From Chryseobacterium gleum (GTDB lineage Bacteria > Bacteroidota > Bacteroidia > Flavobacteriales_D > Crocinitomicaceae), in assembly GCA_945862165.1 (NCBI GenBank), contig CAMAXI010000012.1, positions 1-64,000 on the forward strand: 64,000 nt of DNA. Reading direction: 5' to 3'. Position 1 is the stretch's first letter. Every line of letters starts with the position of its first letter. A program made the translations under genes and the position numbers. This document shows positions 1-64,000 of this stretch, piece after piece. The notes beneath the pieces are model-generated. The model was given only the letters and a program-made list of their open reading frames with translations, did no database searches and was not told where the DNA came from.

Positions 1-2407
1 ATCCAATTCAGATGTTATTTCCTATTTAAAAAACAAAATTACTTCCTCTATTGATGGTGTAGAGCAGATAATGACAAAACGAATTAACCAATTCGGTGTA
101 GCTCAACCAAATATTACTAAAGATTCTAGAACAAATCGTATTTATATTGAACTTCCTGGGGTACAAGATGAAACTACAGTAGCTAAGAAACTTCAATCTA
201 CGGCGAACTTACAGTTTTACGAAACGTATGAAAAAAATCAAATTCAACCGTTCTTATCCCAAGCAAATACTCTTTCAACGCAACAAGAATTAGTTGTTGA
301 AGCGGTAGATACAACTCTACAAGATTCTACAGCACTAGCTAAAAAAGATTCGGTTAAGAAAACAACTGCTAAACCTTTAACTTTTGGTTCGAAAGAAAAC
401 AGTTTAGAAACTTACTTAAATGGGGGTGAAGGTCCAGTAATAGGAACTTGTAAGGTAGAAGACAAAGAAAAAGTAGATAAAATTTTACGTAGAAACGACA
501 TTAAAGCTGTTTTTCCAATAGACATGGCGTTTATGTGGTCTTCTAAACCAGAAAAATACGGTAACACGAAAGAAGAAAAATACGTTTTACATGCAGTTAA
601 AATTCCAGAAGGTGGTAAAGCACTCGTAGGAGGTAAAGATGTTAGTAATGCTAATAAAGGATTAGATCAAGCTTCTGGTGCAGTTACCGTAGACTTAAAA
701 ATGACAGTTGAAGGTGGAGAGAAATGGGCGCAAATGACACAAAACAATGTTGGTCGTTGTGTTGCAATTACAATGGACTCAGTAGTGTATTCTGCACCAA
801 GAGTGAATGAAGCAATTACACAAGGTAATACGCAAATTTCTGGTAGTTTTTCTATTCAAGATGCAGAGGATTTAGCTGGTTTGTTAAATGGTGGTGCGTT
901 ACCAACTCCTTGTGTTATTAAAGAATTAACGAAAGTTGGTCCATCTATTGGATCTGAGAATTCGCAAGCAGGTTTAATTTCTTTTGCTTTTGCATTTTTA
1001 GCTGTATTAATCTACATGTGGATGTACTACGGTAAAGGTGGAATGGTTGCAAATATTGCTCTAGCAGTAAACGTTGTGTTCATCTTGGGATGTCTTGCTT
1101 CTTTTGGTGCTGTTTTAACCTTAGCTGGTATCGCAGGTATCGTATTAACAATAGGAACGGCCGTCGATGCAAATATCTTGATATTTGAACGTATACGGGA
1201 AGAAATAAAGGCCGGGGTAGGCAATACAGAAGCTATTAACATCGGTTTCAAAAAAGCATTACCATCCATTATTGATGCGAACGTAACTCACTTGTTGGTT
1301 GGTATCATTTTGAAAGTTTTCGGTAAAGGAGAAATGGAGTCTTTTGCTACAACTTTAATTATCGGTATTTTCACTTCATTATTTACAGCAATCGTTATTT
1401 CGAGATTGGTAATTACCTACATGTTAGAAAAAGGGAAATCTATTTCTTTCAGTACAAATTTCTTGAAAAATGCATTTCAAAACTTCAATATTGACTGGGT
1501 TGGTAAAAGAAAATACTATTATATATTTTCCATAACAGTTACTTTATTAGGTATATTCTCTTTATTTAGTAGAGGTTTAAAACAAAGTGTTGAGTTTACA
1601 GGAGGTAGAACATATTCTGTAAAGTTTGAGCAGCGTGCTGATATCGAATTAATCCGAAAAAATTTAGAAAAGGTTTTTGTAGAGAATGGAGAAGTTTCAT
1701 CGATTGACTTAAAAACTAAATCAAGTGAGTATTATGTAGAGATTAATACCAATTACAAATTAACCAATGATAACGCAAATAAAGAAGTTACAGGAAAATT
1801 AGTGGAAGGTTTAAATGCTTGTAAAAATAAGCTTGGGAAATTTGAAATTAAAGAACAACGAAGTGTTTCTGCATCAATTTCCAATGAATTATGGACTTCT
1901 TCTGCAATTGCTATCTTGATTTCATTAATTGTAATTTTTGCTTATATACGTTTACGTTTCGAAAATTGGCAGTATTCATTAGGTGCAATCATTGGTCTTG
2001 CACATGATGCATTCTTTGTCGTATCTATTTTCTCTTTATTACATGGTTATTTACCATTTAGTTTAGATGTGAATCAAGCTTTCATTGCAGCGATTTTAAC
2101 AGTTATGAGTTACTCTATGAATGATACTGTAATTGTATTTGACCGTATTCGTGAGAATTTAAGAGCGAAAAAAGAAGGTGAAAATAGAGAAGACATCATC
2201 AATAAATCGTTAAATACTACCTTAAGTAGAACATTTAATACATCGATGATTTTATTCTTAGTAATCTTAATCATGTTTATTTTTGGTGGTCCTGCAATTA
2301 AAGGTTTCTTGTTTGCAATGTTGATCGGTGTAGTTATCGGAACATATTCTTCAATATGCATTGCAACACCATTATTGATTGACTTAAATAAAAAAGCTAA
2401 AAAATAA
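1..2407 (+). CDS. secDF: Protein translocase SecDF, fused (5' end outside window)
   Basis: This is the C-terminal part of the fused SecD-SecF proton-driven motor that helps the Sec translocon release proteins across the inner membrane. The frame is open from base 2, so the first ATG at 71 is internal and about 801 residues are visible; Bacteroidetes SecDF is usually near 1000, so roughly 200 are missing. The SecD half keeps the VDANILIFERIREE membrane motif (bases about 1160-1205) and the SecF half keeps NDTVIVFDRIREN (about 2118-2158). Each half has a periplasmic domain before a membrane block. A Lys/Thr/Ser-rich insertion near bases 290-380 lies in the SecD periplasmic region. The family call is very secure. 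Confidence 0.97.
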   Translation, partial: SNSDVISYLKNKITSSIDGVEQIMTKRINQFGVAQPNITKDSRTNRIYIELPGVQDETTVAKKLQSTANLQFYETYEKNQIQPFLSQANTLSTQQELVVEAVDTTLQDSTALAKKDSVKKTTAKPLTFGSKENSLETYLNGGEGPVIGTCKVEDKEKVDKILRRNDIKAVFPIDMAFMWSSKPEKYGNTKEEKYVLHAVKIPEGGKALVGGKDVSNANKGLDQASGAVTVDLKMTVEGGEKWAQMTQNNVGRCVAITMDSVVYSAPRVNEAITQGNTQISGSFSIQDAEDLAGLLNGGALPTPCVIKELTKVGPSIGSENSQAGLISFAFAFLAVLIYMWMYYGKGGMVANIALAVNVVFILGCLASFGAVLTLAGIAGIVLTIGTAVDANILIFERIREEIKAGVGNTEAINIGFKKALPSIIDANVTHLLVGIILKVFGKGEMESFATTLIIGIFTSLFTAIVISRLVITYMLEKGKSISFSTNFLKNAFQNFNIDWVGKRKYYYIFSITVTLLGIFSLFSRGLKQSVEFTGGRTYSVKFEQRADIELIRKNLEKVFVENGEVSSIDLKTKSSEYYVEINTNYKLTNDNANKEVTGKLVEGLNACKNKLGKFEIKEQRSVSASISNELWTSSAIAILISLIVIFAYIRLRFENWQYSLGAIIGLAHDAFFVVSIFSLLHGYLPFSLDVNQAFIAAILTVMSYSMNDTVIVFDRIRENLRAKKEGENREDIINKSLNTTLSRTFNTSMILFLVILIMFIFGGPAIKGFLFAMLIGVVIGTYSSICIATPLLIDLNKKAKK

Positions 2408-2419
2408 TTAATATAAATA

Positions 2420-2449
2420 TTGGAGTTCATTTATTTTTTTGTAAGTTTG
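2420..2449 (+). promoter_or_regulatory. Bacteroidetes-type promoter for rpmE2
   Basis: A TTG at 2420-2422, a 19-base spacer and TAAGTTTG at 2442-2449 match the Bacteroidetes -33/-7 consensus. Transcription would start near 2455, about 30 bases before the L31 start codon. An inverted repeat (TTGGAGT at 2420-2426, ACTCCAA at 2451-2457) brackets the promoter. Confidence 0.6.
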
Positions 2450-2485
2450 CACTCCAAATAAGAATAGAATTAAATAAAATAATAT

Positions 2486-2740
2486 ATGAAAGCAGGAATT
2501 CACCCAGAAGATTATAGATTGGTAGTATTTAAAGATATGACAAATGAATATGCATTTTTATGTCACTCATCTGCTTCTTCTAACGAGAAAGTTAAATGGG
2601 AAGATGGTAATGAATACCCATTAGTAAAATTAGATATATCACACAAATCACATCCATTCTTTACAGGTGTTGTTAAGTTTGTGGATACGGCTGGTCGTAT
2701 TGATAAATTCAAATCAAGATACGGAAGACATACCAAATAA
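2486..2740 (+). CDS. rpmE2: 50S ribosomal protein L31 type B
   Basis: L31 sits on the large ribosomal subunit near the central protuberance and bridges to the small subunit. The 84-residue length and the absence of the CxxC zinc pair seen in type A L31 place this in the zinc-free type B group. The conserved start ([11 protein letters not shown]), the SHPFFTG segment and the basic end ([11 protein letters not shown]) are all present. It has its own promoter and is followed at once by a strong terminator, so it is probably a single-gene transcript. In other bacteria type B L31 is often induced by zinc limitation; no Zur box was recognised here. Confidence 0.97.
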
Positions 2741-2764
2741 TCTATTAATATTGTTAATAAAAAA

Positions 2765-2788
2765 GCCCTCACTGAGGGCTTTTTTTTT
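2765..2788 (+). terminator. Rho-independent terminator after rpmE2
   Basis: A perfect GCCCTC/GAGGGC six-base-pair stem with a three-base loop (ACT) is followed by nine T residues. It lies 25 bases past the rpmE2 stop codon. Confidence 0.93.
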
Positions 2789-2848
2789 GTATTATTGTAT
2801 CCAAAAATTACAAGTATGTTCTTTATTAGAATATACTTTTTTCATTCT

Positions 2849-4963
2849 ATGCAAAATAAAATTTCAACATCTATCTTACTATTGTTTTTATCTGCATTTA
2901 CGTTCGCAGGTAAAATCGATAGAGCATTTGCGAGCTTAAAAGTGTTAAATTATTTTGATGCGAAAAAATGTTTTGAACACGAAGTGAAAAAGCATGTGGT
3001 TCCTGCTTCTTATGGATTAGCAATCATTTATTATCGAAATGACAATCCTTTTCACAACATAGATTCGGCATACAGATATGTTGTTTTAGCCGAACAAAAT
3101 TTTTTTAATCAGTCATCGAAAGATTCATTGAAATTTTCTAAATATGGAGTTATCTATGAATCTATATTAGCATTAAGAACAAAGATTGTTACTGTTTTTT
3201 ATGAGCAAGTTCAAAACGAAAATACGCAATTGGGTTATGAGGCTTTCACAAATAAATTCCCTTGGTATTCTAAAAATAATGATGCTATTCATAAACGTGA
3301 TTCAATTCTTTTAGCTAAAGCTTTATGGATTAATAAAAGTTTCTATTATGATTCAATTATTAAAAACATTCCGCATTTTGAGTTTTTACAAACAATACAA
3401 GATCGATACGAATTAACGTATTTTGCCGAACAAACAAATTCAGGTAGAACAACAGATTATGTAAATTTCATACATAATAATCCTACTAGTAAATACATAA
3501 CAGAAGCCCAGGATAAAGTTTTTGAAATTGAAACAAGAGAAAACAGTGTAGATGCATACTCGAGTTACATAGCGCATTTTCCATCCTACTACAATATAAA
3601 TACTTCTTGGAAAAAGTTATATAAACTTTACATGTATGAATATACGGATGAACGTATCAAGAAGTTTAAAAAAGAATTTCCAGATTATCCATTTAAAGAT
3701 GAATTACGTCGGGATATGGATTTAATAAAATTATTTTTATTTCCTTTCAAACGTGGTAGTTTATATGGTTTCATGAATCATAAAGGAATTGAAATTTATT
3801 CTCCGCAATATGAATCACTAAATTTATTTAGTGAAGGACTAGCTTTAGCCATGAAAAATGGGCAGTATGGTTATGTCGATAAGTTAAATAATGTTGTAAT
3901 TCCATTTCAATTTGATTTTGCTACGGATTTTGTATCTGGTCGTGCTGTCGTTGAAGTTGGAGGGAAGTCTGGAGTTATTAATCGTTCTGGTAAATTCATT
4001 CTACCACTTGAATTTATAGATTTAGGTCAATATTCAGAAGGCTTGATTTATGGAAGTAAAGATTCGTTATATGCTTATTATGATATACACGGTAAAAAAA
4101 TTATTTCAGAGCAATTTACGGATGTTTTTCCGTTTTCAAAAGGTAGAGCAAAAGTTGTCATTAATTCTAAGCAGGGGATAATTGACACGTCAGGAAATTA
4201 TATTGTTGAACCAAAACATAAAGAAGTTTTTTATTATTCAGATTCGTTGTTAGTTTTTAGAGATAGTATTCTTTTTGGTATAAAAACATTGAATAATAAA
4301 ATCATTGTTAAACCTATCTATGAAAATATTTCACCAATACATTTTGGAAGATCTATTGTAATTTACAATAATAAATTAGGGTTTTTAAATGAGCTTGGAG
4401 CAAAAATCATAAAACCAATGTATGATGTAATTCCAAATTATTTGCAAGTTTGTGCATTTCACGAAAATTATGCTAAAATCAGAATTAAAGGGAAATATGC
4501 GATCATTGATAAATCTGGTAAATACATTTTAAACCCAGAATATACAGGATTGGGTGAGGTTTCCAAAATAGTAGCTTTTAACAAAGGAAAACAATGGGGA
4601 TACATGAATTTACAAGAAAAATCCGTAACGATTTTACCCTTATTTGATTTTGCATCGAGTTTTCATTATGGTTTAGCTATTGTTGATGTTAAAGGTTTAC
4701 AAGGGGTAATTAATGAAAAAGCAAAATGGATTATTCCTACGATCTTTACGAGTGTAAAATTAATTTCGGGTAATTTTTACCTGGTTTATGATGGAGCGAA
4801 ATATGGATTATATGCATTATCAGGTGATCAACTTATCCCATTAGAATATGATCAAATTCGATCTATTTCTAATGATTTACTAGTTTTAAATAAGGGAGAC
4901 AATTTTTACTATTACCATTTGCTTGAACATAAATTAATTAGTCAATCTACAGAAAATGAATAG
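2849..4963 (+). CDS. Secreted WG-repeat protein
   Basis: About 704 residues. The frame opens further upstream (TTG at 2795), but the ATG at 2849 gives a clean signal peptide (MQNKISTSILLLFLSAFTFAG), so that start is preferred. The N-terminal ~290 residues look helical and TPR-like, with no motif I can name. From about base 3740 to the end there are at least eight WG-type beta repeats, each with a core such as GKxGxI(N/D)xxGK(F/Y)I followed by P..Y/F. WG repeats are common in Bacteroidetes, probably as protein-interaction surfaces; their function is largely unknown. The last bases overlap the TonB-like gene by 8, so the two are probably co-translated and may act together at the envelope. Confidence 0.8.
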   Translation: MQNKISTSILLLFLSAFTFAGKIDRAFASLKVLNYFDAKKCFEHEVKKHVVPASYGLAIIYYRNDNPFHNIDSAYRYVVLAEQNFFNQSSKDSLKFSKYGVIYESILALRTKIVTVFYEQVQNENTQLGYEAFTNKFPWYSKNNDAIHKRDSILLAKALWINKSFYYDSIIKNIPHFEFLQTIQDRYELTYFAEQTNSGRTTDYVNFIHNNPTSKYITEAQDKVFEIETRENSVDAYSSYIAHFPSYYNINTSWKKLYKLYMYEYTDERIKKFKKEFPDYPFKDELRRDMDLIKLFLFPFKRGSLYGFMNHKGIEIYSPQYESLNLFSEGLALAMKNGQYGYVDKLNNVVIPFQFDFATDFVSGRAVVEVGGKSGVINRSGKFILPLEFIDLGQYSEGLIYGSKDSLYAYYDIHGKKIISEQFTDVFPFSKGRAKVVINSKQGIIDTSGNYIVEPKHKEVFYYSDSLLVFRDSILFGIKTLNNKIIVKPIYENISPIHFGRSIVIYNNKLGFLNELGAKIIKPMYDVIPNYLQVCAFHENYAKIRIKGKYAIIDKSGKYILNPEYTGLGEVSKIVAFNKGKQWGYMNLQEKSVTILPLFDFASSFHYGLAIVDVKGLQGVINEKAKWIIPTIFTSVKLISGNFYLVYDGAKYGLYALSGDQLIPLEYDQIRSISNDLLVLNKGDNFYYYHLLEHKLISQSTENE

Positions 4964-5759
4964 TTTTTTGAATTTAATTGACAAATATAAATTTAGCATA
5001 CTTGCAGTTTTTATTTTGTATATCGGGATTTTTATGTATTTACAAATTTCATCCTTTGAAAAATCATATTACATTGAAGGCTGGTTTACCGATAAAAAAA
5101 TAAAGCACGATGAAATTATGCTGGAAATTCAACCGGAAAATATAGAAGTCCAGCAAGAATTTACAGCGCCTGTTAAAAATGTAGTGCGAGATCAAAATGA
5201 TACTCGGCAAAAATCGATGGATAAGTGGACGGAAGCAAAGCCTGCGAAAGAATCCGCAAAGGAATTTACACGCTCTTCGAAAGAAATTGAACAATCTATA
5301 AAATCGTTAGAAAAACAATTTTTTAATGAAACAGGAGGGGAAGAAAAACGAAAAAAAATTATTGAAGAGAAAAACAATAAGTTAGCTAAAAACAGTGAGT
5401 CCAAGAAACTATCAAACACTGTTGTTTCAAAATCAGGGGGAGACAAAGTTTTTGGAGGAAATGTAATGGTTAACTGGTCTTTGGCTAATCGAGATCCACA
5501 TCAAAACGATCCGTATTTTGTGCGTAACCCAGGTTATACTTGTGGAGACAAAACATCTGGATTAGTTACGATACGAATAAAGGTAGATCAATCTGGAAAA
5601 GTTGTGGATGCAAACTATAACGCACAGGCAAGTAACTCTGCTAGTCCATGTATGATCGAGCAAGCGAGAAAATATGCTTTAATGTCAAGATTTAATTATT
5701 CTAACACAGCTGCCTCACTTCAAGAAGGAACAATAAGATATACTTTTGTATCTCAATAA
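4956..5759 (+). CDS. Membrane-anchored protein with TonB-like C-terminus
   Basis: 267 residues. A short cytoplasmic start is followed by one membrane helix (residues ~12-30), then a charged Lys/Glu-rich stretch likely to be elongated or coiled (residues ~60-155). The C-terminal ~95 residues read GLVTIRIKVDQSGKVVDA and later IRYTFV, the strand pattern of the TonB/energy-transducer C-terminal fold. The proline-rich linker of classical TonB is absent and no ExbB or ExbD lies nearby, so it may be a TonB-domain protein rather than an energy transducer. It overlaps the WG-repeat gene by 8 bases, which suggests translational coupling. Confidence 0.6.
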   Translation: MNSFLNLIDKYKFSILAVFILYIGIFMYLQISSFEKSYYIEGWFTDKKIKHDEIMLEIQPENIEVQQEFTAPVKNVVRDQNDTRQKSMDKWTEAKPAKESAKEFTRSSKEIEQSIKSLEKQFFNETGGEEKRKKIIEEKNNKLAKNSESKKLSNTVVSKSGGDKVFGGNVMVNWSLANRDPHQNDPYFVRNPGYTCGDKTSGLVTIRIKVDQSGKVVDANYNAQASNSASPCMIEQARKYALMSRFNYSNTAASLQEGTIRYTFVSQ

Positions 5760-5823
5760 AAGTCTGACTATTTGCTATTCTAAAAGAAAATAAATAATTA
5801 ATTTAACCAAAAAATTGACTAGT

Positions 5824-6645
5824 ATGAGTAAGTATCCATGGACAAAAATCAAAGATTATACCGACATTCGTTTTGAATATTTAGATGGTATAGCTAAAAT
5901 TACAATCAATCGTCCAAAGGTGTATAATGCGTTTAGACCAGAGACAAATTTAGAAATGATTGACGCAATGAATATTGCACAAGAACGTCAAGATATAGGA
6001 GTGATTGTATTGACAGGAGAGGGAGATAAAGCTTTTTGTTCAGGTGGTGATCAAAATGTAAAAGGTGTTGGCGGATATATCGGAACGGATGGTGTGCCGC
6101 GTTTAAATGTACTGGATTTACATAAATTAATACGTTCTATCCCTAAACCAGTAATCGCAATGGTAAATGGTTATGCAATTGGTGGAGGGCATGTTTTACA
6201 TGTTGTATGTGATTTAACTATTGCATCAGACAATGCTAGGTTTGGTCAAACAGGTCCTAAAGTTGGTAGTTTTGATGCAGGATTTGGTTCGAGTTACCTT
6301 GCAAGACATGTTGGACAAAAAAAGGCGCGCGAAATTTGGTTTTTATGTGAACAATATACTGCAGATGAAGCTGAAAAAATGGGGATGGTAAATAAAGTTG
6401 TTCCTTTTGACGAGTTAGAAGACACAACCGTTAAATGGTGTAAAACAATTTTATCTCGAAGTCCTATGGCTATTCGAATGATAAAAAGAGGATTAAATGC
6501 AGAGTTAGATGGACAACGTGGACTAATGGAGTTTGCTGGTGATGCAACTTTAATGTATTATTTAATGGAAGAAGCACAAGAGGGAAAGAACGCTTTTTTA
6601 GAAAAGAGACAACCAGACTTCCAACAGTTCCCTAAATTTCCGTGA
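5824..6645 (+). CDS. menB: 1,4-dihydroxy-2-naphthoyl-CoA synthase
   Basis: MenB closes the second ring in menaquinone synthesis, converting o-succinylbenzoyl-CoA to dihydroxynaphthoyl-CoA; it is a cytoplasmic crotonase-fold enzyme. The 273-residue length is typical when the ATG at 5824 is used rather than a TTG nine bases upstream. Visible motifs are CSGGDQ (72-77), the oxyanion-hole region GGGHVLH (120-126) and [10 protein letters not shown] (142-151). Gly at 144 in QTGPK is the feature of MenB enzymes that use bound bicarbonate as a base; the Asp in SFD (151) is also conserved. The C-terminal end ([14 protein letters not shown]) is typical. No other men genes are adjacent. The TPR lipoprotein gene starts four bases after its stop. 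Confidence 0.97.
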
Positions 6646-6649
6646 GTTT

Positions 6650-7408
6650 ATGCGAATATCATTTGTAAGTTTTTTACTTCTAGCACTCGTTTTTACTGCT
6701 TGTAAAGAAGAAAGTGACCCAAAAGCTGAATTTTATTTTAAAGCAGGAACCAAAATTTTAGAATCAACTGAATATGAAAGTGCATTACTTAAATTTCGTT
6801 CAGCGCTAGTTTTTAAAACAAATGAGTCATTACAAGCAACGATTTATCGAAATATGTCGATCGCTTTTCAGAATTTAGAACAATTAGATTCCGCAAGTTA
6901 TTATTCTCAAAAAGGGTACGAAATTGCACCTGCAGATTCCTATATTTTTTATATCAATCGTGCCGAATTTAGTTTGTTAAACAACAACGTCTTTTCCGCA
7001 ATAAAAGATTTGAAATTTGCTAAATCATTAGATCCTTCTCAAATGGAAGTATACCATACCTTGTGCTTAATTTATTCAGGGGAATATGGTGATGCTTATT
7101 TTAATCCAGAACTATCAGAGTTTTATGCGAAAAAGTCGTATAAATTAAAACCCTCTAAAACAAGTAAAGAACAGTTAGGCTCAATCTATTTCCAAAATGA
7201 AAAATACCCAGAAGCAGTAAGGATTTTCAAAGAATTGTATGCCAAAGAACCAACAAATAAAAAGTTTGAATTTTATTTAGGACAATGTTTGTATTTTGCA
7301 GGGGAAGAAAAATCAGGGGAAAAACATATGTTATCAGCTGCTGAACGTGATGAAAAATGCAAGTTGATGTACAATGAAATTTTTGAAATTGGACAAGATT
7401 TAGAATAA
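6650..7408 (+). CDS. TPR-containing lipoprotein
   Basis: 252 residues with a lipoprotein signal (LLALVFTAC, lipidated Cys at 18), so it should be anchored in the outer or inner membrane facing the periplasm. The rest is helical and fits about five tetratricopeptide-like repeats, for example SALLKFRSALVFK and the YPEAVRIFKELYAKEPTN segment. TPR proteins scaffold other proteins; no partner can be named. The gene begins four bases after menB stops and may be co-transcribed with it, though a functional link to menaquinone synthesis is not evident. Confidence 0.75.
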   Translation: MRISFVSFLLLALVFTACKEESDPKAEFYFKAGTKILESTEYESALLKFRSALVFKTNESLQATIYRNMSIAFQNLEQLDSASYYSQKGYEIAPADSYIFYINRAEFSLLNNNVFSAIKDLKFAKSLDPSQMEVYHTLCLIYSGEYGDAYFNPELSEFYAKKSYKLKPSKTSKEQLGSIYFQNEKYPEAVRIFKELYAKEPTNKKFEFYLGQCLYFAGEEKSGEKHMLSAAERDEKCKLMYNEIFEIGQDLE

Positions 7409-7473
7409 AAAAGTTAGTGATAAAGCTATTAAAAAGCTATATTTAGTTGAGTTATACCGAATAAAATAAAGCA

Positions 7474-7920
7474 ATGAATAAATCAATTATTGGTAGAAAA
7501 GATAAAGTAGATATTCCAGTATTATCCATTGAAAACATAGCAGTGAAAATTGATAGTGGAGCATATTCTAGTTCTATTCATTGTAGTTCTATTGAATTTG
7601 TATCTACTAGCGAGGGGAATCAATTAGAGGTGATTTTTTTAGATGAAAACAATAGCAATTTTACGGGTAAGGTATATATTTTTAAAGATTTTAGAAAAAA
7701 GAAAGTAAAAAGTTCCACTGGAGATGAGCAAGAACGATTTTTTATACAATTACCAATTATTCTATTTGAAAAAGAATTCCTTACAGATTTTTCATTAACC
7801 AGAAGAAATGGCTTACGAAATCCAGTTTTATTAGGTAGAAAACTAACAAGTAATCGTTTTATTATTGATACGAGTATGACGAATGTTTCCTATAAGCACA
7901 AAAAAAAAGTACACAAATAA
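7474..7920 (+). CDS. Retropepsin-like protease of the RimB / DUF785 family
   Basis: 148 residues matching the family historically called ATP-dependent zinc protease, now viewed as a retropepsin-like aspartic fold. The diagnostic segment is VKIDSGAYSSSIH (residues 25-37) with the candidate catalytic Asp at 27, followed by paired strands and a C-terminal NPVLLGRKL (residues ~118-126). In Proteobacteria, RimB acts with RimK in the glutamylation cycle of ribosomal protein S6, trimming added glutamates. The next gene, 26 bases downstream, is a RimK-type ligase, so the same add-and-remove pairing is likely. The substrate here is inferred. Confidence 0.8.
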   Translation: MNKSIIGRKDKVDIPVLSIENIAVKIDSGAYSSSIHCSSIEFVSTSEGNQLEVIFLDENNSNFTGKVYIFKDFRKKKVKSSTGDEQERFFIQLPIILFEKEFLTDFSLTRRNGLRNPVLLGRKLTSNRFIIDTSMTNVSYKHKKKVHK

Positions 7921-7946
7921 AGTAAATGCATTAAAAAATTAAGATC

Positions 7947-8825
7947 ATGAAAATTGCCATTTTATCCCGGAACTCCAATTTGTATTCAACCAGAAGACTA
8001 GTTGAAGCTGCTTTAGAAAGAGGACACGAAGCACATGTAATTGACCATTTAAAATGTAACCTAGAAATAGAGCAAAAAGGTCCATCGATTTTTTATCTCG
8101 ATAAATATTTGGAAGCATATGACGCAGTTATTCCTAGAATCGGTGCTTCGGTTACTTTTTATGGTACGGCAGTAATTCGTCAATTTGAAATGATGGATGT
8201 TTTTTCAGCGGTAAGTTCTAGAGGTATTGTGCATTCTAGAGATAAATTAAGATGTTTACAAGTGCTTTCTAAAGAGGGGATAGGTTTACCAAAAACAGTT
8301 TTTACAAATTATTCACGTAACGTGGAGCATGTTGTGGAGTCTGCCGGTGGAGCGCCAGTAGTTTTGAAATTACTAGAAGGCACGCAAGGATTAGGTGTTG
8401 TATTAGCAGAAAATCAAAATGCTGCACAATCCGTACTAGAAGCGTTTAACGGACTCAAGGCAAGGGTAATAGTACAAGAATTCATTAAAGAAGCTAAAGG
8501 TGCAGATATTAGAGCGTTTGTGGTTGATGGAGAGGTAGTTGGAGCGATGAAAAGACAGGGTAAGGAGGGAGAGTTTCGTTCCAATTTACATCGAGGAGGA
8601 TCTTCTAGAATCATCGAATTAACCGAGGAAGAAAGAGATGTAGCGATACGAGCAGCAAAGGCAGTAGGTTTAGGAATTGCTGGTGTGGACATGTTACAAT
8701 CCGAAAGAGGACCTTTGGTATTAGAAGTTAACTCTTCTCCAGGTTTAGAGGGGATAGAAAAAACGACAGGTGAAAATATAGCTGGTAAAATCATTCAATT
8801 TCTTGAAAAAAACGTCAAATTATAA
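7947..8825 (+). CDS. rimK: RimK-type ATP-grasp glutamate ligase
   Basis: 292 residues, close to the ~300 of E. coli RimK, which adds glutamates to the C-terminus of ribosomal protein S6. The start ([20 protein letters not shown]) is typical of the family. The ATP-grasp core shows [18 protein letters not shown] (ATP-binding lysine and glycine loop), [18 protein letters not shown] and the metal-binding [13 protein letters not shown] near the C-terminus. It lies between a RimB-like protease and an aspartoacylase-like hydrolase with short gaps, so all three are probably one operon. Ligation of another amino acid or another target is possible; the fold and family are secure. Confidence 0.93.
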
Positions 8826-8834
8826 CATTTAGTT

Positions 8835-9824
8835 GTGAGAAAAATAGTCATACTCGGCAAAGAAATCTTACCAGGTAAATCAGAGGAGCTAAATTTAGAT
8901 GTTGCGCATTTACATACGAGTACTCCAATACAAGTTCCAGTAATTGTAAGTAGAGGACTTGAAGATGGTCCTGTTTTACTTTTAATGGCAGGGATGCATG
9001 GGGATGAAATTAATGGTATGGAAATTATCCGTCGTGTCATTCATAAAGGATGGCATAAACCTAATAAAGGAACAGTTATATGTATTCCAATATTTAATAT
9101 TTTTGGTTTTCTGAATGTGTCTAGAGAGTTGCCAGATGGGCGCGATTTAAATAGATCTTTTCCTGGTTCAAAAAATGGTTCATTAGCAAGTCAATTTGCC
9201 TATCATTTTATGAAGGAAATTGCACCAATTACAGATTATATTTTAGATTTTCATACTGGTGCTTCGCAACGAAGTAATTTTCCACAGATCCGTTGTGTTT
9301 TTAAAGACGAAGAAAGTATTCGTTTGGCAAAAATATTCAATCCTCCATTTATTATTCATTCTTCACACATTTCAAAAACGGTGCGAGAGGCGATGCATCG
9401 CAGAGGAAAACATATTTTACTTTTTGAAGGTGGTAAAACAAATTCTATTGATGAATTTATTATTTATGAAGGATTAGAAGGTATCAAAAGAATGATGCAT
9501 GCGCTCGATTTACGTCATTTTAAATTAGACAAAAACGAACATCAATCCGTTTTAATCAAAGCTACAAAATGGTTAAGAGCTAGTCATTCGGGTATGTTTT
9601 TACCTTTAATTAAAAATGGCTCACGCGTTATTGAAGGAACGGTATTAGGTTTAATTACAGATCCTTTTGGTAAAATTGAGCGGAAAGTTAAATCTACCAT
9701 TGATGGTTATGTTTTCTGTGTCAATGAGGCTCCAATTGTAAATAAAGGAGATGCATTATTTAATATTGGTTCACCCAAAGAAATCGTACAAGAAGGGTTG
9801 ATACATCAATCGATTATCGATTAA
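8835..9824 (+). CDS. Succinylglutamate desuccinylase / aspartoacylase family hydrolase
   Basis: 329 residues with a GTG start. It is a zinc-dependent carboxypeptidase-fold deacylase: the first metal pair is in GMHGDEINGME (His55, Glu58), the substrate-binding segment is LPDGRDLNRSFPGS, and the second metal His is in DFHTGA. The C-terminal ~100 residues form the beta-barrel-like extension of this family (for example IEGTVLGLITDPFG). Members cleave N-acyl amino acids, but those next to rimK are predicted to act in the same peptide-modification pathway. It starts nine bases after rimK stops, which supports one transcript. The exact substrate is unknown. Confidence 0.88.
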   Translation: MRKIVILGKEILPGKSEELNLDVAHLHTSTPIQVPVIVSRGLEDGPVLLLMAGMHGDEINGMEIIRRVIHKGWHKPNKGTVICIPIFNIFGFLNVSRELPDGRDLNRSFPGSKNGSLASQFAYHFMKEIAPITDYILDFHTGASQRSNFPQIRCVFKDEESIRLAKIFNPPFIIHSSHISKTVREAMHRRGKHILLFEGGKTNSIDEFIIYEGLEGIKRMMHALDLRHFKLDKNEHQSVLIKATKWLRASHSGMFLPLIKNGSRVIEGTVLGLITDPFGKIERKVKSTIDGYVFCVNEAPIVNKGDALFNIGSPKEIVQEGLIHQSIID

Positions 9825-9932
9825 ATGATTATTTATTGCAACTTAAACTATGTTGGTGCGTTATAGTAATGATCAAAGTATAACAAAAGTTTAACAATAT
9901 CTTTTATTTAATTTAAAAATTACAAAATTAAA

Positions 9933-9965
9933 TTTGGTATTGCGAGTTTTTTCGTTGTACCTTTG
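9933..9965 (+). promoter_or_regulatory. Bacteroidetes-type promoter for rpoD
   Basis: TTTG at 9933-9936, a 21-base spacer and TACCTTTG at 9958-9965 form an almost ideal -33/-7 promoter. The bases after it (CACTC) match those at rpmE2 and rplS. Predicted start near 9971, about 39 bases before the ATG. Confidence 0.75.
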
Positions 9966-10009
9966 CACTCAATTTTTCGGGTTCATTCTAAAAAAGAAAG
10001 TTAGTAAAC

Positions 10010-10876
10010 ATGAGACAACTTAAAATTACCAAGTCGATTACAAATCGCGAAAGCCAATCTTTAGACAAATATTTACAAGATATTGGTAAAGAGGAGTTAA
10101 TAACTGCTGAAGAAGAAGTAGAGTTAGCACGTAAGATCAAACAGGGTGACCAACGTTCATTAGAGAAATTAACGAGAGCAAATTTACGTTTCGTAGTTTC
10201 TGTAGCAAAACAATATCAAAATCAAGGATTAACCTTACCTGATTTAATTAATGAGGGTAATTTAGGTTTGATAAAAGCAGCACAAAAATTTGATGAAACA
10301 CGTGGATTTAAATTTATTTCGTATGCTGTATGGTGGATTAGACAATCAATTTTACAAGCATTAGCTGAGCAAGCACGTATTGTTCGTTTACCATTAAACC
10401 AAGTAGGTTCATTAAATAAAATAAACAAAGCTTTTTCGAAATTAGAGCAAGAGTTTGAAAGACCACCATCAGCTGAAGAATTGGCTGAGGCATTAGAGGT
10501 TCCAGAGGATAAAATCAAGGAAAGTTTAAATGTATCTGGTCGTCACGTATCCATGGATGCACCTTTATCAACTTCTGAAGATGGTGGTACTTTGATGGAT
10601 GTAATGGCGAATGCAGATTCTCCTAAAGCGGATCACGCATTAATGGCTGAATCTTTACAAAAAGAAATCGAACGTTCATTAAGCACTTTAACAGATAAAG
10701 AAAGAGAAATTATTCGTTTATTTTTTGGAATAGGAATGAACCATGGTTTGACTTTAGAAGAAATTGGTGCAAAATTCAATTTAACGAGAGAAAGAGTAAG
10801 ACAAATAAAAGAAAAAGCTATTCGAAGATTACGTCATACTTCACGTAATAAATTATTAAAATCTTATTTAGGATAA
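10010..10876 (+). CDS. rpoD: Primary RNA polymerase sigma factor (RpoD/SigA)
   Basis: This is the housekeeping sigma factor that directs RNA polymerase to -33/-7 promoters. At 288 residues it has region 1.2 (residues ~16-50), region 2 with [15 protein letters not shown] and the -10-binding helix [10 protein letters not shown], region 3, and region 4 ending in [22 protein letters not shown], the -35-binding helix-turn-helix. Region 1.1 and the long insertion of the E. coli protein are absent, which is normal for Bacteroidetes and goes with their unusual promoter consensus. It has its own strong promoter and a terminator directly after it, so it is probably monocistronic. Confidence 0.97.
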
Positions 10877-10882
10877 TATTTA

Positions 10883-10916
10883 CGGCTGCAACTTTCAGGA
10901 GTTCAGCCGTTTTTTT
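10883..10916 (+). terminator. Rho-independent terminator after rpoD
   Basis: CGGCTG pairs with CAGCCG, extended by AACT/AGTT past one bulged C, and is followed by seven T residues. It lies six bases past the rpoD stop. Confidence 0.9.
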
Positions 10917-10945
10917 GTTTATATATTAATTTTCAATTTTAACAC

Positions 10946-12397
10946 ATGGAATCTGCTGTAGGTTACGAAAAAGAATTAAATGCACATGTTCAAAAAGAAC
11001 GTGCTGCTGTAGTATTAGCTAGTAAAACTGGTGAATTACTTTATGATAAAGGTATAGAATTGGTTTTGTACAGAAATCACTTATTGGATAGAACGGGATC
11101 TGAAATTTTGAATTTACATGATTATTCAAAAAATGTTGTAGAAAAACCAGTAGATGTATTTACAACTTCTGAATTAGCTTCTGAAATCTATAGTATGAAT
11201 TTAGCTCCAGCTAAATTGGATATAGGAAAACTTGCGACTGAATGGATTGCTGAACAAGCAAACTTTGAAAACAAACGTGCATTTTTAGAAAATAAATTAG
11301 CTGGATTCGATTTCGTTACTGCAGGTGGTTTAGAACCTAGAGATGTAGTATTGTATGGTTTTGGTCGTATTGGTCGTTTGGCTGCTCGTGAATTAATTAA
11401 ACAAGCTGGTAAAGGACAACAATTACGTTTACGTGCAATTGTAACACGTGGAGCTACCGACAAAGATATTATCAAGCGTGCATCTTTATTAAGAACAGAT
11501 TCTGTGCATGGTGCTTTTAAAGGAACCGTTGAACCAGATTTAGAGCGTAGAGCTTTAATCATTAATGGCCAGGTAGTTCAAATGATTGACGCATCTAATC
11601 CAGAAGATATTGATTACACAGCGTATGGAATTGATAATGCTTTAGTAATTGATAATACAGGTGTTTTCACAGATAGAACAGCATTATCTAGACACTTAAA
11701 TTCAAAAGGTGTTTCTAAAGTATTATTAACTGCTCCAGGAAAAGAAATTCCAAATGTTGTTTATGGTATCAACCAAGGAGAATTAGATTTAGAAAACGAA
11801 AATATCTTTTCAGCAGCATCTTGTACTACAAATGCAATTTCTCCTGTATTAAAAGTAATTCACGAAAAGTTAGGTGTTGTTAAAGGGCATATTGAAACTG
11901 TACACGCGTATACAAATGATCAAAACCTTTTAGATAACATGCATAAAAGTTCAAGAAGAGGACGTTCTGCAGCAATCAATATGGTAATCACTTCTACAGG
12001 AGCAGGTGCAGCGGTAACTAAAGTTATCCCTGGATTGAAAGATAAATTAACTGCAAATGCAGTTCGTGTACCTACACCAAATGGATCTTTAGCTATCTTA
12101 AATTTAAATGTAGAGAAAAAAACAAGTGTTGAAGAAGTAAATGCTATTTTGAAAGATGCAGCATTAAATGGAGATTTAGTTAATCAAATTTATTATTCAT
12201 TTGATCCTGAATTAGTTTCTTCTGATATAATTGGTAATACATGTTGTTCTGTTTATGATTCACAAGCAACAATCGTTTCTCCTGATGCAGAAAACGTAGT
12301 ATTATACGCATGGTATGATAATGAATTTGGATACACGAAACAAGTTATTCGTTTAGCAAAATATGTAACGAAAGTACAACGTAAAATTTATTACTAA
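10946..12397 (+). CDS. Glyceraldehyde-3-phosphate dehydrogenase, long form with N-terminal extension
   Basis: 483 residues, about 150 more than ordinary GAPDH. The first ~130 residues are a helical extension of unknown role; the catalytic part starts at VVLYGFGRIGRLAA (136 on) and has the active-site Cys293 in SAASCTTNAIS. After the second strand the sequence reads IVTRGATD rather than the VNDLAD of NAD enzymes, so there is no obvious acidic residue to bind the NAD ribose; NADP or dual use, and a gluconeogenic role, are inferred. The long form is known in Flavobacteria. A second, standard GAPDH gene lies 2.8 kb downstream. The gene is flanked by terminators and is probably transcribed alone. 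Confidence 0.93.
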   Translation: MESAVGYEKELNAHVQKERAAVVLASKTGELLYDKGIELVLYRNHLLDRTGSEILNLHDYSKNVVEKPVDVFTTSELASEIYSMNLAPAKLDIGKLATEWIAEQANFENKRAFLENKLAGFDFVTAGGLEPRDVVLYGFGRIGRLAARELIKQAGKGQQLRLRAIVTRGATDKDIIKRASLLRTDSVHGAFKGTVEPDLERRALIINGQVVQMIDASNPEDIDYTAYGIDNALVIDNTGVFTDRTALSRHLNSKGVSKVLLTAPGKEIPNVVYGINQGELDLENENIFSAASCTTNAISPVLKVIHEKLGVVKGHIETVHAYTNDQNLLDNMHKSSRRGRSAAINMVITSTGAGAAVTKVIPGLKDKLTANAVRVPTPNGSLAILNLNVEKKTSVEEVNAILKDAALNGDLVNQIYYSFDPELVSSDIIGNTCCSVYDSQATIVSPDAENVVLYAWYDNEFGYTKQVIRLAKYVTKVQRKIYY

Positions 12398-12423
12398 TTA
12401 ATAGTAATTTTATTTCAAAGTAT

Positions 12424-12452
12424 AAGCCTCGAAGAAATTTGAGGCTTTTTTT
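12424..12452 (+). terminator. Terminator after the long GAPDH gene
   Basis: AAGCCTC (12424-12430) pairs with GAGGCTT (12441-12447), followed by a run of T residues. It lies between convergent genes and may serve the opposite strand too. Confidence 0.85.
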
Positions 12453-12458
12453 CGTCTA

Positions 12459-13466
12459 TTATTTTATACCAAAACGATATCCTCCAACCAATCGAATGCT
12501 AAAATAAGTTTGAGCATATTTCAAACCAGTAAATTGAATGGATTTATTGTCAAAATCGGTATGTAGCATTAAAAACCATTTCGGAGTATTATAGCCACCC
12601 ATTACACGAATGTCATATCTTGAAGCTAATCCAATAAAATTTCTATATAAACTTGTTGTTTCATAACTTTTATCTTGTATTGTAAATCCATATCCAGTCA
12701 AAACACTAAAGTTCCAATGATTTTTAACTAGTACTAATGCAATTCCTGGAATAAAGCCAAAATCGAAAGCGCGTATATGAGTTGCACTAGATTTAGTATT
12801 GATTGTGTCGATTAAATAATCAGGTATAATAGGGGAGTTATTATTACTTAAACCAAAAGAATTTAACGTGCTTTTCAAATACCAAGTAAAAGCGAATTTA
12901 TTAAAAACAGCCGTTTTCCCTCTTAATGCGGACATGGTAAAATTCTTTTTATGAAAATACCACATGTTTACAGAGAAACTATTACTCATTAAATCATTTT
13001 TTATATCATTTGGATATTCATTGTTATAATTATTATAAAATTGTTTAGAATCCATTAAAGCAAACCCTTTATATTGATAAAAATCAAAATCAAAAAATAT
13101 TTTTTTGTACGTAAAATCAAAACCTAGATGAAAATATTTTGAATAGCCATAGCTTTTGGTTGGTTTTATTGATCCAGGTAACTGCACACCAAACCTTACG
13201 GAAAAAATCTTATAATTACACCCTACACCATAAAAGTCATGTATATTATTTCTAAACTTAAGATTTTTTGAAATTTGATTATGTACAATCTTCAAATCAA
13301 ATGGGGCGGTATTAAATCCTAAATCATTATAAATAATTAAATTATTTCTATAAGAAGTTAAAGAAACTGTATCCTTTTGAGAAAAAATAAAAAATGAAAT
13401 AAAGGAAAATAATGTAGTTATAATCAGATAATTGTAAACTTTAAAAAACACTAAGAAATGCTTCAT
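12459..13466 (-). CDS. Outer-membrane beta-barrel-like protein, probably DUF4421
   Basis: 335 residues with an N-terminal hydrophobic signal segment ending near FFIFSQ. The remainder is rich in aromatic residues and alternating strands, with segments such as GVGCNYKIFSVRFGVQLPG and KYFHLGFDFTYKKIFFDFDF, which resemble the DUF4421 family of Bacteroidetes. The terminal residues (RLVGGYRFGIK) look like a closing membrane strand. The family has no known function; an outer-membrane barrel is inferred from composition. It stands alone between convergent and divergent neighbours and has a lower GC content than the genes around it. Confidence 0.65.
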   Translation of the reverse strand: MKHFLVFFKVYNYLIITTLFSFISFFIFSQKDTVSLTSYRNNLIIYNDLGFNTAPFDLKIVHNQISKNLKFRNNIHDFYGVGCNYKIFSVRFGVQLPGSIKPTKSYGYSKYFHLGFDFTYKKIFFDFDFYQYKGFALMDSKQFYNNYNNEYPNDIKNDLMSNSFSVNMWYFHKKNFTMSALRGKTAVFNKFAFTWYLKSTLNSFGLSNNNSPIIPDYLIDTINTKSSATHIRAFDFGFIPGIALVLVKNHWNFSVLTGYGFTIQDKSYETTSLYRNFIGLASRYDIRVMGGYNTPKWFLMLHTDFDNKSIQFTGLKYAQTYFSIRLVGGYRFGIK

Positions 13467-13564
13467 TATTTCTATATTAATTATTTAAAACAAATATATT
13501 TTAGATTAGAAATCTAGATGTAAAAGTAATCGATGTAAATGAATTATTGGTGTTGAATATTTAT

Positions 13565-13572
13565 TAAATTTG
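13565..13572 (+). promoter_or_regulatory. Putative -7 element upstream of the P-domain protein
   Basis: TAAATTTG matches the TAnnTTTG consensus 24 bases before the ATG. No convincing TTTG lies at the right distance, so only half of the promoter is supported. Confidence 0.35.
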
Positions 13573-13596
13573 TCTACACAGACACTTCAATAAGCA

Positions 13597-15195
13597 ATGT
13601 TTATTAAAAGATTAATACTCTTATTTGTAATTATCCTAGTTAACAATTTATTGATAGCACAGTTACCTATCCCTAAATTATTGTCGACTGAAATAAGTTT
13701 AAATTATAAAGGTTTAGACACCGTTACAAAAGCAAATGAGACTCTAGTGCTGAAAATTTGTTTTGGTGATTCCATTGGATTATCTCCAAAAATCACCTAT
13801 GCTTCACCTCTAATTGATTCAACCAATTTAAAGTATGAGTGGGTGATAGGTGGAATTGGATTTTACCAGAATAAAAAAATGTACTTTAAACCTAAATATA
13901 GTAATGGCTACTATGTTACATTAAACATTTATAAAGACACTACGATTAAAGATGAATTTGTATCCTGGAAATTAGATTCAGCATTTTTTAAAGTTCAAGT
14001 ATCTGCCACTCCTAAATACAAAGCTTTTAAGACTGTACCAAGTAATATTTGTATGGATAAAGTAGTGGAAGTATATATGCCTAAAAAAGATGGTACCTCC
14101 GATACGGATCCGATACAATTAGCGAAAGGATATTATAGTATTGGTGGTTTGTATAAAGCAAATACAGCAATACCGGATATTCAGGATTCTTCTTTTACAT
14201 CTAATATATTGATTGACGATTTTGGAAATAATGCATTTATCAAATCGAAAGAGGATATTGAACAGGTTTGTATGTCGATGGAACATTCTTACCTTGGCGA
14301 TTTAGAAATCGTACTGACTTGTCCATCAGGAAAAAGCGCTGTTTTAATAAATAGTTTCAAAGCGAATAATCCAGGTACTATTCCTGGGGGATTTGATGGA
14401 AAAGATACAAAGTTGGGGAATGATTTAGATATGACAGGTGTCGATATTCACGGTGATCCGCACATGCAATATTGCTTCTCTTCCTACAATTCTAATTTTG
14501 GAACAATGGGAGATGAATATTTTGTTGGCAATTTTAAAACTAACAGTATAGGCATGCCAGCAATGAATCCAGATGGTATATATATTCCGGAAGAATCATT
14601 TAATAAATTTATCGGATGTCCAATAAAAGGGGATTGGAAGATTACGATTTCGGATAATAACGAAGGAGATGATGGTTATATTTTTGATTGGGGAATCATG
14701 TTTAACTCTAAAGCTTTTCCAAATATTGAAAATTATCAAAATAAATTAACAAAATCGGAATGGCAGGTAGATCCAAATGGTGCCATAACTAATAATTCAT
14801 TGGACACCACATTTATAACCCCTAAAATATTAGGCGATAATTCTTTTAAATATCTTGTTACAACGGATTATGGGTGTGGTGGAGTAGGATATGATACTAT
14901 TATTAAAATTCAAACTAAATTATGTATTAATATTCCGAATGTAATGAATTTAAGTTCCAAGGTTGGAAATAATGTTTTTTACGTAAATACAGGAGATGTA
15001 CGCGAATTTAAATGTGAAATTTATAACAGATGGGGGGTGGTAATGGAGGTTCTGTCGGGACAAAAAGAAGGTTGGGATGGTCGAGATAAACATGGAAGAA
15101 TTGTTTCTGAAGGTGTATATTACTACAGATTAAATATTACGTTTAATAATGGGAGTTCAGTTTCTAAAGACGGAAATTTTCTATTGATGCATTGA
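13597..15195 (+). CDS. Secreted protein with proprotein-convertase P-domain and gliding-motility C-terminal domain
   Basis: 532 residues with a signal peptide (cleavage near LLIAQ). The first ~190 residues have a PKD-like flavour (YEWVIGG). Residues ~200-375 form a P/Homo-B domain: INTERVAL marks are SMEHSYLGDLEIVLTCPSG, GTIPGGFDG and KGDWKITISDNNEGDDGY. The last ~85 residues are a CHU_C / gliding-motility-type domain (IYNRWGVVMEV, GWDGRDKHGR, VSEGVYYYRL), which marks T9SS type B cargo. P-domains usually follow a subtilisin domain, but none is present here, so this is probably an adhesin or structural surface protein and not a protease. The next gene (GAPDH) begins 24 bases later but is unlikely to be functionally related. 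Confidence 0.82.
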   Translation: MFIKRLILLFVIILVNNLLIAQLPIPKLLSTEISLNYKGLDTVTKANETLVLKICFGDSIGLSPKITYASPLIDSTNLKYEWVIGGIGFYQNKKMYFKPKYSNGYYVTLNIYKDTTIKDEFVSWKLDSAFFKVQVSATPKYKAFKTVPSNICMDKVVEVYMPKKDGTSDTDPIQLAKGYYSIGGLYKANTAIPDIQDSSFTSNILIDDFGNNAFIKSKEDIEQVCMSMEHSYLGDLEIVLTCPSGKSAVLINSFKANNPGTIPGGFDGKDTKLGNDLDMTGVDIHGDPHMQYCFSSYNSNFGTMGDEYFVGNFKTNSIGMPAMNPDGIYIPEESFNKFIGCPIKGDWKITISDNNEGDDGYIFDWGIMFNSKAFPNIENYQNKLTKSEWQVDPNGAITNNSLDTTFITPKILGDNSFKYLVTTDYGCGGVGYDTIIKIQTKLCINIPNVMNLSSKVGNNVFYVNTGDVREFKCEIYNRWGVVMEVLSGQKEGWDGRDKHGRIVSEGVYYYRLNITFNNGSSVSKDGNFLLMH

Positions 15196-15218
15196 TTTTT
15201 TTCTAAAAATTAACGATT

Positions 15219-16223
15219 ATGAAAGGAAATAAAAAAATAGTAGGAGTAAATGGATTTGGTAGAATTGGAAGATATTTTACACGATTAAGTTTAAAAAACA
15301 CGGAAATAGATGTTGCTGTAGTTAATGATTTAGCAGATATTAAATCTCTAGCACATTTATTAAAGTACGACAGTATTCATGGTGGAGTTAATGAAAAATT
15401 CACCATCATAGACAACTCACTTCATTTTGATAACGGTAAGATTATTCATTTTGTTCAAGAAAAAGATCCTGCAAATATACCGTGGGAAAAATATGGCGTT
15501 GAATATGTACTAGAATCTACTGGATTGTTTTTAACGCGAGAAAAAGCTAATCTACATTTACAACATCCCGGAGTTAAGAAAGTAATATTAAGTGCTCCAG
15601 CAAATGATGATGATATAAAAACAGTAGTACTCGGAGTAAATGATCATCTTTTGGAAGATACAGATACGATTATTTCAAATGCATCGTGTACAACTAATTC
15701 AGCTGCACCGATGATTGAAGTAATTCGTAAATTAACGCATATTGAAAGTGCTTATATTACTACTATACATAGTTATACGACCGACCAGCGTTTGCACGAT
15801 TCTCCACATAAAGATCTTCGCAGGGCTAGATCTGCTGCATTATCGATTGTACCAACATCTACAGGAGCAGCTAAAGCCCTGACTAAAATTTTCCCAGAAT
15901 TAGAAGGTCATTTTGGTGGTTGTGGAATGCGTGTTCCTGTTCCGGATGGAAGTCTAACGGATTTAACATTAATTGTAAGCAATCCTCCAACGGTAGAAGC
16001 TATTAATGAAGCATTTAAAGAAGCTTCAGAAACTTATCTCAAAGATGTTATGTCTTACACGGAAGATCCGATTGTATCTGTTGACATTGTTGGTAATTCT
16101 AGCAGCGTAATTTTTGATAGTGACCTAACACATGTTATTGGTAATATGGTTAAGTTGGTAGGTTGGTATGATAATGAGGCTGGATATTCAAATCGTTTGA
16201 TCAATCTTTTTGAAATTTTATAA
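15219..16223 (+). CDS. gap: Glyceraldehyde-3-phosphate dehydrogenase, type I
   Basis: 334 residues, the standard length. It oxidises glyceraldehyde-3-phosphate to 1,3-bisphosphoglycerate with NAD in glycolysis. The Rossmann motif is GVNGFGRIGR (9-18), the NAD-type VVNDLAD is at 34-40, the catalytic Cys157 is in SNASCTTN, and GWYDNEAGYSNR closes the sequence. The acidic residue in VVNDLAD indicates NAD preference, in contrast to the long paralogue at 10946. The gene lies 24 bases after a secreted surface protein with no terminator between, so read-through transcription is possible. Confidence 0.95.
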   Translation: MKGNKKIVGVNGFGRIGRYFTRLSLKNTEIDVAVVNDLADIKSLAHLLKYDSIHGGVNEKFTIIDNSLHFDNGKIIHFVQEKDPANIPWEKYGVEYVLESTGLFLTREKANLHLQHPGVKKVILSAPANDDDIKTVVLGVNDHLLEDTDTIISNASCTTNSAAPMIEVIRKLTHIESAYITTIHSYTTDQRLHDSPHKDLRRARSAALSIVPTSTGAAKALTKIFPELEGHFGGCGMRVPVPDGSLTDLTLIVSNPPTVEAINEAFKEASETYLKDVMSYTEDPIVSVDIVGNSSSVIFDSDLTHVIGNMVKLVGWYDNEAGYSNRLINLFEIL

Positions 16224-16317
16224 GTATTTGTTTTGTTAGAAAAGGATATAATAAACTATATACTTTTCTAAAGAGAATCTATTTAACATAATATTAATTA
16301 TAAGACAAATTAGTATT

Positions 16318-16719
16318 TTACAGTGCGTTCAAATAAACCCAATGTGAATCTTCTCTAATAAACGAAGATTTCTCATGAATATATTTAAGTTTGTTTTTTT
16401 CTATAAAATAAGCTTTGAATTCCACTATACCTTCAAAATCATTTTCTAATCCATTCTTTGATGATATAATATCTAAACGATTCCAGGCTACTGATCTTGA
16501 CCAAGAGATTGTATTGTGTATCGTTGATGCATTTCGAAATTGTTTTGAATGACTCAGTAATAAATAATCACCATTACACAAAACAAAAGCGGAATATCGA
16601 GAACGCATAAGGTCTTCTGCTGTTAAAGCATTATGAAAATCAGCATGAACTAAAAAACAACAATCTTTGTATAAATTATTATTTCTACCACATGGGCAGA
16701 TTATTTCTGTTAACGACAT
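16318..16719 (-). CDS. YchJ-like protein with SEC-C zinc motif
   Basis: 133 residues. The N-terminus has a SEC-C metal-binding motif (CPCGRNNNLYKDCC, Cys 8, 10, 20, 21), and the rest fits the NTF2-like YchJ/UPF0225 fold, including TAEDLMRSRYSAFVL and IVEFKAYF. The function of the family is unknown; the SEC-C motif is shared with SecA, where it binds zinc and SecB. It lies 26 bases after the CvfB-like gene on the same strand, so the two may be co-transcribed. Confidence 0.85.
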   Translation of the reverse strand: MSLTEIICPCGRNNNLYKDCCFLVHADFHNALTAEDLMRSRYSAFVLCNGDYLLLSHSKQFRNASTIHNTISWSRSVAWNRLDIISSKNGLENDFEGIVEFKAYFIEKNKLKYIHEKSSFIREDSHWVYLNAL

Positions 16720-16744
16720 ATATTATGTTAAATAGAAATAACTA

Positions 16745-17581
16745 TTAAAAATCACCAAGTCGAATATGATCAGAATTAATAACAACTAACTTCTGTTTGT
16801 ATAACATACCGATTGCGTTCTTAAATGTTTTTTTACTCATTCCAACTTCTTCACGTATGGTATCTGGATCACTTTTGTCCGTCAAATTCATTCGTCCATC
16901 ATGTTCAGATAAATAACGTATAATACGTTCACAGGTATCTTCCATTTTCACAAACCCTATTTTCTCAAGAGATACATCTAACTTACCATCCTCCCGTACT
17001 TTTTTAATGTAACCTTTACATTTTTCACCGTATCGCAAAGGACGAATTATATCATTTTTGTAAATAAGTCCACTATAGGTATCGTTAACAATTACATTTT
17101 TACCTAATTCCGTAGTGTTGGAAATAAGTAAATCAACTTCTTGATTTTCTTCAACGAGTACGCGTTCAAATTCTAAAAAGCGACGAATTCTAGAAGAAGC
17201 CACTAAACGTTGAGTTGCCTCATCCAAATAAAGATATACAATATAGGATTTTCCTTCTTCCATTTTTTGATTTTGCTCCTTAAATGGCACGAGTAAATCC
17301 TTCTCTATCCCCCACTCCATAAATGCTCCAAAGTGACTTACTTGATTAACTTTAAGGCAAGAGAATTCATTTAATTCAACCAAAGGTTTTAACGTAGTAG
17401 CAATAATTCTATCTTCTGAATCTAAGTATAAAAAGACAGAAATATCCTCTCCTATCTCAGCTCCTTCCGGTATATATTTGGTTGGTAATAACACTACATT
17501 ATCTTCATCATCCCCTAAATATGCACCAGGTGCTGTAAAACGAAGTATCGAAAGTGTATTGAATTGGCCAAGATGCATCAT
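16745..17581 (-). CDS. S1-domain RNA-binding protein, CvfB family
   Basis: 278 residues matching the CvfB/YitL family. Three S1-like beta domains occupy residues ~5-65, 70-130 and 140-205 (for example GAFMEWGIEKDLLVPFKEQ and KCKGYIKKVREDGKLDVSL), followed by a C-terminal winged helix (residues ~215-278, with SDPDTIREEVGMSKKTFKNAIG). CvfB of Staphylococcus aureus binds RNA and affects virulence gene expression; the role in Bacteroidetes is not established. It precedes the YchJ-like gene on the same strand. Confidence 0.9.
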   Translation of the reverse strand: MMHLGQFNTLSILRFTAPGAYLGDDEDNVVLLPTKYIPEGAEIGEDISVFLYLDSEDRIIATTLKPLVELNEFSCLKVNQVSHFGAFMEWGIEKDLLVPFKEQNQKMEEGKSYIVYLYLDEATQRLVASSRIRRFLEFERVLVEENQEVDLLISNTTELGKNVIVNDTYSGLIYKNDIIRPLRYGEKCKGYIKKVREDGKLDVSLEKIGFVKMEDTCERIIRYLSEHDGRMNLTDKSDPDTIREEVGMSKKTFKNAIGMLYKQKLVVINSDHIRLGDF

Positions 17582-17690
17582 ATCTGAGAGATTAATATTT
17601 TTATAAAGATAAATATTTCTTATGGTTTCGGTAATTTAAAACAACCAATCGTATTTTTTATCGTTATATTTAAGAATCAAAATTTAAACT

Positions 17691-18758
17691 ATGAAAAAAC
17701 AACTACTATTAGTTGCTTTATTGTTAACCGGTAAAGCTTTTTCTCAAAATTTCACACAAGCCAATGAAGCGAGTATTGGTTCGTCTGTTTCTATGTATAT
17801 TTGTGACTCATTAACAAGTAATTATGAGAAGTTTAAAGGTGCTAATGCAGTATGGGATTTTACAAGTGTATTAATTCCAGATTCAACTAAGCGCTCTTTA
17901 ATCTCTGTTATTGATCCATCAAATACCCAATATAAATCTTTATACACTACTTCTAACAAAGCTATTGTATTAGAGAACTACCTTACATCCTATTATAATT
18001 CTACTAGTTCCGAAAGAAATTGTCTTGGATATTTCTTTTCAACGAAAGAATTAGGAGATGTAAGAGCTGTATTTAATTCGGATCCAGAAATTACGCATAC
18101 CTATCCTTTTGAATTGAACTCAAAGAAAACCGATAATTTATCTGGAACATTGTATTATACGTATGCAACTTTGCCAATCACCGCTACAGCGACTGGATCT
18201 TCTGTAGCTGAAGTAGATGGTATAGGAACCTTAAAAATTGATGCGCTCAAAATTTATAAAAATGTACTACGTTACCACATAAAAGATTCAGTAAATGCAA
18301 CAGTGACACTTCCTGTTTTTGGGGTAGTAAATGCTACTTTAAAACGAGATCAATATGAGTATTACGATCATAGTATTTCCAATTTGCCAATTTATGTACA
18401 TGCTAATTTGAAAGCATTTGTATACACAATTTCTCCAGACCCATTGGTAGATAAAACAATTGTTTTAAGTAAATTTAATCCAGATAAAAATGCGAAACCA
18501 GTGGATTCTACCAATTCATTGACAAATATTGAACTTGGGAATTATGCTATTTATACAAATCCAGTTAAAGACAATTTGCAGTTAATTGGCGAGGATGGAA
18601 CCAATGTCAATTTTTCAATCACAGATCAATCTGGTAAAGTGATTAATACTTTTAAAAATACAAATACTATATCCGTTTCCAATTTGGAAAAAGGAGTGTA
18701 TTTTCTACAAATTTCCAGCCAAAAAGGAATGGAAGTGTTAAAATTCATTAAAGAATAA
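17691..18758 (+). CDS. T9SS type A sorting-domain protein
   Basis: 355 residues. A signal peptide (MKKQLLLVALLLTGKAFSQ) is followed by a beta-rich body with no family I can name, and then a type A T9SS sorting domain in the last ~75 residues: IYTNPVKDNLQL, VNFSITDQSGKVI, ISVSNLEKGVYFLQI and a final KFIKE. This predicts export by Sec, passage through the T9SS and attachment at the cell surface or release. No catalytic motif is evident. A terminator follows the stop codon, so the gene is probably transcribed alone. Confidence 0.85.
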   Translation: MKKQLLLVALLLTGKAFSQNFTQANEASIGSSVSMYICDSLTSNYEKFKGANAVWDFTSVLIPDSTKRSLISVIDPSNTQYKSLYTTSNKAIVLENYLTSYYNSTSSERNCLGYFFSTKELGDVRAVFNSDPEITHTYPFELNSKKTDNLSGTLYYTYATLPITATATGSSVAEVDGIGTLKIDALKIYKNVLRYHIKDSVNATVTLPVFGVVNATLKRDQYEYYDHSISNLPIYVHANLKAFVYTISPDPLVDKTIVLSKFNPDKNAKPVDSTNSLTNIELGNYAIYTNPVKDNLQLIGEDGTNVNFSITDQSGKVINTFKNTNTISVSNLEKGVYFLQISSQKGMEVLKFIKE

Positions 18759-18776
18759 TAACTTTAACTTTTTTAA

Positions 18777-18806
18777 AAGGCTATTTCTATGAAGTAGCCT
18801 TTTTTA
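18777..18806 (+). terminator. Rho-independent terminator
   Basis: AAGGCTA (18777-18783) pairs with TAGCCTT (18795-18801), followed by six T residues. Confidence 0.85.
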
Positions 18807-18846
18807 TTTATAATCAAATTAACACTTATTAAATTAAAAATTCATC

Positions 18847-20124
18847 ATGAATGAAATAATATGTCCAAGCTGTAAAAAAGCGTTTAAAGTAGATGAGGCA
18901 GGATTTGCAGCAATATTAAAACAAGTTCGAGATCATCAATTTGAAGAAGAATTGCAGACACGACTGAATCTTGCAGAGAAAGAAAAAATAAATGCAATTC
19001 AACTTACAGAGGCTAATTTAAAAAATGCTTTGCAATTGGAGCTCTCAAAAAGAGATCGTGAGATTGCGGATTTGAAAGTAAAAAATGAACGAGAGTTAGT
19101 TGAACAAATTCGAATTAAGGAAAATAAAATCACTGAAATAACTACCCTACTTGAAAAATCAACCTTAGAACAACAAATACTTGTTAATTCTGCTGTACAG
19201 AAAATTGAGAAAGAACGGGATGAATTAGCAAATAATATAAAAACTAAGGATTTAGAAAAAGAGTTGCTCGAAAAATCATTAATTGAAAAATTCAATGCGC
19301 AACTAAAAACAAAAGAGGAAATTATCAAAATAAAAGATGAGGAACTCGCTTTCCGTATCGATATGAAAAAGAAACTTTCTACAAAAATGATTGGAGAGTC
19401 TTTGGAAATACATTGCGAGAACGAATTTAATAAATTACGTGCAACTGCCTTTCCAAATGCATATTTCGAAAAAGATAACGATGCTAGAACTGGTAGTAAA
19501 GGAGATTATATTTATCGGGAAATGGATCTGGAAGGAAACGAAATCATCTCTATTATGTTTGAAATGAAAAATGAGGGAGATGAGACAGCAACAAAAAAGA
19601 GAAATGAAGATTTTTTTAAAGAACTAGATAAGGATCGGAAGGAAAAAAAATGTGAATATGCGATTTTAGTTTCCTTACTTGAATCGGAAAGTGAATTATA
19701 TAATTCTGGCATTGTAGATGTTTCCTATCGTTTTGAAAAAATGTATGTTATAAGACCGCAGTTTTTTATTCCAATAATAACCTTGCTTCGAAATGCAGCT
19801 ATGAATTCATTAGAATATAAAAGGCAACTTGCATTTGAGCGAAAACAAAATATAGACATTACAAATTTTGAAGAAAGTATTACGGAATTTAAACTTGGAT
19901 TCTCTAAAAATTACCATAATGCGAGTAAAAAGTTTCATGAAGCAATTGAAAGTATCGATAAATCAATAATGCAATTACAAAAAACAAAAGAAGCTTTATT
20001 ATCCTCTGAGAATCATTTACGGCTTGCGAATAATAAGGCTGAAGATCTATCTATTAAAAAATTAACGAAGGGTAATCCTACTATGCAGTCCAAATTTGAC
20101 GATTTAAAAAAGGGTTTAGATTAG
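18847..20124 (+). CDS. DUF2130 protein with long coiled coil
   Basis: 425 residues. The N-terminus has a small zinc-ribbon-like CPSCKKAF (Cys 5 and 8). Residues ~25-170 are a continuous Lys/Glu-rich coiled coil. The DUF2130 domain follows ([53 protein letters not shown] broken into parts), a segment reminiscent of PD-(D/E)XK nuclease folds with ExK. The family is widespread in bacteria and has no assigned function. A helical C-terminus follows. It converges with the gene at 20133 with only eight bases between. Confidence 0.88.
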
Positions 20125-20132
20125 AGTTTCAA

Positions 20133-20699
20133 TTAAACTTTCAGAACATGTTGCTCAATCACCACAGAATCATCACTTTCTGCTACTAAACCTACCCCAT
20201 TATATCGAATTCCTGTTAACATAATAAAAGTTTGATTTTCGAAGGTGAATTGCGTGGTTTCGAATTCTAAATGGTCAATACCTTGAAAAGTATCCATTAA
20301 ATATTTTACAATTCGACCTTTTATCACTTGATACAGAAAAAAGTATTGATATTCCTCTTTTTTTTTGATGTCAAATAATTGGTCTTTCGTATTGTATATT
20401 GGAAAAAGATATTCGTTACTCCACAAATCATTGAGTTGAAACTGATTTAATTTTCTACGTTGATGTCTAATTTCAAGAATTGTATCATTATGAATCAAAC
20501 ATCCAACACCTTGTTGTTGGACTGGCAACTCCATAAAGCTCATGCTGCCGCATTTTTCTAATAAATCAAAGTCGAAAAAAACATCTGAAAAAGAAACATG
20601 CGCTTCCTCTGCTACAGCTTCAATTCGTGTAACTAAAGTTTTTGGTAACTCTAATACACGATATAGAATACCCAAACCAAAAACGTTAATTACGTGCAT
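20133..20699 (-). CDS. Hypothetical protein, 188 residues
   Basis: I do not recognise a family. There is no signal peptide, although the first residues (MHVINVFGLGILYRV) are mildly hydrophobic. The central part is acidic and aromatic (VSFSDVFFDFDLLEKCG), followed by a His/Arg-rich stretch (EIRHQRRKLNQFQ) and a Lys/Glu/Tyr run (IKKKEEYQYFFLYQV). Codon use is like that of its neighbours and the frame is uninterrupted. It is transcribed alone, between a converging DUF2130 gene and mdh, with the mdh terminator just upstream of it. Confidence 0.6.
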   Translation of the reverse strand: MHVINVFGLGILYRVLELPKTLVTRIEAVAEEAHVSFSDVFFDFDLLEKCGSMSFMELPVQQQGVGCLIHNDTILEIRHQRRKLNQFQLNDLWSNEYLFPIYNTKDQLFDIKKKEEYQYFFLYQVIKGRIVKYLMDTFQGIDHLEFETTQFTFENQTFIMLTGIRYNGVGLVAESDDSVVIEQHVLKV

Positions 20700-20794
20700 A
20701 GTTATGTGTTTTAAAACTCAATAATACAAAGAGCTAAATATAGTAAAAGGGTTAATAAGTATTAGTTTTCAAATAGGAAGTTTATTTGTTTTAT

Positions 20795-20830
20795 ATAAAA
20801 AAAGCCTATCAAATTAAATTGATAGGCTTT
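20795..20830 (-). terminator. Rho-independent terminator for mdh
   Basis: A perfect 12-base-pair stem (20801-20812 with 20819-20830) and a six-base loop are followed, on the minus strand, by a T-rich run. It lies 28 bases past the mdh stop. Confidence 0.93.
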
Positions 20831-20857
20831 GAATATATAGAAAATGTTTTCTAGTGA

Positions 20858-21796
20858 TTATGCATTAACATTCATGTTATCCAAAACATCCATTACAGAT
20901 TTTACTGCTTTTGCAGATTCATCCAATAATGCTTTTTCTTCTGTATTTAATTGTAATTCGATGATTTTTTCGATTCCATTTTTACCTAGTACAACTGGTA
21001 CACCTAAGTAAATGTCTTTCATTCCATACTCGCCATTTAACCAGGCGCATACAGGAAAAATACGTTTTTGATCACGAACAATAGCTTCCACCATTTGAGC
21101 TGCAGCAGCACCTGGAGCATACCAAGCAGAAGTCCCTAACAATTTAACGATTTCACCACCACCGAATTTAGTTCTTTCAATGATTTCGTCTAATTTTTCT
21201 GGAGAAATTAATTCAGTTACAGGAATTCCAGCAACCGTAGTGTAACGCGGAAGTGGAACCATTGTATCCCCATGTCCACCCATTAAAACAGCTTGGATAT
21301 CTTTTGGAGATACATTCAACTCTTCCGCTAAGAAAGCACGGTATCTAGCAGTGTCTAAAACACCAGCCATTCCAAATACTTTAGAGGAATCTACCTTCGC
21401 ATTCAAGTATGCACAATAGGTCATTACATCTAATGGATTAGATACAATAACAATAATTGCATTAGGAGAATGTTGGATAATGTTTTCAGTAACAGTTTTA
21501 ACAATACCAGCGTTGGTAGCGATAAGATCATCACGAGACATTCCTGGTTTTCTTGGAAGTCCAGAAGTAATAACAACTACATCTGAATTTGCTGTTTTTG
21601 AATAATCGTTTGTTGAACCAATTGTTCTTGAATCATACAAATTGATTGGAGCTTTTTGCCAAATATCTAATGCTTTACCTTCTGCAAAACCTTCTTTGAT
21701 ATCTAACAAAACGATTTCATTAGCGATTTCTCTTTGCGCTAGTACGTCTGCACACGTAGCACCTACGTTTCCTGCACCTACAACTGTTACTTTCAT
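20858..21796 (-). CDS. mdh: Malate dehydrogenase (NAD)
   Basis: 312 residues, the lactate-dehydrogenase-like form of Mdh common in Bacteroidetes. It interconverts malate and oxaloacetate in the TCA cycle. The nucleotide-binding start is VVGAGNVGATCADVLA, with Asp32 in LLDIKEG selecting NAD. The substrate-specificity loop contains GLPRKPGMSRDDL (Arg-rich, malate-type), the catalytic Asp-His pair spans LDTARYRAFLAEEL and GGHGDTMVPLPRY. A strong terminator follows and a -7 promoter element precedes it, so it is probably a single-gene transcript, divergent from the ECF sigma gene. Confidence 0.97.
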   Translation of the reverse strand: MKVTVVGAGNVGATCADVLAQREIANEIVLLDIKEGFAEGKALDIWQKAPINLYDSRTIGSTNDYSKTANSDVVVITSGLPRKPGMSRDDLIATNAGIVKTVTENIIQHSPNAIIVIVSNPLDVMTYCAYLNAKVDSSKVFGMAGVLDTARYRAFLAEELNVSPKDIQAVLMGGHGDTMVPLPRYTTVAGIPVTELISPEKLDEIIERTKFGGGEIVKLLGTSAWYAPGAAAAQMVEAIVRDQKRIFPVCAWLNGEYGMKDIYLGVPVVLGKNGIEKIIELQLNTEEKALLDESAKAVKSVMDVLDNMNVNA

Positions 21797-21832
21797 AGTA
21801 TTATTATGTGTTAAAATTTAACGTTTACATCA

Positions 21833-21840
21833 CAAAATTA
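21833..21840 (-). promoter_or_regulatory. Putative -7 element for mdh
   Basis: On the minus strand this reads TAATTTTG, a match to TAnnTTTG, 37 bases before the mdh start codon. No clear TTTG at the -33 position was found. Confidence 0.4.
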
Positions 21841-21912
21841 AAACAATTGAATGAGACGAGTTGATTTTTTATCATTTATTTTAAATGTTCGGCTAAAAAA
21901 TTTTAATTTTAA

Positions 21913-21937
21913 GCAACGTATTAAATTAAGTAACGTC
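21913..21937 (+). promoter_or_regulatory. Putative ECF-type promoter of the sigma factor gene
   Basis: GCAAC (21913-21917), a 16-base spacer and CGTC (21934-21937) match the general ECF sigma consensus (GGAAC, 16-17 bases, CGTC). Predicted start near 21944, about 14 bases before the GTG. It would make the sigma gene autoregulated. AAGTAAC is also repeated at 21928 and 21938, ten bases apart. This is based on a short consensus. Confidence 0.4.
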
Positions 21938-21957
21938 AAGTAACTATAAGCACAAAG

Positions 21958-22533
21958 GTGGATAAGAAAGAGCAGTTGGATAGTATTGTTGCCGGTTGTA
22001 TAAAAAACGATCGTTTTTGCCAAGAGAAGTTATTCAAACTTTACTATGGTAAATTGATCGTTGTTTGTCAGCGCTACACAAACGATAGGGATACAGCACA
22101 AGACATTCTTCAAGAGGGCTTTATGAAGATCTTTGACAAAATCACATCTTTTGAATCTTCGGGTTCTTTTGAAGGTTGGATGAGACGTATAGTTACAAAC
22201 ACTGCGCTCGACCATCTTCGGAAAGCTAAAAAATTCAATTTTGTGGAAGAAAATGAAGTAAATACAAAAGAAGAATTTGTAGATTACGGAGATAGTTTAG
22301 AGCTAGACAATTCTATTGAGCTCAAAGCTCAATTTGCTTTGGAAGCAATAAAACAACTCTCTCCTGCTTATCAGACCGTTTTCAACCTCTATGTGATGGA
22401 AGAATATTCGCATAAAGAAATTGCAGGATTACTGGGTATATCTGAAGGAACTTCGAAGTCAAACCTTGCAAAAGCGAAAATGAACTTACAGAAAATAATA
22501 GTTAAAAAATATAGTAAAATAGCAAATGAATAA
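21958..22533 (+). CDS. ECF RNA polymerase sigma factor
   Basis: 191 residues with a GTG start. Region 2 reads CFQE-like LFKLYYGKLIVVCQRYTND, DTAQDILQEGFMKIFDKI and FEGWMRRIVTNTALDHLR; region 4 reads LSPAYQTVFNLYVMEEYSHKE followed by IAGLLGISEGTSKSNLAKAK, the helix-turn-helix that binds the -35 element. The next gene overlaps by 8 bases and encodes a single-pass membrane protein, the usual sigma/anti-sigma layout. A cell-surface protease gene follows that, suggesting control of envelope or secretion functions. In Porphyromonas the ECF factor SigP controls T9SS genes; any equivalence here is inference. Confidence 0.93.
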   Translation: MDKKEQLDSIVAGCIKNDRFCQEKLFKLYYGKLIVVCQRYTNDRDTAQDILQEGFMKIFDKITSFESSGSFEGWMRRIVTNTALDHLRKAKKFNFVEENEVNTKEEFVDYGDSLELDNSIELKAQFALEAIKQLSPAYQTVFNLYVMEEYSHKEIAGLLGISEGTSKSNLAKAKMNLQKIIVKKYSKIANE

Positions 22534-23758
22534 CGACATAGTAAACAAAATTAAGTCGAGTTTAGAAAACTACGAAGCACCATACGATGCGTCGGCTTGG
22601 GATAAAATGTCTCAACGTTTAGATGCTAAAGCTACTTCTGGTAGTAATGGTGGGAATAGATTCTTATCTTCTCCAAAAACTTGGGTAGTTGCTTCTATAG
22701 TAGTAATTGGAGCTTCGCTTGCAATTTATAACAGTACGAAAGAATCTTCAACCCCAATTGTTGTAAGTACAAGTAATAAAACTAACATTCCCTTTGTTTC
22801 GGAAGAAAATCAGCATGCAGTTAGTTTGACAAAAGCTGAAATCAAGACGAACGTTCAAAAACAACGTTTACAAGCAAAAGAAAAAACACAAACTTCCAAT
22901 ACAATTTCACAAGCTCGATCAACTTCTGCATCTACTTCTGCAAATACGATTGAATCAAACACATTTAAACAAAATTCAACAGTCAAAGGGAATGAGAAAT
23001 ATGTAAAGAATTTTATTTTTCCAAAAACAAATAAGTTATATTGTTTAGGTGAAAAAATTGAAATTTTCAATCCAAACGTAAATGAAATTACATTAACAAA
23101 TGCAAACGGTAAACAAATTAAAATTGATGGGCAAGAATCGATGTTAATTTCCCTTAAACAAGAAGGTCAATATACTTGGAACGGTGATAAAGTAGCTTTT
23201 GATGTTAAAGAAAAACCAACGGTAAATTTCATCCTTCCATCCGATATTATCTATGAAAATGGTATTCCTACGATTACTTTAAGTTCAGAGTTAAATGTAA
23301 AGTCACAGAAATGGATATTTGATCAAAAAGTGGTTTCAACGAATGATGATGTAAAATTAAATATTTTTAATAAGGAGAAATATTCCGTTACTTTAGCAGT
23401 TGTTGGTCTAAATGGTTGTGAAAATCAAATGACTAAAACTTTTTACCCAGATCCTGATTTTCATTATAATTTGAAAGCTCCAAATGGATTTGAACCAACA
23501 TCTAACAATCCAAAAAGAAATACATTTTTACCATTATCACTTTTAGAAAGAGATACACCATTCAAAATGTTAATTATTGATCCTAAAGATGGAAAAGTAA
23601 TTTTTGAAACGAATGATAAAAACAATCCATGGGATGGTAAAAATCAGTCAACAGATCAATTTGTTCCAGAAGGAACAGAATATATTTGGAAAGTGATTTT
23701 AATGAATCCTGAGAAATACGAAAAAAATGAGTATCGTGGTACTATTACCCGTAAATAG
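22526..23758 (+). CDS. Membrane protein, putative anti-sigma partner with gliding-motility-like C-terminal domain
   Basis: 410 residues. The ~50-residue cytoplasmic part (KSSLENYEAPYDASAWDKM) is of the type found next to ECF sigma genes in Bacteroidetes, followed by one membrane helix (WVVASIVVIGASLAIY, ~52-67). The periplasmic part has a Ser/Thr/Lys-rich linker, then beta-sandwich, PKD-like repeats. The last ~95 residues resemble the CHU_C / gliding-motility C-terminal domain (APNGFEP, FKMLIIDPKDGKVIFET, NPWDGK, VPEGTEYIWKV). It overlaps the sigma gene by 8 bases. A role as anti-sigma factor is inferred from position and topology; no ZAS zinc motif is visible. Confidence 0.65.
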   Translation: MNNDIVNKIKSSLENYEAPYDASAWDKMSQRLDAKATSGSNGGNRFLSSPKTWVVASIVVIGASLAIYNSTKESSTPIVVSTSNKTNIPFVSEENQHAVSLTKAEIKTNVQKQRLQAKEKTQTSNTISQARSTSASTSANTIESNTFKQNSTVKGNEKYVKNFIFPKTNKLYCLGEKIEIFNPNVNEITLTNANGKQIKIDGQESMLISLKQEGQYTWNGDKVAFDVKEKPTVNFILPSDIIYENGIPTITLSSELNVKSQKWIFDQKVVSTNDDVKLNIFNKEKYSVTLAVVGLNGCENQMTKTFYPDPDFHYNLKAPNGFEPTSNNPKRNTFLPLSLLERDTPFKMLIIDPKDGKVIFETNDKNNPWDGKNQSTDQFVPEGTEYIWKVILMNPEKYEKNEYRGTITRK

Positions 23759-23779
23759 AAACTGTACAAATAAATACCT

Positions 23780-25993
23780 ATGAAACACATATTGGTTCTA
23801 TTATTCTCATTAACAATATGTGTTTCTTATTCTCAAAAATCTTCTTTAAACTATATTTCTGAAAGTGAATTTTCAATGCAATTTACTTTTGATAAACTTT
23901 CATTTATCACCAAAAACATCGGAAATACTGAATATGTAGATTTTAGTAAATCTACCGAAAATATTTTATTCGATAAAGACTCCCCTGCCCTTCCGTTTTA
24001 TGCTAAATCGATTCGATTACCACTAATAGGAAATTCAAATTTTAGTGTAGAATATGACGAAATTATTGAGTATTCAGCGATTGATATACTTCCATCTCAT
24101 GGGCTAATAAAGAGAAGCGATACAAGTAACTCATATAAATTTGGAATCAATTATCAAAAAGATGCTTTTTATCCAGGGATTTTATATAAAGCCGAAAAAC
24201 CATTCATTTTAAGGGAATTAAGAGGTCAAACAATTCAACTCTATCCTTATCAATATAACCCCATAACCAAAACATTACGTTTCTATAAAAATTTACGTGT
24301 TAACGTTTTATTTGATCAATTGGCTGGGGTAAATGAAATAAAGGAAACACCATCTTCTAATTTGGGTGCGTTAATTTTCAATGATCAATTTTTAAATTCT
24401 AACAAGCGCGCTAGTAAATACCTTGAAAAATCGGAAATTGGAGAAATGTTAGTGATATGTCCAGAATCTTATATTGAAACAATTCAACCTTTTGTAGATT
24501 GGAAAAATCAAAAAGGAATCAAAACAACTTTCGAAACAGTTGAAAAAATTGGTAACACTGCAGTTGCAATAAAGCAATTTATCGAAAATTATTATACTTC
24601 CAATCCTTCCCTACTATACCTTCTCCTTGTTGGCGATGCGGAAGATCTGCCAGCGTATACGTATGGTAATTTTAGCAGTGATGAATATTGGAGCGACTCA
24701 TATTACGGACAATTAACTGGAGACGACTATTATAGTGAATTATTTGTTGGAAGATTTTCTGGTACTCCAACCGATGTTAAAACAATGGTAGATCGCACTA
24801 TAGAATATGAAAAAACTCCAAGTGAAGGAGATTGGATGACTCGTGCGGTTGGAATAGCATCTGATCAAGGATTAGGTATTGGAGACGATGGAGAATCCGA
24901 TTGGCAACATGAACGAAAAATTAGAACAAGCTTATTAGCAGCTGATTATTCGTATGTTTATGAGTTTTACGATGGTGATCAGGGTGAATTAGATGCGCCT
25001 TCCAATCCTGTAAGTTCCGAAATTATTAGTGCCATTAATTCTGGTATAGGTTTGTTAAATTACACAGGTCATGGTGATACACAAAATTTTGTGACGAGTA
25101 ATTTTAATTCTTCCGATATTCTAACTACAACAAATTTTGGTAAATATCCATTTGTAATCTCGGTTGCCTGTAATAATGGAAAGTTTGTCAATAATACTTG
25201 TTTAGGGGAAACTTGGTTAAGAGCAACTAATGAAACGAAAATAACAGGTGCTATTGCTATGTGTGGATCTTCTATTTTAATGGATTGGGCACCACCAATG
25301 AAAACACAAGACGAAATCGTTCGTTTACTTGGAGATAAGGACCTTTCCATTCGAAAAACAACTTTAGGAGCGTTATTTAATAACGGACAATACAGTATGC
25401 TTGAAAAATATGGAACAGCTGGAAATGATGTTATTAAAACTTGGCTTTTTTTTGGAGACCCATCTACTGTTTTTAGAAATAAAATGACTCAGGCTATCGA
25501 TTATAGTTTTAATACATGTACTGAATGTAAAATCACCACAGAATTAACATTGTCCTCTTCCATTGACAGTATTCAAGTTGGGGTTACTAATAACAATCAA
25601 TTTTTAGATCAAGCTACTTTTAAAAACAAAAAGTTCACGTATAATATCCCAATTACAACACAACCAGAAAATTATGTTTTCACCTTAACAAAACAAAATC
25701 ATGCAGTTGAACAATTTACGATAACAACCGATGGTAAATTATCCCTTAAACAGTTGAATAATAATGGGGTTTTAATTTTCCCAAATCCTGCTAACACCGA
25801 CATAACAATTAATAATTTGTCGGAATACACGCTGGAAATCATTTCAATCGATGGAAAAATTCTAGAAAAATACAATCATCCTGGCGGGTATTATTTTAAA
25901 CTCGATACACATAATTTGTTAACGGGTAATTACCTATTCAAAATCACTTCGAATGCATCTATTGTTTTAGAAAAAGTTGAAATTATTCATTAA
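23780..25993 (+). CDS. Gingipain-like C25 cysteine peptidase with T9SS sorting domain
   Basis: 737 residues. A signal peptide (cleavage near CVSYSQ) is followed by a propeptide domain of C25 type (residues ~30-190) and the caspase-fold catalytic domain. The likely catalytic His431 is in NYTGHGD and Cys464 in SVACNNGKF, with the family spacing. A beta-sandwich domain and a T9SS type A domain (FPNPANTDITINNLS, LLTGNYLFKI) end the protein. It is secreted to the cell surface by the T9SS. It is shorter than PorU, the C25-fold sortase of the T9SS, and unlike PorU carries a sorting domain, so it is cargo. It lies 21 bases after the putative anti-sigma gene. Confidence 0.88.
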   Translation: MKHILVLLFSLTICVSYSQKSSLNYISESEFSMQFTFDKLSFITKNIGNTEYVDFSKSTENILFDKDSPALPFYAKSIRLPLIGNSNFSVEYDEIIEYSAIDILPSHGLIKRSDTSNSYKFGINYQKDAFYPGILYKAEKPFILRELRGQTIQLYPYQYNPITKTLRFYKNLRVNVLFDQLAGVNEIKETPSSNLGALIFNDQFLNSNKRASKYLEKSEIGEMLVICPESYIETIQPFVDWKNQKGIKTTFETVEKIGNTAVAIKQFIENYYTSNPSLLYLLLVGDAEDLPAYTYGNFSSDEYWSDSYYGQLTGDDYYSELFVGRFSGTPTDVKTMVDRTIEYEKTPSEGDWMTRAVGIASDQGLGIGDDGESDWQHERKIRTSLLAADYSYVYEFYDGDQGELDAPSNPVSSEIISAINSGIGLLNYTGHGDTQNFVTSNFNSSDILTTTNFGKYPFVISVACNNGKFVNNTCLGETWLRATNETKITGAIAMCGSSILMDWAPPMKTQDEIVRLLGDKDLSIRKTTLGALFNNGQYSMLEKYGTAGNDVIKTWLFFGDPSTVFRNKMTQAIDYSFNTCTECKITTELTLSSSIDSIQVGVTNNNQFLDQATFKNKKFTYNIPITTQPENYVFTLTKQNHAVEQFTITTDGKLSLKQLNNNGVLIFPNPANTDITINNLSEYTLEIISIDGKILEKYNHPGGYYFKLDTHNLLTGNYLFKITSNASIVLEKVEIIH

Positions 25994-26038
25994 TTATTGT
26001 CTAGAAATCACGCATATTTTACTTGAATACTTTTTATT

Positions 26039-26046
26039 TATCTTTG
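26039..26046 (+). promoter_or_regulatory. Putative -7 element for the dCMP deaminase operon
   Basis: TATCTTTG matches TAnnTTTG 22 bases before the ATG at 26069. A convincing -33 TTTG is missing. Confidence 0.4.
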
Positions 26047-26068
26047 AAAGAAATTCTATACTCTAATT

Positions 26069-26503
26069 ATGATTGAAAAATCGGAGCAAAAACAATTACG
26101 ATACGATAAAGCATACCTCCGAATGGCGGATACCTGGGCGGAACTTTCGCATTGCGCGCGCAAAAAAGTAGGAGCAATAATCGTAAAAGACGATGCTATT
26201 ATTTCAGATGGCTACAATGGAACACCTGCAGGCTTTGATAATAGTTGTGAGACAGGAAATGGAGAGACACATTGGTATGTTCTTCATGCAGAAGCTAATG
26301 CGATTTTGAAAGTTGCGAAATCAACAAATAATTGTGCTGGAGCTACTTTGTATTTGACATTATCCCCATGTAAAGATTGTAGTAAGTTAATACTACAAGC
26401 AGGAATTAAACGTTTAGTATACAGAAACCACTACCGAGATACCATTGGCGTAGACTTTTTACAAGAAGCGGGAATAGAAGTTGTACAAATTCAAGAAATT
26501 TAA
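26069..26503 (+). CDS. dCMP deaminase family protein
   Basis: 144 residues. It converts dCMP to dUMP for thymidylate synthesis. The zinc site is complete: HAE at 73-75 with Glu as the proton shuttle, and PCKDC with Cys101 and Cys104. The region NGTPAGFDNSCE (50-61) is typical of dCMP deaminases as opposed to cytidine deaminases. Its stop codon shares one base with the start of the next gene (TAATG), so translation is coupled to the S41 protease, though the enzymes are not obviously related in function. Confidence 0.93.
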   Translation: MIEKSEQKQLRYDKAYLRMADTWAELSHCARKKVGAIIVKDDAIISDGYNGTPAGFDNSCETGNGETHWYVLHAEANAILKVAKSTNNCAGATLYLTLSPCKDCSKLILQAGIKRLVYRNHYRDTIGVDFLQEAGIEVVQIQEI

Positions 26504-28080
26504 TGTCGCACGATAAAAAAAATCCTAAATACCTTTTACCGATTGGTCTTTGCTTTTTCATGGCAATTGGTATATTGATTGGGTATTCACTTTCTGGAAA
26601 ACAAAATTCATCAAGTAAAGTCAATGATATTATTGAAGTAATTAATAAAAATTATGTAGATAAAGTGGATGGCGAGAAATTATTTGAAGAGACAATTTCA
26701 GAAATGCTGCACAAATTAGACCCCCATTCAAATTATATTTCTCCCAAAGAAATGAAAGCATTAACGGAACAAATACAGGGAGAGTTTGGCGGTATTGGTG
26801 TGCGATTTACCTTGTTAAGGGACACTATTTGTGTGACTAACGTGATACCTGGATCTCCTTCTGAAGCTGCAGGAGTATTAGCAGGAGATAAAATAATTGC
26901 AATATCTAAAAAATCAGTTGCAAGTAAAAAAATCACCAATGAAAAAGTGATGGCTTTATTAAAAGGATTAAGCAATACTTCTGTAAATGTTACACTTTGG
27001 AGAAATACCAAAAAACTAAATAAAACATTAGTACGCGGAACGATTCCAATCGCCTCGATTCCTTGTGCTTTAATGACAACAAAAGATATTGGCTATCTTA
27101 AAATAGATCAATTTTCAGTTACTACAGCAATTGAATTTAAAGAACAAAGTCAAAAATTATTGAATTTAGGAATGAAATCTATGATTCTAGACTTACGTAA
27201 CAACGGTGGTGGTGTATTACAAACAGCTGTAGAAATTGTAGATGAATTCTTGAAAGAAGGAGCTACAATCGTAAGTACAAAAGGTGCAAACGTTAAAAAA
27301 GAAGTTTTTAAAGCGTCTACTATTGGTAAATTGGAAAATATTCCTTTAGTCGTACTTATCAACGAAAATTCTGCTTCTGCAAGTGAAATTGTTGCGGGTG
27401 CTTTACAAGATAATGACCGGGCATTTATATTAGGTAGACGTTCCTATGGAAAAGGACTTGTACAAAAAGACATCACACTGCAAGACAAAAGTAATGTCCG
27501 ATTGACTATTGCTCGTTATTACACTCCTACTGGTCGTTGTATACAAAAACCATATACGGATGATTATGAGAAATATATGAATGAGGAAACCGTAAGATTT
27601 GAACATGGAGAACAATTCAAATTAGATAGTTCTTTGTTGGTTGATTCTTTAAAATTCAAAACACCGAAAGGAAAAATAGTGTATGGTGGAGGAGGAATAT
27701 TTCCAGATGTATTTCTCCCAATGGATACTTTAGGTAGTAGTTGGTACTTTACGGAATTACGATATAGTACTGCATTTCAAAGTTTTGCATTTGATTTTGT
27801 TGCAAATAAGCGTACAAAATGGAAAACTCCTGAACATTTTCATAAAACTTTTCTTGTAGACGACAAGTTGACCCAAGATTTTTTAAAATATGCAACTAAA
27901 AATGTGCATATCCCTCTTGATATTGCTGGACTTTCAAAAAGTAAGAAGTTTATACAAATAACTTTAAAAGCTGAAATTGCGCGTCAAATATGGACAGAAG
28001 AAGGATATTACAGGGTTATTAATGAATTAGATAAAGAAATGCAGACAGCAATTCGTACCTTGGAAAAAATGAAAAAATGA
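26503..28080 (+). CDS. S41 family C-terminal processing peptidase
   Basis: 525 residues. One N-terminal membrane helix (~10-30) anchors the protease in the inner membrane facing the periplasm. A PDZ domain spans ~85-165 and the S41 catalytic core follows. The Ser-Lys dyad is Ser292 in NENSASASEIV and Lys317 in RRSYGKG, with the expected spacing of 25. CtpA/Prc proteases trim or degrade envelope proteins from their C-termini. About 150 further residues form the C-terminal helical region. It is coupled at both ends: TAATG with the deaminase and ATGA with the VWA gene. Confidence 0.94.
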   Translation: MSHDKKNPKYLLPIGLCFFMAIGILIGYSLSGKQNSSSKVNDIIEVINKNYVDKVDGEKLFEETISEMLHKLDPHSNYISPKEMKALTEQIQGEFGGIGVRFTLLRDTICVTNVIPGSPSEAAGVLAGDKIIAISKKSVASKKITNEKVMALLKGLSNTSVNVTLWRNTKKLNKTLVRGTIPIASIPCALMTTKDIGYLKIDQFSVTTAIEFKEQSQKLLNLGMKSMILDLRNNGGGVLQTAVEIVDEFLKEGATIVSTKGANVKKEVFKASTIGKLENIPLVVLINENSASASEIVAGALQDNDRAFILGRRSYGKGLVQKDITLQDKSNVRLTIARYYTPTGRCIQKPYTDDYEKYMNEETVRFEHGEQFKLDSSLLVDSLKFKTPKGKIVYGGGGIFPDVFLPMDTLGSSWYFTELRYSTAFQSFAFDFVANKRTKWKTPEHFHKTFLVDDKLTQDFLKYATKNVHIPLDIAGLSKSKKFIQITLKAEIARQIWTEEGYYRVINELDKEMQTAIRTLEKMKK

Positions 28081-29468
28081 AACAAATTAAGTATTTCTTA
28101 ATTGCATTTATTTTTTTATACAGATTTTCATGTGTAGGACAACTTGTTTTTGAAACAACCAATGTAGATTTTGGAGAATTAAATAATAATTCTCCAAAAT
28201 TTATAGATATTAAAATCACTAACAAAGGCTTGAAAAAAGCATACATTTTAAACTATAAAGCTCCTCGAGAAGTTTCCTGTTTGTTTAATACACAAGCAGC
28301 TGAAAAAGATTCTAATTTGCTATTTAGAGTTAAACCTAATCCGAAGAAATTAGGAAGATTTGAATATGAAATACCAATTTATACAAGTGATAAATTAGAA
28401 CCAACTATACTAAAGGTAGTTGGAAAACTGACAGAAGAAATTTATGATCCGCTTGCTGCTATGCAAGCTTGTCCTGATTTTCGTTCGACTCCATCCAAAC
28501 ATGCAACAGACTTCAAATTAACCATAAAGACAATCGACAAAAACACAAAGCAAAACCTAAAAAACACCGTAGTTTATTTACTTCAAAATGGTCAACAAAT
28601 TGGTCAATTCATCCAAGGAAAAGATGGAAGAATTCAAGTAAATTCACCTTTAGGATTCATCTATTTTTATGCAACATTACAAGGGTATAAACCTTCTGAG
28701 AAATGTCAGTATGTTAACATCGTAGATAATACTGTTACGCTTGAATTAGAAAAAGATTCCACACTGAAAATTGCTAAAGAAGAGGTTGCATTAATTGAAG
28801 AGAAGCCACAAAAAGAGTTGAAAGAAGTATTAAAAGAAGAACCTATTACAACACAAGAGTCCTATACCCCTCCTGCATTAGAAAACATTCCCTTGGTTCA
28901 ATTTAAATCTACAGACTTTCAAGCGATTAATGTATTATTTATTGTAGACATTTCATCCTCCATGGGAATCGGAAACAGAATGGAACTAATGAAATTTAGC
29001 TTATTAGAATTATCCTTATTATTGAGAAAAGAAGATAAAATTGGAATTGTTTCTTATGCAACTAACGCGCAAGTGCTTCTTCCTTCTACTTCCGGGACAA
29101 GTAGAACTGAAATCAGAACGGTCATCCAAAAACTAAAAGCGGGAGGAATGACTGCTGGAGGTGAAGGGATTAAGCTAGGTTGTAAAACGATAAGTAAGGA
29201 TTTAATCGAAGGTAAAAACATCCTATACATTATTACCGATGGTGCTTTTAATAAAGATTCCAAAAACTACATGGAATCCATTGAAAAATACAAGGAAATG
29301 GGAATAATTATTTGTGTTATTGGTATTCAAAATTCTGAAAATGACGCTAAAAACATGAGGAAAATTGCTGAATTAGGTGGCGGAACCTACACTTCTATTC
29401 AAAAATTAGCGGATGCTAAAATCGCTTTGATTCAAGAAATCCGTAATCAAACCTATCGTAAAAATTAA
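28077..29468 (+). CDS. Secreted VWA-domain protein
   Basis: 463 residues with an N-terminal signal (cleavage near FSCVGQ). Residues ~25-120 look like a DUF1573/ASPM-like beta domain (TTNVDFGELNN, IKITNKGLKKAYILNY). A carboxypeptidase-regulatory-like region follows (~135-225), then a Lys/Glu-rich linker. The von Willebrand factor A domain (~285-455) has an intact metal site: DISSSMG, the Thr in GGMTAGGEG and ITDGAF. It probably mediates protein contacts in the periplasm. ATGA overlap with the S41 peptidase suggests the two proteins are made together. Confidence 0.8.
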   Translation: MKQIKYFLIAFIFLYRFSCVGQLVFETTNVDFGELNNNSPKFIDIKITNKGLKKAYILNYKAPREVSCLFNTQAAEKDSNLLFRVKPNPKKLGRFEYEIPIYTSDKLEPTILKVVGKLTEEIYDPLAAMQACPDFRSTPSKHATDFKLTIKTIDKNTKQNLKNTVVYLLQNGQQIGQFIQGKDGRIQVNSPLGFIYFYATLQGYKPSEKCQYVNIVDNTVTLELEKDSTLKIAKEEVALIEEKPQKELKEVLKEEPITTQESYTPPALENIPLVQFKSTDFQAINVLFIVDISSSMGIGNRMELMKFSLLELSLLLRKEDKIGIVSYATNAQVLLPSTSGTSRTEIRTVIQKLKAGGMTAGGEGIKLGCKTISKDLIEGKNILYIITDGAFNKDSKNYMESIEKYKEMGIIICVIGIQNSENDAKNMRKIAELGGGTYTSIQKLADAKIALIQEIRNQTYRKN

Positions 29469-29472
29469 TACT

Positions 29473-30219
29473 ATGTCTACCAATCCGCTTCGTATATTAG
29501 GAGTTATTCCTGCACGTTACGCATCCTCACGTTTTCCTGGGAAACCATTAATAGATTTAAAAGGAAAAACAATGATACAACGCGTTTATGAAGGCGTTGA
29601 AAAATCCAATGTATTGACAGATGTCATTGTTGCAACGGATGATGCTCGTATTGAATCTGAAGTTCTACGTTTTGGAGGTAAAGTTATGATGACTAGCGCT
29701 GAACACCCTTCGGGTACAGATCGTTGTGGAGAAGTTGCTAAAATTTATTCCAATTACGATGTTATAATTAATATTCAGGGGGATGAACCATTAGTTGATT
29801 TTCGGCAAATTGATCAGTTGGCAATTGCTTTTCAAGACGCAAAAACTTTTATAGCGACATTGGGAATTAAGCAAGTAACTATGGAAGATATACTTAATCC
29901 TAATCGCATCAAAATTGTAGTAGATAGTTCGCAAAACGCGCTCTATTTTTCCAGAAGTCCGATACCGAATTTTGTTAATTTTAAGGAAGAACCATTGCAT
30001 TTTTATCCATTTTATCGTCATATTGGTCTTTATGCTTACCGCAGTAAGACACTTCAAGAAATAGTGAACCTCACTCCTACTTTATTGGAACAAATTGAAT
30101 CATTAGAGCAATTGAGATGGTTATATTATGGATATCGTATTAAGGTAGTTGAAACAGATATTGAAACACCAAATATAGATGTGCCCGAAGATGTACAAAA
30201 GGTAGTTTCTTTACTATAA
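29473..30219 (+). CDS. kdsB: 3-deoxy-manno-octulosonate cytidylyltransferase
   Basis: 248 residues. KdsB activates Kdo to CMP-Kdo with CTP for lipid A core assembly. The nucleotide-binding start is VIPARYASSRFPGKPL, and the family motifs IVATDD, HPSGTDRCGEVA and NIQGDEPLV are intact; the C-terminal part shows SPIPNF and HIGLYAYRS. It follows the VWA gene by four bases, so it is probably in the deaminase-S41-VWA transcript. It indicates a Gram-negative outer membrane with Kdo-containing LPS. Compare the KdsC-like phosphatase at 46869. Confidence 0.97.
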   Translation: MSTNPLRILGVIPARYASSRFPGKPLIDLKGKTMIQRVYEGVEKSNVLTDVIVATDDARIESEVLRFGGKVMMTSAEHPSGTDRCGEVAKIYSNYDVIINIQGDEPLVDFRQIDQLAIAFQDAKTFIATLGIKQVTMEDILNPNRIKIVVDSSQNALYFSRSPIPNFVNFKEEPLHFYPFYRHIGLYAYRSKTLQEIVNLTPTLLEQIESLEQLRWLYYGYRIKVVETDIETPNIDVPEDVQKVVSLL

Positions 30220-30250
30220 CCTTTTTATCATCTCATCGTATACCAAACAA

Positions 30251-30281
30251 TTGTTAAATAGCAACAAAAGTTGTAAATTTG
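30251..30281 (+). promoter_or_regulatory. Promoter giving a near-leaderless HU/SPOR transcript
   Basis: TTG (30251-30253), a 20-base spacer and TAAATTTG (30274-30281) match the -33/-7 consensus. With a start 6-7 bases downstream, transcription would begin at or next to the ATG at 30288, so the mRNA may lack a leader. Confidence 0.6.
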
Positions 30282-30287
30282 CACAGC

Positions 30288-31490
30288 ATGTATATTGAAG
30301 AATTAATAGGAGATTTATTGTTACGTCACAATTGTGTCGTGATTCCTACTTTCGGTGGATTTGTGGCTGGTCAAACATCTGCAACATTTGATGCTACCAA
30401 AGGAACGATTAATCCTCCGCGCAAATCCTTGTTATTCAACAAACAACTTATAAATAACGATGGATTATTAATTGCTGCTTATGCGCATGCAACCAAAAAA
30501 TCTTACGAAGAATCTAACGATTATATTCAAAAACAAATACAACATTGGCACCATAAGTTAGATGCTGGAGAACGTATTTCCATTGACCGAGTAGGTTTTA
30601 TTTTTTTAGATTCAGAACGAAATTTAGCATTTGAACAAGATCGTTTTCATAATTTATTGTTAGCATCCTTTGGTCTCGGGAAAGTTCATTTTGTAAGTCA
30701 AGAGGATTTGCAACTAATTGTTCAACAAGAAACTTTCACACTTAGCGGTGAGCCGTTGATAGAATCAGAGAATTTAGCTCCTATTTTTGAATTACCTATA
30801 AAGAATTTCGAAGAAACAGAAGTAGTATCGGATGAAAAAAAGCCAATTCGATCGATTAATTCTAAAAAGATTTGGAAATATGCTGTCGCAGCGGCACTAT
30901 TACCTATTTGTTTTTATACCTACTGGATACCAATGAAAACGAAGGTTTTAGAATCCGGAATACTTTCTTTTCAAGATTTCAATCCATTTCATATTACTCA
31001 GGATGGTTTGTATAATAAAGAAACTTTAGATTTCAGAATTAATCATAATATTGGAGAATCTGAATTAGATAAAATATTAAGAGATTTACCCAAAGATGTA
31101 GAAGTATTTTCTTATCCAGTAGATTCCGATTTATATGTCCCAGTGAAAATCAAAGAAAATTCTTCACCAAGAATTGTCGTAAACCCACCATTAGTTATTC
31201 AGAAAAATTTACCAATACCTTTCAAAACAAGTACGATTGCTACAACAGTTCAAAATAATTCAACCACTATAAAATCAGGACATCTAATTGTTGGTTGTTT
31301 TTCTACTGAGCTAAATGCAAAAAATCTAATTACTCAATTGAAACAAAAAGGCTTTAATGCATACATTGTAGATGTAAAAAATGGGTTACACCGAGTAAGT
31401 GCTTGTAAAAGTACTTCTGATTCTGTTTTAATCAGTGCTAAAGAAAAACTTTCTCCTTTACAAATTTCAGGTTGGATTTTACGTGATTAA
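30288..31490 (+). CDS. HU-CCDC81 and SPOR domain membrane protein
   Basis: About 400 residues from the ATG; a TTG start nine bases earlier is less likely because it lies in the promoter. Residues ~1-120 fit the two prokaryotic HU/CCDC81-like domains (YIEELIGDLLLRHNCVVIPTF split around GGFVAG, PPRKSLLFNKQL). One membrane helix is at ~205-225 (YAVAAALLPICFYTYWI). The C-terminal ~75 residues form a SPOR domain (GHLIVGCFST, LKQKGFNAYIVD, HRVSACK), which binds denuded peptidoglycan at division sites. The protein thus joins a possible DNA- or protein-binding cytoplasmic domain to a cell-wall sensor, and a cell-division role is inferred. Confidence 0.88.
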   Translation: MYIEELIGDLLLRHNCVVIPTFGGFVAGQTSATFDATKGTINPPRKSLLFNKQLINNDGLLIAAYAHATKKSYEESNDYIQKQIQHWHHKLDAGERISIDRVGFIFLDSERNLAFEQDRFHNLLLASFGLGKVHFVSQEDLQLIVQQETFTLSGEPLIESENLAPIFELPIKNFEETEVVSDEKKPIRSINSKKIWKYAVAAALLPICFYTYWIPMKTKVLESGILSFQDFNPFHITQDGLYNKETLDFRINHNIGESELDKILRDLPKDVEVFSYPVDSDLYVPVKIKENSSPRIVVNPPLVIQKNLPIPFKTSTIATTVQNNSTTIKSGHLIVGCFSTELNAKNLITQLKQKGFNAYIVDVKNGLHRVSACKSTSDSVLISAKEKLSPLQISGWILRD

Positions 31491-31551
31491 AATTTTATAT
31501 ATTTACAACTAAAATTTTAATATTAAAATCTAAATTAACACATAAATCCGT

Positions 31552-32775
31552 ATGAAAAGATTGATACTTTCCGTTGGTATGTATTGTTTTTCTGTTTTAG
31601 CGTTCGGTCAAGATACCGTAACAAATGCAGAAAATAGTAATTACAAATTCACGAAAATCTACCACTTAGATGCAACACCTGTTCAAAGTCAAGGTTTTGC
31701 TGGTACATGTTGGAGTTTTTCAGGCTTATCCTTTTTTGAATCAGAATTAATCCGTTTGGGCGTTAAAAATCCAAAAGTACTTTCTGAAATGTATATTGTT
31801 CGTAAAGCATATGAAGAAAAAGCGGACAAATATATTCGTATCGATGGTAAAGTTAATTTTAGCCAAGGAGGTGGTTTTGTTGATATTCCATATATTATTA
31901 AAAAATATGGTGTTGTTCCAGAAGAAATCTATAAAGGATTGAATTACGGTTCAGAAAACCATTCACATGGAGAATTGTTTAGTGTATTGGATGGTGCTGT
32001 TCAAGGAATGCTAAAATATTCGAAAGAAGAAATGGAAAAAGATAATTCTCAAGGCATCACTTTAAAAGCATGGAGAAATGCATTAAGTGGAATTTTGGAT
32101 GCATATTTAGGAAAAGAACCAGTAGAATTCAATGTGGATGGTAAGAAATATTCTCCTAAAACATATGCTGAATCCTTAAAATTAAATATGGATGATTATG
32201 TTTCAATAACTTCATTTATTGGACATGATTTATACAAACCTGCACATTTAGCAATTCCTGACAATTGGTTATGGGAAGGTTCTTATAATGTAAATTTAGA
32301 CGAATTGTATACTATTGCAGAATATGCTTTGAAAAATGGTTATACAATTGCTTGGGGTTCGGATGTTTCTGAAAAAGGTTTTAGTTTCAGAAATGGTATT
32401 GCTATTTGTCCTGAAGATGAAAGTTCCATTGATGTAAGAGGAAAAGACAATAAAATGTTTTCAGATGCAGGAGCAGAAAAGCATGCAAATGGTTTTTTAA
32501 ATCCAGTAAAAGAATTAACAATCACTCCAGAACTTCGACAAGAAGCGTACGATAAAAAATTAACAACAGACGATCACGGAATGCATATCGTTGGTCTTTA
32601 TAAAGATCAAACAGGTAAAAAATTCTTTTTGGTAAAAAATTCTTGGGGAGCAGACAGAAATTTTCCAAAAGGATATTTCTATGCATCTGAGAATTTTTTC
32701 CGTTATAAGACAATGAATTACTACTTACACAAAGATGGAATTCCAAAAGATATCCGTAAAAAATTAGGCATCTAA
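31552..32775 (+). CDS. C1 family cysteine peptidase, bleomycin-hydrolase-like
   Basis: 407 residues with a signal peptide (MKRLILSVGMYCFSVLAFG). The papain-fold active site is complete: QGFAGTCWSFSGL with the catalytic Cys, DDHGMHIVG with the His, and VKNSWG with the Asn. Overall length and the position of the catalytic residues fit the aminopeptidase C / bleomycin hydrolase group (PepC), which in Bacteroidetes is often exported. It would act in the periplasm or outside the cell on peptides. The BlaI-type gene starts 18 bases downstream. Confidence 0.9.
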   Translation: MKRLILSVGMYCFSVLAFGQDTVTNAENSNYKFTKIYHLDATPVQSQGFAGTCWSFSGLSFFESELIRLGVKNPKVLSEMYIVRKAYEEKADKYIRIDGKVNFSQGGGFVDIPYIIKKYGVVPEEIYKGLNYGSENHSHGELFSVLDGAVQGMLKYSKEEMEKDNSQGITLKAWRNALSGILDAYLGKEPVEFNVDGKKYSPKTYAESLKLNMDDYVSITSFIGHDLYKPAHLAIPDNWLWEGSYNVNLDELYTIAEYALKNGYTIAWGSDVSEKGFSFRNGIAICPEDESSIDVRGKDNKMFSDAGAEKHANGFLNPVKELTITPELRQEAYDKKLTTDDHGMHIVGLYKDQTGKKFFLVKNSWGADRNFPKGYFYASENFFRYKTMNYYLHKDGIPKDIRKKLGI

Positions 32776-32793
32776 TCGTATAGAAATTCTCCT

Positions 32794-33117
32794 ATGGAAA
32801 GATTAACACCTGCGGAAGAGCAAGTAATGCTTCGACTTTGGAAACTTGAGAAATCGACTGTAAAGGAAATTGTAGCTTTGTATGACGAACCACGTCCTGC
32901 CTATAATACTACTTCTACAATTGTTCGAATTTTAGAAAAGAAAAAATTCATTCGCCATAAAGCTGTAGGACGTGGACATGTGTATATCCCTAAAATTTCC
33001 CGTGAACAATATAGAGAATTTATTGCTGATTACTTATTGCAGCACTATTTTGATGGTGAACGAAAAGAAATTGTCAGTTATTACACAAGTAAAAGTTCGC
33101 TAAACGAACTTCTATAA
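32794..33117 (+). CDS. BlaI/MecI/CopY family transcriptional repressor
   Basis: 107 residues, slightly shorter than the usual ~120. The winged helix covers residues 1-75 (LTPAEEQVMLRLWKLEKSTVKE, shown here in part, then YNTTSTIVRILEKKKFIRHK and GRGHVYIPKIS). The C-terminal dimerisation segment (ADYLLQHYFDGE) is present. In this family repression is usually relieved by cleavage by a BlaR/MecR M56 membrane protease encoded beside it; none is visible here. It may instead respond to another signal or control the C1 peptidase gene before it. Confidence 0.9.
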   Translation: MERLTPAEEQVMLRLWKLEKSTVKEIVALYDEPRPAYNTTSTIVRILEKKKFIRHKAVGRGHVYIPKISREQYREFIADYLLQHYFDGERKEIVSYYTSKSSLNELL

Positions 33118-33127
33118 ATTAGTACTT

Positions 33128-33162
33128 AAAGGCTGTCCATAATTGGTCAGCCTTTATTTTTT
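33128..33162 (+). terminator. Terminator after the BlaI-type gene
   Basis: AAAGGCTG (33128-33135) pairs with CAGCCTTT (33148-33155), followed by a T-rich run. It overlaps the stop of the converging gene. Confidence 0.85.
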
Positions 33163-33609
33163 GTCTCGTAATTCTATGAAACTATTTATTTTTTCATTCT
33201 CAATTAAAACGGTTAAGTTGTAGTAGACAATCTTCCATGTACCATCTACATTTTGAAGTATACCACTCCCCCTGCAACCGCGCATCCAGGTATCTAAATC
33301 TTCATCAAACCATGCTATCAAAGAATCTTTTGAAAACATCCAATTTCTATTGTACGCCTTAAAATCCCACGCTTTACCCTTATCAAAATATGGTTTAGCG
33401 AAGGAAGAAAACTTTTCTTTGGTCCAACGTTCTCCTGGAGCAGTACCCAAAAAGACAAAACTTGCAGACATAAACCCAAAATAATTGGTGTAATTTGCTG
33501 TTCCAGCTGCTCTATGCCATTGATTTATCAAAGTATCTAGATTGACTTCTTGTCCATAACTAAAATGGGCAGTAAGCGTTAGACTAAAATAAAATAAAAA
33601 TACACGCAT
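33154..33609 (-). CDS. Exported SnoaL/NTF2-like protein
   Basis: 151 residues with a signal peptide (MRVFLFYFSLTLTAHFSYG). The mature part fits the NTF2-like SnoaL fold: DTLINQWHRAAGTANYTNY, SASFVFLGTAPGERWTKE, WDFKAYNRNW and the final strands GTWKIVYYNLTVLIEN. Members of this group in Bacteroidetes are annotated as nuclear transport factor 2 family proteins of unknown role. It converges on the BlaI-type gene and its 3' end lies within that gene's terminator. Confidence 0.78.
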   Translation of the reverse strand: MRVFLFYFSLTLTAHFSYGQEVNLDTLINQWHRAAGTANYTNYFGFMSASFVFLGTAPGERWTKEKFSSFAKPYFDKGKAWDFKAYNRNWMFSKDSLIAWFDEDLDTWMRGCRGSGILQNVDGTWKIVYYNLTVLIENEKINSFIELRDKK

Positions 33610-33707
33610 AGCAAAAAATAAAGATGCTTAAAAGTAGTCCAATTTTTACTTTTCTTCTTTAACTTTACATAAAATAAATTAACATTCATAAATCTAAAAT
33701 TAAAAAT

Positions 33708-34121
33708 ATGTATCCAGCAGAATTAGTAGCTCCAATGAAACAAGATCTTGTAAGTGTAGGCTTTGAACAATTACTATCTCCAGTTCAAGTGGATGAAGTT
33801 ATTGCAAATACACAAGGAACTTTGTTAGTAGTTGTAAACTCCGTTTGTGGATGTGCAGCTGGCAATATGCGTCCAGGAGTTAAATTATCTTTAAACGGAG
33901 ATAAAAAGCCAACAAAATTAACAACTGTTTTCGCAGGTGTAGATGGTGAAGCTGTTGCACAAGCTAGAAAACACTTTCTACCTTACCCTCCTTCTTCTCC
34001 TTCTATTGCATTATTCAAAGATGGTGAATTGGTTCATTTTTTAGAAAGACATCATATTGAAGGCGGTACTGCACTTATGATTGCTGAAAACTTAACAGAA
34101 GCATATAACGAATTTTGTTAA
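33708..34121 (+). CDS. BrxA/BrxB family bacilliredoxin
   Basis: 137 residues with thioredoxin-like fold and the characteristic CGC motif (Cys47, Cys49 in NSVCGCAAGNMRPG). BrxA/BrxB remove bacillithiol from protein cysteines after oxidative stress. The rest matches the family (MYPAELVAPMKQDLVSVGF, FAGVDGEAVAQAR, LPYPPSSPSIALFKDG, ERHHIEG). The bacillithiol synthesis enzyme BshA is encoded at 57152, so the thiol is likely made in this organism. A terminator follows, so it is probably a single-gene transcript. Confidence 0.95.
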   Translation: MYPAELVAPMKQDLVSVGFEQLLSPVQVDEVIANTQGTLLVVVNSVCGCAAGNMRPGVKLSLNGDKKPTKLTTVFAGVDGEAVAQARKHFLPYPPSSPSIALFKDGELVHFLERHHIEGGTALMIAENLTEAYNEFC

Positions 34122-34140
34122 TCACATCTAGCATTTAAAA

Positions 34141-34175
34141 CAGCGTCGAAAACACATACTTTTGACGCTGTTTTT
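34141..34175 (+). terminator. Rho-independent terminator after the bacilliredoxin gene
   Basis: CAGCGTC (34141-34147) pairs with GACGCTG (34164-34170), with A/T pairs inside and a T run after. The loop side contains TACTTTTG, a match to the -7 promoter consensus, 26 bases before the TatD start. Confidence 0.88.
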
Positions 34176-34189
34176 ATTTATACTTTCTT

Positions 34190-34957
34190 ATGTTTATTGA
34201 CACCCATACTCACCTATATTCCTCCCAATTTGATGAAGACAGAGACGAAGCAATTCAACGTGCTTTAGATGCTGGTGTTGAGAAATTATTACTTCCAAAT
34301 GTAGATGGTCGTTCTATTGAAGGTATGTTTGCATTGGAATTAAAATATCCAGGTGTTTGTTATCCAATGATGGGGCTTCACCCATGTTCGGTTACTGAAA
34401 ATTGGGAAAAAGAATTAGCTCAATTAAAAGAATGGATAGATAAACGACCATTTATTGCCATCGGAGAAATTGGAATCGATTTATATTGGGATAAAACATT
34501 TCTAAAAGAACAAGAACAAGCATTTATTACGCAGATTAATTGGGCGAAAGAACTTCAAATTCCTATTGTTATTCATGCCCGCGATTCTTTTCCAGAAATC
34601 TATGCAATCTTAGACGAACACAATGACGACCGATTAAAGGGTGTTTTTCATTGTTTTTCAGGAGATGAAAATGATGTGCGAAAAATCTTAGGGTATGGTG
34701 GTTTTTCCTTTGGAATTGGAGGAGTTGTAACGTATAAAAAATCTATTTTACTAGAATCTGTAAAACACATTCCCTTGGAAAAATTAGTTTTAGAAACAGA
34801 CGCACCCTATTTAGCACCTACTCCATTTCGTGGTAAACGAAACGAGAGTGCCTATTTACCTTATATAGCTTCGAAAATATCCGATATCTTTGAAATATCA
34901 GAACAAGAAATTGGGAGAATAACAACACAAAACGCACAAAATTTATTTTCTATTTAA
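34190..34957 (+). CDS. TatD family metal-dependent hydrolase
   Basis: 255 residues, typical for TatD-type deoxyribonucleases. Metal-binding residues are present throughout the TIM barrel: FIDTHTHLY at the start, the Glu in GEIGIDLYW, HARDSF, HCFSGDE and the Asp in LETDAPYLAP. TatD proteins are 3'-5' exonucleases in DNA repair; some are tRNA-processing or D-amino-acid enzymes, so the substrate is not certain. Only one base separates its stop from the asparaginase start, so the two genes are co-transcribed. Confidence 0.94.
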   Translation: MFIDTHTHLYSSQFDEDRDEAIQRALDAGVEKLLLPNVDGRSIEGMFALELKYPGVCYPMMGLHPCSVTENWEKELAQLKEWIDKRPFIAIGEIGIDLYWDKTFLKEQEQAFITQINWAKELQIPIVIHARDSFPEIYAILDEHNDDRLKGVFHCFSGDENDVRKILGYGGFSFGIGGVVTYKKSILLESVKHIPLEKLVLETDAPYLAPTPFRGKRNESAYLPYIASKISDIFEISEQEIGRITTQNAQNLFSI

Positions 34958-34958
34958 C

Positions 34959-35981
34959 ATGCAACAACCGAAGGTATTAATCATTTATACAGGTGGAACT
35001 ATCGGAATGGTAAATGATCCGAGTTCAGGGACGTTAACTGCATTTAATTTTGATCATTTGTATCAACAGATTCCAGAAATTAAACGTTTAAATGTTCAGT
35101 TAGAAACAATATCCTTCGAAAAACCGGTTGATTCCTCTGAAATGAATCCAACGTATTGGAAGCAAATAGCTGAAATTATTTTTGAGCATTATACTGCTTA
35201 TGATGGTTTCGTTATTCTTCATGGGTCAGATACGATGGCGTATACAGCTTCTGCATTAAGTTATATGCTACAAGGTTTGTCCAAACCTGTAATCCTAACT
35301 GGGTCTCAACTTCCTATTGATGAGATACGTACGGACGGAAGGGAGAATGTACTTACTTCCATTGAGATAGCTGCAGCGAAACACAGTGATGGTTCAAGTA
35401 GAATTAAAGAAGTAGCTATTTATTTTGAGAATAATTTATTCCGTGGTAATCGTACAACAAAAATTTCAGCGAATGCTTTTAAAGCATTTAGTTCACCAAA
35501 TTATCCTCCTTTAGCTACAGCAGGAATTCATATAAATTACCAAAAAGGATTACAAAACGAACAGCAAACATTGCAATTATTCACTGCGCTAGATAATCGA
35601 GTGGCTTTACTTAAAATTTTCCCTGGTTTTAATGCTTCTGTTTATCAAAGTTTGTTTGATATTTCTAAAATTAAGGGAATTATTTTAGAAACTTTTGGCG
35701 CTGGGAACGCTCCAACAGACAAATCGTTTGACGATTTAATTGAACGATATATCGCAGATGGAGGAATTGTATTAAACATCACACAATGTAATAGTGGTTC
35801 AGTCGAACAAGGATTATACCAGACGAGTTCTTTCTTCCAAAAAGTGGGAGTTATTGGCGGTGGCGACATGACAACTGAAGCAGCAGTTTGTAAATTCATG
35901 TATGCTTTAGGAAATAGTTTAAGTCAAGAAGAAGTGAAAAAAATACTAGCGCGAAATATTTCCGGTGAATTAACTATGTAA
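34959..35981 (+). CDS. ansA: Type I L-asparaginase
   Basis: 340 residues, with no signal peptide, so cytoplasmic. It hydrolyses asparagine to aspartate and ammonia. The first catalytic Thr is in TGGTIGMV (Thr14) and the second in ILHGSDTMAYTASAL, with the Lys in ITQCNSGSVEQGLY-containing C-terminal half replaced by a typical type I arrangement. The region ILTGSQLPI and FRGNRTTKI are characteristic. Its start follows TatD by one base. The tRNA-Ser gene follows 54 bases later on the same strand. Confidence 0.93.
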   Translation: MQQPKVLIIYTGGTIGMVNDPSSGTLTAFNFDHLYQQIPEIKRLNVQLETISFEKPVDSSEMNPTYWKQIAEIIFEHYTAYDGFVILHGSDTMAYTASALSYMLQGLSKPVILTGSQLPIDEIRTDGRENVLTSIEIAAAKHSDGSSRIKEVAIYFENNLFRGNRTTKISANAFKAFSSPNYPPLATAGIHINYQKGLQNEQQTLQLFTALDNRVALLKIFPGFNASVYQSLFDISKIKGIILETFGAGNAPTDKSFDDLIERYIADGGIVLNITQCNSGSVEQGLYQTSSFFQKVGVIGGGDMTTEAAVCKFMYALGNSLSQEEVKKILARNISGELTM

Positions 35982-36035
35982 GTCTTTTTTTTTGTACTTT
36001 CGCAGACCAATATTGCATAAGCAATTTATTTTATT

Positions 36036-36123
36036 GGAGAGATGTCCGAGTGGTTTAAGGAGCACGCCTGGAAAGCGTGTATAGGCCGAAAGCTTATCGC
36101 GGGTTCGAATCCCGCTCTCTCCG
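36036..36123 (+). tRNA. tRNA-Ser (GGA)
   Basis: An 88-base class II tRNA. The acceptor stem pairs GGAGAGA with TCTCTCC and the discriminator is G. The anticodon stem is CACGC/GCGTG with loop CTGGAAA, giving anticodon GGA (36070-36072), which reads UCC and UCU. A long variable arm (GCCGAAAGC region) and a GTTCGAATC T-loop follow. The 3' CCA is not encoded and must be added. A TACTTTCG element at 35995-36002 is a possible -7 site. A terminator follows 11 bases later. Confidence 0.96.
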
Positions 36124-36134
36124 CATAGCAAAAA

Positions 36135-36159
36135 AGCCCGATTTAAGTCGGGCTTTTTT
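36135..36159 (+). terminator. Rho-independent terminator after tRNA-Ser
   Basis: AGCCCGA (36135-36141) pairs with TCGGGCT (36148-36154), followed by six T residues. Confidence 0.93.
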
Positions 36160-36229
36160 ATTTATTATCAAGTAGTTAATTTTTTGTATTTTCGGTGCGG
36201 TTGTGGTGTTTTAGCACTGTTTTAGCGCT

Positions 36230-36721
36230 CTATTCCTTTTTTACATTCCCTTCTATTTCAGTTACAATCTTTGCAACCGCAGGACATATCTCCACATTCT
36301 TTGCAGTCAAATCTAAAATTTGAAACATGTTTTTTCGATCCGTATGTGGATATTCTCTACAAGCTAAAGGTCGCACATCATAAATGGAACATTTGTTATC
36401 AGTCCCTAAAAAATAACATGGGGAAGATTTAAGTACAAAATCTCTATCTTCATCTATACGCAAAAATTCATCTTCGAATTTACCAGATTTCATTCCGATA
36501 CTTTTTGAAATTCGGTCGATATCCACTTTTCGAAAAATAGGGCTAGTCGTTTTACAACAATTCGCACAGGATAAACAATCGATTCCTTTAAAAGTTTTTA
36601 CATGCGCAGTATGAAATTGTGTGTCTAATATGCGATTATTTGTTTTTTTTAGACTTACAATTTTCTTTTTTAATGCTGGAAGATTCGCTTTCGCTTCGTC
36701 TAAAATTGCTTGATACTTCAT
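36230..36721 (-). CDS. YkgJ family cysteine-cluster protein
   Basis: 163 residues of the CxxCxxCC type, thought to bind an iron-sulfur cluster or zinc. Cysteines lie in CLSCANCCKTTSP (about residues 49-61) and later in SSPCYFLGTDNKC and IYDVRPLACREYPH. The function is unknown; some members are linked to flagellar modification or nitrogenase in other groups, neither of which applies here. The start shares one base with the stop of hemB (TAATG on the minus strand), so the two are translationally coupled. Confidence 0.92.
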   Translation of the reverse strand: MKYQAILDEAKANLPALKKKIVSLKKTNNRILDTQFHTAHVKTFKGIDCLSCANCCKTTSPIFRKVDIDRISKSIGMKSGKFEDEFLRIDEDRDFVLKSSPCYFLGTDNKCSIYDVRPLACREYPHTDRKNMFQILDLTAKNVEICPAVAKIVTEIEGNVKKE

Positions 36722-37692
36722 TATTTTTTTAATAATGTTGCGTAATCCTTTGCGAAATAGGTCAATATTCCATCCGCACCAGCACGACGAATACTTAATA
36801 ACATCTCAGACATCGTTGCTTCATAATTCAACCAACCATTTTGAGATGCTGCGTAAACCATTGCACATTCTCCACTTACATTGTATGCGGTTATTGGTAC
36901 TGAAAAATTTTCTTTTAAAGAAGCGATTACATCCAAATAACATAGTGCTGGTTTTACCATTAACATATCTGCACCTTCTTGGATATCCAATTCAGCTTCT
37001 ATTAATGCCTCACGACGATTTGCAGGATTCATTTGGTACGTTTTTTTATCCCCTGCCTTTGGTGCAGAATCTAATGCATCGCGAAATGGTCCGTAGAAAG
37101 CACTTGCATACTTTACCGAATACGACATAATACTCACATCTGTAAAATTCGCTTGATCCAAAGCCTCACGGATATATCCAACTCGTCCATCCATCATATC
37201 GGAAGGACCAATAATATCTATACCTGCTTGCGCTTGTGCAATAGACATTTTAGCTAAAATTGGCAAGGTTTCATCGTTGATGATTTTACCATCTCGCACC
37301 AATCCATCATGACCATCCGAAGAATATGGATCCATAGCCACATCACTCATGAGAACAATTTCTGGAAAACGATCCTTTAAAGTTCGTATAACATCTAAAT
37401 AGAAATTATCGGAAGCATAACTGTGGGAAGCGATTACATCTTTCAAGCGTTCTTCTATAGCCGGGAAAAGTACGTAAGTATTTATTCCTAGTTCCAAACA
37501 TTTTTCTACCTCTGGAAGCAACATATCAATACTCCAACGAAAGTTATTTGGCAAAGACTTTATTTCCGACTTTATTCCTTTACCATCTTGCAAAAAAATA
37601 GGATAAATTAAGTTTTCAGCACCTAATTTAGTTTCTTCCACCATTGCTCGAATAGTAGCGTTTTTACGATTTCTACGAGGACGAATTAACAT
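36721..37692 (-). CDS. hemB: Delta-aminolevulinic acid dehydratase (porphobilinogen synthase)
   Basis: 323 residues. HemB condenses two aminolevulinate molecules to porphobilinogen in haem synthesis. The two Schiff-base lysines are Lys194 (SYSVKYASAFYGPF) and Lys247 (MLMVKPALCY), with SDMMDGRVGYIR between. The metal segment reads DVAMDPYSSDGHDG (117-130): the three zinc-binding cysteines of E. coli HemB are replaced by aspartates and others, which is the magnesium-type enzyme. It is the upstream partner of the YkgJ gene by a one-base overlap. Other haem genes are not adjacent. Confidence 0.97.
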   Translation of the reverse strand: MLIRPRRNRKNATIRAMVEETKLGAENLIYPIFLQDGKGIKSEIKSLPNNFRWSIDMLLPEVEKCLELGINTYVLFPAIEERLKDVIASHSYASDNFYLDVIRTLKDRFPEIVLMSDVAMDPYSSDGHDGLVRDGKIINDETLPILAKMSIAQAQAGIDIIGPSDMMDGRVGYIREALDQANFTDVSIMSYSVKYASAFYGPFRDALDSAPKAGDKKTYQMNPANRREALIEAELDIQEGADMLMVKPALCYLDVIASLKENFSVPITAYNVSGECAMVYAASQNGWLNYEATMSEMLLSIRRAGADGILTYFAKDYATLLKK

Positions 37693-37746
37693 ATGCGTAA
37701 AGAGTTAAGAGTGACGAGTGACAAGTGACGTACGAAGTATTCTTTT

Positions 37747-37788
37747 AAAAGACAAAAGACTCTAATAAATTAAAGTCTTTTGTCTTTT
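37747..37788. terminator. Long inverted repeat between hemB and the thiolase gene
   Basis: A perfect 15-base-pair repeat (37747-37761 with 37774-37788) rich in AAAAGAC units, with a T run on the plus strand and a weaker one on the minus strand. It lies between the thiolase stop and the hemB start. It probably ends the thiolase transcript and may be a dispersed repeat element. Confidence 0.6.
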
Positions 37789-37812
37789 TTCTTTTTTTCT
37801 TTTGTCTAAAAA

Positions 37813-38997
37813 CTAATAGATATTTTCAATGATAACTGCAGAAGCACCACCACCACCATTACAGATAGCAGCACCACCGTATTTAGCGTTATTTTGTTTT
37901 AATACATTTACTAAAGTAACTAGTATACGAGATCCAGAGTTACCAAGTGGATGACCTAAAGCTACTGCACCACCGTATATATTTACTTTATCAGGATCTA
38001 AACCTAATATTTTTACGTTCGCTAATCCAACTACCGCAAAAGCTTCGTTGAATTCCCAGAAATTAATATCTTCTTTTTTAAGGTTCGCTTTTTCTAAAGC
38101 TTTATCTACTGCTTTTGCAGGCGCAGTTGTGAACCACTCTGGTGCATGTGCAGCATCTGCATAAGCAACAATTTTAGCAACTGGTTTTAAATTATATTTT
38201 GCTACTGCTTCCGCAGAAGCTAGAACTAAAGCTGAAGCACCATCATTTAATTTAGATGCATTTGCAGCAGTGATTGTACCTTCTTTATCGAAAGCTGGGC
38301 GTAAAGATGGTATCTTGTCTAAAAATACGTTTTTGTATTCTTCATCTTCATTAACGATCAAAGCATCTCCTTTGCGTTGAGGAACAGAAACTGGAACTAC
38401 TTCTTTAGCAAAATGACCATTTTTCCATGCCGCCGCAGATTTTTTATAAGAATCTACCGCAAAAGCATCTTGGTCTTCGCGTGTTAAGTTATATTCTTTT
38501 GCGCATAATTCAGCACAATTACCCATGGGAACTTTGCTGTATACATCTAGTAAACCATCTTTGGTAATACCATCTAACATTAAGATATTACCGAATTTTG
38601 TTCCATTTCTTCCATCTATATAATGTGGTGTTTGAGACATATTCTCCATCCCACCAGCTACAACTAAATCGTTGTCGCCTGCAATAATTGATTGTGCACC
38701 AAGCATTACAGACTTCATTCCAGAAGCACATACTTTATTAATGGTGGTACTTGGAACAGTATTCGACAAACCAGCTTTCAATGCTGCCTGACGCGCAGGA
38801 GCTTGACCAACACCAGCTTGCAATACGTTACCCATAAATACTTCTTGAACATCTGCAGGATTGATTCCAGCTTTTTCAATTGCACCTTTGATTGCTGTTG
38901 CTCCCAAATCAGTAGCGGATACACTTGAAAATGCACCTAAAAAACTCCCAATAGGTGTTCTAGCTGCAGAAACGATATATACTTCTTTTTTGTCCAT
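37813..38997 (-). CDS. Acetyl-CoA C-acetyltransferase (thiolase)
   Basis: 394 residues from the ATG at 38997; an in-frame TTG or ATG 29 codons upstream adds an unlikely hydrophilic leader. The start MDKKEVYIVSAARTPIGSF is typical. The nucleophile Cys90 is in INKVCASGMKS, the second-site His is in GHPLGNSGSR, and the acid Cys is in CNGGGGAS near the C-terminus, with NEAFA in between. It catalyses condensation or cleavage of acetoacetyl-CoA and longer acyl-CoA. No beta-oxidation genes are adjacent. Substrate length cannot be told from this window. Confidence 0.95.
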   Translation of the reverse strand: MDKKEVYIVSAARTPIGSFLGAFSSVSATDLGATAIKGAIEKAGINPADVQEVFMGNVLQAGVGQAPARQAALKAGLSNTVPSTTINKVCASGMKSVMLGAQSIIAGDNDLVVAGGMENMSQTPHYIDGRNGTKFGNILMLDGITKDGLLDVYSKVPMGNCAELCAKEYNLTREDQDAFAVDSYKKSAAAWKNGHFAKEVVPVSVPQRKGDALIVNEDEEYKNVFLDKIPSLRPAFDKEGTITAANASKLNDGASALVLASAEAVAKYNLKPVAKIVAYADAAHAPEWFTTAPAKAVDKALEKANLKKEDINFWEFNEAFAVVGLANVKILGLDPDKVNIYGGAVALGHPLGNSGSRILVTLVNVLKQNNAKYGGAAICNGGGGASAVIIENIY

Positions 38998-39139
38998 AGA
39001 TTCAAATTTTGATGGCACGAATATACTAAGAAAGCGTCTAAAATTAGGGGGACTTTTTGAATTAATACAATTGATTATGAACAATGAAAAGTGCGTAATG
39101 GTTAAAAAATATATACGTAATTAAGAAATAAATAATTAC

Positions 39140-39173
39140 AAAAAAGTCCCTAAAGAAAACCTTAGGGACTTTT
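39140..39173 (-). terminator. Rho-independent terminator after ilvE
   Basis: A 12-base-pair stem (39142-39153 with 39162-39173) with an eight-base loop and T residues at the minus-strand 3' side. It lies 20 bases past the ilvE stop. Confidence 0.88.
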
Positions 39174-39192
39174 GTAACTAGTAATGATTAAA

Positions 39193-40263
39193 TTACGCTT
39201 TTAACAACCAACCAAATTCATCTGGAATAATTCCTGATTTAAGGTCATTCATGTATTTTTCTATTTTTAAAGAGAATTCTCTTGTTTCAATCGCTGGAAT
39301 TATAAAGTCTTCACCTCTAAATCCAATTTTATGAATATGTGCAATTGTTGCTGCTGTTCCTGCACCAAAAACTTCTGTACATGAACCGTCTTTAATTGCA
39401 GTAATCACTTCTTCAACTGTTATTCTGCGTTCTTCAATTTCATAACCCCAAAGTTTAGCAACTTCCAATACACTTCGTTTAGTTATTCCACGTAAAATAG
39501 TATCATTTTCTTCTGTTGGAGAAAGGATTTTGCCATTGATTACAAAAACAATATTCATCGTACCCGACTCTTCTACAAAAGTATGTGTTTTAGCATCTGT
39601 CCATAACAATTGGTGGTATCCTTTTAATTGTCCTTGTTTGGCAGGATATAAAGAAGCACCGTAGTTACCAGCAACTTTTGCTCTACCTACTCCACCTTCA
39701 GCTGCACGTGTATAATGTTCTTCAATTAAAACATTTACTGGTTCGTTGTAATAGGCTCCAACAGGACAAGCGAAAATGATGAATTTATATGTTTCCGAAG
39801 GACGAATTCCTACGAACTCATCAGTTGAGAACATGAAAGGACGGATATATAGCGAATAACCAGGTTTATTTGGAATCCATTCACTCTCAAGTTCTACGAA
39901 TTTACGAACACACTCTACAAAAAGCCCTTCTGGAACAATAGGCATACATAAACGTTCGCACGATTCTATAAATCTTTTAGCATTCATATCCGGTCTAAAA
40001 ATCAACAAATCACCTTCCGCTGATTTGTTTGCTTTCATTCCTTCAAAAACTGATTGACCATAATGAATAGCAGAAGTTGCAGGATGAAAAGAAATTGGTC
40101 CAAAAGGAACGATTTCAGGCTCTTGCCATTCCCCATCATGATACTCCATAACAAGCATGTGATCAGAAAACATTTTTCCAAAAGGAAGGTTTTCCCAATC
40201 TACTTTAGAAATCTTTGATTCAGAAGTTGTGGTAATTTTAAAATTTATTGTTTGTTCTAACAT
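39193..40263 (-). CDS. ilvE: Branched-chain amino acid aminotransferase
   Basis: 356 residues of the class IV PLP fold. It transfers amino groups between branched-chain amino acids and 2-oxoglutarate. The PLP lysine is predicted at 196 in GRAKVAGNYGAS. Family features include FHPATSAIHYGQSVFEGMKA, YIRPFMFSTD, VEESGTMNIVFV and the phosphate-binding FGAGTAATI. It is flanked by terminators and stands apart from the ilv/leu synthesis genes, which are not in this window. It is therefore probably a single-gene transcript. Confidence 0.95.
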   Translation of the reverse strand: MLEQTINFKITTTSESKISKVDWENLPFGKMFSDHMLVMEYHDGEWQEPEIVPFGPISFHPATSAIHYGQSVFEGMKANKSAEGDLLIFRPDMNAKRFIESCERLCMPIVPEGLFVECVRKFVELESEWIPNKPGYSLYIRPFMFSTDEFVGIRPSETYKFIIFACPVGAYYNEPVNVLIEEHYTRAAEGGVGRAKVAGNYGASLYPAKQGQLKGYHQLLWTDAKTHTFVEESGTMNIVFVINGKILSPTEENDTILRGITKRSVLEVAKLWGYEIEERRITVEEVITAIKDGSCTEVFGAGTAATIAHIHKIGFRGEDFIIPAIETREFSLKIEKYMNDLKSGIIPDEFGWLLKA

Positions 40264-40363
40264 AATCTGTGCGTGTTATATTGCGAATATATGAAAATAA
40301 AATAAAAAATATATCCTCTATCCAAAAAAACAACTACCTACCTATCGAATGTTTGTATGAAAT

Positions 40364-41740
40364 TTAATCGTAGGCTACCTCTTCAGAAAGGGTAAATTCT
40401 TTTTCGCTTTTGGCAATAACAATAGATGCCAGACAATTTCCTAATACATTAACACTTGTTCGAGCCATATCCATTAATGCATCAACTGCTAGTATTACAC
40501 TCGCTTTTTCCACTGGAAGTTTTAAATATGCCACAGCTCCAGCAAGGATAACGAATGAAGCACCTCTAACACCAGCAACTCCTTTTGAAGTTAACATGAG
40601 TAATAAACCAATACCGATTTGTTCCGCAATTGATAAATCCTTTCCGCACATTTGTGCAACGAAAATAGTTGCTAATGATAAATATAAGGTTGTTCCATCT
40701 AAATTAAAACTGTATCCTGTTGGAATTACAAATGAAACTACTTTTTTAGAAGCCCCCAATTTCTCCATGTTTTCCATAGCTTTAGGAAGTGCTGCTTCAC
40801 TACTTGCAGTTGCAAATGCCAAAGAAACAGGTTCTGTAACTGCTTTTATAAAACGTTTAATTGGAATTTTAGCCATTAAAGCTATTGGTAATAAAACACA
40901 TGTTATAAAGACAATTAAGGATACGTATAATGTGCCAACTAATTTAAATAAGTTCATTAAAATATCAATCCCAGATTTAGCAACTGTACTTGCTAATGCT
41001 CCAAAGACAGCAAATGGAGCAACATACATTACGATATCCGTAAATTTGAACATCACTTCACTTAAACTTTCGCATCCTTCCAACATTCTATTTTTGTGAG
41101 AAGCATTTGTCAACATGCTTATGGCAACAGCAAAAATGATAGAGAAAATTACAATCTGGAGTACTTCACCCTCTGCTACAGATTTCGCAATATTTTCTGG
41201 GAACATTTCTACCAAATGATCTTTTGCAGGTTGTTTTAATAAATCTTGTGATTTTTCGAGAGCTGCTGCAGTTGTTTCTACTTTTACTCCTTTTCCAGCT
41301 TGACTAATATTGATAGCTAACAATCCTATTAATAAAGCAAATGTTGTGACAATTTCAAAGTAAAGAATACTTTTCAATCCCATTCTACCTAATTGTTTCA
41401 GGTTGCTATGTCCAGCAATACCAATAACCAAGGTCGAGAAAATTAATGGTGCAACTAATGTTTTAATTAAACGTAAAAATATGGTTCCTAATTTACCCAA
41501 ATCTTTCGCGAATTCAGGGAAATCAATCCCTACTTCAATTCCTAATATCATGGAAGTAAAAATCCACAAGGATAATTTACGCTTTTTAAAAGTTACAAAA
41601 GTCACCAATGCCAATACTAAATAACGCATTGATTTATAGATGTAAGGATTCGATATTGGAAGTTTTGATTCAATAAAAAATAATGCACCAAATAATAAAA
41701 AACAGGAAACATACGTGAACATGGACGTAAGAAACTTCAT
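40364..41740 (-). CDS. Dicarboxylate/amino acid:cation symporter (DAACS family)
   Basis: 458 residues, all hydrophobic, with about ten membrane segments including two extra short ones at the start. Family motifs are present: the serine-rich ASSEAALPKAME of re-entrant loop 1, FVIPTGYSFNLDGTTLYLS, and GVRGASFVILAG with the region that binds sodium and substrate. It imports glutamate, aspartate or C4-dicarboxylates with sodium or protons. The ion cannot be told from sequence alone. It stands alone; a TATATTTG promoter element lies 35 bases upstream. Confidence 0.95.
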   Translation of the reverse strand: MKFLTSMFTYVSCFLLFGALFFIESKLPISNPYIYKSMRYLVLALVTFVTFKKRKLSLWIFTSMILGIEVGIDFPEFAKDLGKLGTIFLRLIKTLVAPLIFSTLVIGIAGHSNLKQLGRMGLKSILYFEIVTTFALLIGLLAINISQAGKGVKVETTAAALEKSQDLLKQPAKDHLVEMFPENIAKSVAEGEVLQIVIFSIIFAVAISMLTNASHKNRMLEGCESLSEVMFKFTDIVMYVAPFAVFGALASTVAKSGIDILMNLFKLVGTLYVSLIVFITCVLLPIALMAKIPIKRFIKAVTEPVSLAFATASSEAALPKAMENMEKLGASKKVVSFVIPTGYSFNLDGTTLYLSLATIFVAQMCGKDLSIAEQIGIGLLLMLTSKGVAGVRGASFVILAGAVAYLKLPVEKASVILAVDALMDMARTSVNVLGNCLASIVIAKSEKEFTLSEEVAYD

Positions 41741-41774
41741 AAGTATTTCGTTTAAAATGAATGCAGTAAAGATA

Positions 41775-41809
41775 CAAATATAAAACTTGAAAAAATGGAT
41801 ACATTCAAA
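41775..41809 (-). promoter_or_regulatory. Putative promoter of the DAACS gene
   Basis: On the minus strand TTTG (41809-41806), a 23-base spacer and TATATTTG (41782-41775). The -7 element is a full match but the spacer is longer than the usual 19-21, so the -33 assignment is doubtful. Confidence 0.35.
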
Positions 41810-41877
41810 CTTCTAAAACAAGCTATAAAATAAGATATATTGCTTAATTTTATAATTATAGTATAAAACAAACAAAT

Positions 41878-42990
41878 ATGATACTTCAAATCGGTCGCCT
41901 TAAATTATTCATCATCAGTGTTTTTTTATTATTCCTTTTCTTTTTCGCACCTAATTTACGGATATTAATTATTGGTCAAAAGACAGAAGGAACCGTTTTT
42001 AAACTGAATGCATTTACCGCAGGAGCGCATAATTCACGTGTTAATTTCATTGCAGAAAACACAAAAGAATACCGATTTGAAATAAATTCTAATGTAAAGG
42101 GTACAGCTACGGTTATTTACGACCCGGAAAATCCAGAGGATGCTTACCTTTTTAATTTTATGAATTTTGTATTGGAAAAAATCATATTTATTTTATTAAC
42201 TGCTATTCCAGCTAGTATTTTCGTCTTTTTCTTTTTGAAGAAAAACCAATATTTATTTATTGATTTAAAACGATTTAAATTTAGTAAAGGATTAAAACGA
42301 TGGACTGAGGCTGACGCAGATATATTTAATCATTTAGCAAATCAACCACTTACCTATTCCATTAAACCTTATGAATATGCTTATTTGATCCATTCAGAGG
42401 CGAAATTCACACCTAAACTAATTGCAGTAACCTTACAATATTTATATGTAAATAACTACATTGAAATTACGATGAAATTAGTTCAAGTTAACAAAACGGA
42501 TGACAAACAAAAACCAAGACCTTTTGTTCAGTTAGGATCCAATTATACGCCTGCACAAAATTTTTCGATCATTGAAAAAGAACTATTATCGATTTTTTCT
42601 TCAAATACCAGTTTGCGTTTACATGAAATTAGAATGAAGCTACAACAAAAATTTGGTCCAAACTTTGAAAAGTTGCACACAGAAATAATTAAGCCATTTT
42701 TTGAAAATTCAGTATTATTCAATCAAGGCAAACCTAATGAATTAGGAAAACAAGTATTATCTGAAGTGAATGCACGTATCCTATTTATTGAAAAACATGT
42801 GGATGATTTAAGTAATGATTATTTAATTGAGTTATCTAAATTATTAAGTAATTTAAATGATTGTTGGTTGTTTATTCCAACAGAAACGCTTGATAAAATT
42901 AAAATAGCATTGCTTTTAAGAAAAGATGAAATATCACCTGAAATTTTCACCAAGTTTACTTCTTCCTATAAAACAATCACTATTAATTAG
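41878..42990 (+). CDS. DUF3592-like membrane protein with helical C-terminus
   Basis: 370 residues. The first membrane helix (LFIISVFLLFLFFFA, ~10-25) and the second (IIFILLTAIPASIFVFFF, ~102-120) enclose a short beta domain resembling DUF3592 (TEGTVFKLNAFTAGAH and TVIYDPENPEDAYLF). After residue ~135 comes a cytoplasmic helical region with segments (SIIEKELLSIFSSNTSLRLHE) like the winged-helix or HTH regions of DUF2207-like proteins, though I cannot assign a family. It is transcribed alone between convergent and divergent neighbours. The function is unknown. Confidence 0.6.
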   Translation: MILQIGRLKLFIISVFLLFLFFFAPNLRILIIGQKTEGTVFKLNAFTAGAHNSRVNFIAENTKEYRFEINSNVKGTATVIYDPENPEDAYLFNFMNFVLEKIIFILLTAIPASIFVFFFLKKNQYLFIDLKRFKFSKGLKRWTEADADIFNHLANQPLTYSIKPYEYAYLIHSEAKFTPKLIAVTLQYLYVNNYIEITMKLVQVNKTDDKQKPRPFVQLGSNYTPAQNFSIIEKELLSIFSSNTSLRLHEIRMKLQQKFGPNFEKLHTEIIKPFFENSVLFNQGKPNELGKQVLSEVNARILFIEKHVDDLSNDYLIELSKLLSNLNDCWLFIPTETLDKIKIALLLRKDEISPEIFTKFTSSYKTITIN

Positions 42991-43028
42991 TAATCATTTT
43001 TTCACTTTTTTAAAGAATAAATTTTAAA

Positions 43029-44198
43029 CTAAAAAGCTTCCTCACTTTTTTTTTTCAATATTTTTTTTTGTTCGGAAGATATTTTCAGACTTTTATTTCC
43101 ATTGATATTAATGTATTTTAAATTTGGCATTGTCCAAAGTTCATTTGGTATTTCTTTTAATTTATTTGCTTGTACATCCAAACGCGTGAGATTAATAATT
43201 TCAGTGAGTTGTTTAGGGATTGTTAACAATTGATTATCATTTATGTAGAGTTCTTTTAAGTCTGTTAAATTCGATATATTTTCAGGAATATCTCCAATTT
43301 TATTATATCCTAGATTTAAAATTTCCAAATTGAAAAGTCGTGTTATAACTTCCGGGAAAACAGGCATTTCTAGAAATGTCATATCCAACTCTTTTAAAGC
43401 GGTTAATTGTGAAAAATTTTCATCTAGTTTCATCAGAGGATTAAAACTTAAATTTAAATACACCAAAGCATTCAATTTGGAGATCTCTTTTGACAATTCT
43501 TTAATACCATTTTCTTGTAAATCTAATCGCGTAAGATTTTTTAATTCACCGATGGAAGCAGGAATTACAAATAGTTTATTCCTTGCTAAATTGAGTGTTT
43601 TTAAACTTAAAATAACTGAAATATTATTTGGATATAGAATAAATCGATTGATAGAAAGATCTAATCCTTCTAATTTAGAAAGAATCGAAATAGATTCTGG
43701 TAAAAATGAGATTTTATTGTTACTGGCTTCCAACCAAAATAAATTTGAAATATTACCAATGTTTTCTGGAAGCGCTGAAATTTTATTAATTGAAATATCT
43801 AATTCTTTTAAATTTTTAAGTTCGCAAATGGAATTTGGAAGTGCTATTAATTGGTTATGGCTAATATTTAACGTTCTTAATTTGATTAATTTACCAATAG
43901 ATTCAGGGAGTTTAGTAATGTTGTTATTTGAAGCATGTAGGTAATTAAGTTTCACTAATTTCCCAATCGTTTCAGGTAAATTAGTCAATCGATTATGTGC
44001 AACATTTAATTCCTCTAGGTTTGTTAATTGCGCTACTACATCTGGTAATTTTTTAAGTTTTGCATAACTTAAATCGAGTTTGTAAACATTTAATGGGTTT
44101 TTTAAAGCGTCATTGAGATCTGTATATACTTTTTCTCTTTGCGTAAAACAAATACTGCAAATACTAATAAAAAAAATTAGGAGACCACTTTTATTCAT
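43029..44198 (-). CDS. Secreted leucine-rich repeat protein
   Basis: 389 residues with a signal peptide (MNKSGLLIFFISICSICFT). From residue ~38 to ~375 there are about 14 leucine-rich repeats of 23 residues, with the pattern LxxLxxLxxLxISxNxLxxLPxxI (for example LTNLEELNVAHNRLTNLPE). This is the common bacterial form that makes a curved binding surface. A Lys/Glu-rich tail ends the protein. It overlaps the MFS gene by four bases (ATGA), so it is the last gene of that minus-strand transcript. Its ligand is unknown. Confidence 0.9.
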   Translation of the reverse strand: MNKSGLLIFFISICSICFTQREKVYTDLNDALKNPLNVYKLDLSYAKLKKLPDVVAQLTNLEELNVAHNRLTNLPETIGKLVKLNYLHASNNNITKLPESIGKLIKLRTLNISHNQLIALPNSICELKNLKELDISINKISALPENIGNISNLFWLEASNNKISFLPESISILSKLEGLDLSINRFILYPNNISVILSLKTLNLARNKLFVIPASIGELKNLTRLDLQENGIKELSKEISKLNALVYLNLSFNPLMKLDENFSQLTALKELDMTFLEMPVFPEVITRLFNLEILNLGYNKIGDIPENISNLTDLKELYINDNQLLTIPKQLTEIINLTRLDVQANKLKEIPNELWTMPNLKYININGNKSLKISSEQKKILKKKSEEAF

Positions 44199-45553
44199 AT
44201 TTCCAAAATTCCTATTCTACGACCGATTACCTTTTCTTCTTTAGGAACGAACCAAAGTAAAATAAATCCAATTAAAAAGAAAACGCCAATTGAAATAACC
44301 GAAAAACGTAAATCTCCTGTTACAGCTTCAATCATTCCGAAGAAAAATGTACCTAACACAATTCCTAATTTTTCTGTAACATCATAAAAAGAGAAATAAC
44401 TTGCATGGTCTTTTGTTTCTGGTAAAAATTTAGAATAGGTTGAACGTGCAATCGCTTGTACTCCTCCCATTACTAATCCCACTGTAGCAGCTAGTATGTA
44501 AAACTGTACTGGTGTTGTGATAAAATAAGCACCAACACAAATACCCAACCAAATAGAAATGGATAACATTAAAGTTTTTATATTACCGATTTTACTAGAT
44601 AGTCGTGACATACAAAAAGCACCAAAAGCACCTAATATTTGAATCAATAAGATTGCGATTATTAATCCGGACTTTTCACCACCTTTAGGCCAATTGATTT
44701 CTTTCGAAGCGAAAATAGTTGCCATTAACATCACTGTTTGCACCCCTGTATTGAAAAAGAAAAAAGAATATAAATATTTCTTTAATCGTTTAGTTTTCTT
44801 GAATTTACGATAAACGATGTATAACTCTCGGAATCCTCGCCATAAACCTCTTTTCGGCTTTCTACCATAGACATTGTTAGGTAAAACACGATAGGTAATT
44901 TGACTAAAAACGATCCACCAGACACCTACAAAAACAAAACACCATTTGGTCGGATAATCTAATACTTGAATCCAAACGAGACAAAGAATTAGCAGTAACA
45001 TAGATCCAAAATACCCCATACTGAACCCCAGAGCGGAAATTTTATCTTGGTCTTGTGGTTCTGCAATTTCAGGTAAAAAAGCATTGTAAAACACCAAACT
45101 ATTCCAAAATCCGATACTTCCAAAAAAGACGGACAACATCCCTAATTCTATATGGTCTGGATTAAACCAAAATAAGGAAATACAAGCGAATGAACCTAGA
45201 TAACAAAAGAAACGCATAAATTTCTTTTTACTACCTGTGTAATCAGCAATCCCAGATAACATTGGTGAAAGAAAAGAAACAACTAAAAAAGAAGCTGAAA
45301 GAACGAAAGAAAGTAAAACAGAATTTGTTATGTTTAAACCAAGAAAATCTACTTTAATAGCTACTCCAGCTGGTAATTCTAATTCTTTTGCTTTTTCAAC
45401 CGTAGTTTTGAAAAATTTTGCTTTGAAATTATTCGTAGTGACTGTATCATAAAAAATTGGGAAAATAGCGGAGGAAATCACCAAATTATAGACAGAATTC
45501 GCCCAATCGTAGAATACCCAACCTCTAATTATTTTTTTATTTCCTTTTTCCAT
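44195..45553 (-). CDS. MFS transporter, UMF1/Atg22-like
   Basis: 452 residues from the ATG at 45553; a TTG nine codons upstream gives a less likely start. About 12 membrane helices are visible. The start segment IIRGWVFYDWANSVYNLV is the hallmark of the UMF1 family related to yeast vacuolar effluxer Atg22, and GGVQAIARSTYSKFLPE is the conserved motif between helices 10 and 11. It probably exports small molecules such as amino acids. It overlaps the LRR gene by four bases and lies 97 bases after the lysine/alanine-dehydrogenase-like gene on the same strand. Confidence 0.92.
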   Translation of the reverse strand: MEKGNKKIIRGWVFYDWANSVYNLVISSAIFPIFYDTVTTNNFKAKFFKTTVEKAKELELPAGVAIKVDFLGLNITNSVLLSFVLSASFLVVSFLSPMLSGIADYTGSKKKFMRFFCYLGSFACISLFWFNPDHIELGMLSVFFGSIGFWNSLVFYNAFLPEIAEPQDQDKISALGFSMGYFGSMLLLILCLVWIQVLDYPTKWCFVFVGVWWIVFSQITYRVLPNNVYGRKPKRGLWRGFRELYIVYRKFKKTKRLKKYLYSFFFFNTGVQTVMLMATIFASKEINWPKGGEKSGLIIAILLIQILGAFGAFCMSRLSSKIGNIKTLMLSISIWLGICVGAYFITTPVQFYILAATVGLVMGGVQAIARSTYSKFLPETKDHASYFSFYDVTEKLGIVLGTFFFGMIEAVTGDLRFSVISIGVFFLIGFILLWFVPKEEKVIGRRIGILEI

Positions 45554-45650
45554 TATTTTAGATGAAAGACATTTAGACAAAAAATTTAAACATAAATAAA
45601 TCTATAAATAATTTGGTCTTTGCTCTTTGTTCTTTCTGTCTTTGTTCTTT

Positions 45651-46865
45651 TTAATCATTTACATATTCCTGTAGGTAAGCAAAACCTTCAGTTAATTCAC
45701 CGTCTAATGTTGTTTCACTCCCTCTTCCGATAATATTATCTGGATCTCCGTTGAAAAATGTTGGTAAAATAAATTGGATAAAGTCGTTCCCGAAATCTTC
45801 CGAAGCGTCTTTTGGTAATTCACAAGGAAGATTATCAACCGCCATAACTGTTATAGTGCCATCTTGTTGGTAATCTGTTTCTTCCGATGTTTTTGGATTG
45901 TATCCGTAAATTGGATCCGCAATTGTACTTGGTCTTAATGTAGAAGCAATTGGCCCTGCAATATCACAAGAAATGTCTGCAACTACTTTTAATCGTAAAT
46001 TCTCTTTCTCTAAATCTTCTTTCGTTAATAAATCGGGTGATTTATTCGACCAAAAATGACACGCAACATACATATCCGATTGATCAATGTAGGTAGGAAG
46101 TATGGATTTAAAGTCAGATGGATTTGTGTAAAATTCTTTTTTATCGAATTCTTTTCCTTCTTTTTGTGCATAATAATCACCTACTTCTAGATGTGTAAAA
46201 ACTGCTTGATTAAACTCTTTTGATAAATATTCATTCGGAGCAACTTCCATGATTGGTAATAAATGTAAAATTTCCCTTGCACCAAATCCTACCCTACCAA
46301 ATCCTGTTGCAACCACCTTTGTATTTGCAGGAAGTACCACTTTTTTTAATTCTTCTTCTAATTCTTTTCGGTCATGACATTCAGATGCTTTTTTCAGCGA
46401 AAATAAATTATTCTTCAATCCAAAAGCTCTAAAACCATTGTAGCACCCTACGATTCCTGCATAACGCCCAAAACCGATTAAACGTTTTCCTACTTTGTTT
46501 TTAAGTACTTCATAATCAATTAGTTGTATTTTTTTAGCGAGAATTTCTTGCAATAATTTTTTATTGTAGGATTGTTTTTTTATCGTATGCGAGAAGAACA
46601 TAAAGCGTTTATTTGGAATCAATGCTGAAACCGGCACTTCTTTTACACCCATAATTAAATCACAAGTAGACAAATCTTCCTGTACAATAATTCCTTTTTC
46701 GGTGTATTGATTATCTGAAAAACTTCGAATTGGACTCGGTTGAACTACGATTTCCACTTGTGGATATTCTGATTGAATTCTTTCACATTGATCCGGAGTT
46801 AAAGGCACACGAAAATCAGCTGGCACCTTTCCTTCTCTAATAATTCCAATTTTAAACTTTTCCAT
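45651..46865 (-). CDS. Saccharopine/alanine dehydrogenase-like NAD(P) enzyme
   Basis: 404 residues. The N-terminal part (IGIIREGKVPADFRVPLTP) is the AlaDh/PNT substrate domain, and the Rossmann motif is VVATGFGRVGFGAREIL near residue 200. ADISCDIAGPIASTLR and TIADPIYGYNP resemble the lysine-forming saccharopine dehydrogenase of yeast more than bacterial alanine dehydrogenase. The reaction cannot be fixed from sequence: lysine or alanine metabolism is likely. The gene begins three bases after the KdsC-like gene stops, so it belongs to the operon from 49558 downward. Confidence 0.75.
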   Translation of the reverse strand: MEKFKIGIIREGKVPADFRVPLTPDQCERIQSEYPQVEIVVQPSPIRSFSDNQYTEKGIIVQEDLSTCDLIMGVKEVPVSALIPNKRFMFFSHTIKKQSYNKKLLQEILAKKIQLIDYEVLKNKVGKRLIGFGRYAGIVGCYNGFRAFGLKNNLFSLKKASECHDRKELEEELKKVVLPANTKVVATGFGRVGFGAREILHLLPIMEVAPNEYLSKEFNQAVFTHLEVGDYYAQKEGKEFDKKEFYTNPSDFKSILPTYIDQSDMYVACHFWSNKSPDLLTKEDLEKENLRLKVVADISCDIAGPIASTLRPSTIADPIYGYNPKTSEETDYQQDGTITVMAVDNLPCELPKDASEDFGNDFIQFILPTFFNGDPDNIIGRGSETTLDGELTEGFAYLQEYVND

Positions 46866-46868
46866 ATT

Positions 46869-47558
46869 TTACAATGTTCCCAGCGGAGCTGGCAATAAAT
46901 AATTATCTATAAATTCTCTAACACAACCTTGCCCACCATTCAGGGATAAAATTATATCTACTTGTTTTTTAACAACTTCTACAGCATCTGCAGGACAAGC
47001 AGAAAAGCCTACTACACGCATGATACTTAAATCATTAATATCATCTCCAATAATTGCGACTTCTTCTAAAGAAATTTGCATTTCTTCTATCCAAGATTCC
47101 AATACAGAAATTTTAGAATCACGTCCAACATAACAACGTTTCATTCCTAACATTTCAGCGCGTTTATGCACTAATCCGCCTGTAAATCCGGAAGAAATAA
47201 TTCCTAATTCTACCTGACCTTGTTTAATTACCTCTATAATCCCCATACCGTCTTTGGTATTGAATTTCTTTTGTTGATCAGCACTTTCAGAAAAAAACAT
47301 CCCGCCGTCTGTCATCACCCCATCTACATCTAGAATTAGCAATTTGATTTTAGCTAATTTTTCTGTCAGATACTCATTTTTAAAGAGTGGTTTGAATAAA
47401 AGCGCGTGTAAGTCCAATTCGTACTCTTCCGTAATCGCTTCCAACTCCACCAAGGGAATTTCGGTCACGCTTTCTACTTGAAAATCAGCTAAAAAAGACT
47501 CGAAATCTAAACCGAATTTTGCACAAATCCCTCGGATATTTTGTTCTAAAAAAACCAT
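46869..47558 (-). CDS. KdsC-like HAD phosphatase with N-terminal extension
   Basis: 229 residues, whereas KdsC is usually about 170-190. Residues ~71-229 form the HAD phosphatase domain: LLILDVDGVMTDGG with Asp77 and Asp79, GIISSGFTG, and GDDINDLSIM. This fits Kdo-8-phosphate phosphatase. The first ~70 residues are an added helical domain ending in YELDLHALLFKPLF, which resembles the C-terminal part of XRE-type helix-turn-helix domains (inference). It starts exactly where the DAHP-synthase-like gene ends, with no gap. The actual substrate may be Kdo-8-phosphate or a related sugar acid. Confidence 0.8.
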   Translation of the reverse strand: MVFLEQNIRGICAKFGLDFESFLADFQVESVTEIPLVELEAITEEYELDLHALLFKPLFKNEYLTEKLAKIKLLILDVDGVMTDGGMFFSESADQQKKFNTKDGMGIIEVIKQGQVELGIISSGFTGGLVHKRAEMLGMKRCYVGRDSKISVLESWIEEMQISLEEVAIIGDDINDLSIMRVVGFSACPADAVEVVKKQVDIILSLNGGQGCVREFIDNYLLPAPLGTL

Positions 47559-48557
47559 TTATACAATGTTATAACCCACGCTAGTTGCTACTGGTCGTAA
47601 GGAAGAAATTAAACTTTCAAATTCTGCATGATTCAACTGTTGGGAAGCATCTGATTTAGCTACCGATGGATCTGGATGAGTTTCAATTAACAAACCATCA
47701 ATCCCCATAGCTACACATGCGCGTGCTAAATCCGCTACACCATAGGCATATCCCATAGCGTGACTTGGATCCAATATAATGGGTAAGTTTGTATGTTGTT
47801 TCAACCAAGCTACACCGCATAAATCTAATGTGAAACGAGTGCCTGTTTCAAACGTACGAATTCCACGTTCACATAAAATCACATTTGGATTACCACCTGA
47901 AAGAACAAACTCGGCTGCTTGAACAAACTCTTGTAAAGTTGTCCCAAAACCTCGTTTAATTAATATTGGTTTTTGTGTTTTTGCACATGCGCGAAGAATT
48001 CCTTGGTCATACATTGCTTTTGCACCTACTTGAATAATATCTGAATAAGCAATAACTTCATCAATTTGTGTTGCGTCACGTACTTCCGTAATAACAGTCA
48101 AACCAAACTCATCCCGCATTTTTGCCAATAATTTCAATCCCTCTAGCCCTAATCCTTGGAAACTGTATGGACTAGTTCTTGGTTTATAACATCCTCCACG
48201 AAGTACATTAAGACCTAAACCGCTAATAAAAGTGGAGGAAGCTCGAATTTGTTCTTCACTTTCCACAGAACAAGGTCCACCAATAATTACCGTATTCTTT
48301 GTATCCCCACCAATCAATACATTTCCGAACTGAACAGAACGTTTTTTGGCGGAAAATTTACTTGAGGCTAATTGTAAATCATTTGGAAACACCCAAGAAT
48401 TCACCGTTTTATCTACTAATCTCGCTGGAACTTCTTTTACTCCTGAACCTGTAATCAAATAGTTCTCCTGTTCATAAACTATATGAAATGCTTGGATTTC
48501 TGAAGCAATTTGGGCTGCTTCAAGTCCAGTAATATTTTTTTGTAGTTGAATAATCAT
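47559..48557 (-). CDS. 3-deoxy-7-phosphoheptulonate synthase, type I-beta
   Basis: 332 residues: an N-terminal ferredoxin-like domain (~1-65) and a TIM barrel. Motifs are GPCSVES (94-100), KPRTSPYSFQG (125-135), IQVGAKAM, KRGFGTT, CERGIRTFE and DPSHAMG. KPRTS is the erythrose-4-phosphate-site signature of DAHP synthase; Kdo-8-P synthase has KANRS there. It would feed aromatic amino acid synthesis, but its neighbours are a KdsC-like phosphatase and an epimerase-CBS protein. It overlaps the upstream gene by four bases (ATGA) and abuts the downstream one. Confidence 0.92.
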   Translation of the reverse strand: MIIQLQKNITGLEAAQIASEIQAFHIVYEQENYLITGSGVKEVPARLVDKTVNSWVFPNDLQLASSKFSAKKRSVQFGNVLIGGDTKNTVIIGGPCSVESEEQIRASSTFISGLGLNVLRGGCYKPRTSPYSFQGLGLEGLKLLAKMRDEFGLTVITEVRDATQIDEVIAYSDIIQVGAKAMYDQGILRACAKTQKPILIKRGFGTTLQEFVQAAEFVLSGGNPNVILCERGIRTFETGTRFTLDLCGVAWLKQHTNLPIILDPSHAMGYAYGVADLARACVAMGIDGLLIETHPDPSVAKSDASQQLNHAEFESLISSLRPVATSVGYNIV

Positions 48558-49558
48558 ATTTCTCCTCGAATTAGGTTCACAAAAGTAACAATTCCTACAG
48601 CATTTAATCCTTCATTCAAAACAGGTAAATAAGTTATAGGAAATGCATATTTTTTTATGAGTTGTAACATATCGTTGACAGTAGCTGTCTCTTGAATTCC
48701 AACCGATGCAGTATTAATCATCGATGATACATCCAAATTAGAAAGGTCATTTATCGAATGTAGTAATGTTTTACGGACATCTGCATTAGAAACCAGACCT
48801 ACATATTCATTATTTTCCTTAACAACGAGCGCAAATCCAAGCTTTCCTTTTTCAATCGTTTCGAGTACATGCTTAAATGATAAGTCTTTTAAATCAATTA
48901 CCGGACTTTCTTCTAAAGGAATCATAAAATCAGACAAAACAAATTGAGACTCGACATTTCTTTTGGTAAGATTCATTAAAGCATGTCCAATACTAGGTCC
49001 ATTAAATAAATATGAACCAGATACAGAACTACTTACACCCATATTTCTTAGAATAAAAGAAACCTCACCATTTACACCACCATCTACATGAATGGATTTT
49101 GCAGGATACAATTTTTTGAATTTGCGAATTTTCGAGAAATTAAACGTATCAAATACTCCCCCACTTTGACCTGGAATCGTTGCCATTACCAAAATGAAAT
49201 CAAAATCTTCATATTCTTGAAAAACAGAAACATCTGTAGGTGTAATTACTGCTAAACCTTTTTTTCCTTTAAAATTAGAAGGTAATTCTATTTTTTCTTT
49301 TAAATCTTCGTATTGAAATGTTACATATTCTACAGGGTTTTCTCGAAGTAAATCCTTGTATTTACTCGGGTATGGGGTAATAATATGTAGGTCTATCGGT
49401 AAATCACACCAAGTTCTTATTTTTTTTATATCCTCAAAAACAGAAACGTCGTCATTACAATCCACATGTAATAAATCCACTTGATGTGCTTGTAAATCTA
49501 AAATAACGTCTTTGAGTGGACGTTTCTTATCGCTATAAATAGATGCAGAAATTTTCAT
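48554..49558 (-). CDS. Ribulose-phosphate-3-epimerase-like barrel fused to two CBS domains
   Basis: 334 residues. The first ~205 form a TIM barrel with the epimerase metal ligands conserved: His31 and Asp33 (LLHVDCND), His58 (IDLHII), Asp159 (IHVDGGV), and the phosphate loop PGQSGGVFD (129-137). The last ~120 contain a CBS pair (YVGLVSNADVRKTLL is typical of CBS in KdsD-type isomerases). The fusion is unusual. The CBS pair may sense a nucleotide. It is the first gene of the operon and overlaps the DAHP-synthase-like gene by four bases. Activity on pentose phosphate is inferred. Confidence 0.75.
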   Translation of the reverse strand: MKISASIYSDKKRPLKDVILDLQAHQVDLLHVDCNDDVSVFEDIKKIRTWCDLPIDLHIITPYPSKYKDLLRENPVEYVTFQYEDLKEKIELPSNFKGKKGLAVITPTDVSVFQEYEDFDFILVMATIPGQSGGVFDTFNFSKIRKFKKLYPAKSIHVDGGVNGEVSFILRNMGVSSSVSGSYLFNGPSIGHALMNLTKRNVESQFVLSDFMIPLEESPVIDLKDLSFKHVLETIEKGKLGFALVVKENNEYVGLVSNADVRKTLLHSINDLSNLDVSSMINTASVGIQETATVNDMLQLIKKYAFPITYLPVLNEGLNAVGIVTFVNLIRGEI

Positions 49559-49602
49559 TGTTTAAAAATACAAATTTTCAGTTTACAAATTACAGCACTT
49601 AA

Positions 49603-49618
49603 TTTAGCGCGCGCTAAA
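49603..49618. promoter_or_regulatory. Perfect 16-base palindrome, candidate operator
   Basis: TTTAGCGCGCGCTAAA is a perfect palindrome, GC-rich in an AT-rich region, between the divergent epimerase-CBS and TPR genes. It lies 45 bases upstream of the epimerase gene. A repressor or activator site is inferred only from symmetry and position. Confidence 0.45.
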
Positions 49619-49690
49619 ATTGAACTATAAACCGAAAAGTATCCCACTATTTTTCCTTAACTTTACTTATTGATACAGTTGATTAAACCC

Positions 49691-50407
49691 ATGAAAAACA
49701 CGGTATTCATATTACTTATTTCTTTTCTTTCTTCAGTACTATTCTGTCAGAAAGCTGCGGATTATTTGGATGCTGGTATTGCAAAAGAAGCAGAGGGTAA
49801 TTATAAAGCAGCGATACTCGAGTATAATAAAGCGCTAAAAATTAACACCCATTATACAGAAGCTTATGTGAATCGAGGTATTGCAAAAGCTTACCTTGGT
49901 GATTATCGCGGTGCAATTGCCGACTATAATCATGCTTTAGGAATTAATCCAAATTCTTCTGAAGCGTATAATTTACGTGGTGAAATACATACTATTTTAG
50001 GAGAATATAAGGAAGCTATTCGCGATTTTAATCAAACTTTACATTTAAATAAAAAACACGCAAAGGCTTTTTTTAATCGCGGGAATGCTTATCAAGCGAC
50101 TGGTCAATATAAACGTGCTATCAAAGATTATTTAAAATCGATAGCTATCAACAAATCATTTCCAAATGTGTTTTTTGAGCTAGGAAACGTGTATACGATG
50201 TTAGGTACTTATCCTGAAGCTATTACAAATTACGATCAAGCGATAAGTCTTAAAACAGATTTTGCACATGCATATATCGCAAGAGGAGTAGCAAAGATTA
50301 AAAGTGGAGAACAAGGTGGTTGTGGAGATTTTACAAAAGCAGAAGAATTAGGAGATAAAACGGTTCAATACATGATACAATTGTATTGTAGTAAGAAAAG
50401 TGATTAG
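49691..50407 (+). CDS. Secreted TPR protein
   Basis: 238 residues from the ATG at 49691; a TTG seven codons earlier does not fit the signal peptide. The signal peptide is MKNTVFILLISFLSSVLFC, possibly followed by processing at the Cys or at the next residues. About six classic tetratricopeptide repeats follow, each close to 34 residues with the pattern GxYxxAIxDYxxALxINPxxxxAYxxRG (for example GDYRGAIADYNHALGINPN). It is likely a scaffold in the periplasm or outer membrane. A repeat element follows directly. Confidence 0.88.
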   Translation: MKNTVFILLISFLSSVLFCQKAADYLDAGIAKEAEGNYKAAILEYNKALKINTHYTEAYVNRGIAKAYLGDYRGAIADYNHALGINPNSSEAYNLRGEIHTILGEYKEAIRDFNQTLHLNKKHAKAFFNRGNAYQATGQYKRAIKDYLKSIAINKSFPNVFFELGNVYTMLGTYPEAITNYDQAISLKTDFAHAYIARGVAKIKSGEQGGCGDFTKAEELGDKTVQYMIQLYCSKKSD

Positions 50408-50485
50408 TGACGGCCCTTCCTTTCGACAAGCTCAAGGTAAACTAGCCTCAGAGACCGGAGTGACAAGATATGAGTGAAGATTGAT
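50408..50485. repeat. Candidate intergenic palindromic element
   Basis: The stretch contains CCTTTCGACAAGCTCAAGG, a widespread intergenic motif type with palindromic ends, plus GAGTGACAAG (50458-50467), also found at 37716-37725. GC content is higher than its surroundings. Repeat status rests on motif recognition and one shared decamer. Confidence 0.35.
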
Positions 50486-50499
50486 GCTAAAATATATAA

Positions 50500-52392
50500 A
50501 TGAAGAAAAGTCAAGAAATATTAAAAAAATACTGGGGTTTCGATTCGTTTCGAAAGCTTCAGGAAGATATTATTGACGCTGCTATTTACGGAAAAGATAC
50601 CGTAGCTTTAATGCCAACTGGTGGTGGTAAATCCATTTGTTTTCAAATTCCTGGTTTGGCACGCGAAGGAATATGTATTGTTATTTCACCATTAATCTCC
50701 CTGATGCAAGACCAGGTAGACCAATTAGAAGCAAAAGGAATTCGTGCGAAAGCAATTACGAGCATGATGAGTTATCGCGAAATCGACATCACCTTGGACA
50801 ATGCTAAATTTGAAGGACTTGATTTTTTGTATACTTCTCCAGAGCGTTTACAATCGCGTTTATTTATTGAACGATTTAAACAGATGAATGTTTCCCTTAT
50901 TGTTGTAGATGAAGCACATTGTATTTCAGAATGGGGACATGATTTTCGTCCACCCTACCGTAAAATTGCGGATTTACGAAAACATCATCCGGAAGTGCCT
51001 ATTATTGCTTTAACTGCTACAGCAACCAAGGAAGTAAAAGAAGATATTATATTACAGTTAGATTTAAAAAACCCAGCTGTTTTTGAAAGTTCATTTCAAC
51101 GTGTTAATTTAAGTTACGAAGTTCATCAAGTTGAAAATAAAGATATTGCATTACTGAAATGGGTGCAAAAATTCCCGCACATGTGTGGTATTGTTTATTG
51201 TCAGACCAGAAAATCGGTTAAAGAAATCGCTAACTTTTTATATAATCATGGTATAAAAACTGGAATTTATCATGGAGGTTTAGATGCGATACAGCGCAAT
51301 CAAATGATGCAGTTGTGGATGAACGATGAAGTTCACCTAATGCTAGCTACAAACGCTTTTGGTATGGGGATTGATAAACCAAATGTTCGTTACGTAATTC
51401 ATTATGAATTTCCTAATAATATAGAGGCATATTTTCAAGAAGCAGGAAGAGCAGGCCGAGACGGGAAAGAATCACGTACGTTAGTGCTTTTAAATCAACG
51501 CGATATAGCAACTACCCATGATACTGTTGAAAAGCAATTCCCTCCTATTCAAACGGTAAAATCGACTTACAGAGCTTTGTGTAATCATTTAAAACTCGCG
51601 ATAGGTTCTGGCGAAAGAGAATCGTTCCCAATTAACCTGAAGGAGCTTTGTAAAAGTTTTAAATTGGAAGTAATTGAGACCTATCAATCCCTGAAAATAC
51701 TTGAAATGAATGGGGATATCTTATTCAACGAGAGTGTTTTTAATCCAACACGTGTAAAGTTTTCAGTTGGGAATACAGTAGTATACAGTTTTCAAATTAA
51801 ATATGAGAAAGTTGCAAAACTCATTAGTTTTTTGAGTCGTAGTTATCCTGGGATTTTTGATCACTTTTTTGATTTGGATGAATCCGTGTGCTGTTCCAAA
51901 CTTGGAATTACAGCTAAAGAGCTAGAAAATCAGCTTCGTTTTTTAGAACAAAATGGAATTATTGATATCACTTGGAAAAACGATTTACCGAAAGTTACAT
52001 TTCTACACGAACGATTGCCGGATGATTATATGCGTGTTTCAGACGAAGTATACCATAATCGTAAAATTCGTGCTTTCAGACGTTGGGATAATATGCAACA
52101 GTATTTATTGACCAATCATTGTCGTGAGCAATTCATTTTGCATTATTTTGGGCAAGAAGTACTTACATGTGGTAAATGTGATTATTGCAGAAATCTACGT
52201 AAAGAAAAAATAGCACAAACAAAATTAATTGAGTTAGTTCTTATTCAATTAGAAGAAAATTCTATGTCTTTAGAGGATCTTTTAGCTCAAAACCCGAGTG
52301 TAATTGAAGAACAAATGAAGCAAGTGTTGCAACATTTGATATTGGAAGAAGTTATTTTCTTTGATGGGAAATACAAGAAAAGTGTCGGTTAA
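50500..52392 (+). CDS. recQ: ATP-dependent DNA helicase RecQ
   Basis: 630 residues. RecQ unwinds DNA 3' to 5' in recombination and repair. The Walker A motif is MPTGGGKSICFQIPG (38-52), motif II is DEAHCISEWGHDFRPPYRK, and the second domain has QEAGRAGRDGK. The zinc-binding cysteines (NHCREQF and TCGKCDYC) come only near residues 540-565, after a ~200-residue winged-helix region, unlike E. coli where they follow the helicase core. No HRDC domain follows. This short form is known in Bacteroidetes. Its end abuts the convergent YihY gene with no gap. Confidence 0.95.
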   Translation: MKKSQEILKKYWGFDSFRKLQEDIIDAAIYGKDTVALMPTGGGKSICFQIPGLAREGICIVISPLISLMQDQVDQLEAKGIRAKAITSMMSYREIDITLDNAKFEGLDFLYTSPERLQSRLFIERFKQMNVSLIVVDEAHCISEWGHDFRPPYRKIADLRKHHPEVPIIALTATATKEVKEDIILQLDLKNPAVFESSFQRVNLSYEVHQVENKDIALLKWVQKFPHMCGIVYCQTRKSVKEIANFLYNHGIKTGIYHGGLDAIQRNQMMQLWMNDEVHLMLATNAFGMGIDKPNVRYVIHYEFPNNIEAYFQEAGRAGRDGKESRTLVLLNQRDIATTHDTVEKQFPPIQTVKSTYRALCNHLKLAIGSGERESFPINLKELCKSFKLEVIETYQSLKILEMNGDILFNESVFNPTRVKFSVGNTVVYSFQIKYEKVAKLISFLSRSYPGIFDHFFDLDESVCCSKLGITAKELENQLRFLEQNGIIDITWKNDLPKVTFLHERLPDDYMRVSDEVYHNRKIRAFRRWDNMQQYLLTNHCREQFILHYFGQEVLTCGKCDYCRNLRKEKIAQTKLIELVLIQLEENSMSLEDLLAQNPSVIEEQMKQVLQHLILEEVIFFDGKYKKSVG

Positions 52393-53295
52393 TTATTTCA
52401 CTTGAATTGGTCGCCCTAGAATTTTGGCATAAACGGCAGTAAATTTGGCGCCAAAGAAGATAATTTGTGAGGTATAATATACCCAAGCCAATAAAATCAA
52501 TATTGTCCCAGCAATTCCTGCATCTTTTGCAAAAAAGTAATGCGTTAAGTAATATTTGATTCCTAATTGTCCCAAATAGAGCAAGGTAGAAGTTACTATA
52601 CTACCGGCTAATGCCAAACGATGTAATACTATACCGTCTGACAGATATTTTAGTACACAATAAAAAATTATAATATTTGTAGCTAATGGAATTACATTTT
52701 GTGTAATAAATGAATAAAATTGGAGTAATCCGTGAAGATTATTAAACAATTTATCCCCAAAAGATAATAATACTATTTGGGCAAAATAGGTTGTGATAAT
52801 TATTAGACCAAAAAACATCAATAACAGAACATGTACTAAACGATCTTTAAGGTTTGAGAAAATCATTTTCTTTTTTGAAGAATGAATTAGTTGAATATCG
52901 TAAAAATCATTTATACTGTGTTTTAGGGATGACAAAATAGCTGTTGAAGAAATTAATAATACAATTACACCAATTAATTGTAGTACAAAATTACTTTTAT
53001 GAAAATCAATTTCAGATAAAAAAGACATAATTCCCTTTACATCTTTTATTCCGATTTGTTTAGTCAACACTTCAGATATAATTGATTGCATTCTGAATTT
53101 ACCAATAAAAGCCCCAAACGATACTATACTCAAATATAAAATTGGAACTAAAGCAAAAATGGTATAATAAGATAAAGCCGCTCCATGAAACAAACTGTTT
53201 TCACTTGCAAATTCAGTAACCGTTTTTTTAAACAAATTAACACATTCGGCCCAGGTCAGTTTTTGAATTTTATTAGATGTAGATTTCTTGGACAT
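52393..53295 (-). CDS. YihY/BrkB family inner membrane protein
   Basis: 300 residues with about six membrane helices in the YihY pattern: FHGAALSYYTIFALVPILYLS near the start, then VLQLIGVIVLLISSTAILSS, and the final LLAWVYYTSQIIFFGAKFTAVYA. The family was once called ribonuclease BN by error and is of uncertain function, possibly transport. It overlaps the ABC ATPase gene by 23 bases and is the last gene of the five-gene operon starting at ParA. A short cytoplasmic N-terminus precedes the first helix. Confidence 0.93.
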   Translation of the reverse strand: MSKKSTSNKIQKLTWAECVNLFKKTVTEFASENSLFHGAALSYYTIFALVPILYLSIVSFGAFIGKFRMQSIISEVLTKQIGIKDVKGIMSFLSEIDFHKSNFVLQLIGVIVLLISSTAILSSLKHSINDFYDIQLIHSSKKKMIFSNLKDRLVHVLLLMFFGLIIITTYFAQIVLLSFGDKLFNNLHGLLQFYSFITQNVIPLATNIIIFYCVLKYLSDGIVLHRLALAGSIVTSTLLYLGQLGIKYYLTHYFFAKDAGIAGTILILLAWVYYTSQIIFFGAKFTAVYAKILGRPIQVK

Positions 53296-54196
53296 TATTT
53301 AAAGATTCCGAATGATTTAATACAATAATTTCCTTTTTGTTCACTTTGAAAGTTGATTGCACAAATCCTCCATAGTAGGTTGAGAATTGAAAATTTACAT
53401 GAATTTTGTTAGTCCCTGTTAATGCATTTAAGCTATATTGGTGGGGACGAAACAACACTTCTTTTTTATCGATTTTTAAGCGATTCACTTCTCCAAAAAA
53501 TAAGGCTTCTTGGTAAGAGGATGGCTGTTCATAAAATAACCTAGGTATATCTAATCGTTGAATTTTCCCTTCTGAGAAATAAGCAATTTTATCCGCAAGA
53601 CCAATAACATCTTGTCCATCGTGTGTCACAAAAATAAAGCTTGTTTTACGTGTTTTTTTAAGTGCTTGTAAATAATGGACCACTTTACGTTTAATATGCG
53701 CATCCATGTGTGCAAAAGGTTCATCCAACAAGATTACTTTTGGCTCCATGATTAATGCACGTCCTAAAGCGAGTCGTTGTTTTTCTCCTCCTGAAATGTA
53801 AACCGCTTGACTATTTGCAATACTTGTCAATCCTAAGAGATCTAATAGTTCATCCGCGAATTGATCCCGAATTTCTTTCGTGAGATGGTTTGCTTTAACG
53901 ATTAAGTTTTCACGTACCGTATGGTATAAATCTAATCCAAATTCCTGGTTTACTAATTGAACTTCTGGGTGTCCTGGAACCAAACGGTCTTTTGGCCCTA
54001 AAATAAGTTCGCCATCTAATTTGACTGTACCTTTGGATGCATCTAAAAGACCTGCTAAAATATGAAGCAAGGTAGATTTTCCTGCGCCACTTGGCCCAAC
54101 TAATCCTAACATCTCTCCTTTTTTAACTGTAAGTTGAATGTTAGTTAGAATAGATCGTGTAGCACGTTCAAAATAAACACCTTGAATGGAAAACAT
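53273..54196 (-). CDS. ABC transporter ATP-binding protein, CysA/PotA-like
   Basis: 307 residues. The nucleotide-binding domain is intact: Walker A GPSGAGKSTLL (34-44), a Q-loop near VNQEFGLD, signature ISGGEKQRLALGRAL, Walker B VILLDEPFAHMD and the switch His in FVTHDGQD. A C-terminal ~75 residues look TOBE-like (LFRPHQYSLNALTGTNK). Such domains occur in importers for sulfate, spermidine and iron. No permease or binding protein is nearby, so it is an orphan ATPase here. It overlaps YihY by 23 bases and shares a base with the upstream gene. Confidence 0.9.
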   Translation of the reverse strand: MFSIQGVYFERATRSILTNIQLTVKKGEMLGLVGPSGAGKSTLLHILAGLLDASKGTVKLDGELILGPKDRLVPGHPEVQLVNQEFGLDLYHTVRENLIVKANHLTKEIRDQFADELLDLLGLTSIANSQAVYISGGEKQRLALGRALIMEPKVILLDEPFAHMDAHIKRKVVHYLQALKKTRKTSFIFVTHDGQDVIGLADKIAYFSEGKIQRLDIPRLFYEQPSSYQEALFFGEVNRLKIDKKEVLFRPHQYSLNALTGTNKIHVNFQFSTYYGGFVQSTFKVNKKEIIVLNHSESLNNVQEIYI

Positions 54197-54624
54197 TAAT
54201 CGCGTGCTAGATCTGTTGGAAATTCTTTAGATGCTATATAAACCCCTGGAATAGGATCTGCTAAAGGTTCATAGTCCTTAATAAATACTTTGAAAAGTAC
54301 TGTTTCTTCTTCTTTTTCGAATGTATAGGAATCTACAATACTTTCTGAAATTGCAAATGCTCCTTCTACCCCATTTTTCATTTTCAATCGTGCGACCAAC
54401 ATATTAGGTATTTCATAGGAAAAAGGACCATCGTTTGTTTCGCCTTGTAAAAGATATATACTTTTTTCATCAAGAAATACATCTTCTAATTCTTCTGAAA
54501 CTGAAAATTCATCTTCCCATTCATAAAGTGGATTGTTATCTGATTCTTTTCCTCCATGATTCGCTTCTGCGTATTCGGGTGAAAAGTCATCATTTAACAA
54601 ATAAAAGTGTGCATTTATTTTCAT
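54196..54624 (-). CDS. Acidic hypothetical protein, 142 residues
   Basis: No family recognised. The protein is strongly acidic (SVSEELEDVFLDEKS, YTFEKEEETVLF), has no signal peptide and no membrane segment, and reads as mixed alpha/beta. It lies between the ABC ATPase (one-base TAATG overlap) and the ParA partner (36-base gap), which makes it part of the same transcript. Whether it acts with ParA or with the ATPase cannot be told. Confidence 0.7.
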   Translation of the reverse strand: MKINAHFYLLNDDFSPEYAEANHGGKESDNNPLYEWEDEFSVSEELEDVFLDEKSIYLLQGETNDGPFSYEIPNMLVARLKMKNGVEGAFAISESIVDSYTFEKEEETVLFKVFIKDYEPLADPIPGVYIASKEFPTDLARD

Positions 54625-54660
54625 TGAAAATCGTGTTGATAAGGTAGTTAGAAATTGGAT

Positions 54661-55068
54661 TTAGAGTTTCCAGCTCTTTTGAAGATCCATCCAATACTGC
54701 ATGTAGTTTTTTTGCATGATTACAGACATATCAAAAATACTAGTCACTGATATTGGTGTTACAGAACGCATGTATAAAGTAGTTATTACTTGTTGTACAG
54801 ACATTTTGTTTTCAAGTGCCAAGGTTTTTATTTGCTCTTGAACGTCTTCGAAGGATGTTTTTTGTAACGCTTTTGAATCTATAAATTTTTCCGTAATATT
54901 TGGTTCTGCTTTAGAGGTGGAAATAATACCGTCCGCAGCAACAACAACTAATGATAGAGGATCTTTTTCAAAAAAATCATCAGTATCAGAAATGGAAGAT
55001 GTTTGTAATACAGACTCTGTTTGTAAAAAACGAGTCAAATCATTTAATGTTGTATTTTTCTTAGCCAT
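54661..55068 (-). CDS. Hypothetical ParA-adjacent protein, 135 residues
   Basis: No family recognised. There is an N-terminal Ser/Thr/Asp-rich, possibly flexible stretch (TSSISDTDDFFEKDP), then helices. The C-terminus is aromatic and Met/Gln-rich (FDMSVIMQKNYMQYWMDL), which is phasin-like or adaptor-like in appearance; this is an impression, not a match. It begins three bases after the ParA gene stops, the position normally taken by a ParB-type or cargo adaptor. The start is Lys-rich (MAKKNTTLNDL). Confidence 0.7.
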   Translation of the reverse strand: MAKKNTTLNDLTRFLQTESVLQTSSISDTDDFFEKDPLSLVVVAADGIISTSKAEPNITEKFIDSKALQKTSFEDVQEQIKTLALENKMSVQQVITTLYMRSVTPISVTSIFDMSVIMQKNYMQYWMDLQKSWKL

Positions 55069-55071
55069 TTG

Positions 55072-55692
55072 TTAAAATAGGGTTAATATTTCTTTCGTTA
55101 TTCCAAGATACTCTTTTTCTGCGAGAATAGTACTACTTTGCGTAAACATATTTCTCGAAGGTACGAAATTTTCTAGGATGTGAGCGTCTAATTGATCTAA
55201 CATGCTTGAAATCGTCTTTGTACGCGTTGATCCATGAATCCTATTTGGAAGAATTGCAATTTTCAGATTCTTATTTAATGCTTTAGCAGGTTTTAAATCT
55301 TCTACCGTTTGATAAGTTACTAATAAATCATTTTGAGATAAACTTGTCGGGATAAGTACAAGGTCACTCGACACACATATTTTTTTAATACTAACATCTG
55401 TCGTTTTACCAGCAGTATCTAATATAATAAAATCGATTTTTTGTTTTTTATAGCTTTCTAATTCTTCGGCAATCAAATGATCTTCGGAAGGAGTGATTAT
55501 GAAAAGTTGCTCTTCTTTCGCTCCTGTTTTAAACAATTCCATTTTACGTAAAGTACTCAAGGTATAATTAGTGTCTGTTTCTATAACACGAACTGCGTAG
55601 CCCAAACTATGAAGCATAGTGGCTAAATTTATAGCATTTGTTGTTTTACCTGTACCGCCTTTACGACTAATAAATGAAATAACTTTGGTCAT
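55072..55692 (-). CDS. ParA/MinD-family ATPase
   Basis: 206 residues. It has the deviant Walker A with signature Lys (SRKGGTGKTTNAINLAT: Lys11 and Lys16), a switch I-like ETDTNYTL and Walker B-like IDFIILDTAGKTTD. It is short and lacks an N-terminal HTH, like type Ib ParA proteins and the positioning ATPases that place large cargo on the nucleoid. It is not next to a ParB, a centromere cluster or replication genes. It leads a five-gene minus-strand operon. A cargo-positioning role is inferred. Confidence 0.9.
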   Translation of the reverse strand: MTKVISFISRKGGTGKTTNAINLATMLHSLGYAVRVIETDTNYTLSTLRKMELFKTGAKEEQLFIITPSEDHLIAEELESYKKQKIDFIILDTAGKTTDVSIKKICVSSDLVLIPTSLSQNDLLVTYQTVEDLKPAKALNKNLKIAILPNRIHGSTRTKTISSMLDQLDAHILENFVPSRNMFTQSSTILAEKEYLGITKEILTLF

Positions 55693-55885
55693 GATTTAAA
55701 TTTTAAACTAAATTAGCTCTAATTATCAGCCCAGCATCACTATATTTGATAACATTTAAACAAAATCACTGTTAATTACATCATTGTGTATAAACTATGA
55801 AGTGATTGCATGCGTGAAAAAAGTATAATTAAATGAATATTTCATTTTTTTTTACTTTTACTGAAGTTTAATTAAATTTTATTCG

Positions 55886-55893
55886 TAATATTG
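55886..55893 (+). promoter_or_regulatory. Putative promoter -7 element for rplS
   Basis: TAATATTG is one base off TAnnTTTG, and the following CACTC is shared with the rpmE2 and rpoD promoters. Predicted start near 55899, about 38 bases before the ATG. No clear -33. Confidence 0.5.
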
Positions 55894-55936
55894 CACTCCG
55901 AATTTATCGGAAAATTGTAAAAAGAAATTAAGAATC

Positions 55937-56302
55937 ATGGATATCATTAAACAACTTGAGAACGAATTAGTAGAAGTTAAGAACTTCCCGAATTTCAAAA
56001 GTGGTGATACAGTTATAGTATCTTATAAAATTAAAGAAGGAAACAAAGAGCGTATCCAGCAATTCCAAGGTGTTGTTTTACAACGTCGTGGTTCTGGTGT
56101 TACTGAAACTTTTACAGTTCGTAAAATGTCAGGTAATATTGGTGTTGAGCGTATCTTCCCTATTGCTTCACCATTTGTTGATCAAATCGTAGTTACTAAG
56201 AAAGGTGCTGTACGTAGAGCTCGTATTTTCTACTTCAGAGAATTAACTGGTAAAGCAGCTAGAATTAAAGAAAAAAGAAGTTTCTCTACTATCAAAAAGT
56301 AA
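55937..56302 (+). CDS. rplS: 50S ribosomal protein L19
   Basis: 121 residues. L19 sits at the subunit interface of the 50S. Conserved segments are FKSGDTVIVSYKIKEGNKER (near residues 21-40), FQGVVLQRRGSGVTETFTVR and GVERIFPI. The C-terminal Lys/Arg-rich part ends the protein. It has a promoter-like element with the same downstream bases as rpoD and rpmE2, and a terminator follows, so it is a single-gene transcript here, without the rpsP-rimM-trmD genes that accompany it in many bacteria. Confidence 0.97.
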   Translation: MDIIKQLENELVEVKNFPNFKSGDTVIVSYKIKEGNKERIQQFQGVVLQRRGSGVTETFTVRKMSGNIGVERIFPIASPFVDQIVVTKKGAVRRARIFYFRELTGKAARIKEKRSFSTIKK

Positions 56303-56321
56303 TTGAAATTTAACCATATTG

Positions 56322-56352
56322 AAAGACTGCTTATTAAAGCGGTCTTTTTTTT
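56322..56352 (+). terminator. Rho-independent terminator after rplS
   Basis: AAAGACTGC (56322-56330) pairs with GCGGTCTTT (56339-56347) through nine base pairs including one G-T, then a T run. Confidence 0.88.
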
Positions 56353-56363
56353 GCCTAATAAAT

Positions 56364-57179
56364 ATGTCTGTTAACCAAAAAAATACGCAAAAATTAAAAG
56401 TTTCCAACGATTTGATGGTTGCTGGACTTCAGTTGTTTTTAGACGCACACGTTTTTATCTGGAAAAATAAGCTGAAACGTTACCTTCTTATTTCAGGGTT
56501 TTCTTTTTTAGTTTTATTCTCTATTAGTATTCAGGGATTATTACATTGGATTGATCTCAACGAAGCTTGGATTACAAAATGGTTACTCGCCAAAGGATTA
56601 TATTATGTTAAACTTTCCAAAATAGAATTGAATTATGGAATAAATGGTGTTTTTTGGATAGTTCGACATTCTATTAATGTAAATAAAGACTCTTTTTTCA
56701 CAACCATTTTTTTAGTTATTGGCACTCCTTATTTCTCTTTAATTAGTCGGAAAGTACATCAATTGTTAAATACCCAACCTAAACGTGAAAACTTTGGCTG
56801 GATGGCTGAAATTTGGCGTGGTATAAAATTATCGATTAGTAATTCATTAAAACAATTTGGACTCATTTTGGGAATCACAGGGTTATCTTTCCTACCAATT
56901 ATTTCGATTATTACTCCACTATTGACTTTTAGTGTATTAGCCTATTATAATGGAATATTGATGATGGATTATTCCTTGGAACGAAATGGATTTACGATAA
57001 AAGAAAGTAGGCTTATTTATAAACAAAATAAATCCTTGCTATTTGCGCTCGGACTTGGGTTTATGTTTTTACTTTTAATACCAGTTATCGGATGGTTTTT
57101 AGCACCTACATATGCGCTTGTTACTGGTGCGCTAGTGTACAAAAATTACATTCAATTGAAGGATAGTACTTCTTTGTAA
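56364..57179 (+). CDS. EI24/CysZ-like membrane protein
   Basis: 271 residues from the ATG at 56364; an upstream TTG start lies inside the rplS terminator. Several membrane segments are visible (LLISGFSFLVLFSISIQ, ILGITGLSFLPIISIITP and LFALGLGFMFLLLIPVIGWF). The LFLDAHVFIWKNKLKRYLL start and the closing APTYALVTGALVY are like the EI24/CysZ family, which includes a sulfate transporter in E. coli. Assignment is moderate. Its last 28 bases overlap the convergent bshA gene. Confidence 0.65.
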   Translation: MSVNQKNTQKLKVSNDLMVAGLQLFLDAHVFIWKNKLKRYLLISGFSFLVLFSISIQGLLHWIDLNEAWITKWLLAKGLYYVKLSKIELNYGINGVFWIVRHSINVNKDSFFTTIFLVIGTPYFSLISRKVHQLLNTQPKRENFGWMAEIWRGIKLSISNSLKQFGLILGITGLSFLPIISIITPLLTFSVLAYYNGILMMDYSLERNGFTIKESRLIYKQNKSLLFALGLGFMFLLLIPVIGWFLAPTYALVTGALVYKNYIQLKDSTSL

Positions 57180-58279
57180 AGTGCTTCATAAACAGGTAGA
57201 ACGTTCTCAATTCTGAATGTTTGTGCATGTTTCCATGCTTGTTGTTTAAACTGTTGTAATACTGTTTCATTTTGTAGAATAGACTTTGCATTAATCGCCA
57301 TATCCTCTACGTCTCCTACATTGGATAAATACCCTGAATAACCATGTTTATTTACTTCTGGTATTCCTCCAGTGTTGGATGAAATTACTGGCACACCCAA
57401 TGCCATTGCTTCCAATGCTGCTAGACCAAAACTTTCTGTTTCGGAAGGAAGTATAAATAAATCACTTATTTGTAAGACAGGTGTTGTATCACGAACCTTT
57501 CCAACAAATATAACACGGTCACATATTTTTAATTCACGTGCTAATCTTTCTGCTGTACTTCTTTCAGGTCCATCTCCTGCAAACAATAATTTAGCAGGAA
57601 ATTCTTCATTTAACAGTGCAAAAACAGCAACAACATCTTCTACGCGTTTTACCTTTCTGAAATTTGAAATATGACAAATGATACGTTCTTCATCTAAGGC
57701 GTATTTTCTTCGTATCTCTAGATCTTGTTTAGGAAATACAGCCGGGACATGAATAAAGTTAGGGATTACAGCAATTTCTCGTTCTGTCGCGAAGTGTTCG
57801 TAGGTGTCTTTTTTTAAACTTTCAGAAACGGTCGTTACAGCATCAGACTTGTTTAAACAAAAAGTAATAACAGGTTCAAACGACGGATCTTTACCTACTA
57901 AGGTAATATCTGTCCCATGTAATGTTGTAATGAACGGGATATGGATTCCTTGCGTCTTTAAAATCTCTTTTGCCATATACGCTGCTGAGGCATGCGGAAT
58001 AGCATAATGTACATGTAAAAGTTCTAACCCTTCATACTTAACTACATCTACAATTTTGGATGTTAATACCGTTTCATATGGTTGAAAATCAAATAATGGA
58101 TAATCGGATACTGAAACTTCATGGTAGAAAATATTTTGACGAAAGCTCCCTAAACGAACAGGTTGTGAATAGGTTATGAAATGAATCTCGTGACCTTTTA
58201 CAGCAAGTGCTTTCCCTAATTCCGTTGCAACAACTCCACTTCCTCCAAATGTTGGGTATAAAACAATTCCAATTTTCAT
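57152..58279 (-). CDS. bshA: N-acetyl-alpha-D-glucosaminyl L-malate synthase BshA
   Basis: 375 residues, a GT4-type glycosyltransferase that joins UDP-GlcNAc to malate in the first step of bacillithiol synthesis. The start (IGIVLYPTFGGSGVVATELGK) and HVHYAIPHASAAYMA are diagnostic of BshA. The UDP-binding domain has ICHISNFRKVKR and ETESFGLAALEAMALGVPV. Bacillithiol is a low-molecular-weight thiol in many Bacteroidetes; the bacilliredoxin at 33708 supports its presence. The neighbour on the 5' side, a serine hydrolase, ends three bases before. Confidence 0.95.
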   Translation of the reverse strand: MKIGIVLYPTFGGSGVVATELGKALAVKGHEIHFITYSQPVRLGSFRQNIFYHEVSVSDYPLFDFQPYETVLTSKIVDVVKYEGLELLHVHYAIPHASAAYMAKEILKTQGIHIPFITTLHGTDITLVGKDPSFEPVITFCLNKSDAVTTVSESLKKDTYEHFATEREIAVIPNFIHVPAVFPKQDLEIRRKYALDEERIICHISNFRKVKRVEDVVAVFALLNEEFPAKLLFAGDGPERSTAERLARELKICDRVIFVGKVRDTTPVLQISDLFILPSETESFGLAALEAMALGVPVISSNTGGIPEVNKHGYSGYLSNVGDVEDMAINAKSILQNETVLQQFKQQAWKHAQTFRIENVLPVYEALYKEVLSFN

Positions 58280-58282
58280 AAA

Positions 58283-59641
58283 TTACTTTTTAGTACGTTT
58301 CAACACTGCTTCGTAAATGACTTGTTGAATATTTGTTCGGATATTCATATCTCTTATTTTCCAATTTTCAGCACTTGGACATACACGATTGGAAAGAAAG
58401 ACATAATTTATTTTATTGACCGGATCCGCCCAAGTAAATGTGCCTGTAAATCCAGAATGCCCAAAACTTTCTGCAGAAACTAACTCACACGTTTGTCCTT
58501 TTTTACTTGGTGTCGGTTTATCGAATCCTGCACCACGACGATTTCCTTTGAATTGAACTCTGGTAAATTCATCCACCACTTTTTCATCTAATAATTGCAA
58601 ATTTCCTGCTTTACCTTTATTTAAAAACAACTGCATAATTGTTGCTAAATCGTGTGCATTTGAAAACAAACCTGCGTGACCTCCTACTCCACCTAACATT
58701 GCAGCGCCGGGATCGTGCACATATCCATGAACTTGTTGCCCTCTAAATGTTTTATCATTTTCTGTAGGCACAATTTTATCTAAGGTATACCAAGTCAATG
58801 GTTTGTATCCAATATGTGTCAATCCTAACTTGGTGTAAATTTCTTCTTTTAAAAACATGTCCATGGATTTACCACTTTGTTTTTCAATGATTTTCTTCAT
58901 GAAATAATATCCTAAATCCGAGTATTCATAATGGTTTCCGGGAGTTAAACTACTAGCTAAAAGACGTTGGTAAATGGTATCTGTATAATCAGAGTTTAAC
59001 CATAAATCTTTCGCTACTTCGTTTTCATACCCATTTGCTTTTGCTGTCTTATATAATTCAGGTGCTGGCTTTCCATTTTTTAAAGTTTTTTGATAGAATG
59101 GAATCCATGCAACTAAACCAGCTTGATGTGCCATCATATCGCGTATGAGCATCTTTGAAAATTTACCATTCCCCACTAAATCTGGTAAATAATCTTGCAA
59201 ATGTTTATCTAAAGAAAATAAATTCATGGTTTGTAATCGCATTAATGCGAGTGTTGAACCAGCTATTTTGGTTACTGAAGCTATGTCGTACACATAATCG
59301 TTACGGATAGAATCATTATTACCATACATGCTAGTTCCAAAATTCTTCTGGTAAATGATTTTACCGTCTACTGCGACTAAAATTTGACATCCTGGAAATG
59401 CCCCTGCTTTAATTGCATTAAGTGCTATATGATCTACTTTATCTAAATCCTTCGAAATAATCCCTAAAGATTCAGGTTTTGCTCTCGCAAGTAACATATT
59501 ATCCGGTAAAAGTACTTCTACCGATGTTTTTTTTTCGGCTTTAGTTGTTTTTATATCCTTGTTTTGACAAGAAGAATTCATCCATCCATAGGATATGATA
59601 CACAAAAATAATACTAAACCAGAAACAAGAATTTTTCGCAT
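58283..59641 (-). CDS. Beta-lactamase-fold serine hydrolase
   Basis: 452 residues with an N-terminal hydrophobic signal (~4-20). The serine beta-lactamase/PBP motifs are present: SVTK (122-125) in YDIASVTKIAGST, the Tyr motif YSDLGYYFM, and HSG in FGHSGFTGTF. In Bacteroidetes such hydrolases are sometimes fused to a GH3 glucosaminidase; here the domain is alone. It may act on peptidoglycan peptides or esters and is not necessarily an antibiotic-resistance enzyme. The bshA start is three bases after its stop, so the two are co-transcribed. Confidence 0.9.
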   Translation of the reverse strand: MRKILVSGLVLFLCIISYGWMNSSCQNKDIKTTKAEKKTSVEVLLPDNMLLARAKPESLGIISKDLDKVDHIALNAIKAGAFPGCQILVAVDGKIIYQKNFGTSMYGNNDSIRNDYVYDIASVTKIAGSTLALMRLQTMNLFSLDKHLQDYLPDLVGNGKFSKMLIRDMMAHQAGLVAWIPFYQKTLKNGKPAPELYKTAKANGYENEVAKDLWLNSDYTDTIYQRLLASSLTPGNHYEYSDLGYYFMKKIIEKQSGKSMDMFLKEEIYTKLGLTHIGYKPLTWYTLDKIVPTENDKTFRGQQVHGYVHDPGAAMLGGVGGHAGLFSNAHDLATIMQLFLNKGKAGNLQLLDEKVVDEFTRVQFKGNRRGAGFDKPTPSKKGQTCELVSAESFGHSGFTGTFTWADPVNKINYVFLSNRVCPSAENWKIRDMNIRTNIQQVIYEAVLKRTKK

Positions 59642-59646
59642 ATTTT

Positions 59647-59654
59647 CAAAGTTA
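59647..59654 (-). promoter_or_regulatory. Putative -7 element of the serine hydrolase gene
   Basis: On the minus strand TAACTTTG (59654-59647) lies 5 bases before the ATG at 59641, which would give an almost leaderless transcript. A second match, TAAATTTG at 59668-59661, would give a leader of about 13 bases. Confidence 0.35.
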
Positions 59655-59828
59655 ACGAATCAAATTTACCTATTTTAATAGGTTTACAGATGTATTTTTT
59701 AAAAAATCAGATGGCCATTATATAAAAGAATAATTACATCTACTTAAAACGATTCATTTGTTGCAACTTACATTTTTGAAACGAAACAATTATGTTATTT
59801 TTGTTGGAATATTTATATGATTGCAGCA

Positions 59829-60209
59829 ATGAAATTCTTTTTTGTACTTTTAACCTTCCTCTTTTCAATACTCGGATGCAGTAAATTAAATGATACTGAA
59901 AAACCAGTAATTACAATTATTTCACCGAACTCAAATGATACAATTCCTGCAAGTTTATCCGAAGTTAATTTACAATTTACAGCAACGGATAACATAGCAT
60001 TATCTTCACTCATATTAGAAATAAATGATACGAATGGGAGTACCTATTTTGCAGATTCAAAAAAAATGTATGGTAAAAATTACAGTTATAAAAATTCTTT
60101 TGTTGTGTTGAAAAACACAAAATTGAAAGCTTTAGTGATGAAAGTTCATGTGCTAGATGATGCTAAAAACGATTGTGTTTCTACAACAACCTTCTATTTG
60201 GCTCCATAA
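59829..60209 (+). CDS. Small lipoprotein with Ig-like fold
   Basis: 126 residues from the ATG at 59829 (an ATG at 59817 adds four residues). The lipoprotein signal ends in FLFSILGC, with lipidated Cys at 17. The mature protein resembles the DUF4625-like Bacteroidetes lipoproteins with an Ig-like beta fold: KPVITIISPNSNDTIPAS, VNLQFTATDN and MKVHVLDDAKN. It lies 81 bases before the metalloprotease gene. A TATTTTTG element at 59796-59803 is a possible promoter. No function is known. Confidence 0.7.
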   Translation: MKFFFVLLTFLFSILGCSKLNDTEKPVITIISPNSNDTIPASLSEVNLQFTATDNIALSSLILEINDTNGSTYFADSKKMYGKNYSYKNSFVVLKNTKLKALVMKVHVLDDAKNDCVSTTTFYLAP

Positions 60210-60289
60210 TTCATTTCTGCACTTAATTTATTTTGTATTTTTAAACTACCTTTTATAATTTATTGCGTCTATTTAAAAAAAATATTTTT

Positions 60290-63200
60290 ATGATACAAAA
60301 AATTTCTGTTTTTACTTTTTTATTCTTCACCTTCTGGTTGCAAGCACAAGAAAGATGTGGTTTTGATCAATTACACAGACAACAATTGTCAAACAACGCT
60401 GATTTTAGTAGATCTGTCGAAGATTTTGAACAAAATTTAATTAAGAATTTTCATTCGTTTAAATTAAAAGCAAACGGTTCGTACAAAATACCAATTGTTG
60501 TTCATGTTATGGAAACCAAAACAAGTATGACTGAAATAAGCGATGAACAAATTTATAAAGCCATACAATATCTAAATGAAGTTTATCGTAAAGTTGCAGG
60601 TACCCATGGGGATGGGAATGGTGTTGATTTAACAATAGAGTTTGCATTAGCTGTTCGAGATCCTCAAGGAAATTGCACGACTGGAATAACACGTCGCGAT
60701 ATGTCTTCAAATGCAAAATACATGGCTGCAGGAACTACTTCCAATACAACTGGTATAAGTGATGCAACTTTAAAAACATTTGATGTTTGGGACCAAAAAA
60801 AATATTACAATATTTGGTTGGTTTCAGAAATCGATGGTAATGATGGTGGGTATGGTACGCAAGGATATGCTTATTTTGCTTCAAGCCATGGTTTTTCTTA
60901 CGATGGTTCAGTAATTTTAGTAAATGCTATAAAAAAAGAAAATGATCACACTTTACCACATGAGTTAGGTCATGCTTTGAATTTATACCATTCATTCGAA
61001 GGAGATCAAGATGCAAATGGTAATTCTGTTTGTCCATCCAATACCAATTGTTCAACGAATGGTGACAAAGTATGTGATACACCTCCACACAAACGAAGTG
61101 CGAACGATTGTGTGGTTGGCGCTAATAGTTGTGATGGTGGATCTAGCACTGAAAACTTTATTCATAATTTTATGGATTATTCATCTGGTGATTGCGCAAA
61201 TATGTTTACTGCAGGTCAAAAAACGAGAATGCTAGCAGCTCTTACGGTTACTCGAAAATCCTTTTTAGAAGAGAATGGAAATTTATCTTTAGTACCAGTT
61301 TCGACTCCAAGTGTTGATTTTAGCGCTTCAAACGCCTTGGTTTGTTCGGGTTCTACGATTTCTTTAAAATCAAAAACTACGTGTATTCCGAATACTTTTA
61401 TACCAAATACTGTTTGGACAAATATTAGTTTTAGTTGGACCTTAAAAAGTGGATCAACCACCCTAACATCTACCTTGGAAAATCCAAATTTTCAATTAAC
61501 TACCGCAGGTTCTTACGATGTTACTTTAACAGTTACTTCTAGTTTTGGTACACAATCATTAACAAAATCAGGTTTTATTGTCGTATCAACATCCCCAAAA
61601 AAAGCGTGTACTCCATCATCTAATAATGTTGGGAATTTTTGGAATTGCGTCACCAACGTGACTTTAAAAGATATTAATAACAACTCTTCCATTTATGATA
61701 ATATTGCTTATTCAGATTATAGTTGTTCAAGCGGGACAGTCTTAGAAGTTGGAAAATCATATGACTTAACAGTTTCTATTCGTGCTGCTACAGTTCAAGA
61801 AGTTTTTGAGGCATATATTGATTACAATAACAATGGCGTTTTTGATACAAATGAAAAAGTACATTCTGGCTCTACACCTGTCGATACTGTAAATATTATT
61901 CCATTTAAAACAACAATTACGATTCCTCAAACAGCAACATTAAATACTCCATTACGCATGCGTATTTATGGTGAGGGAAACACTCTAACTACAAATGAAA
62001 AAAGTTGTAATGCTATCATGTATATCGGTGATGTCGAAGATTACTCTGTTTACATTAAATCCACTTGTATTGGTGCACCTAGTATTACCAATCAACCAAC
62101 TACGCCAACTGCTACCTGTTCGGGCGCTGGTACACAAACATTATCTGTAACTGCAACTGGGGGTAATCTATCCTATCAATGGCGTAAAGGAGGTGTTAAT
62201 ATTTCTGACAATACCATTTATAGTGGAGCAACTACTGCTAGTTTAACACTTACAAATCCTACTACCGCTGAAGCTGGAAATTATGATGTAGTAGTTACAG
62301 GAACTTGTTCCCCGACTGCAACTTCGAATCCAGTTACAATTTCGGTTACTCCTAGCGTAACTCCATCTGTGAGTATTACTTCATCGGATATAGATAACAC
62401 TTTTTGTATTGGAACTAGTGTAACTTACACTGCCAATGTTTCCAATGGCGGAACTACCCCAACTTACCAATGGAAAAATAAAGGAGCTGCTATTCAAAAT
62501 CAAACGGCAGCTACCTATACTTCCAATACTTTAGCAAACAATGATCAAATTAGTGTAGATATTATTTCCAATGCTAGCTGTAAATCCACTGCAAATGCGA
62601 GTTCAAATATCTTAACCATTAGTACAGTTACTTTTAATCCTAGTGTAAGTATAACTTCCTCGGATGCGGATAATACGATTTGTCCATCAAGCCCTGTAAC
62701 ATTTACAGCGACTCCAGTTAATGCTGGAGGTGTAACATACCAATGGAAATTGAATGGGAATAATATTGCGAATGCGAAAGCTTCCACTTACAACACATCT
62801 GTTTTAGTTAATAATGATGTGATTTCGGTTGCTTTAACCTCCCTAGAAACATGTGCTTCACCAAGTGTAGTTAATTCTAATTCGATTACTACAAAGGTTA
62901 ATAGCTTACCTACGGCATCAATTTCTAGTGGTTATTCCGTATGTAAAAATGCAAATTCTACTCCGCTAGCAGTAACAGGAGCTAATGGTTCGGCACCATA
63001 CAGTTTTACATATACTGTAAATAATGGTCAAACTCAAACATTAAACACACCAAACACAATTTTCCCAGGCTCTACAACTGTCGGAACATATGTTTTTAAA
63101 ATATTAACAGTTTCAGATGCAAATAATTGTAAATCGACCTTAAACAATCTAACTTCTACCATAAACGTGATTGCTTTAACTGCTCCTGTAATCACTTGCG

Positions 63201-63691
63201 GAATAACTACAAATCACGCGATAACCTATAATTGGTCCGCAATGGCTGGAGCTTCAAGTTATAACATTTCTTATGTAGAAGGTTCAAATACATCAGTCAA
63301 TGGTGGAAGTACTAGTAATTTAAATTATACTGTAACAAATATAAATCCAACTACAGCGATTTCATTAACGGTTCTTCCACTTGGAACTGGTTGTTATACA
63401 GCAGCATCAAAAAGTTGTACTACCGATAATTCCGCAAATCTTGAAACACAGGCAATCTCTAACATCCGAATTTATCCGAATCCAAGTAATGGTAAAATTA
63501 CGATCCAAGGAATTCCTGAAGGATATACATCGCTTGAATTAGTGGATCATACTGGTAGAATCCTTGCGAAAAAAGCACTTAAAAACATAGAAATAACGGA
63601 AGAATATTCGGACATTGCTCCAGGTATATATCACTTAAAATTTACTGGTGAAGATCAGACAAGTTTTACAAAATCCATTGAAATTCAATAA
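60290..63691 (+). CDS. T9SS M43 family zinc metalloprotease with Ig-like repeats
   Basis: 1133 residues from the ATG at 60290 with a signal peptide (cleavage near FWLQAQ). The M43 (cytophagalysin/pappalysin) catalytic domain has HELGHALNLYH with zinc ligands at His224, His228 and His234 and catalytic Glu225, plus the Met-turn FMDYSSG. Then follow a PKD-like domain, a GEVED domain (YIDYNNNGVFDTNE, IGDVEDYSV), three to four Ig-like repeats with SITSSDxDNT and YQWK cores, and a type A T9SS sorting domain at the end (IRIYPNPSNGKITI). It is a large cell-surface or released protease. Confidence 0.93.
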   Translation: MIQKISVFTFLFFTFWLQAQERCGFDQLHRQQLSNNADFSRSVEDFEQNLIKNFHSFKLKANGSYKIPIVVHVMETKTSMTEISDEQIYKAIQYLNEVYRKVAGTHGDGNGVDLTIEFALAVRDPQGNCTTGITRRDMSSNAKYMAAGTTSNTTGISDATLKTFDVWDQKKYYNIWLVSEIDGNDGGYGTQGYAYFASSHGFSYDGSVILVNAIKKENDHTLPHELGHALNLYHSFEGDQDANGNSVCPSNTNCSTNGDKVCDTPPHKRSANDCVVGANSCDGGSSTENFIHNFMDYSSGDCANMFTAGQKTRMLAALTVTRKSFLEENGNLSLVPVSTPSVDFSASNALVCSGSTISLKSKTTCIPNTFIPNTVWTNISFSWTLKSGSTTLTSTLENPNFQLTTAGSYDVTLTVTSSFGTQSLTKSGFIVVSTSPKKACTPSSNNVGNFWNCVTNVTLKDINNNSSIYDNIAYSDYSCSSGTVLEVGKSYDLTVSIRAATVQEVFEAYIDYNNNGVFDTNEKVHSGSTPVDTVNIIPFKTTITIPQTATLNTPLRMRIYGEGNTLTTNEKSCNAIMYIGDVEDYSVYIKSTCIGAPSITNQPTTPTATCSGAGTQTLSVTATGGNLSYQWRKGGVNISDNTIYSGATTASLTLTNPTTAEAGNYDVVVTGTCSPTATSNPVTISVTPSVTPSVSITSSDIDNTFCIGTSVTYTANVSNGGTTPTYQWKNKGAAIQNQTAATYTSNTLANNDQISVDIISNASCKSTANASSNILTISTVTFNPSVSITSSDADNTICPSSPVTFTATPVNAGGVTYQWKLNGNNIANAKASTYNTSVLVNNDVISVALTSLETCASPSVVNSNSITTKVNSLPTASISSGYSVCKNANSTPLAVTGANGSAPYSFTYTVNNGQTQTLNTPNTIFPGSTTVGTYVFKILTVSDANNCKSTLNNLTSTINVIALTAPVITCGITTNHAITYNWSAMAGASSYNISYVEGSNTSVNGGSTSNLNYTVTNINPTTAISLTVLPLGTGCYTAASKSCTTDNSANLETQAISNIRIYPNPSNGKITIQGIPEGYTSLELVDHTGRILAKKALKNIEITEEYSDIAPGIYHLKFTGEDQTSFTKSIEIQ

Positions 63692-63723
63692 TTCATAAAT
63701 CATAATTTATAATTCATCATTAC

Positions 63724-64000
63724 ATGAATAATCCTTTTTTAACAAAAAATTCAGCTCCTCACGAAACATTTCCTTTTGAGCTACTAAAAAATGAACATTA
63801 TATCCCTGCATTAGAAGCAGGAATCCAACAAGGTAAGTCAGATATTGATGCAATTACATCCAATTCGGAAGTAGCAAACTTTGAAAATACAATCGCTGCA
63901 TTGGATAATTCCAGCGAGATCTTGGAGTTATTGAGTAATATTTTCTTCAACCTACATGAAGCAGAAACAAGCGATGAATTACAAGATTTAGCGACTGAAA
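63724..64000 (+). CDS. M3 family metallopeptidase, N-terminal part (3' end outside window)
   Basis: The frame from the ATG at 63724 is open to the window end (92 codons). The translation includes PFELLKNEHYIPALEAGIQ, DAITSNSE, ANFENTIAALDNSSEI and NIFFNLHEAETSDELQ, which match the N-terminus of dipeptidyl carboxypeptidase / oligopeptidase A (M3) proteins. It is cytoplasmic or periplasmic by family; no signal peptide is seen here. The catalytic HExxH lies beyond the window. It follows the metalloprotease gene by 32 bases. Confidence 0.8.
   Translation, partial: MNNPFLTKNSAPHETFPFELLKNEHYIPALEAGIQQGKSDIDAITSNSEVANFENTIAALDNSSEILELLSNIFFNLHEAETSDELQDLATE

Follow-up and report, generated by a model that had tools for sequence, protein, structure and literature searches.

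An RPE-CBS/DAHP-synthase-type operon as a probable replacement for KdsD and KdsA in Bacteroidota

Operon layout and conserved core

In the window, the whole 64,000-nucleotide stretch analysed here, four ORFs follow one another on the minus strand at the coordinates given by the window's ORF list (Table 1). The first two genes in the order of transcription, encoding an enzyme of ribulose-phosphate-epimerase (RPE) fold with a pair of CBS domains (RPE-CBS) and a DAHP-synthase-type (DAHPS-type) aldol synthase, share a 4-base ATGA overlap; the second is followed with a gap of zero by a KdsC-like phosphatase gene, and 3 bases separate the latter from a dehydrogenase gene. This confirmed the four-gene operon described in the original prediction.

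Table 1. Features of the operon and related genes in the window.
Feature	Coordinates	Strand	Model	Proposed role
RPE-fold enzyme with CBS pair	48554..49558	-	PF00834 + PF00571	Proposed aldose phosphate supplier, in KdsD's place
DAHP-synthase-I-beta-type aldol synthase with N-terminal regulatory-type domain	47559..48557	-	PF00793	Proposed ulosonate-phosphate synthase, in KdsA's place
KdsC-like HAD phosphatase with N-terminal extension of about 65 residues	46869..47558	-	TIGR01670	
AlaDh/PNT_N-type dehydrogenase, not core	45651..46865	-	PF05222	
Atg22-like MFS transporter, not core	44195..45580	-	PF11700	
kdsB, CMP-Kdo synthetase	29473..30219	+	TIGR00466	Proposed consumer of the module product

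A survey of gene neighbourhoods in relatives found the predicted order of the RPE-like, DAHPS-like and KdsC-like genes to be conserved. The first two lie on one strand and no more than 150 bp apart in 54 of 58 loci, and the DAHPS-like and KdsC-like genes lie within 300 bp of each other in 45 of the 58; the exceptions to the first pairing are loci in which the genes are 11 kb (L095) or 1.7 kb (L254) apart, in which contig ends intervene (L097), or in which the genes are adjacent with called ORF starts that overlap by 115 bp (L286). Such conserved pairing across 58 loci rules out a chance gene order. By BLAST, the KdsC-like gene is missing from 7 of the 38 loci L250-L287, and in one genome (G060) kdsB lies one gene upstream of the module. 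The KdsC-like gene is followed by the dehydrogenase gene in 11 of 20 loci in one set (L085-L104) and in 3 of 38 in another (L250-L287), all of them from the window's own family, while the Atg22-like transporter is a co-directional neighbour in part of that family. Since both are present only in part of the family, they were rejected as members of the pathway; the original prediction was mistaken in including the dehydrogenase, and the conserved core is three genes, encoding RPE-CBS, the DAHP-synthase-type enzyme and the KdsC-like protein.

Proteins of the core

In RPE-CBS, the RPE-fold part comprises residues 1 to about 200 and the CBS pair residues from about 208 to 334. The His/Asp/His/Asp set of PF00834 is present as H31, D33, H58 and D159, which we take to be the metal and acid-base residues, and is kept in 59 of 59 homologues. 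The best PDB folds for an AlphaFold 2 model of the protein (pLDDT 89.7) are RPEs, and its CBS half is best matched by 4o9k, the corresponding domain pair from a putative arabinose 5-phosphate isomerase; likewise, the KdsD model TIGR00393 matches over the CBS half only. Against the Rpe model TIGR01163 the protein scores 65.4 bits, under the cut-off of 212.6, and a separate plain RPE-type gene lies in the window's genome at C1:205651. Five genomes of family f14, among the 41 that carry RPE-CBS in the wider survey below, have no CBS domain recognisable by Pfam.

The synthase scores over the cut-off for two DAHPS families (NF006421, 360.2 bits against 335; TIGR01361, 318.6 against 267.75) and below that of the KdsA model TIGR01362 (130.6 bits, cut-off 314). 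An AlphaFold 2 model matches Thermotoga maritima DAHPS (1rzm) over its full length, with a TMq of 0.88 over 342 columns; the N-terminal domain had no Pfam match. The motif KPRT[ST]P is present in 57 of 58 operon synthases of relatives and KANR in 0 of 58, a KANRS-type motif being presumably the mark of KdsA. Residues K180, Y183, D184, C247, G248 and N257 define a subfamily and set the synthase apart from 11 other Bacteroidia DAHPS; the KdsA column of this comparison holds the four sequences, from 12 KdsA loci, that passed the motif filter. Retention of KPRTS and scoring as a DAHPS run counter to a role in making Kdo, and the sequence bears no sign of five-carbon aldose use.

The third core protein matches the KdsC-like HAD model TIGR01670 at 129.7 bits, over the cut-off of 106.95, and a second, short KdsC-like gene is found in the window's genome at G000:C15.

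Distribution of the module and of Kdo genes

Kdo is the sugar acid that anchors lipopolysaccharide (LPS), and KdsD and KdsA are the textbook enzymes that start its synthesis. The original prediction had left it to be seen whether kdsA, kdsD and another DAHP synthase gene lie elsewhere in the window's genome. Profile searches of that genome found neither of the first two: TIGR00393 touches CBS domains only, so there is no SIS-type KdsD. The only PF00793 matches are the operon's own synthase gene and a fusion of DAHPS with chorismate mutase, and this separate fusion can serve aromatic synthesis. Downstream functions are present, with a kdsB at 222.7 bits to TIGR00466 (cut-off 155.2) that is the single PF02348 match in the genome, and a gene of the WaaA (Kdo transferase) family that is over the Pfam cut-off and under all five NCBIfam WaaA equivalog cut-offs matched (best 129.8 of 363).

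Searches for KdsD and KdsC covered 40 relatives, 25 of which have a full-length RPE-CBS. None of these 25 has a KdsA over cut-off or matches the SIS half of KdsD at an E value below 1e-5, and KdsA over cut-off was found in 0 of the 26 relatives that belong to the window's family or carry RPE-CBS. Two other relatives, G026 and G028, have no SIS-KdsD and combine KdsA with a transaldolase/FSA-CBS fusion, which in G028 directly adjoins KdsA; the transaldolase-CBS protein would be a parallel substitute.

When all 151 KdsA genomes among 197 Bacteroidia were compared against the list of 41 RPE-CBS genomes, no genome had both and five had neither (Fisher P = 3e-37, assuming independent genomes, which these are not). 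In one of the five (G051) KdsA is cut by a contig end; the other four (G093, G146, G210 and G229), together with relatives G029 and G039, which have no complete KdsA, show that KdsA can be absent outside the module genomes too. KdsB is present in 41 of 41 module genomes and 147 of 151 KdsA genomes, and WaaA in 39 and 148, respectively. The module is thus found in genomes from which KdsA, and where tested KdsD, is missing but which retain KdsB and, with few exceptions, WaaA.

Could the operon instead make a different ulosonic acid, for capsule, glycan or a secondary metabolite, with the loss of KdsA and KdsD a separate matter and Kdo scavenged, for example, or produced through a third, unknown enzyme? 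Nonulosonate phosphates are also substrates of KdsC-like proteins, and the window's protein reaches 145.2 bits against a KDN-9-phosphatase model, below the cut-off of 180. Furthermore, G033 carries KdsA and KdsD together with a synthase of the operon subfamily and a long KdsC-like gene, and no RPE-CBS, so the synthase/KdsC-like pair can have another role. Set against this, 192 of the 197 genomes have exactly one of RPE-CBS and KdsA, while 193 have KdsB and 192 have WaaA, a pattern that fits replacement rather than an accessory product; we consider a different ulosonic acid very unlikely.

The original prediction had offered, as a second possibility, a regulated branch that connects the pentose phosphate, shikimate and Kdo pathways. 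If the operon were a regulated entry to the shikimate pathway, an ordinary DAHP synthase would be paired with an RPE that raises the supply of erythrose 4-phosphate, as the family scores, motif and T. maritima-type fold with N-terminal domain of the synthase would suggest; moreover, in two module genomes (G064 and G223) no second PF00793 gene was found and the synthase is the only one. However, the other 39 of the 41 module genomes carry a further gene of this DAHP synthase family, the operon's neighbours within the window are by eye not aromatic genes, and the absence of KdsA, which module presence tracks, is left unexplained. Shikimate regulation was therefore rejected as the main reading and is highly improbable. 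The original prediction accordingly stands in part: its regulated branch falls away, while its variant sugar-acid route, with an RPE-like barrel for KdsD and a DAHPS-type enzyme for KdsA, is strongly supported by the missing kdsA and kdsD, the conserved gene order and the exclusion of KdsA across 197 genomes.

The two routes also exchange within six families (f16, f26, f29, f35, f40 and f66) and two genera (g42 and g45). A tree of 61 KdsB rows, which mostly group by family, implies 15 changes of route, at least 4 of them forced by well-supported branches; 26 of 58 inner branches are unsupported. Route is partly clustered by kinship, with 15 changes against 20.2 in shuffles and 4 of 500 shuffles as low, and a test of independent pairs, based on 4 supported pairs only, gave 4 of 4 as expected (P = 0.125). 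Exchange may have occurred by operon transfer, so that many genomes represent fewer events. Between KdsB of 34 module genomes (of 41) and 27 KdsA genomes (of 151), chosen by listed coordinates and for family mates, there are 0 columns with a differing majority residue at 60%, and 40 columns are invariant in all 61 rows. For WaaA (21 of 39 and 19 of 148 genomes, chosen likewise) there is 1 such column, Val/Ile. No product signature was thus found in KdsB or WaaA residues between module and KdsA genomes, and passages of a KdsB paper (PMC3149649) give no contacts of the Kdo side chain by which a seven-carbon could be told from an eight-carbon product. Because the module excludes KdsA, KdsB and WaaA are kept, the routes exchange and the KdsB columns are alike, we conclude that the module very probably replaces KdsD and KdsA.

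Proposed route and comparison with known enzymes

Many Bacteroidota without KdsD and KdsA thus carry the module instead, most likely making Kdo or a close relative, and the three-gene core would double KdsC at the head of the Kdo pathway. With both catalytic aspartates and the metal histidines kept, the RPE-fold barrel is expected to carry out an RPE-type proton transfer on a sugar phosphate, most likely yielding D-arabinose 5-phosphate, whether by C2 epimerisation of ribose 5-phosphate or from ribulose 5-phosphate. The CBS pair would sense a late product, plausibly CMP-Kdo, for feedback control, and the similar CBS pair of KdsD may do likewise. The DAHPS-type synthase would then form Kdo 8-phosphate by condensing this aldose phosphate with PEP, the KdsC-like HAD protein would remove the phosphate, freeing the ulosonate for KdsB, and ordinary KdsB and WaaA would activate and then transfer the sugar acid. 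Read from the genes, this scheme of supply, condensation and dephosphorylation is probable as a whole, while the chances that its product is Kdo itself, via arabinose 5-phosphate, are about even.

A variant that differs only in the sugar would have the RPE-fold enzyme epimerise erythrose 4-phosphate at C2 to threose 4-phosphate, and the synthase join this to PEP to form 3-deoxy-D-lyxo-heptulosonate 7-phosphate, so that the KdsC-like protein, KdsB and WaaA would use a heptulosonate in Kdo's place. By chemical reasoning, RPE chemistry would fit erythrose 4-phosphate directly, since this is ribulose 5-phosphate minus C1, and 3-deoxy-D-lyxo-heptulosonate shares the ring stereochemistry of Kdo and lacks C8. 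The KPRTS motif is of the four-carbon (erythrose 4-phosphate) type. RPE-CBS and the synthase are, in addition, replaced together: an RPE-CBS simply making arabinose 5-phosphate would be expected to mix occasionally with KdsA, as transaldolase-CBS does, yet this was seen in 0 of 41 genomes, which favours a seven-carbon product. However, the likeness of the KdsB columns implies no visible change on the C7/C8 side of the pocket, and at the 7 loci without a KdsC-like gene a phosphatase from elsewhere, perhaps ordinary KdsC, would have to act. Furthermore, in titles and abstract openings of the open literature we found no heptulosonic acid as an LPS sugar, and to our knowledge 3-deoxy-D-lyxo-heptulosonate is not a known LPS sugar acid. 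This variant is possible, if somewhat unlikely. A broader idea, that several non-homologous heads (SIS, transaldolase/FSA and RPE, each with a KdsD-type CBS pair) lead into the Kdo pathway in Bacteroidota and that the RPE version, together with a DAHPS-derived synthase of its own, makes a seven-carbon Kdo from threose 4-phosphate, is slightly more doubtful still; if true, roughly one in five of the Bacteroidia sampled (41 of 197) would link lipid A through a seven-carbon Kdo.

The Kdo pathway is conserved among Gram-negative bacteria and serves as a drug target, with KdsA regarded as its signature enzyme. By this measure the same fifth of the sampled Bacteroidia would score as unable to make Kdo, while every one of these genomes keeps KdsB and 39 of the 41 keep WaaA, a gap that the module would close. 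The first two steps of the pathway would have been exchanged together on more than one occasion. Two new activities are predicted, that of an RPE-fold supplier of aldose phosphate and that of a DAHPS-type enzyme working in the Kdo pathway, and the usual annotation of these proteins as enzymes of pentose-phosphate and shikimate metabolism would be corrected. Nothing on the module came up in searches of titles and abstract openings of the open literature on CMP-Kdo and CBS domains, arabinose 5-phosphate isomerase with CBS, missing kdsA, DAHP and KDO8P synthase substrates, the evolution of these synthases, kdsA and kdsD in Bacteroidetes, RPE with CBS and Kdo, and aldolase, CBS and Kdo.

RPE-CBS shares with Rpe the fold and all four metal/acid-base residues, and differs from it in bearing a CBS pair. 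At the substrate site, compared with one plain RPE (L277, 260.5 bits to PF00834), it has Q82 for His, S132 for Gly and G134 for Gln in 59 of 59 homologues, I60 for Met in 58, and N or K35 for Met in 48. Like KdsD (KpsF/GutQ), it consists of a catalytic domain followed by a C-terminal CBS pair, to which the putative KdsD-type pair of 4o9k is the closest PDB structure, and it heads a run with a synthase and a KdsC-like gene; however, the catalytic half of KdsD has the SIS fold, whereas that of RPE-CBS is an RPE-type TIM barrel with no SIS domain. The KdsC-like protein differs from KdsC in its N-terminal extension and, at 134.1 bits, falls short of the cut-off of 208 for the KdsC equivalog. The synthase shares its full-length fold, KPRTS motif and family scores with the T. 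maritima-type DAHPS I-beta that bears an N-terminal domain, but has its own subfamily residues, is linked to RPE-CBS and a KdsC-like gene, and stands where KdsA is absent. With KdsA it has in common the superfamily barrel (PDB KdsA folds match from E 1e-22) and its place in the proposed pathway, while differing in its N-terminal domain, in the lack of KANR and in a score below the KdsA cut-off.

Operon and Kdo pathway genes of one genome

The ORF coordinates bear out the four minus-strand genes, and their close spacing, described in the original prediction. The first three form the module considered here as a stand-in for KdsD and KdsA: an epimerase-type barrel fused to a CBS pair (RPE-CBS), a DAHP synthase and a KdsC-like phosphatase. 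By eye, the N-terminal ~65 residues of the KdsC-like protein look like a degenerate helix-turn-helix of the XRE type. Some other loci (e.g. L098, L262, L270) have KdsC-like ORFs of 155-167 aa, which are too short for this extension.

The genome containing the window (2.89 Mb, 99.97% complete) has only two matches to PF00793, namely the operon gene and a gene on contig 4 whose product joins DAHP synthase to chorismate mutase (PF00793 + PF01817). As far as this model is sensitive, the genome therefore lacks KdsA; complete KdsA genes in other genomes scored at least 184 bits with it. Similarly, TIGR00393 touched CBS domains only, so that no SIS-type KdsD, the textbook arabinose 5-phosphate isomerase, was found in this genome. 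The possibility, left open in the original prediction, that kdsA, kdsD or another DAHP synthase lay elsewhere in the genome was thus realised for the last alone, as the chorismate mutase fusion. The genome also carries a single kdsB, encoding CMP-Kdo synthetase, and a gene of the WaaA family of Kdo transferases (PF04413) that scores below the equivalog cut-offs set for WaaA by NCBIfam. Contig 15 has a short KdsC-like gene, and contig 1 a gene of plain RPE type. In this genome, the end of the Kdo pathway has been kept, the first two enzymes are missing and the operon is present.

Coordinates of the features discussed, in the window and in loci of relatives (L-numbers)
Feature	Position	Strand	Basis and remarks
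RPE-type barrel + CBS pair	48554-49558	-	PF00834, 69.6 bits; first in transcription order
DAHP synthase type I-beta	47559-48557	-	NF006421, 360.2 bits (cut-off 335); second in transcription order
KdsC-type HAD phosphatase	46869-47558	-	TIGR01670, 129.7 bits (cut-off 106.95); third in transcription order
AlaDh/PNT_N-type dehydrogenase	45651-46865	-	domain assignment; fourth in transcription order
kdsB	29473-30219	+	profile match; sole KdsB of genome
HU-CCDC81/SPOR gene	30279-31490	+	adjoins kdsB downstream; pair spans 29473-31490
kdsB + HU-CCDC81/SPOR pair, G060	L255:8072-9181 and from 9335	-	locus comparison
Transaldolase/FSA-CBS fusions	L078:1471-2484 and L076:1477-2487	-	PF00923 + PF00571
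CBS end, G039	L077:1471-1845	-	only CBS end on contig

Module and KdsA across Bacteroidia

RPE-CBS, KdsA, WaaA and KdsB were counted in the same 197 Bacteroidia genomes, each at least 95% complete. A profile for RPE-CBS matched in 41 of these, in 36 over the whole or nearly the whole length; in the other five, all from family f14, the match covered the RPE half. KdsA was found in 151. The two occurred together in none (Fisher's test, 3e-37, on genomes that are not independent), and both were missing from five (G051, G093, G146, G210 and G229), the first of which carries a KdsA interrupted by a contig end. WaaA was present in 192 genomes (39/41 with the module, 148/151 with KdsA) and KdsB in 193 (41/41 and 147/151). 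In the five f14 genomes (L282-L285, L287), the RPE half is joined to a C-terminal part in which Pfam recognised no CBS domain; KdsA is missing there, and the synthase and KdsC-like gene are kept.

Both routes were found inside families f16, f26, f29, f35, f40 and f66, and inside genera g42 and g45. A tree of 61 KdsB proteins, which cluster mostly by family, gave 15 changes of route, at least four of them on well-supported branches; the tree is poorly resolved, with 26 of its 58 inner branches lacking support. Route was partly clustered by kinship, with 15 changes against 20.2 expected in shuffles (4/500 shuffles as low), and an independent-pairs test placed 4/4 supported pairs in the expected direction (p 0.125, from only four such pairs). 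Among 40 nearer relatives, 25 carry a full-length RPE-CBS; in these 25, KdsA never exceeded its cut-off and the SIS half of KdsD gave weak matches at most (E 1e-5 or worse). Neither RPE-CBS nor KdsA was found in three of the 40: G007 (from the same family as the window, 80% complete), G029 (91% complete) and G039 (96% complete), which has a KdsA-like fragment of 40 bits.

Gene order in relatives, which the original prediction had singled out as informative, proved to be conserved: in 54 of 58 fetched loci the synthase follows RPE-CBS on one strand at a distance of at most 150 bp, mostly with a 4-base overlap, and the KdsC-like gene is within 300 bp of the synthase in 45. In one genome, G060, kdsB and an HU-CCDC81/SPOR gene are directly upstream of RPE-CBS; the window has the same gene pair in the same order, ~17 kb from RPE-CBS.

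Taken together, the results reach beyond the original prediction: across Bacteroidota, the module appears to have widely replaced KdsD and KdsA, and we regard this replacement as well supported. Reading the operon as a variant route to a sugar acid was right in outline, as the module is present where KdsA and, in the window's genome and its nearer relatives, KdsD are missing.

A putative parallel substitute, transaldolase-CBS

Within the order, G026, G028 and G039 likewise lack SIS-KdsD. The first two encode instead a fusion of a transaldolase/FSA domain with a CBS pair, which in G028 directly follows a true KdsA (333.3 bits, cut-off 314) and precedes a HAD gene, and in G026 is far from KdsA. 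In G039, the contig has only the CBS end, next to a similar HAD gene, and this end probably belongs to a protein with a transaldolase barrel. SIS-KdsD is lacking alongside kdsB and the WaaA-family gene in the window's genome, and alongside kdsA in G026 and G028. According to text in PMC9947464 and the Fig. 8 legend of PMC11166783, FsaA of E. coli joins glycolaldehyde and glyceraldehyde 3-phosphate to give arabinose 5-phosphate. From its domains and distribution, transaldolase-CBS is a putative second, unrelated KdsD substitute in genomes without SIS-KdsD.

Outside the window's own family, the order is represented by 15 genomes, each with one candidate for the first enzyme of the pathway: SIS-KdsD in 11 (5 over the TIGR00393 cut-off; in 6 the SIS half matches with 160-174 bits), transaldolase-CBS in 3 (one inferred) and RPE-CBS in 1. 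This supports a view of 'X-CBS' proteins as feedback-regulated suppliers of aldose phosphate that can stand in for one another. No open-licence paper was found whose title or opening abstract lines dealt with RPE-CBS, transaldolase-CBS or a KdsA substitute; because only open-licence papers were covered, this is weak evidence of novelty.

Module enzymes and their product

The operon synthase is a DAHP synthase by family, in the context of a KdsA. KPRT[ST]P is present in 57 of 58 operon synthases and KANR in none. Compared with 11 other Bacteroidia DAHP synthases, the subfamily has K180, Y183, F242, G248 and N257 (58/58) and D184 and C247 (57/58); the P. furiosus and A. pernix enzymes share F242. 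Type I-beta enzymes can be loose in their aldose substrate, as is reported for the P. furiosus enzyme by Schofield et al. in 2005 in a paper entitled "Substrate ambiguity ...".

A further PF00793 gene exists in 39/41 module genomes. In the other two, G064 and G223 (L273, L274), the operon gene is the sole match; their DAHP synthase for aromatics may belong to another type or be absent from the assembly, or else the operon enzyme does duty in both pathways. G033 has KdsA and KdsD together with a synthase of the operon subfamily and a long KdsC-like gene, without RPE-CBS (L288:6079-7747, minus strand); an ORF upstream of this pair resembles, by eye, a methyltransferase.

When KdsB was compared between 34 module and 27 KdsA genomes, no column had a differing majority residue at 60%, and WaaA (21 against 19 genomes) had one such column, Val/Ile. 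This lack of a difference argues that KdsB and WaaA would receive an identical or closely similar sugar acid from both routes. As for the exact substrates, which we infer, it seems evenly poised whether the module makes Kdo via arabinose 5-phosphate. Against plain arabinose 5-phosphate count the failure of RPE-CBS ever to occur with KdsA and the four-carbon motif retained by the synthase. A rather unlikely alternative is a seven-carbon analogue, in which an RPE-type reaction would convert erythrose 4-phosphate, chemically ribulose 5-phosphate minus C1, to threose 4-phosphate, which, joined to PEP, would yield a sugar acid that has the ring of Kdo and lacks C8.

All 59 epimerase-CBS proteins keep H31, D33, H58 and D159, which correspond to the metal-binding and acid-base residues of RPE. 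At the substrate site, relative to the single plain RPE used as reference, they have Q82 for His, S132 for Gly and G134 for Gln (59/59), I60 for Met (58/59) and N or K35 for Met (48/59). The AlphaFold 2 model of the synthase (pLDDT 89.3) matches T. maritima DAHP synthase from end to end, N-terminal domain included (TM 0.88), and that of epimerase-CBS (pLDDT 89.7) matches RPE structures. The best match of its CBS half is 4o9k, a CBS pair from a putative Methylococcus capsulatus arabinose 5-phosphate isomerase, in which the ligand is reportedly CMP-Kdo.
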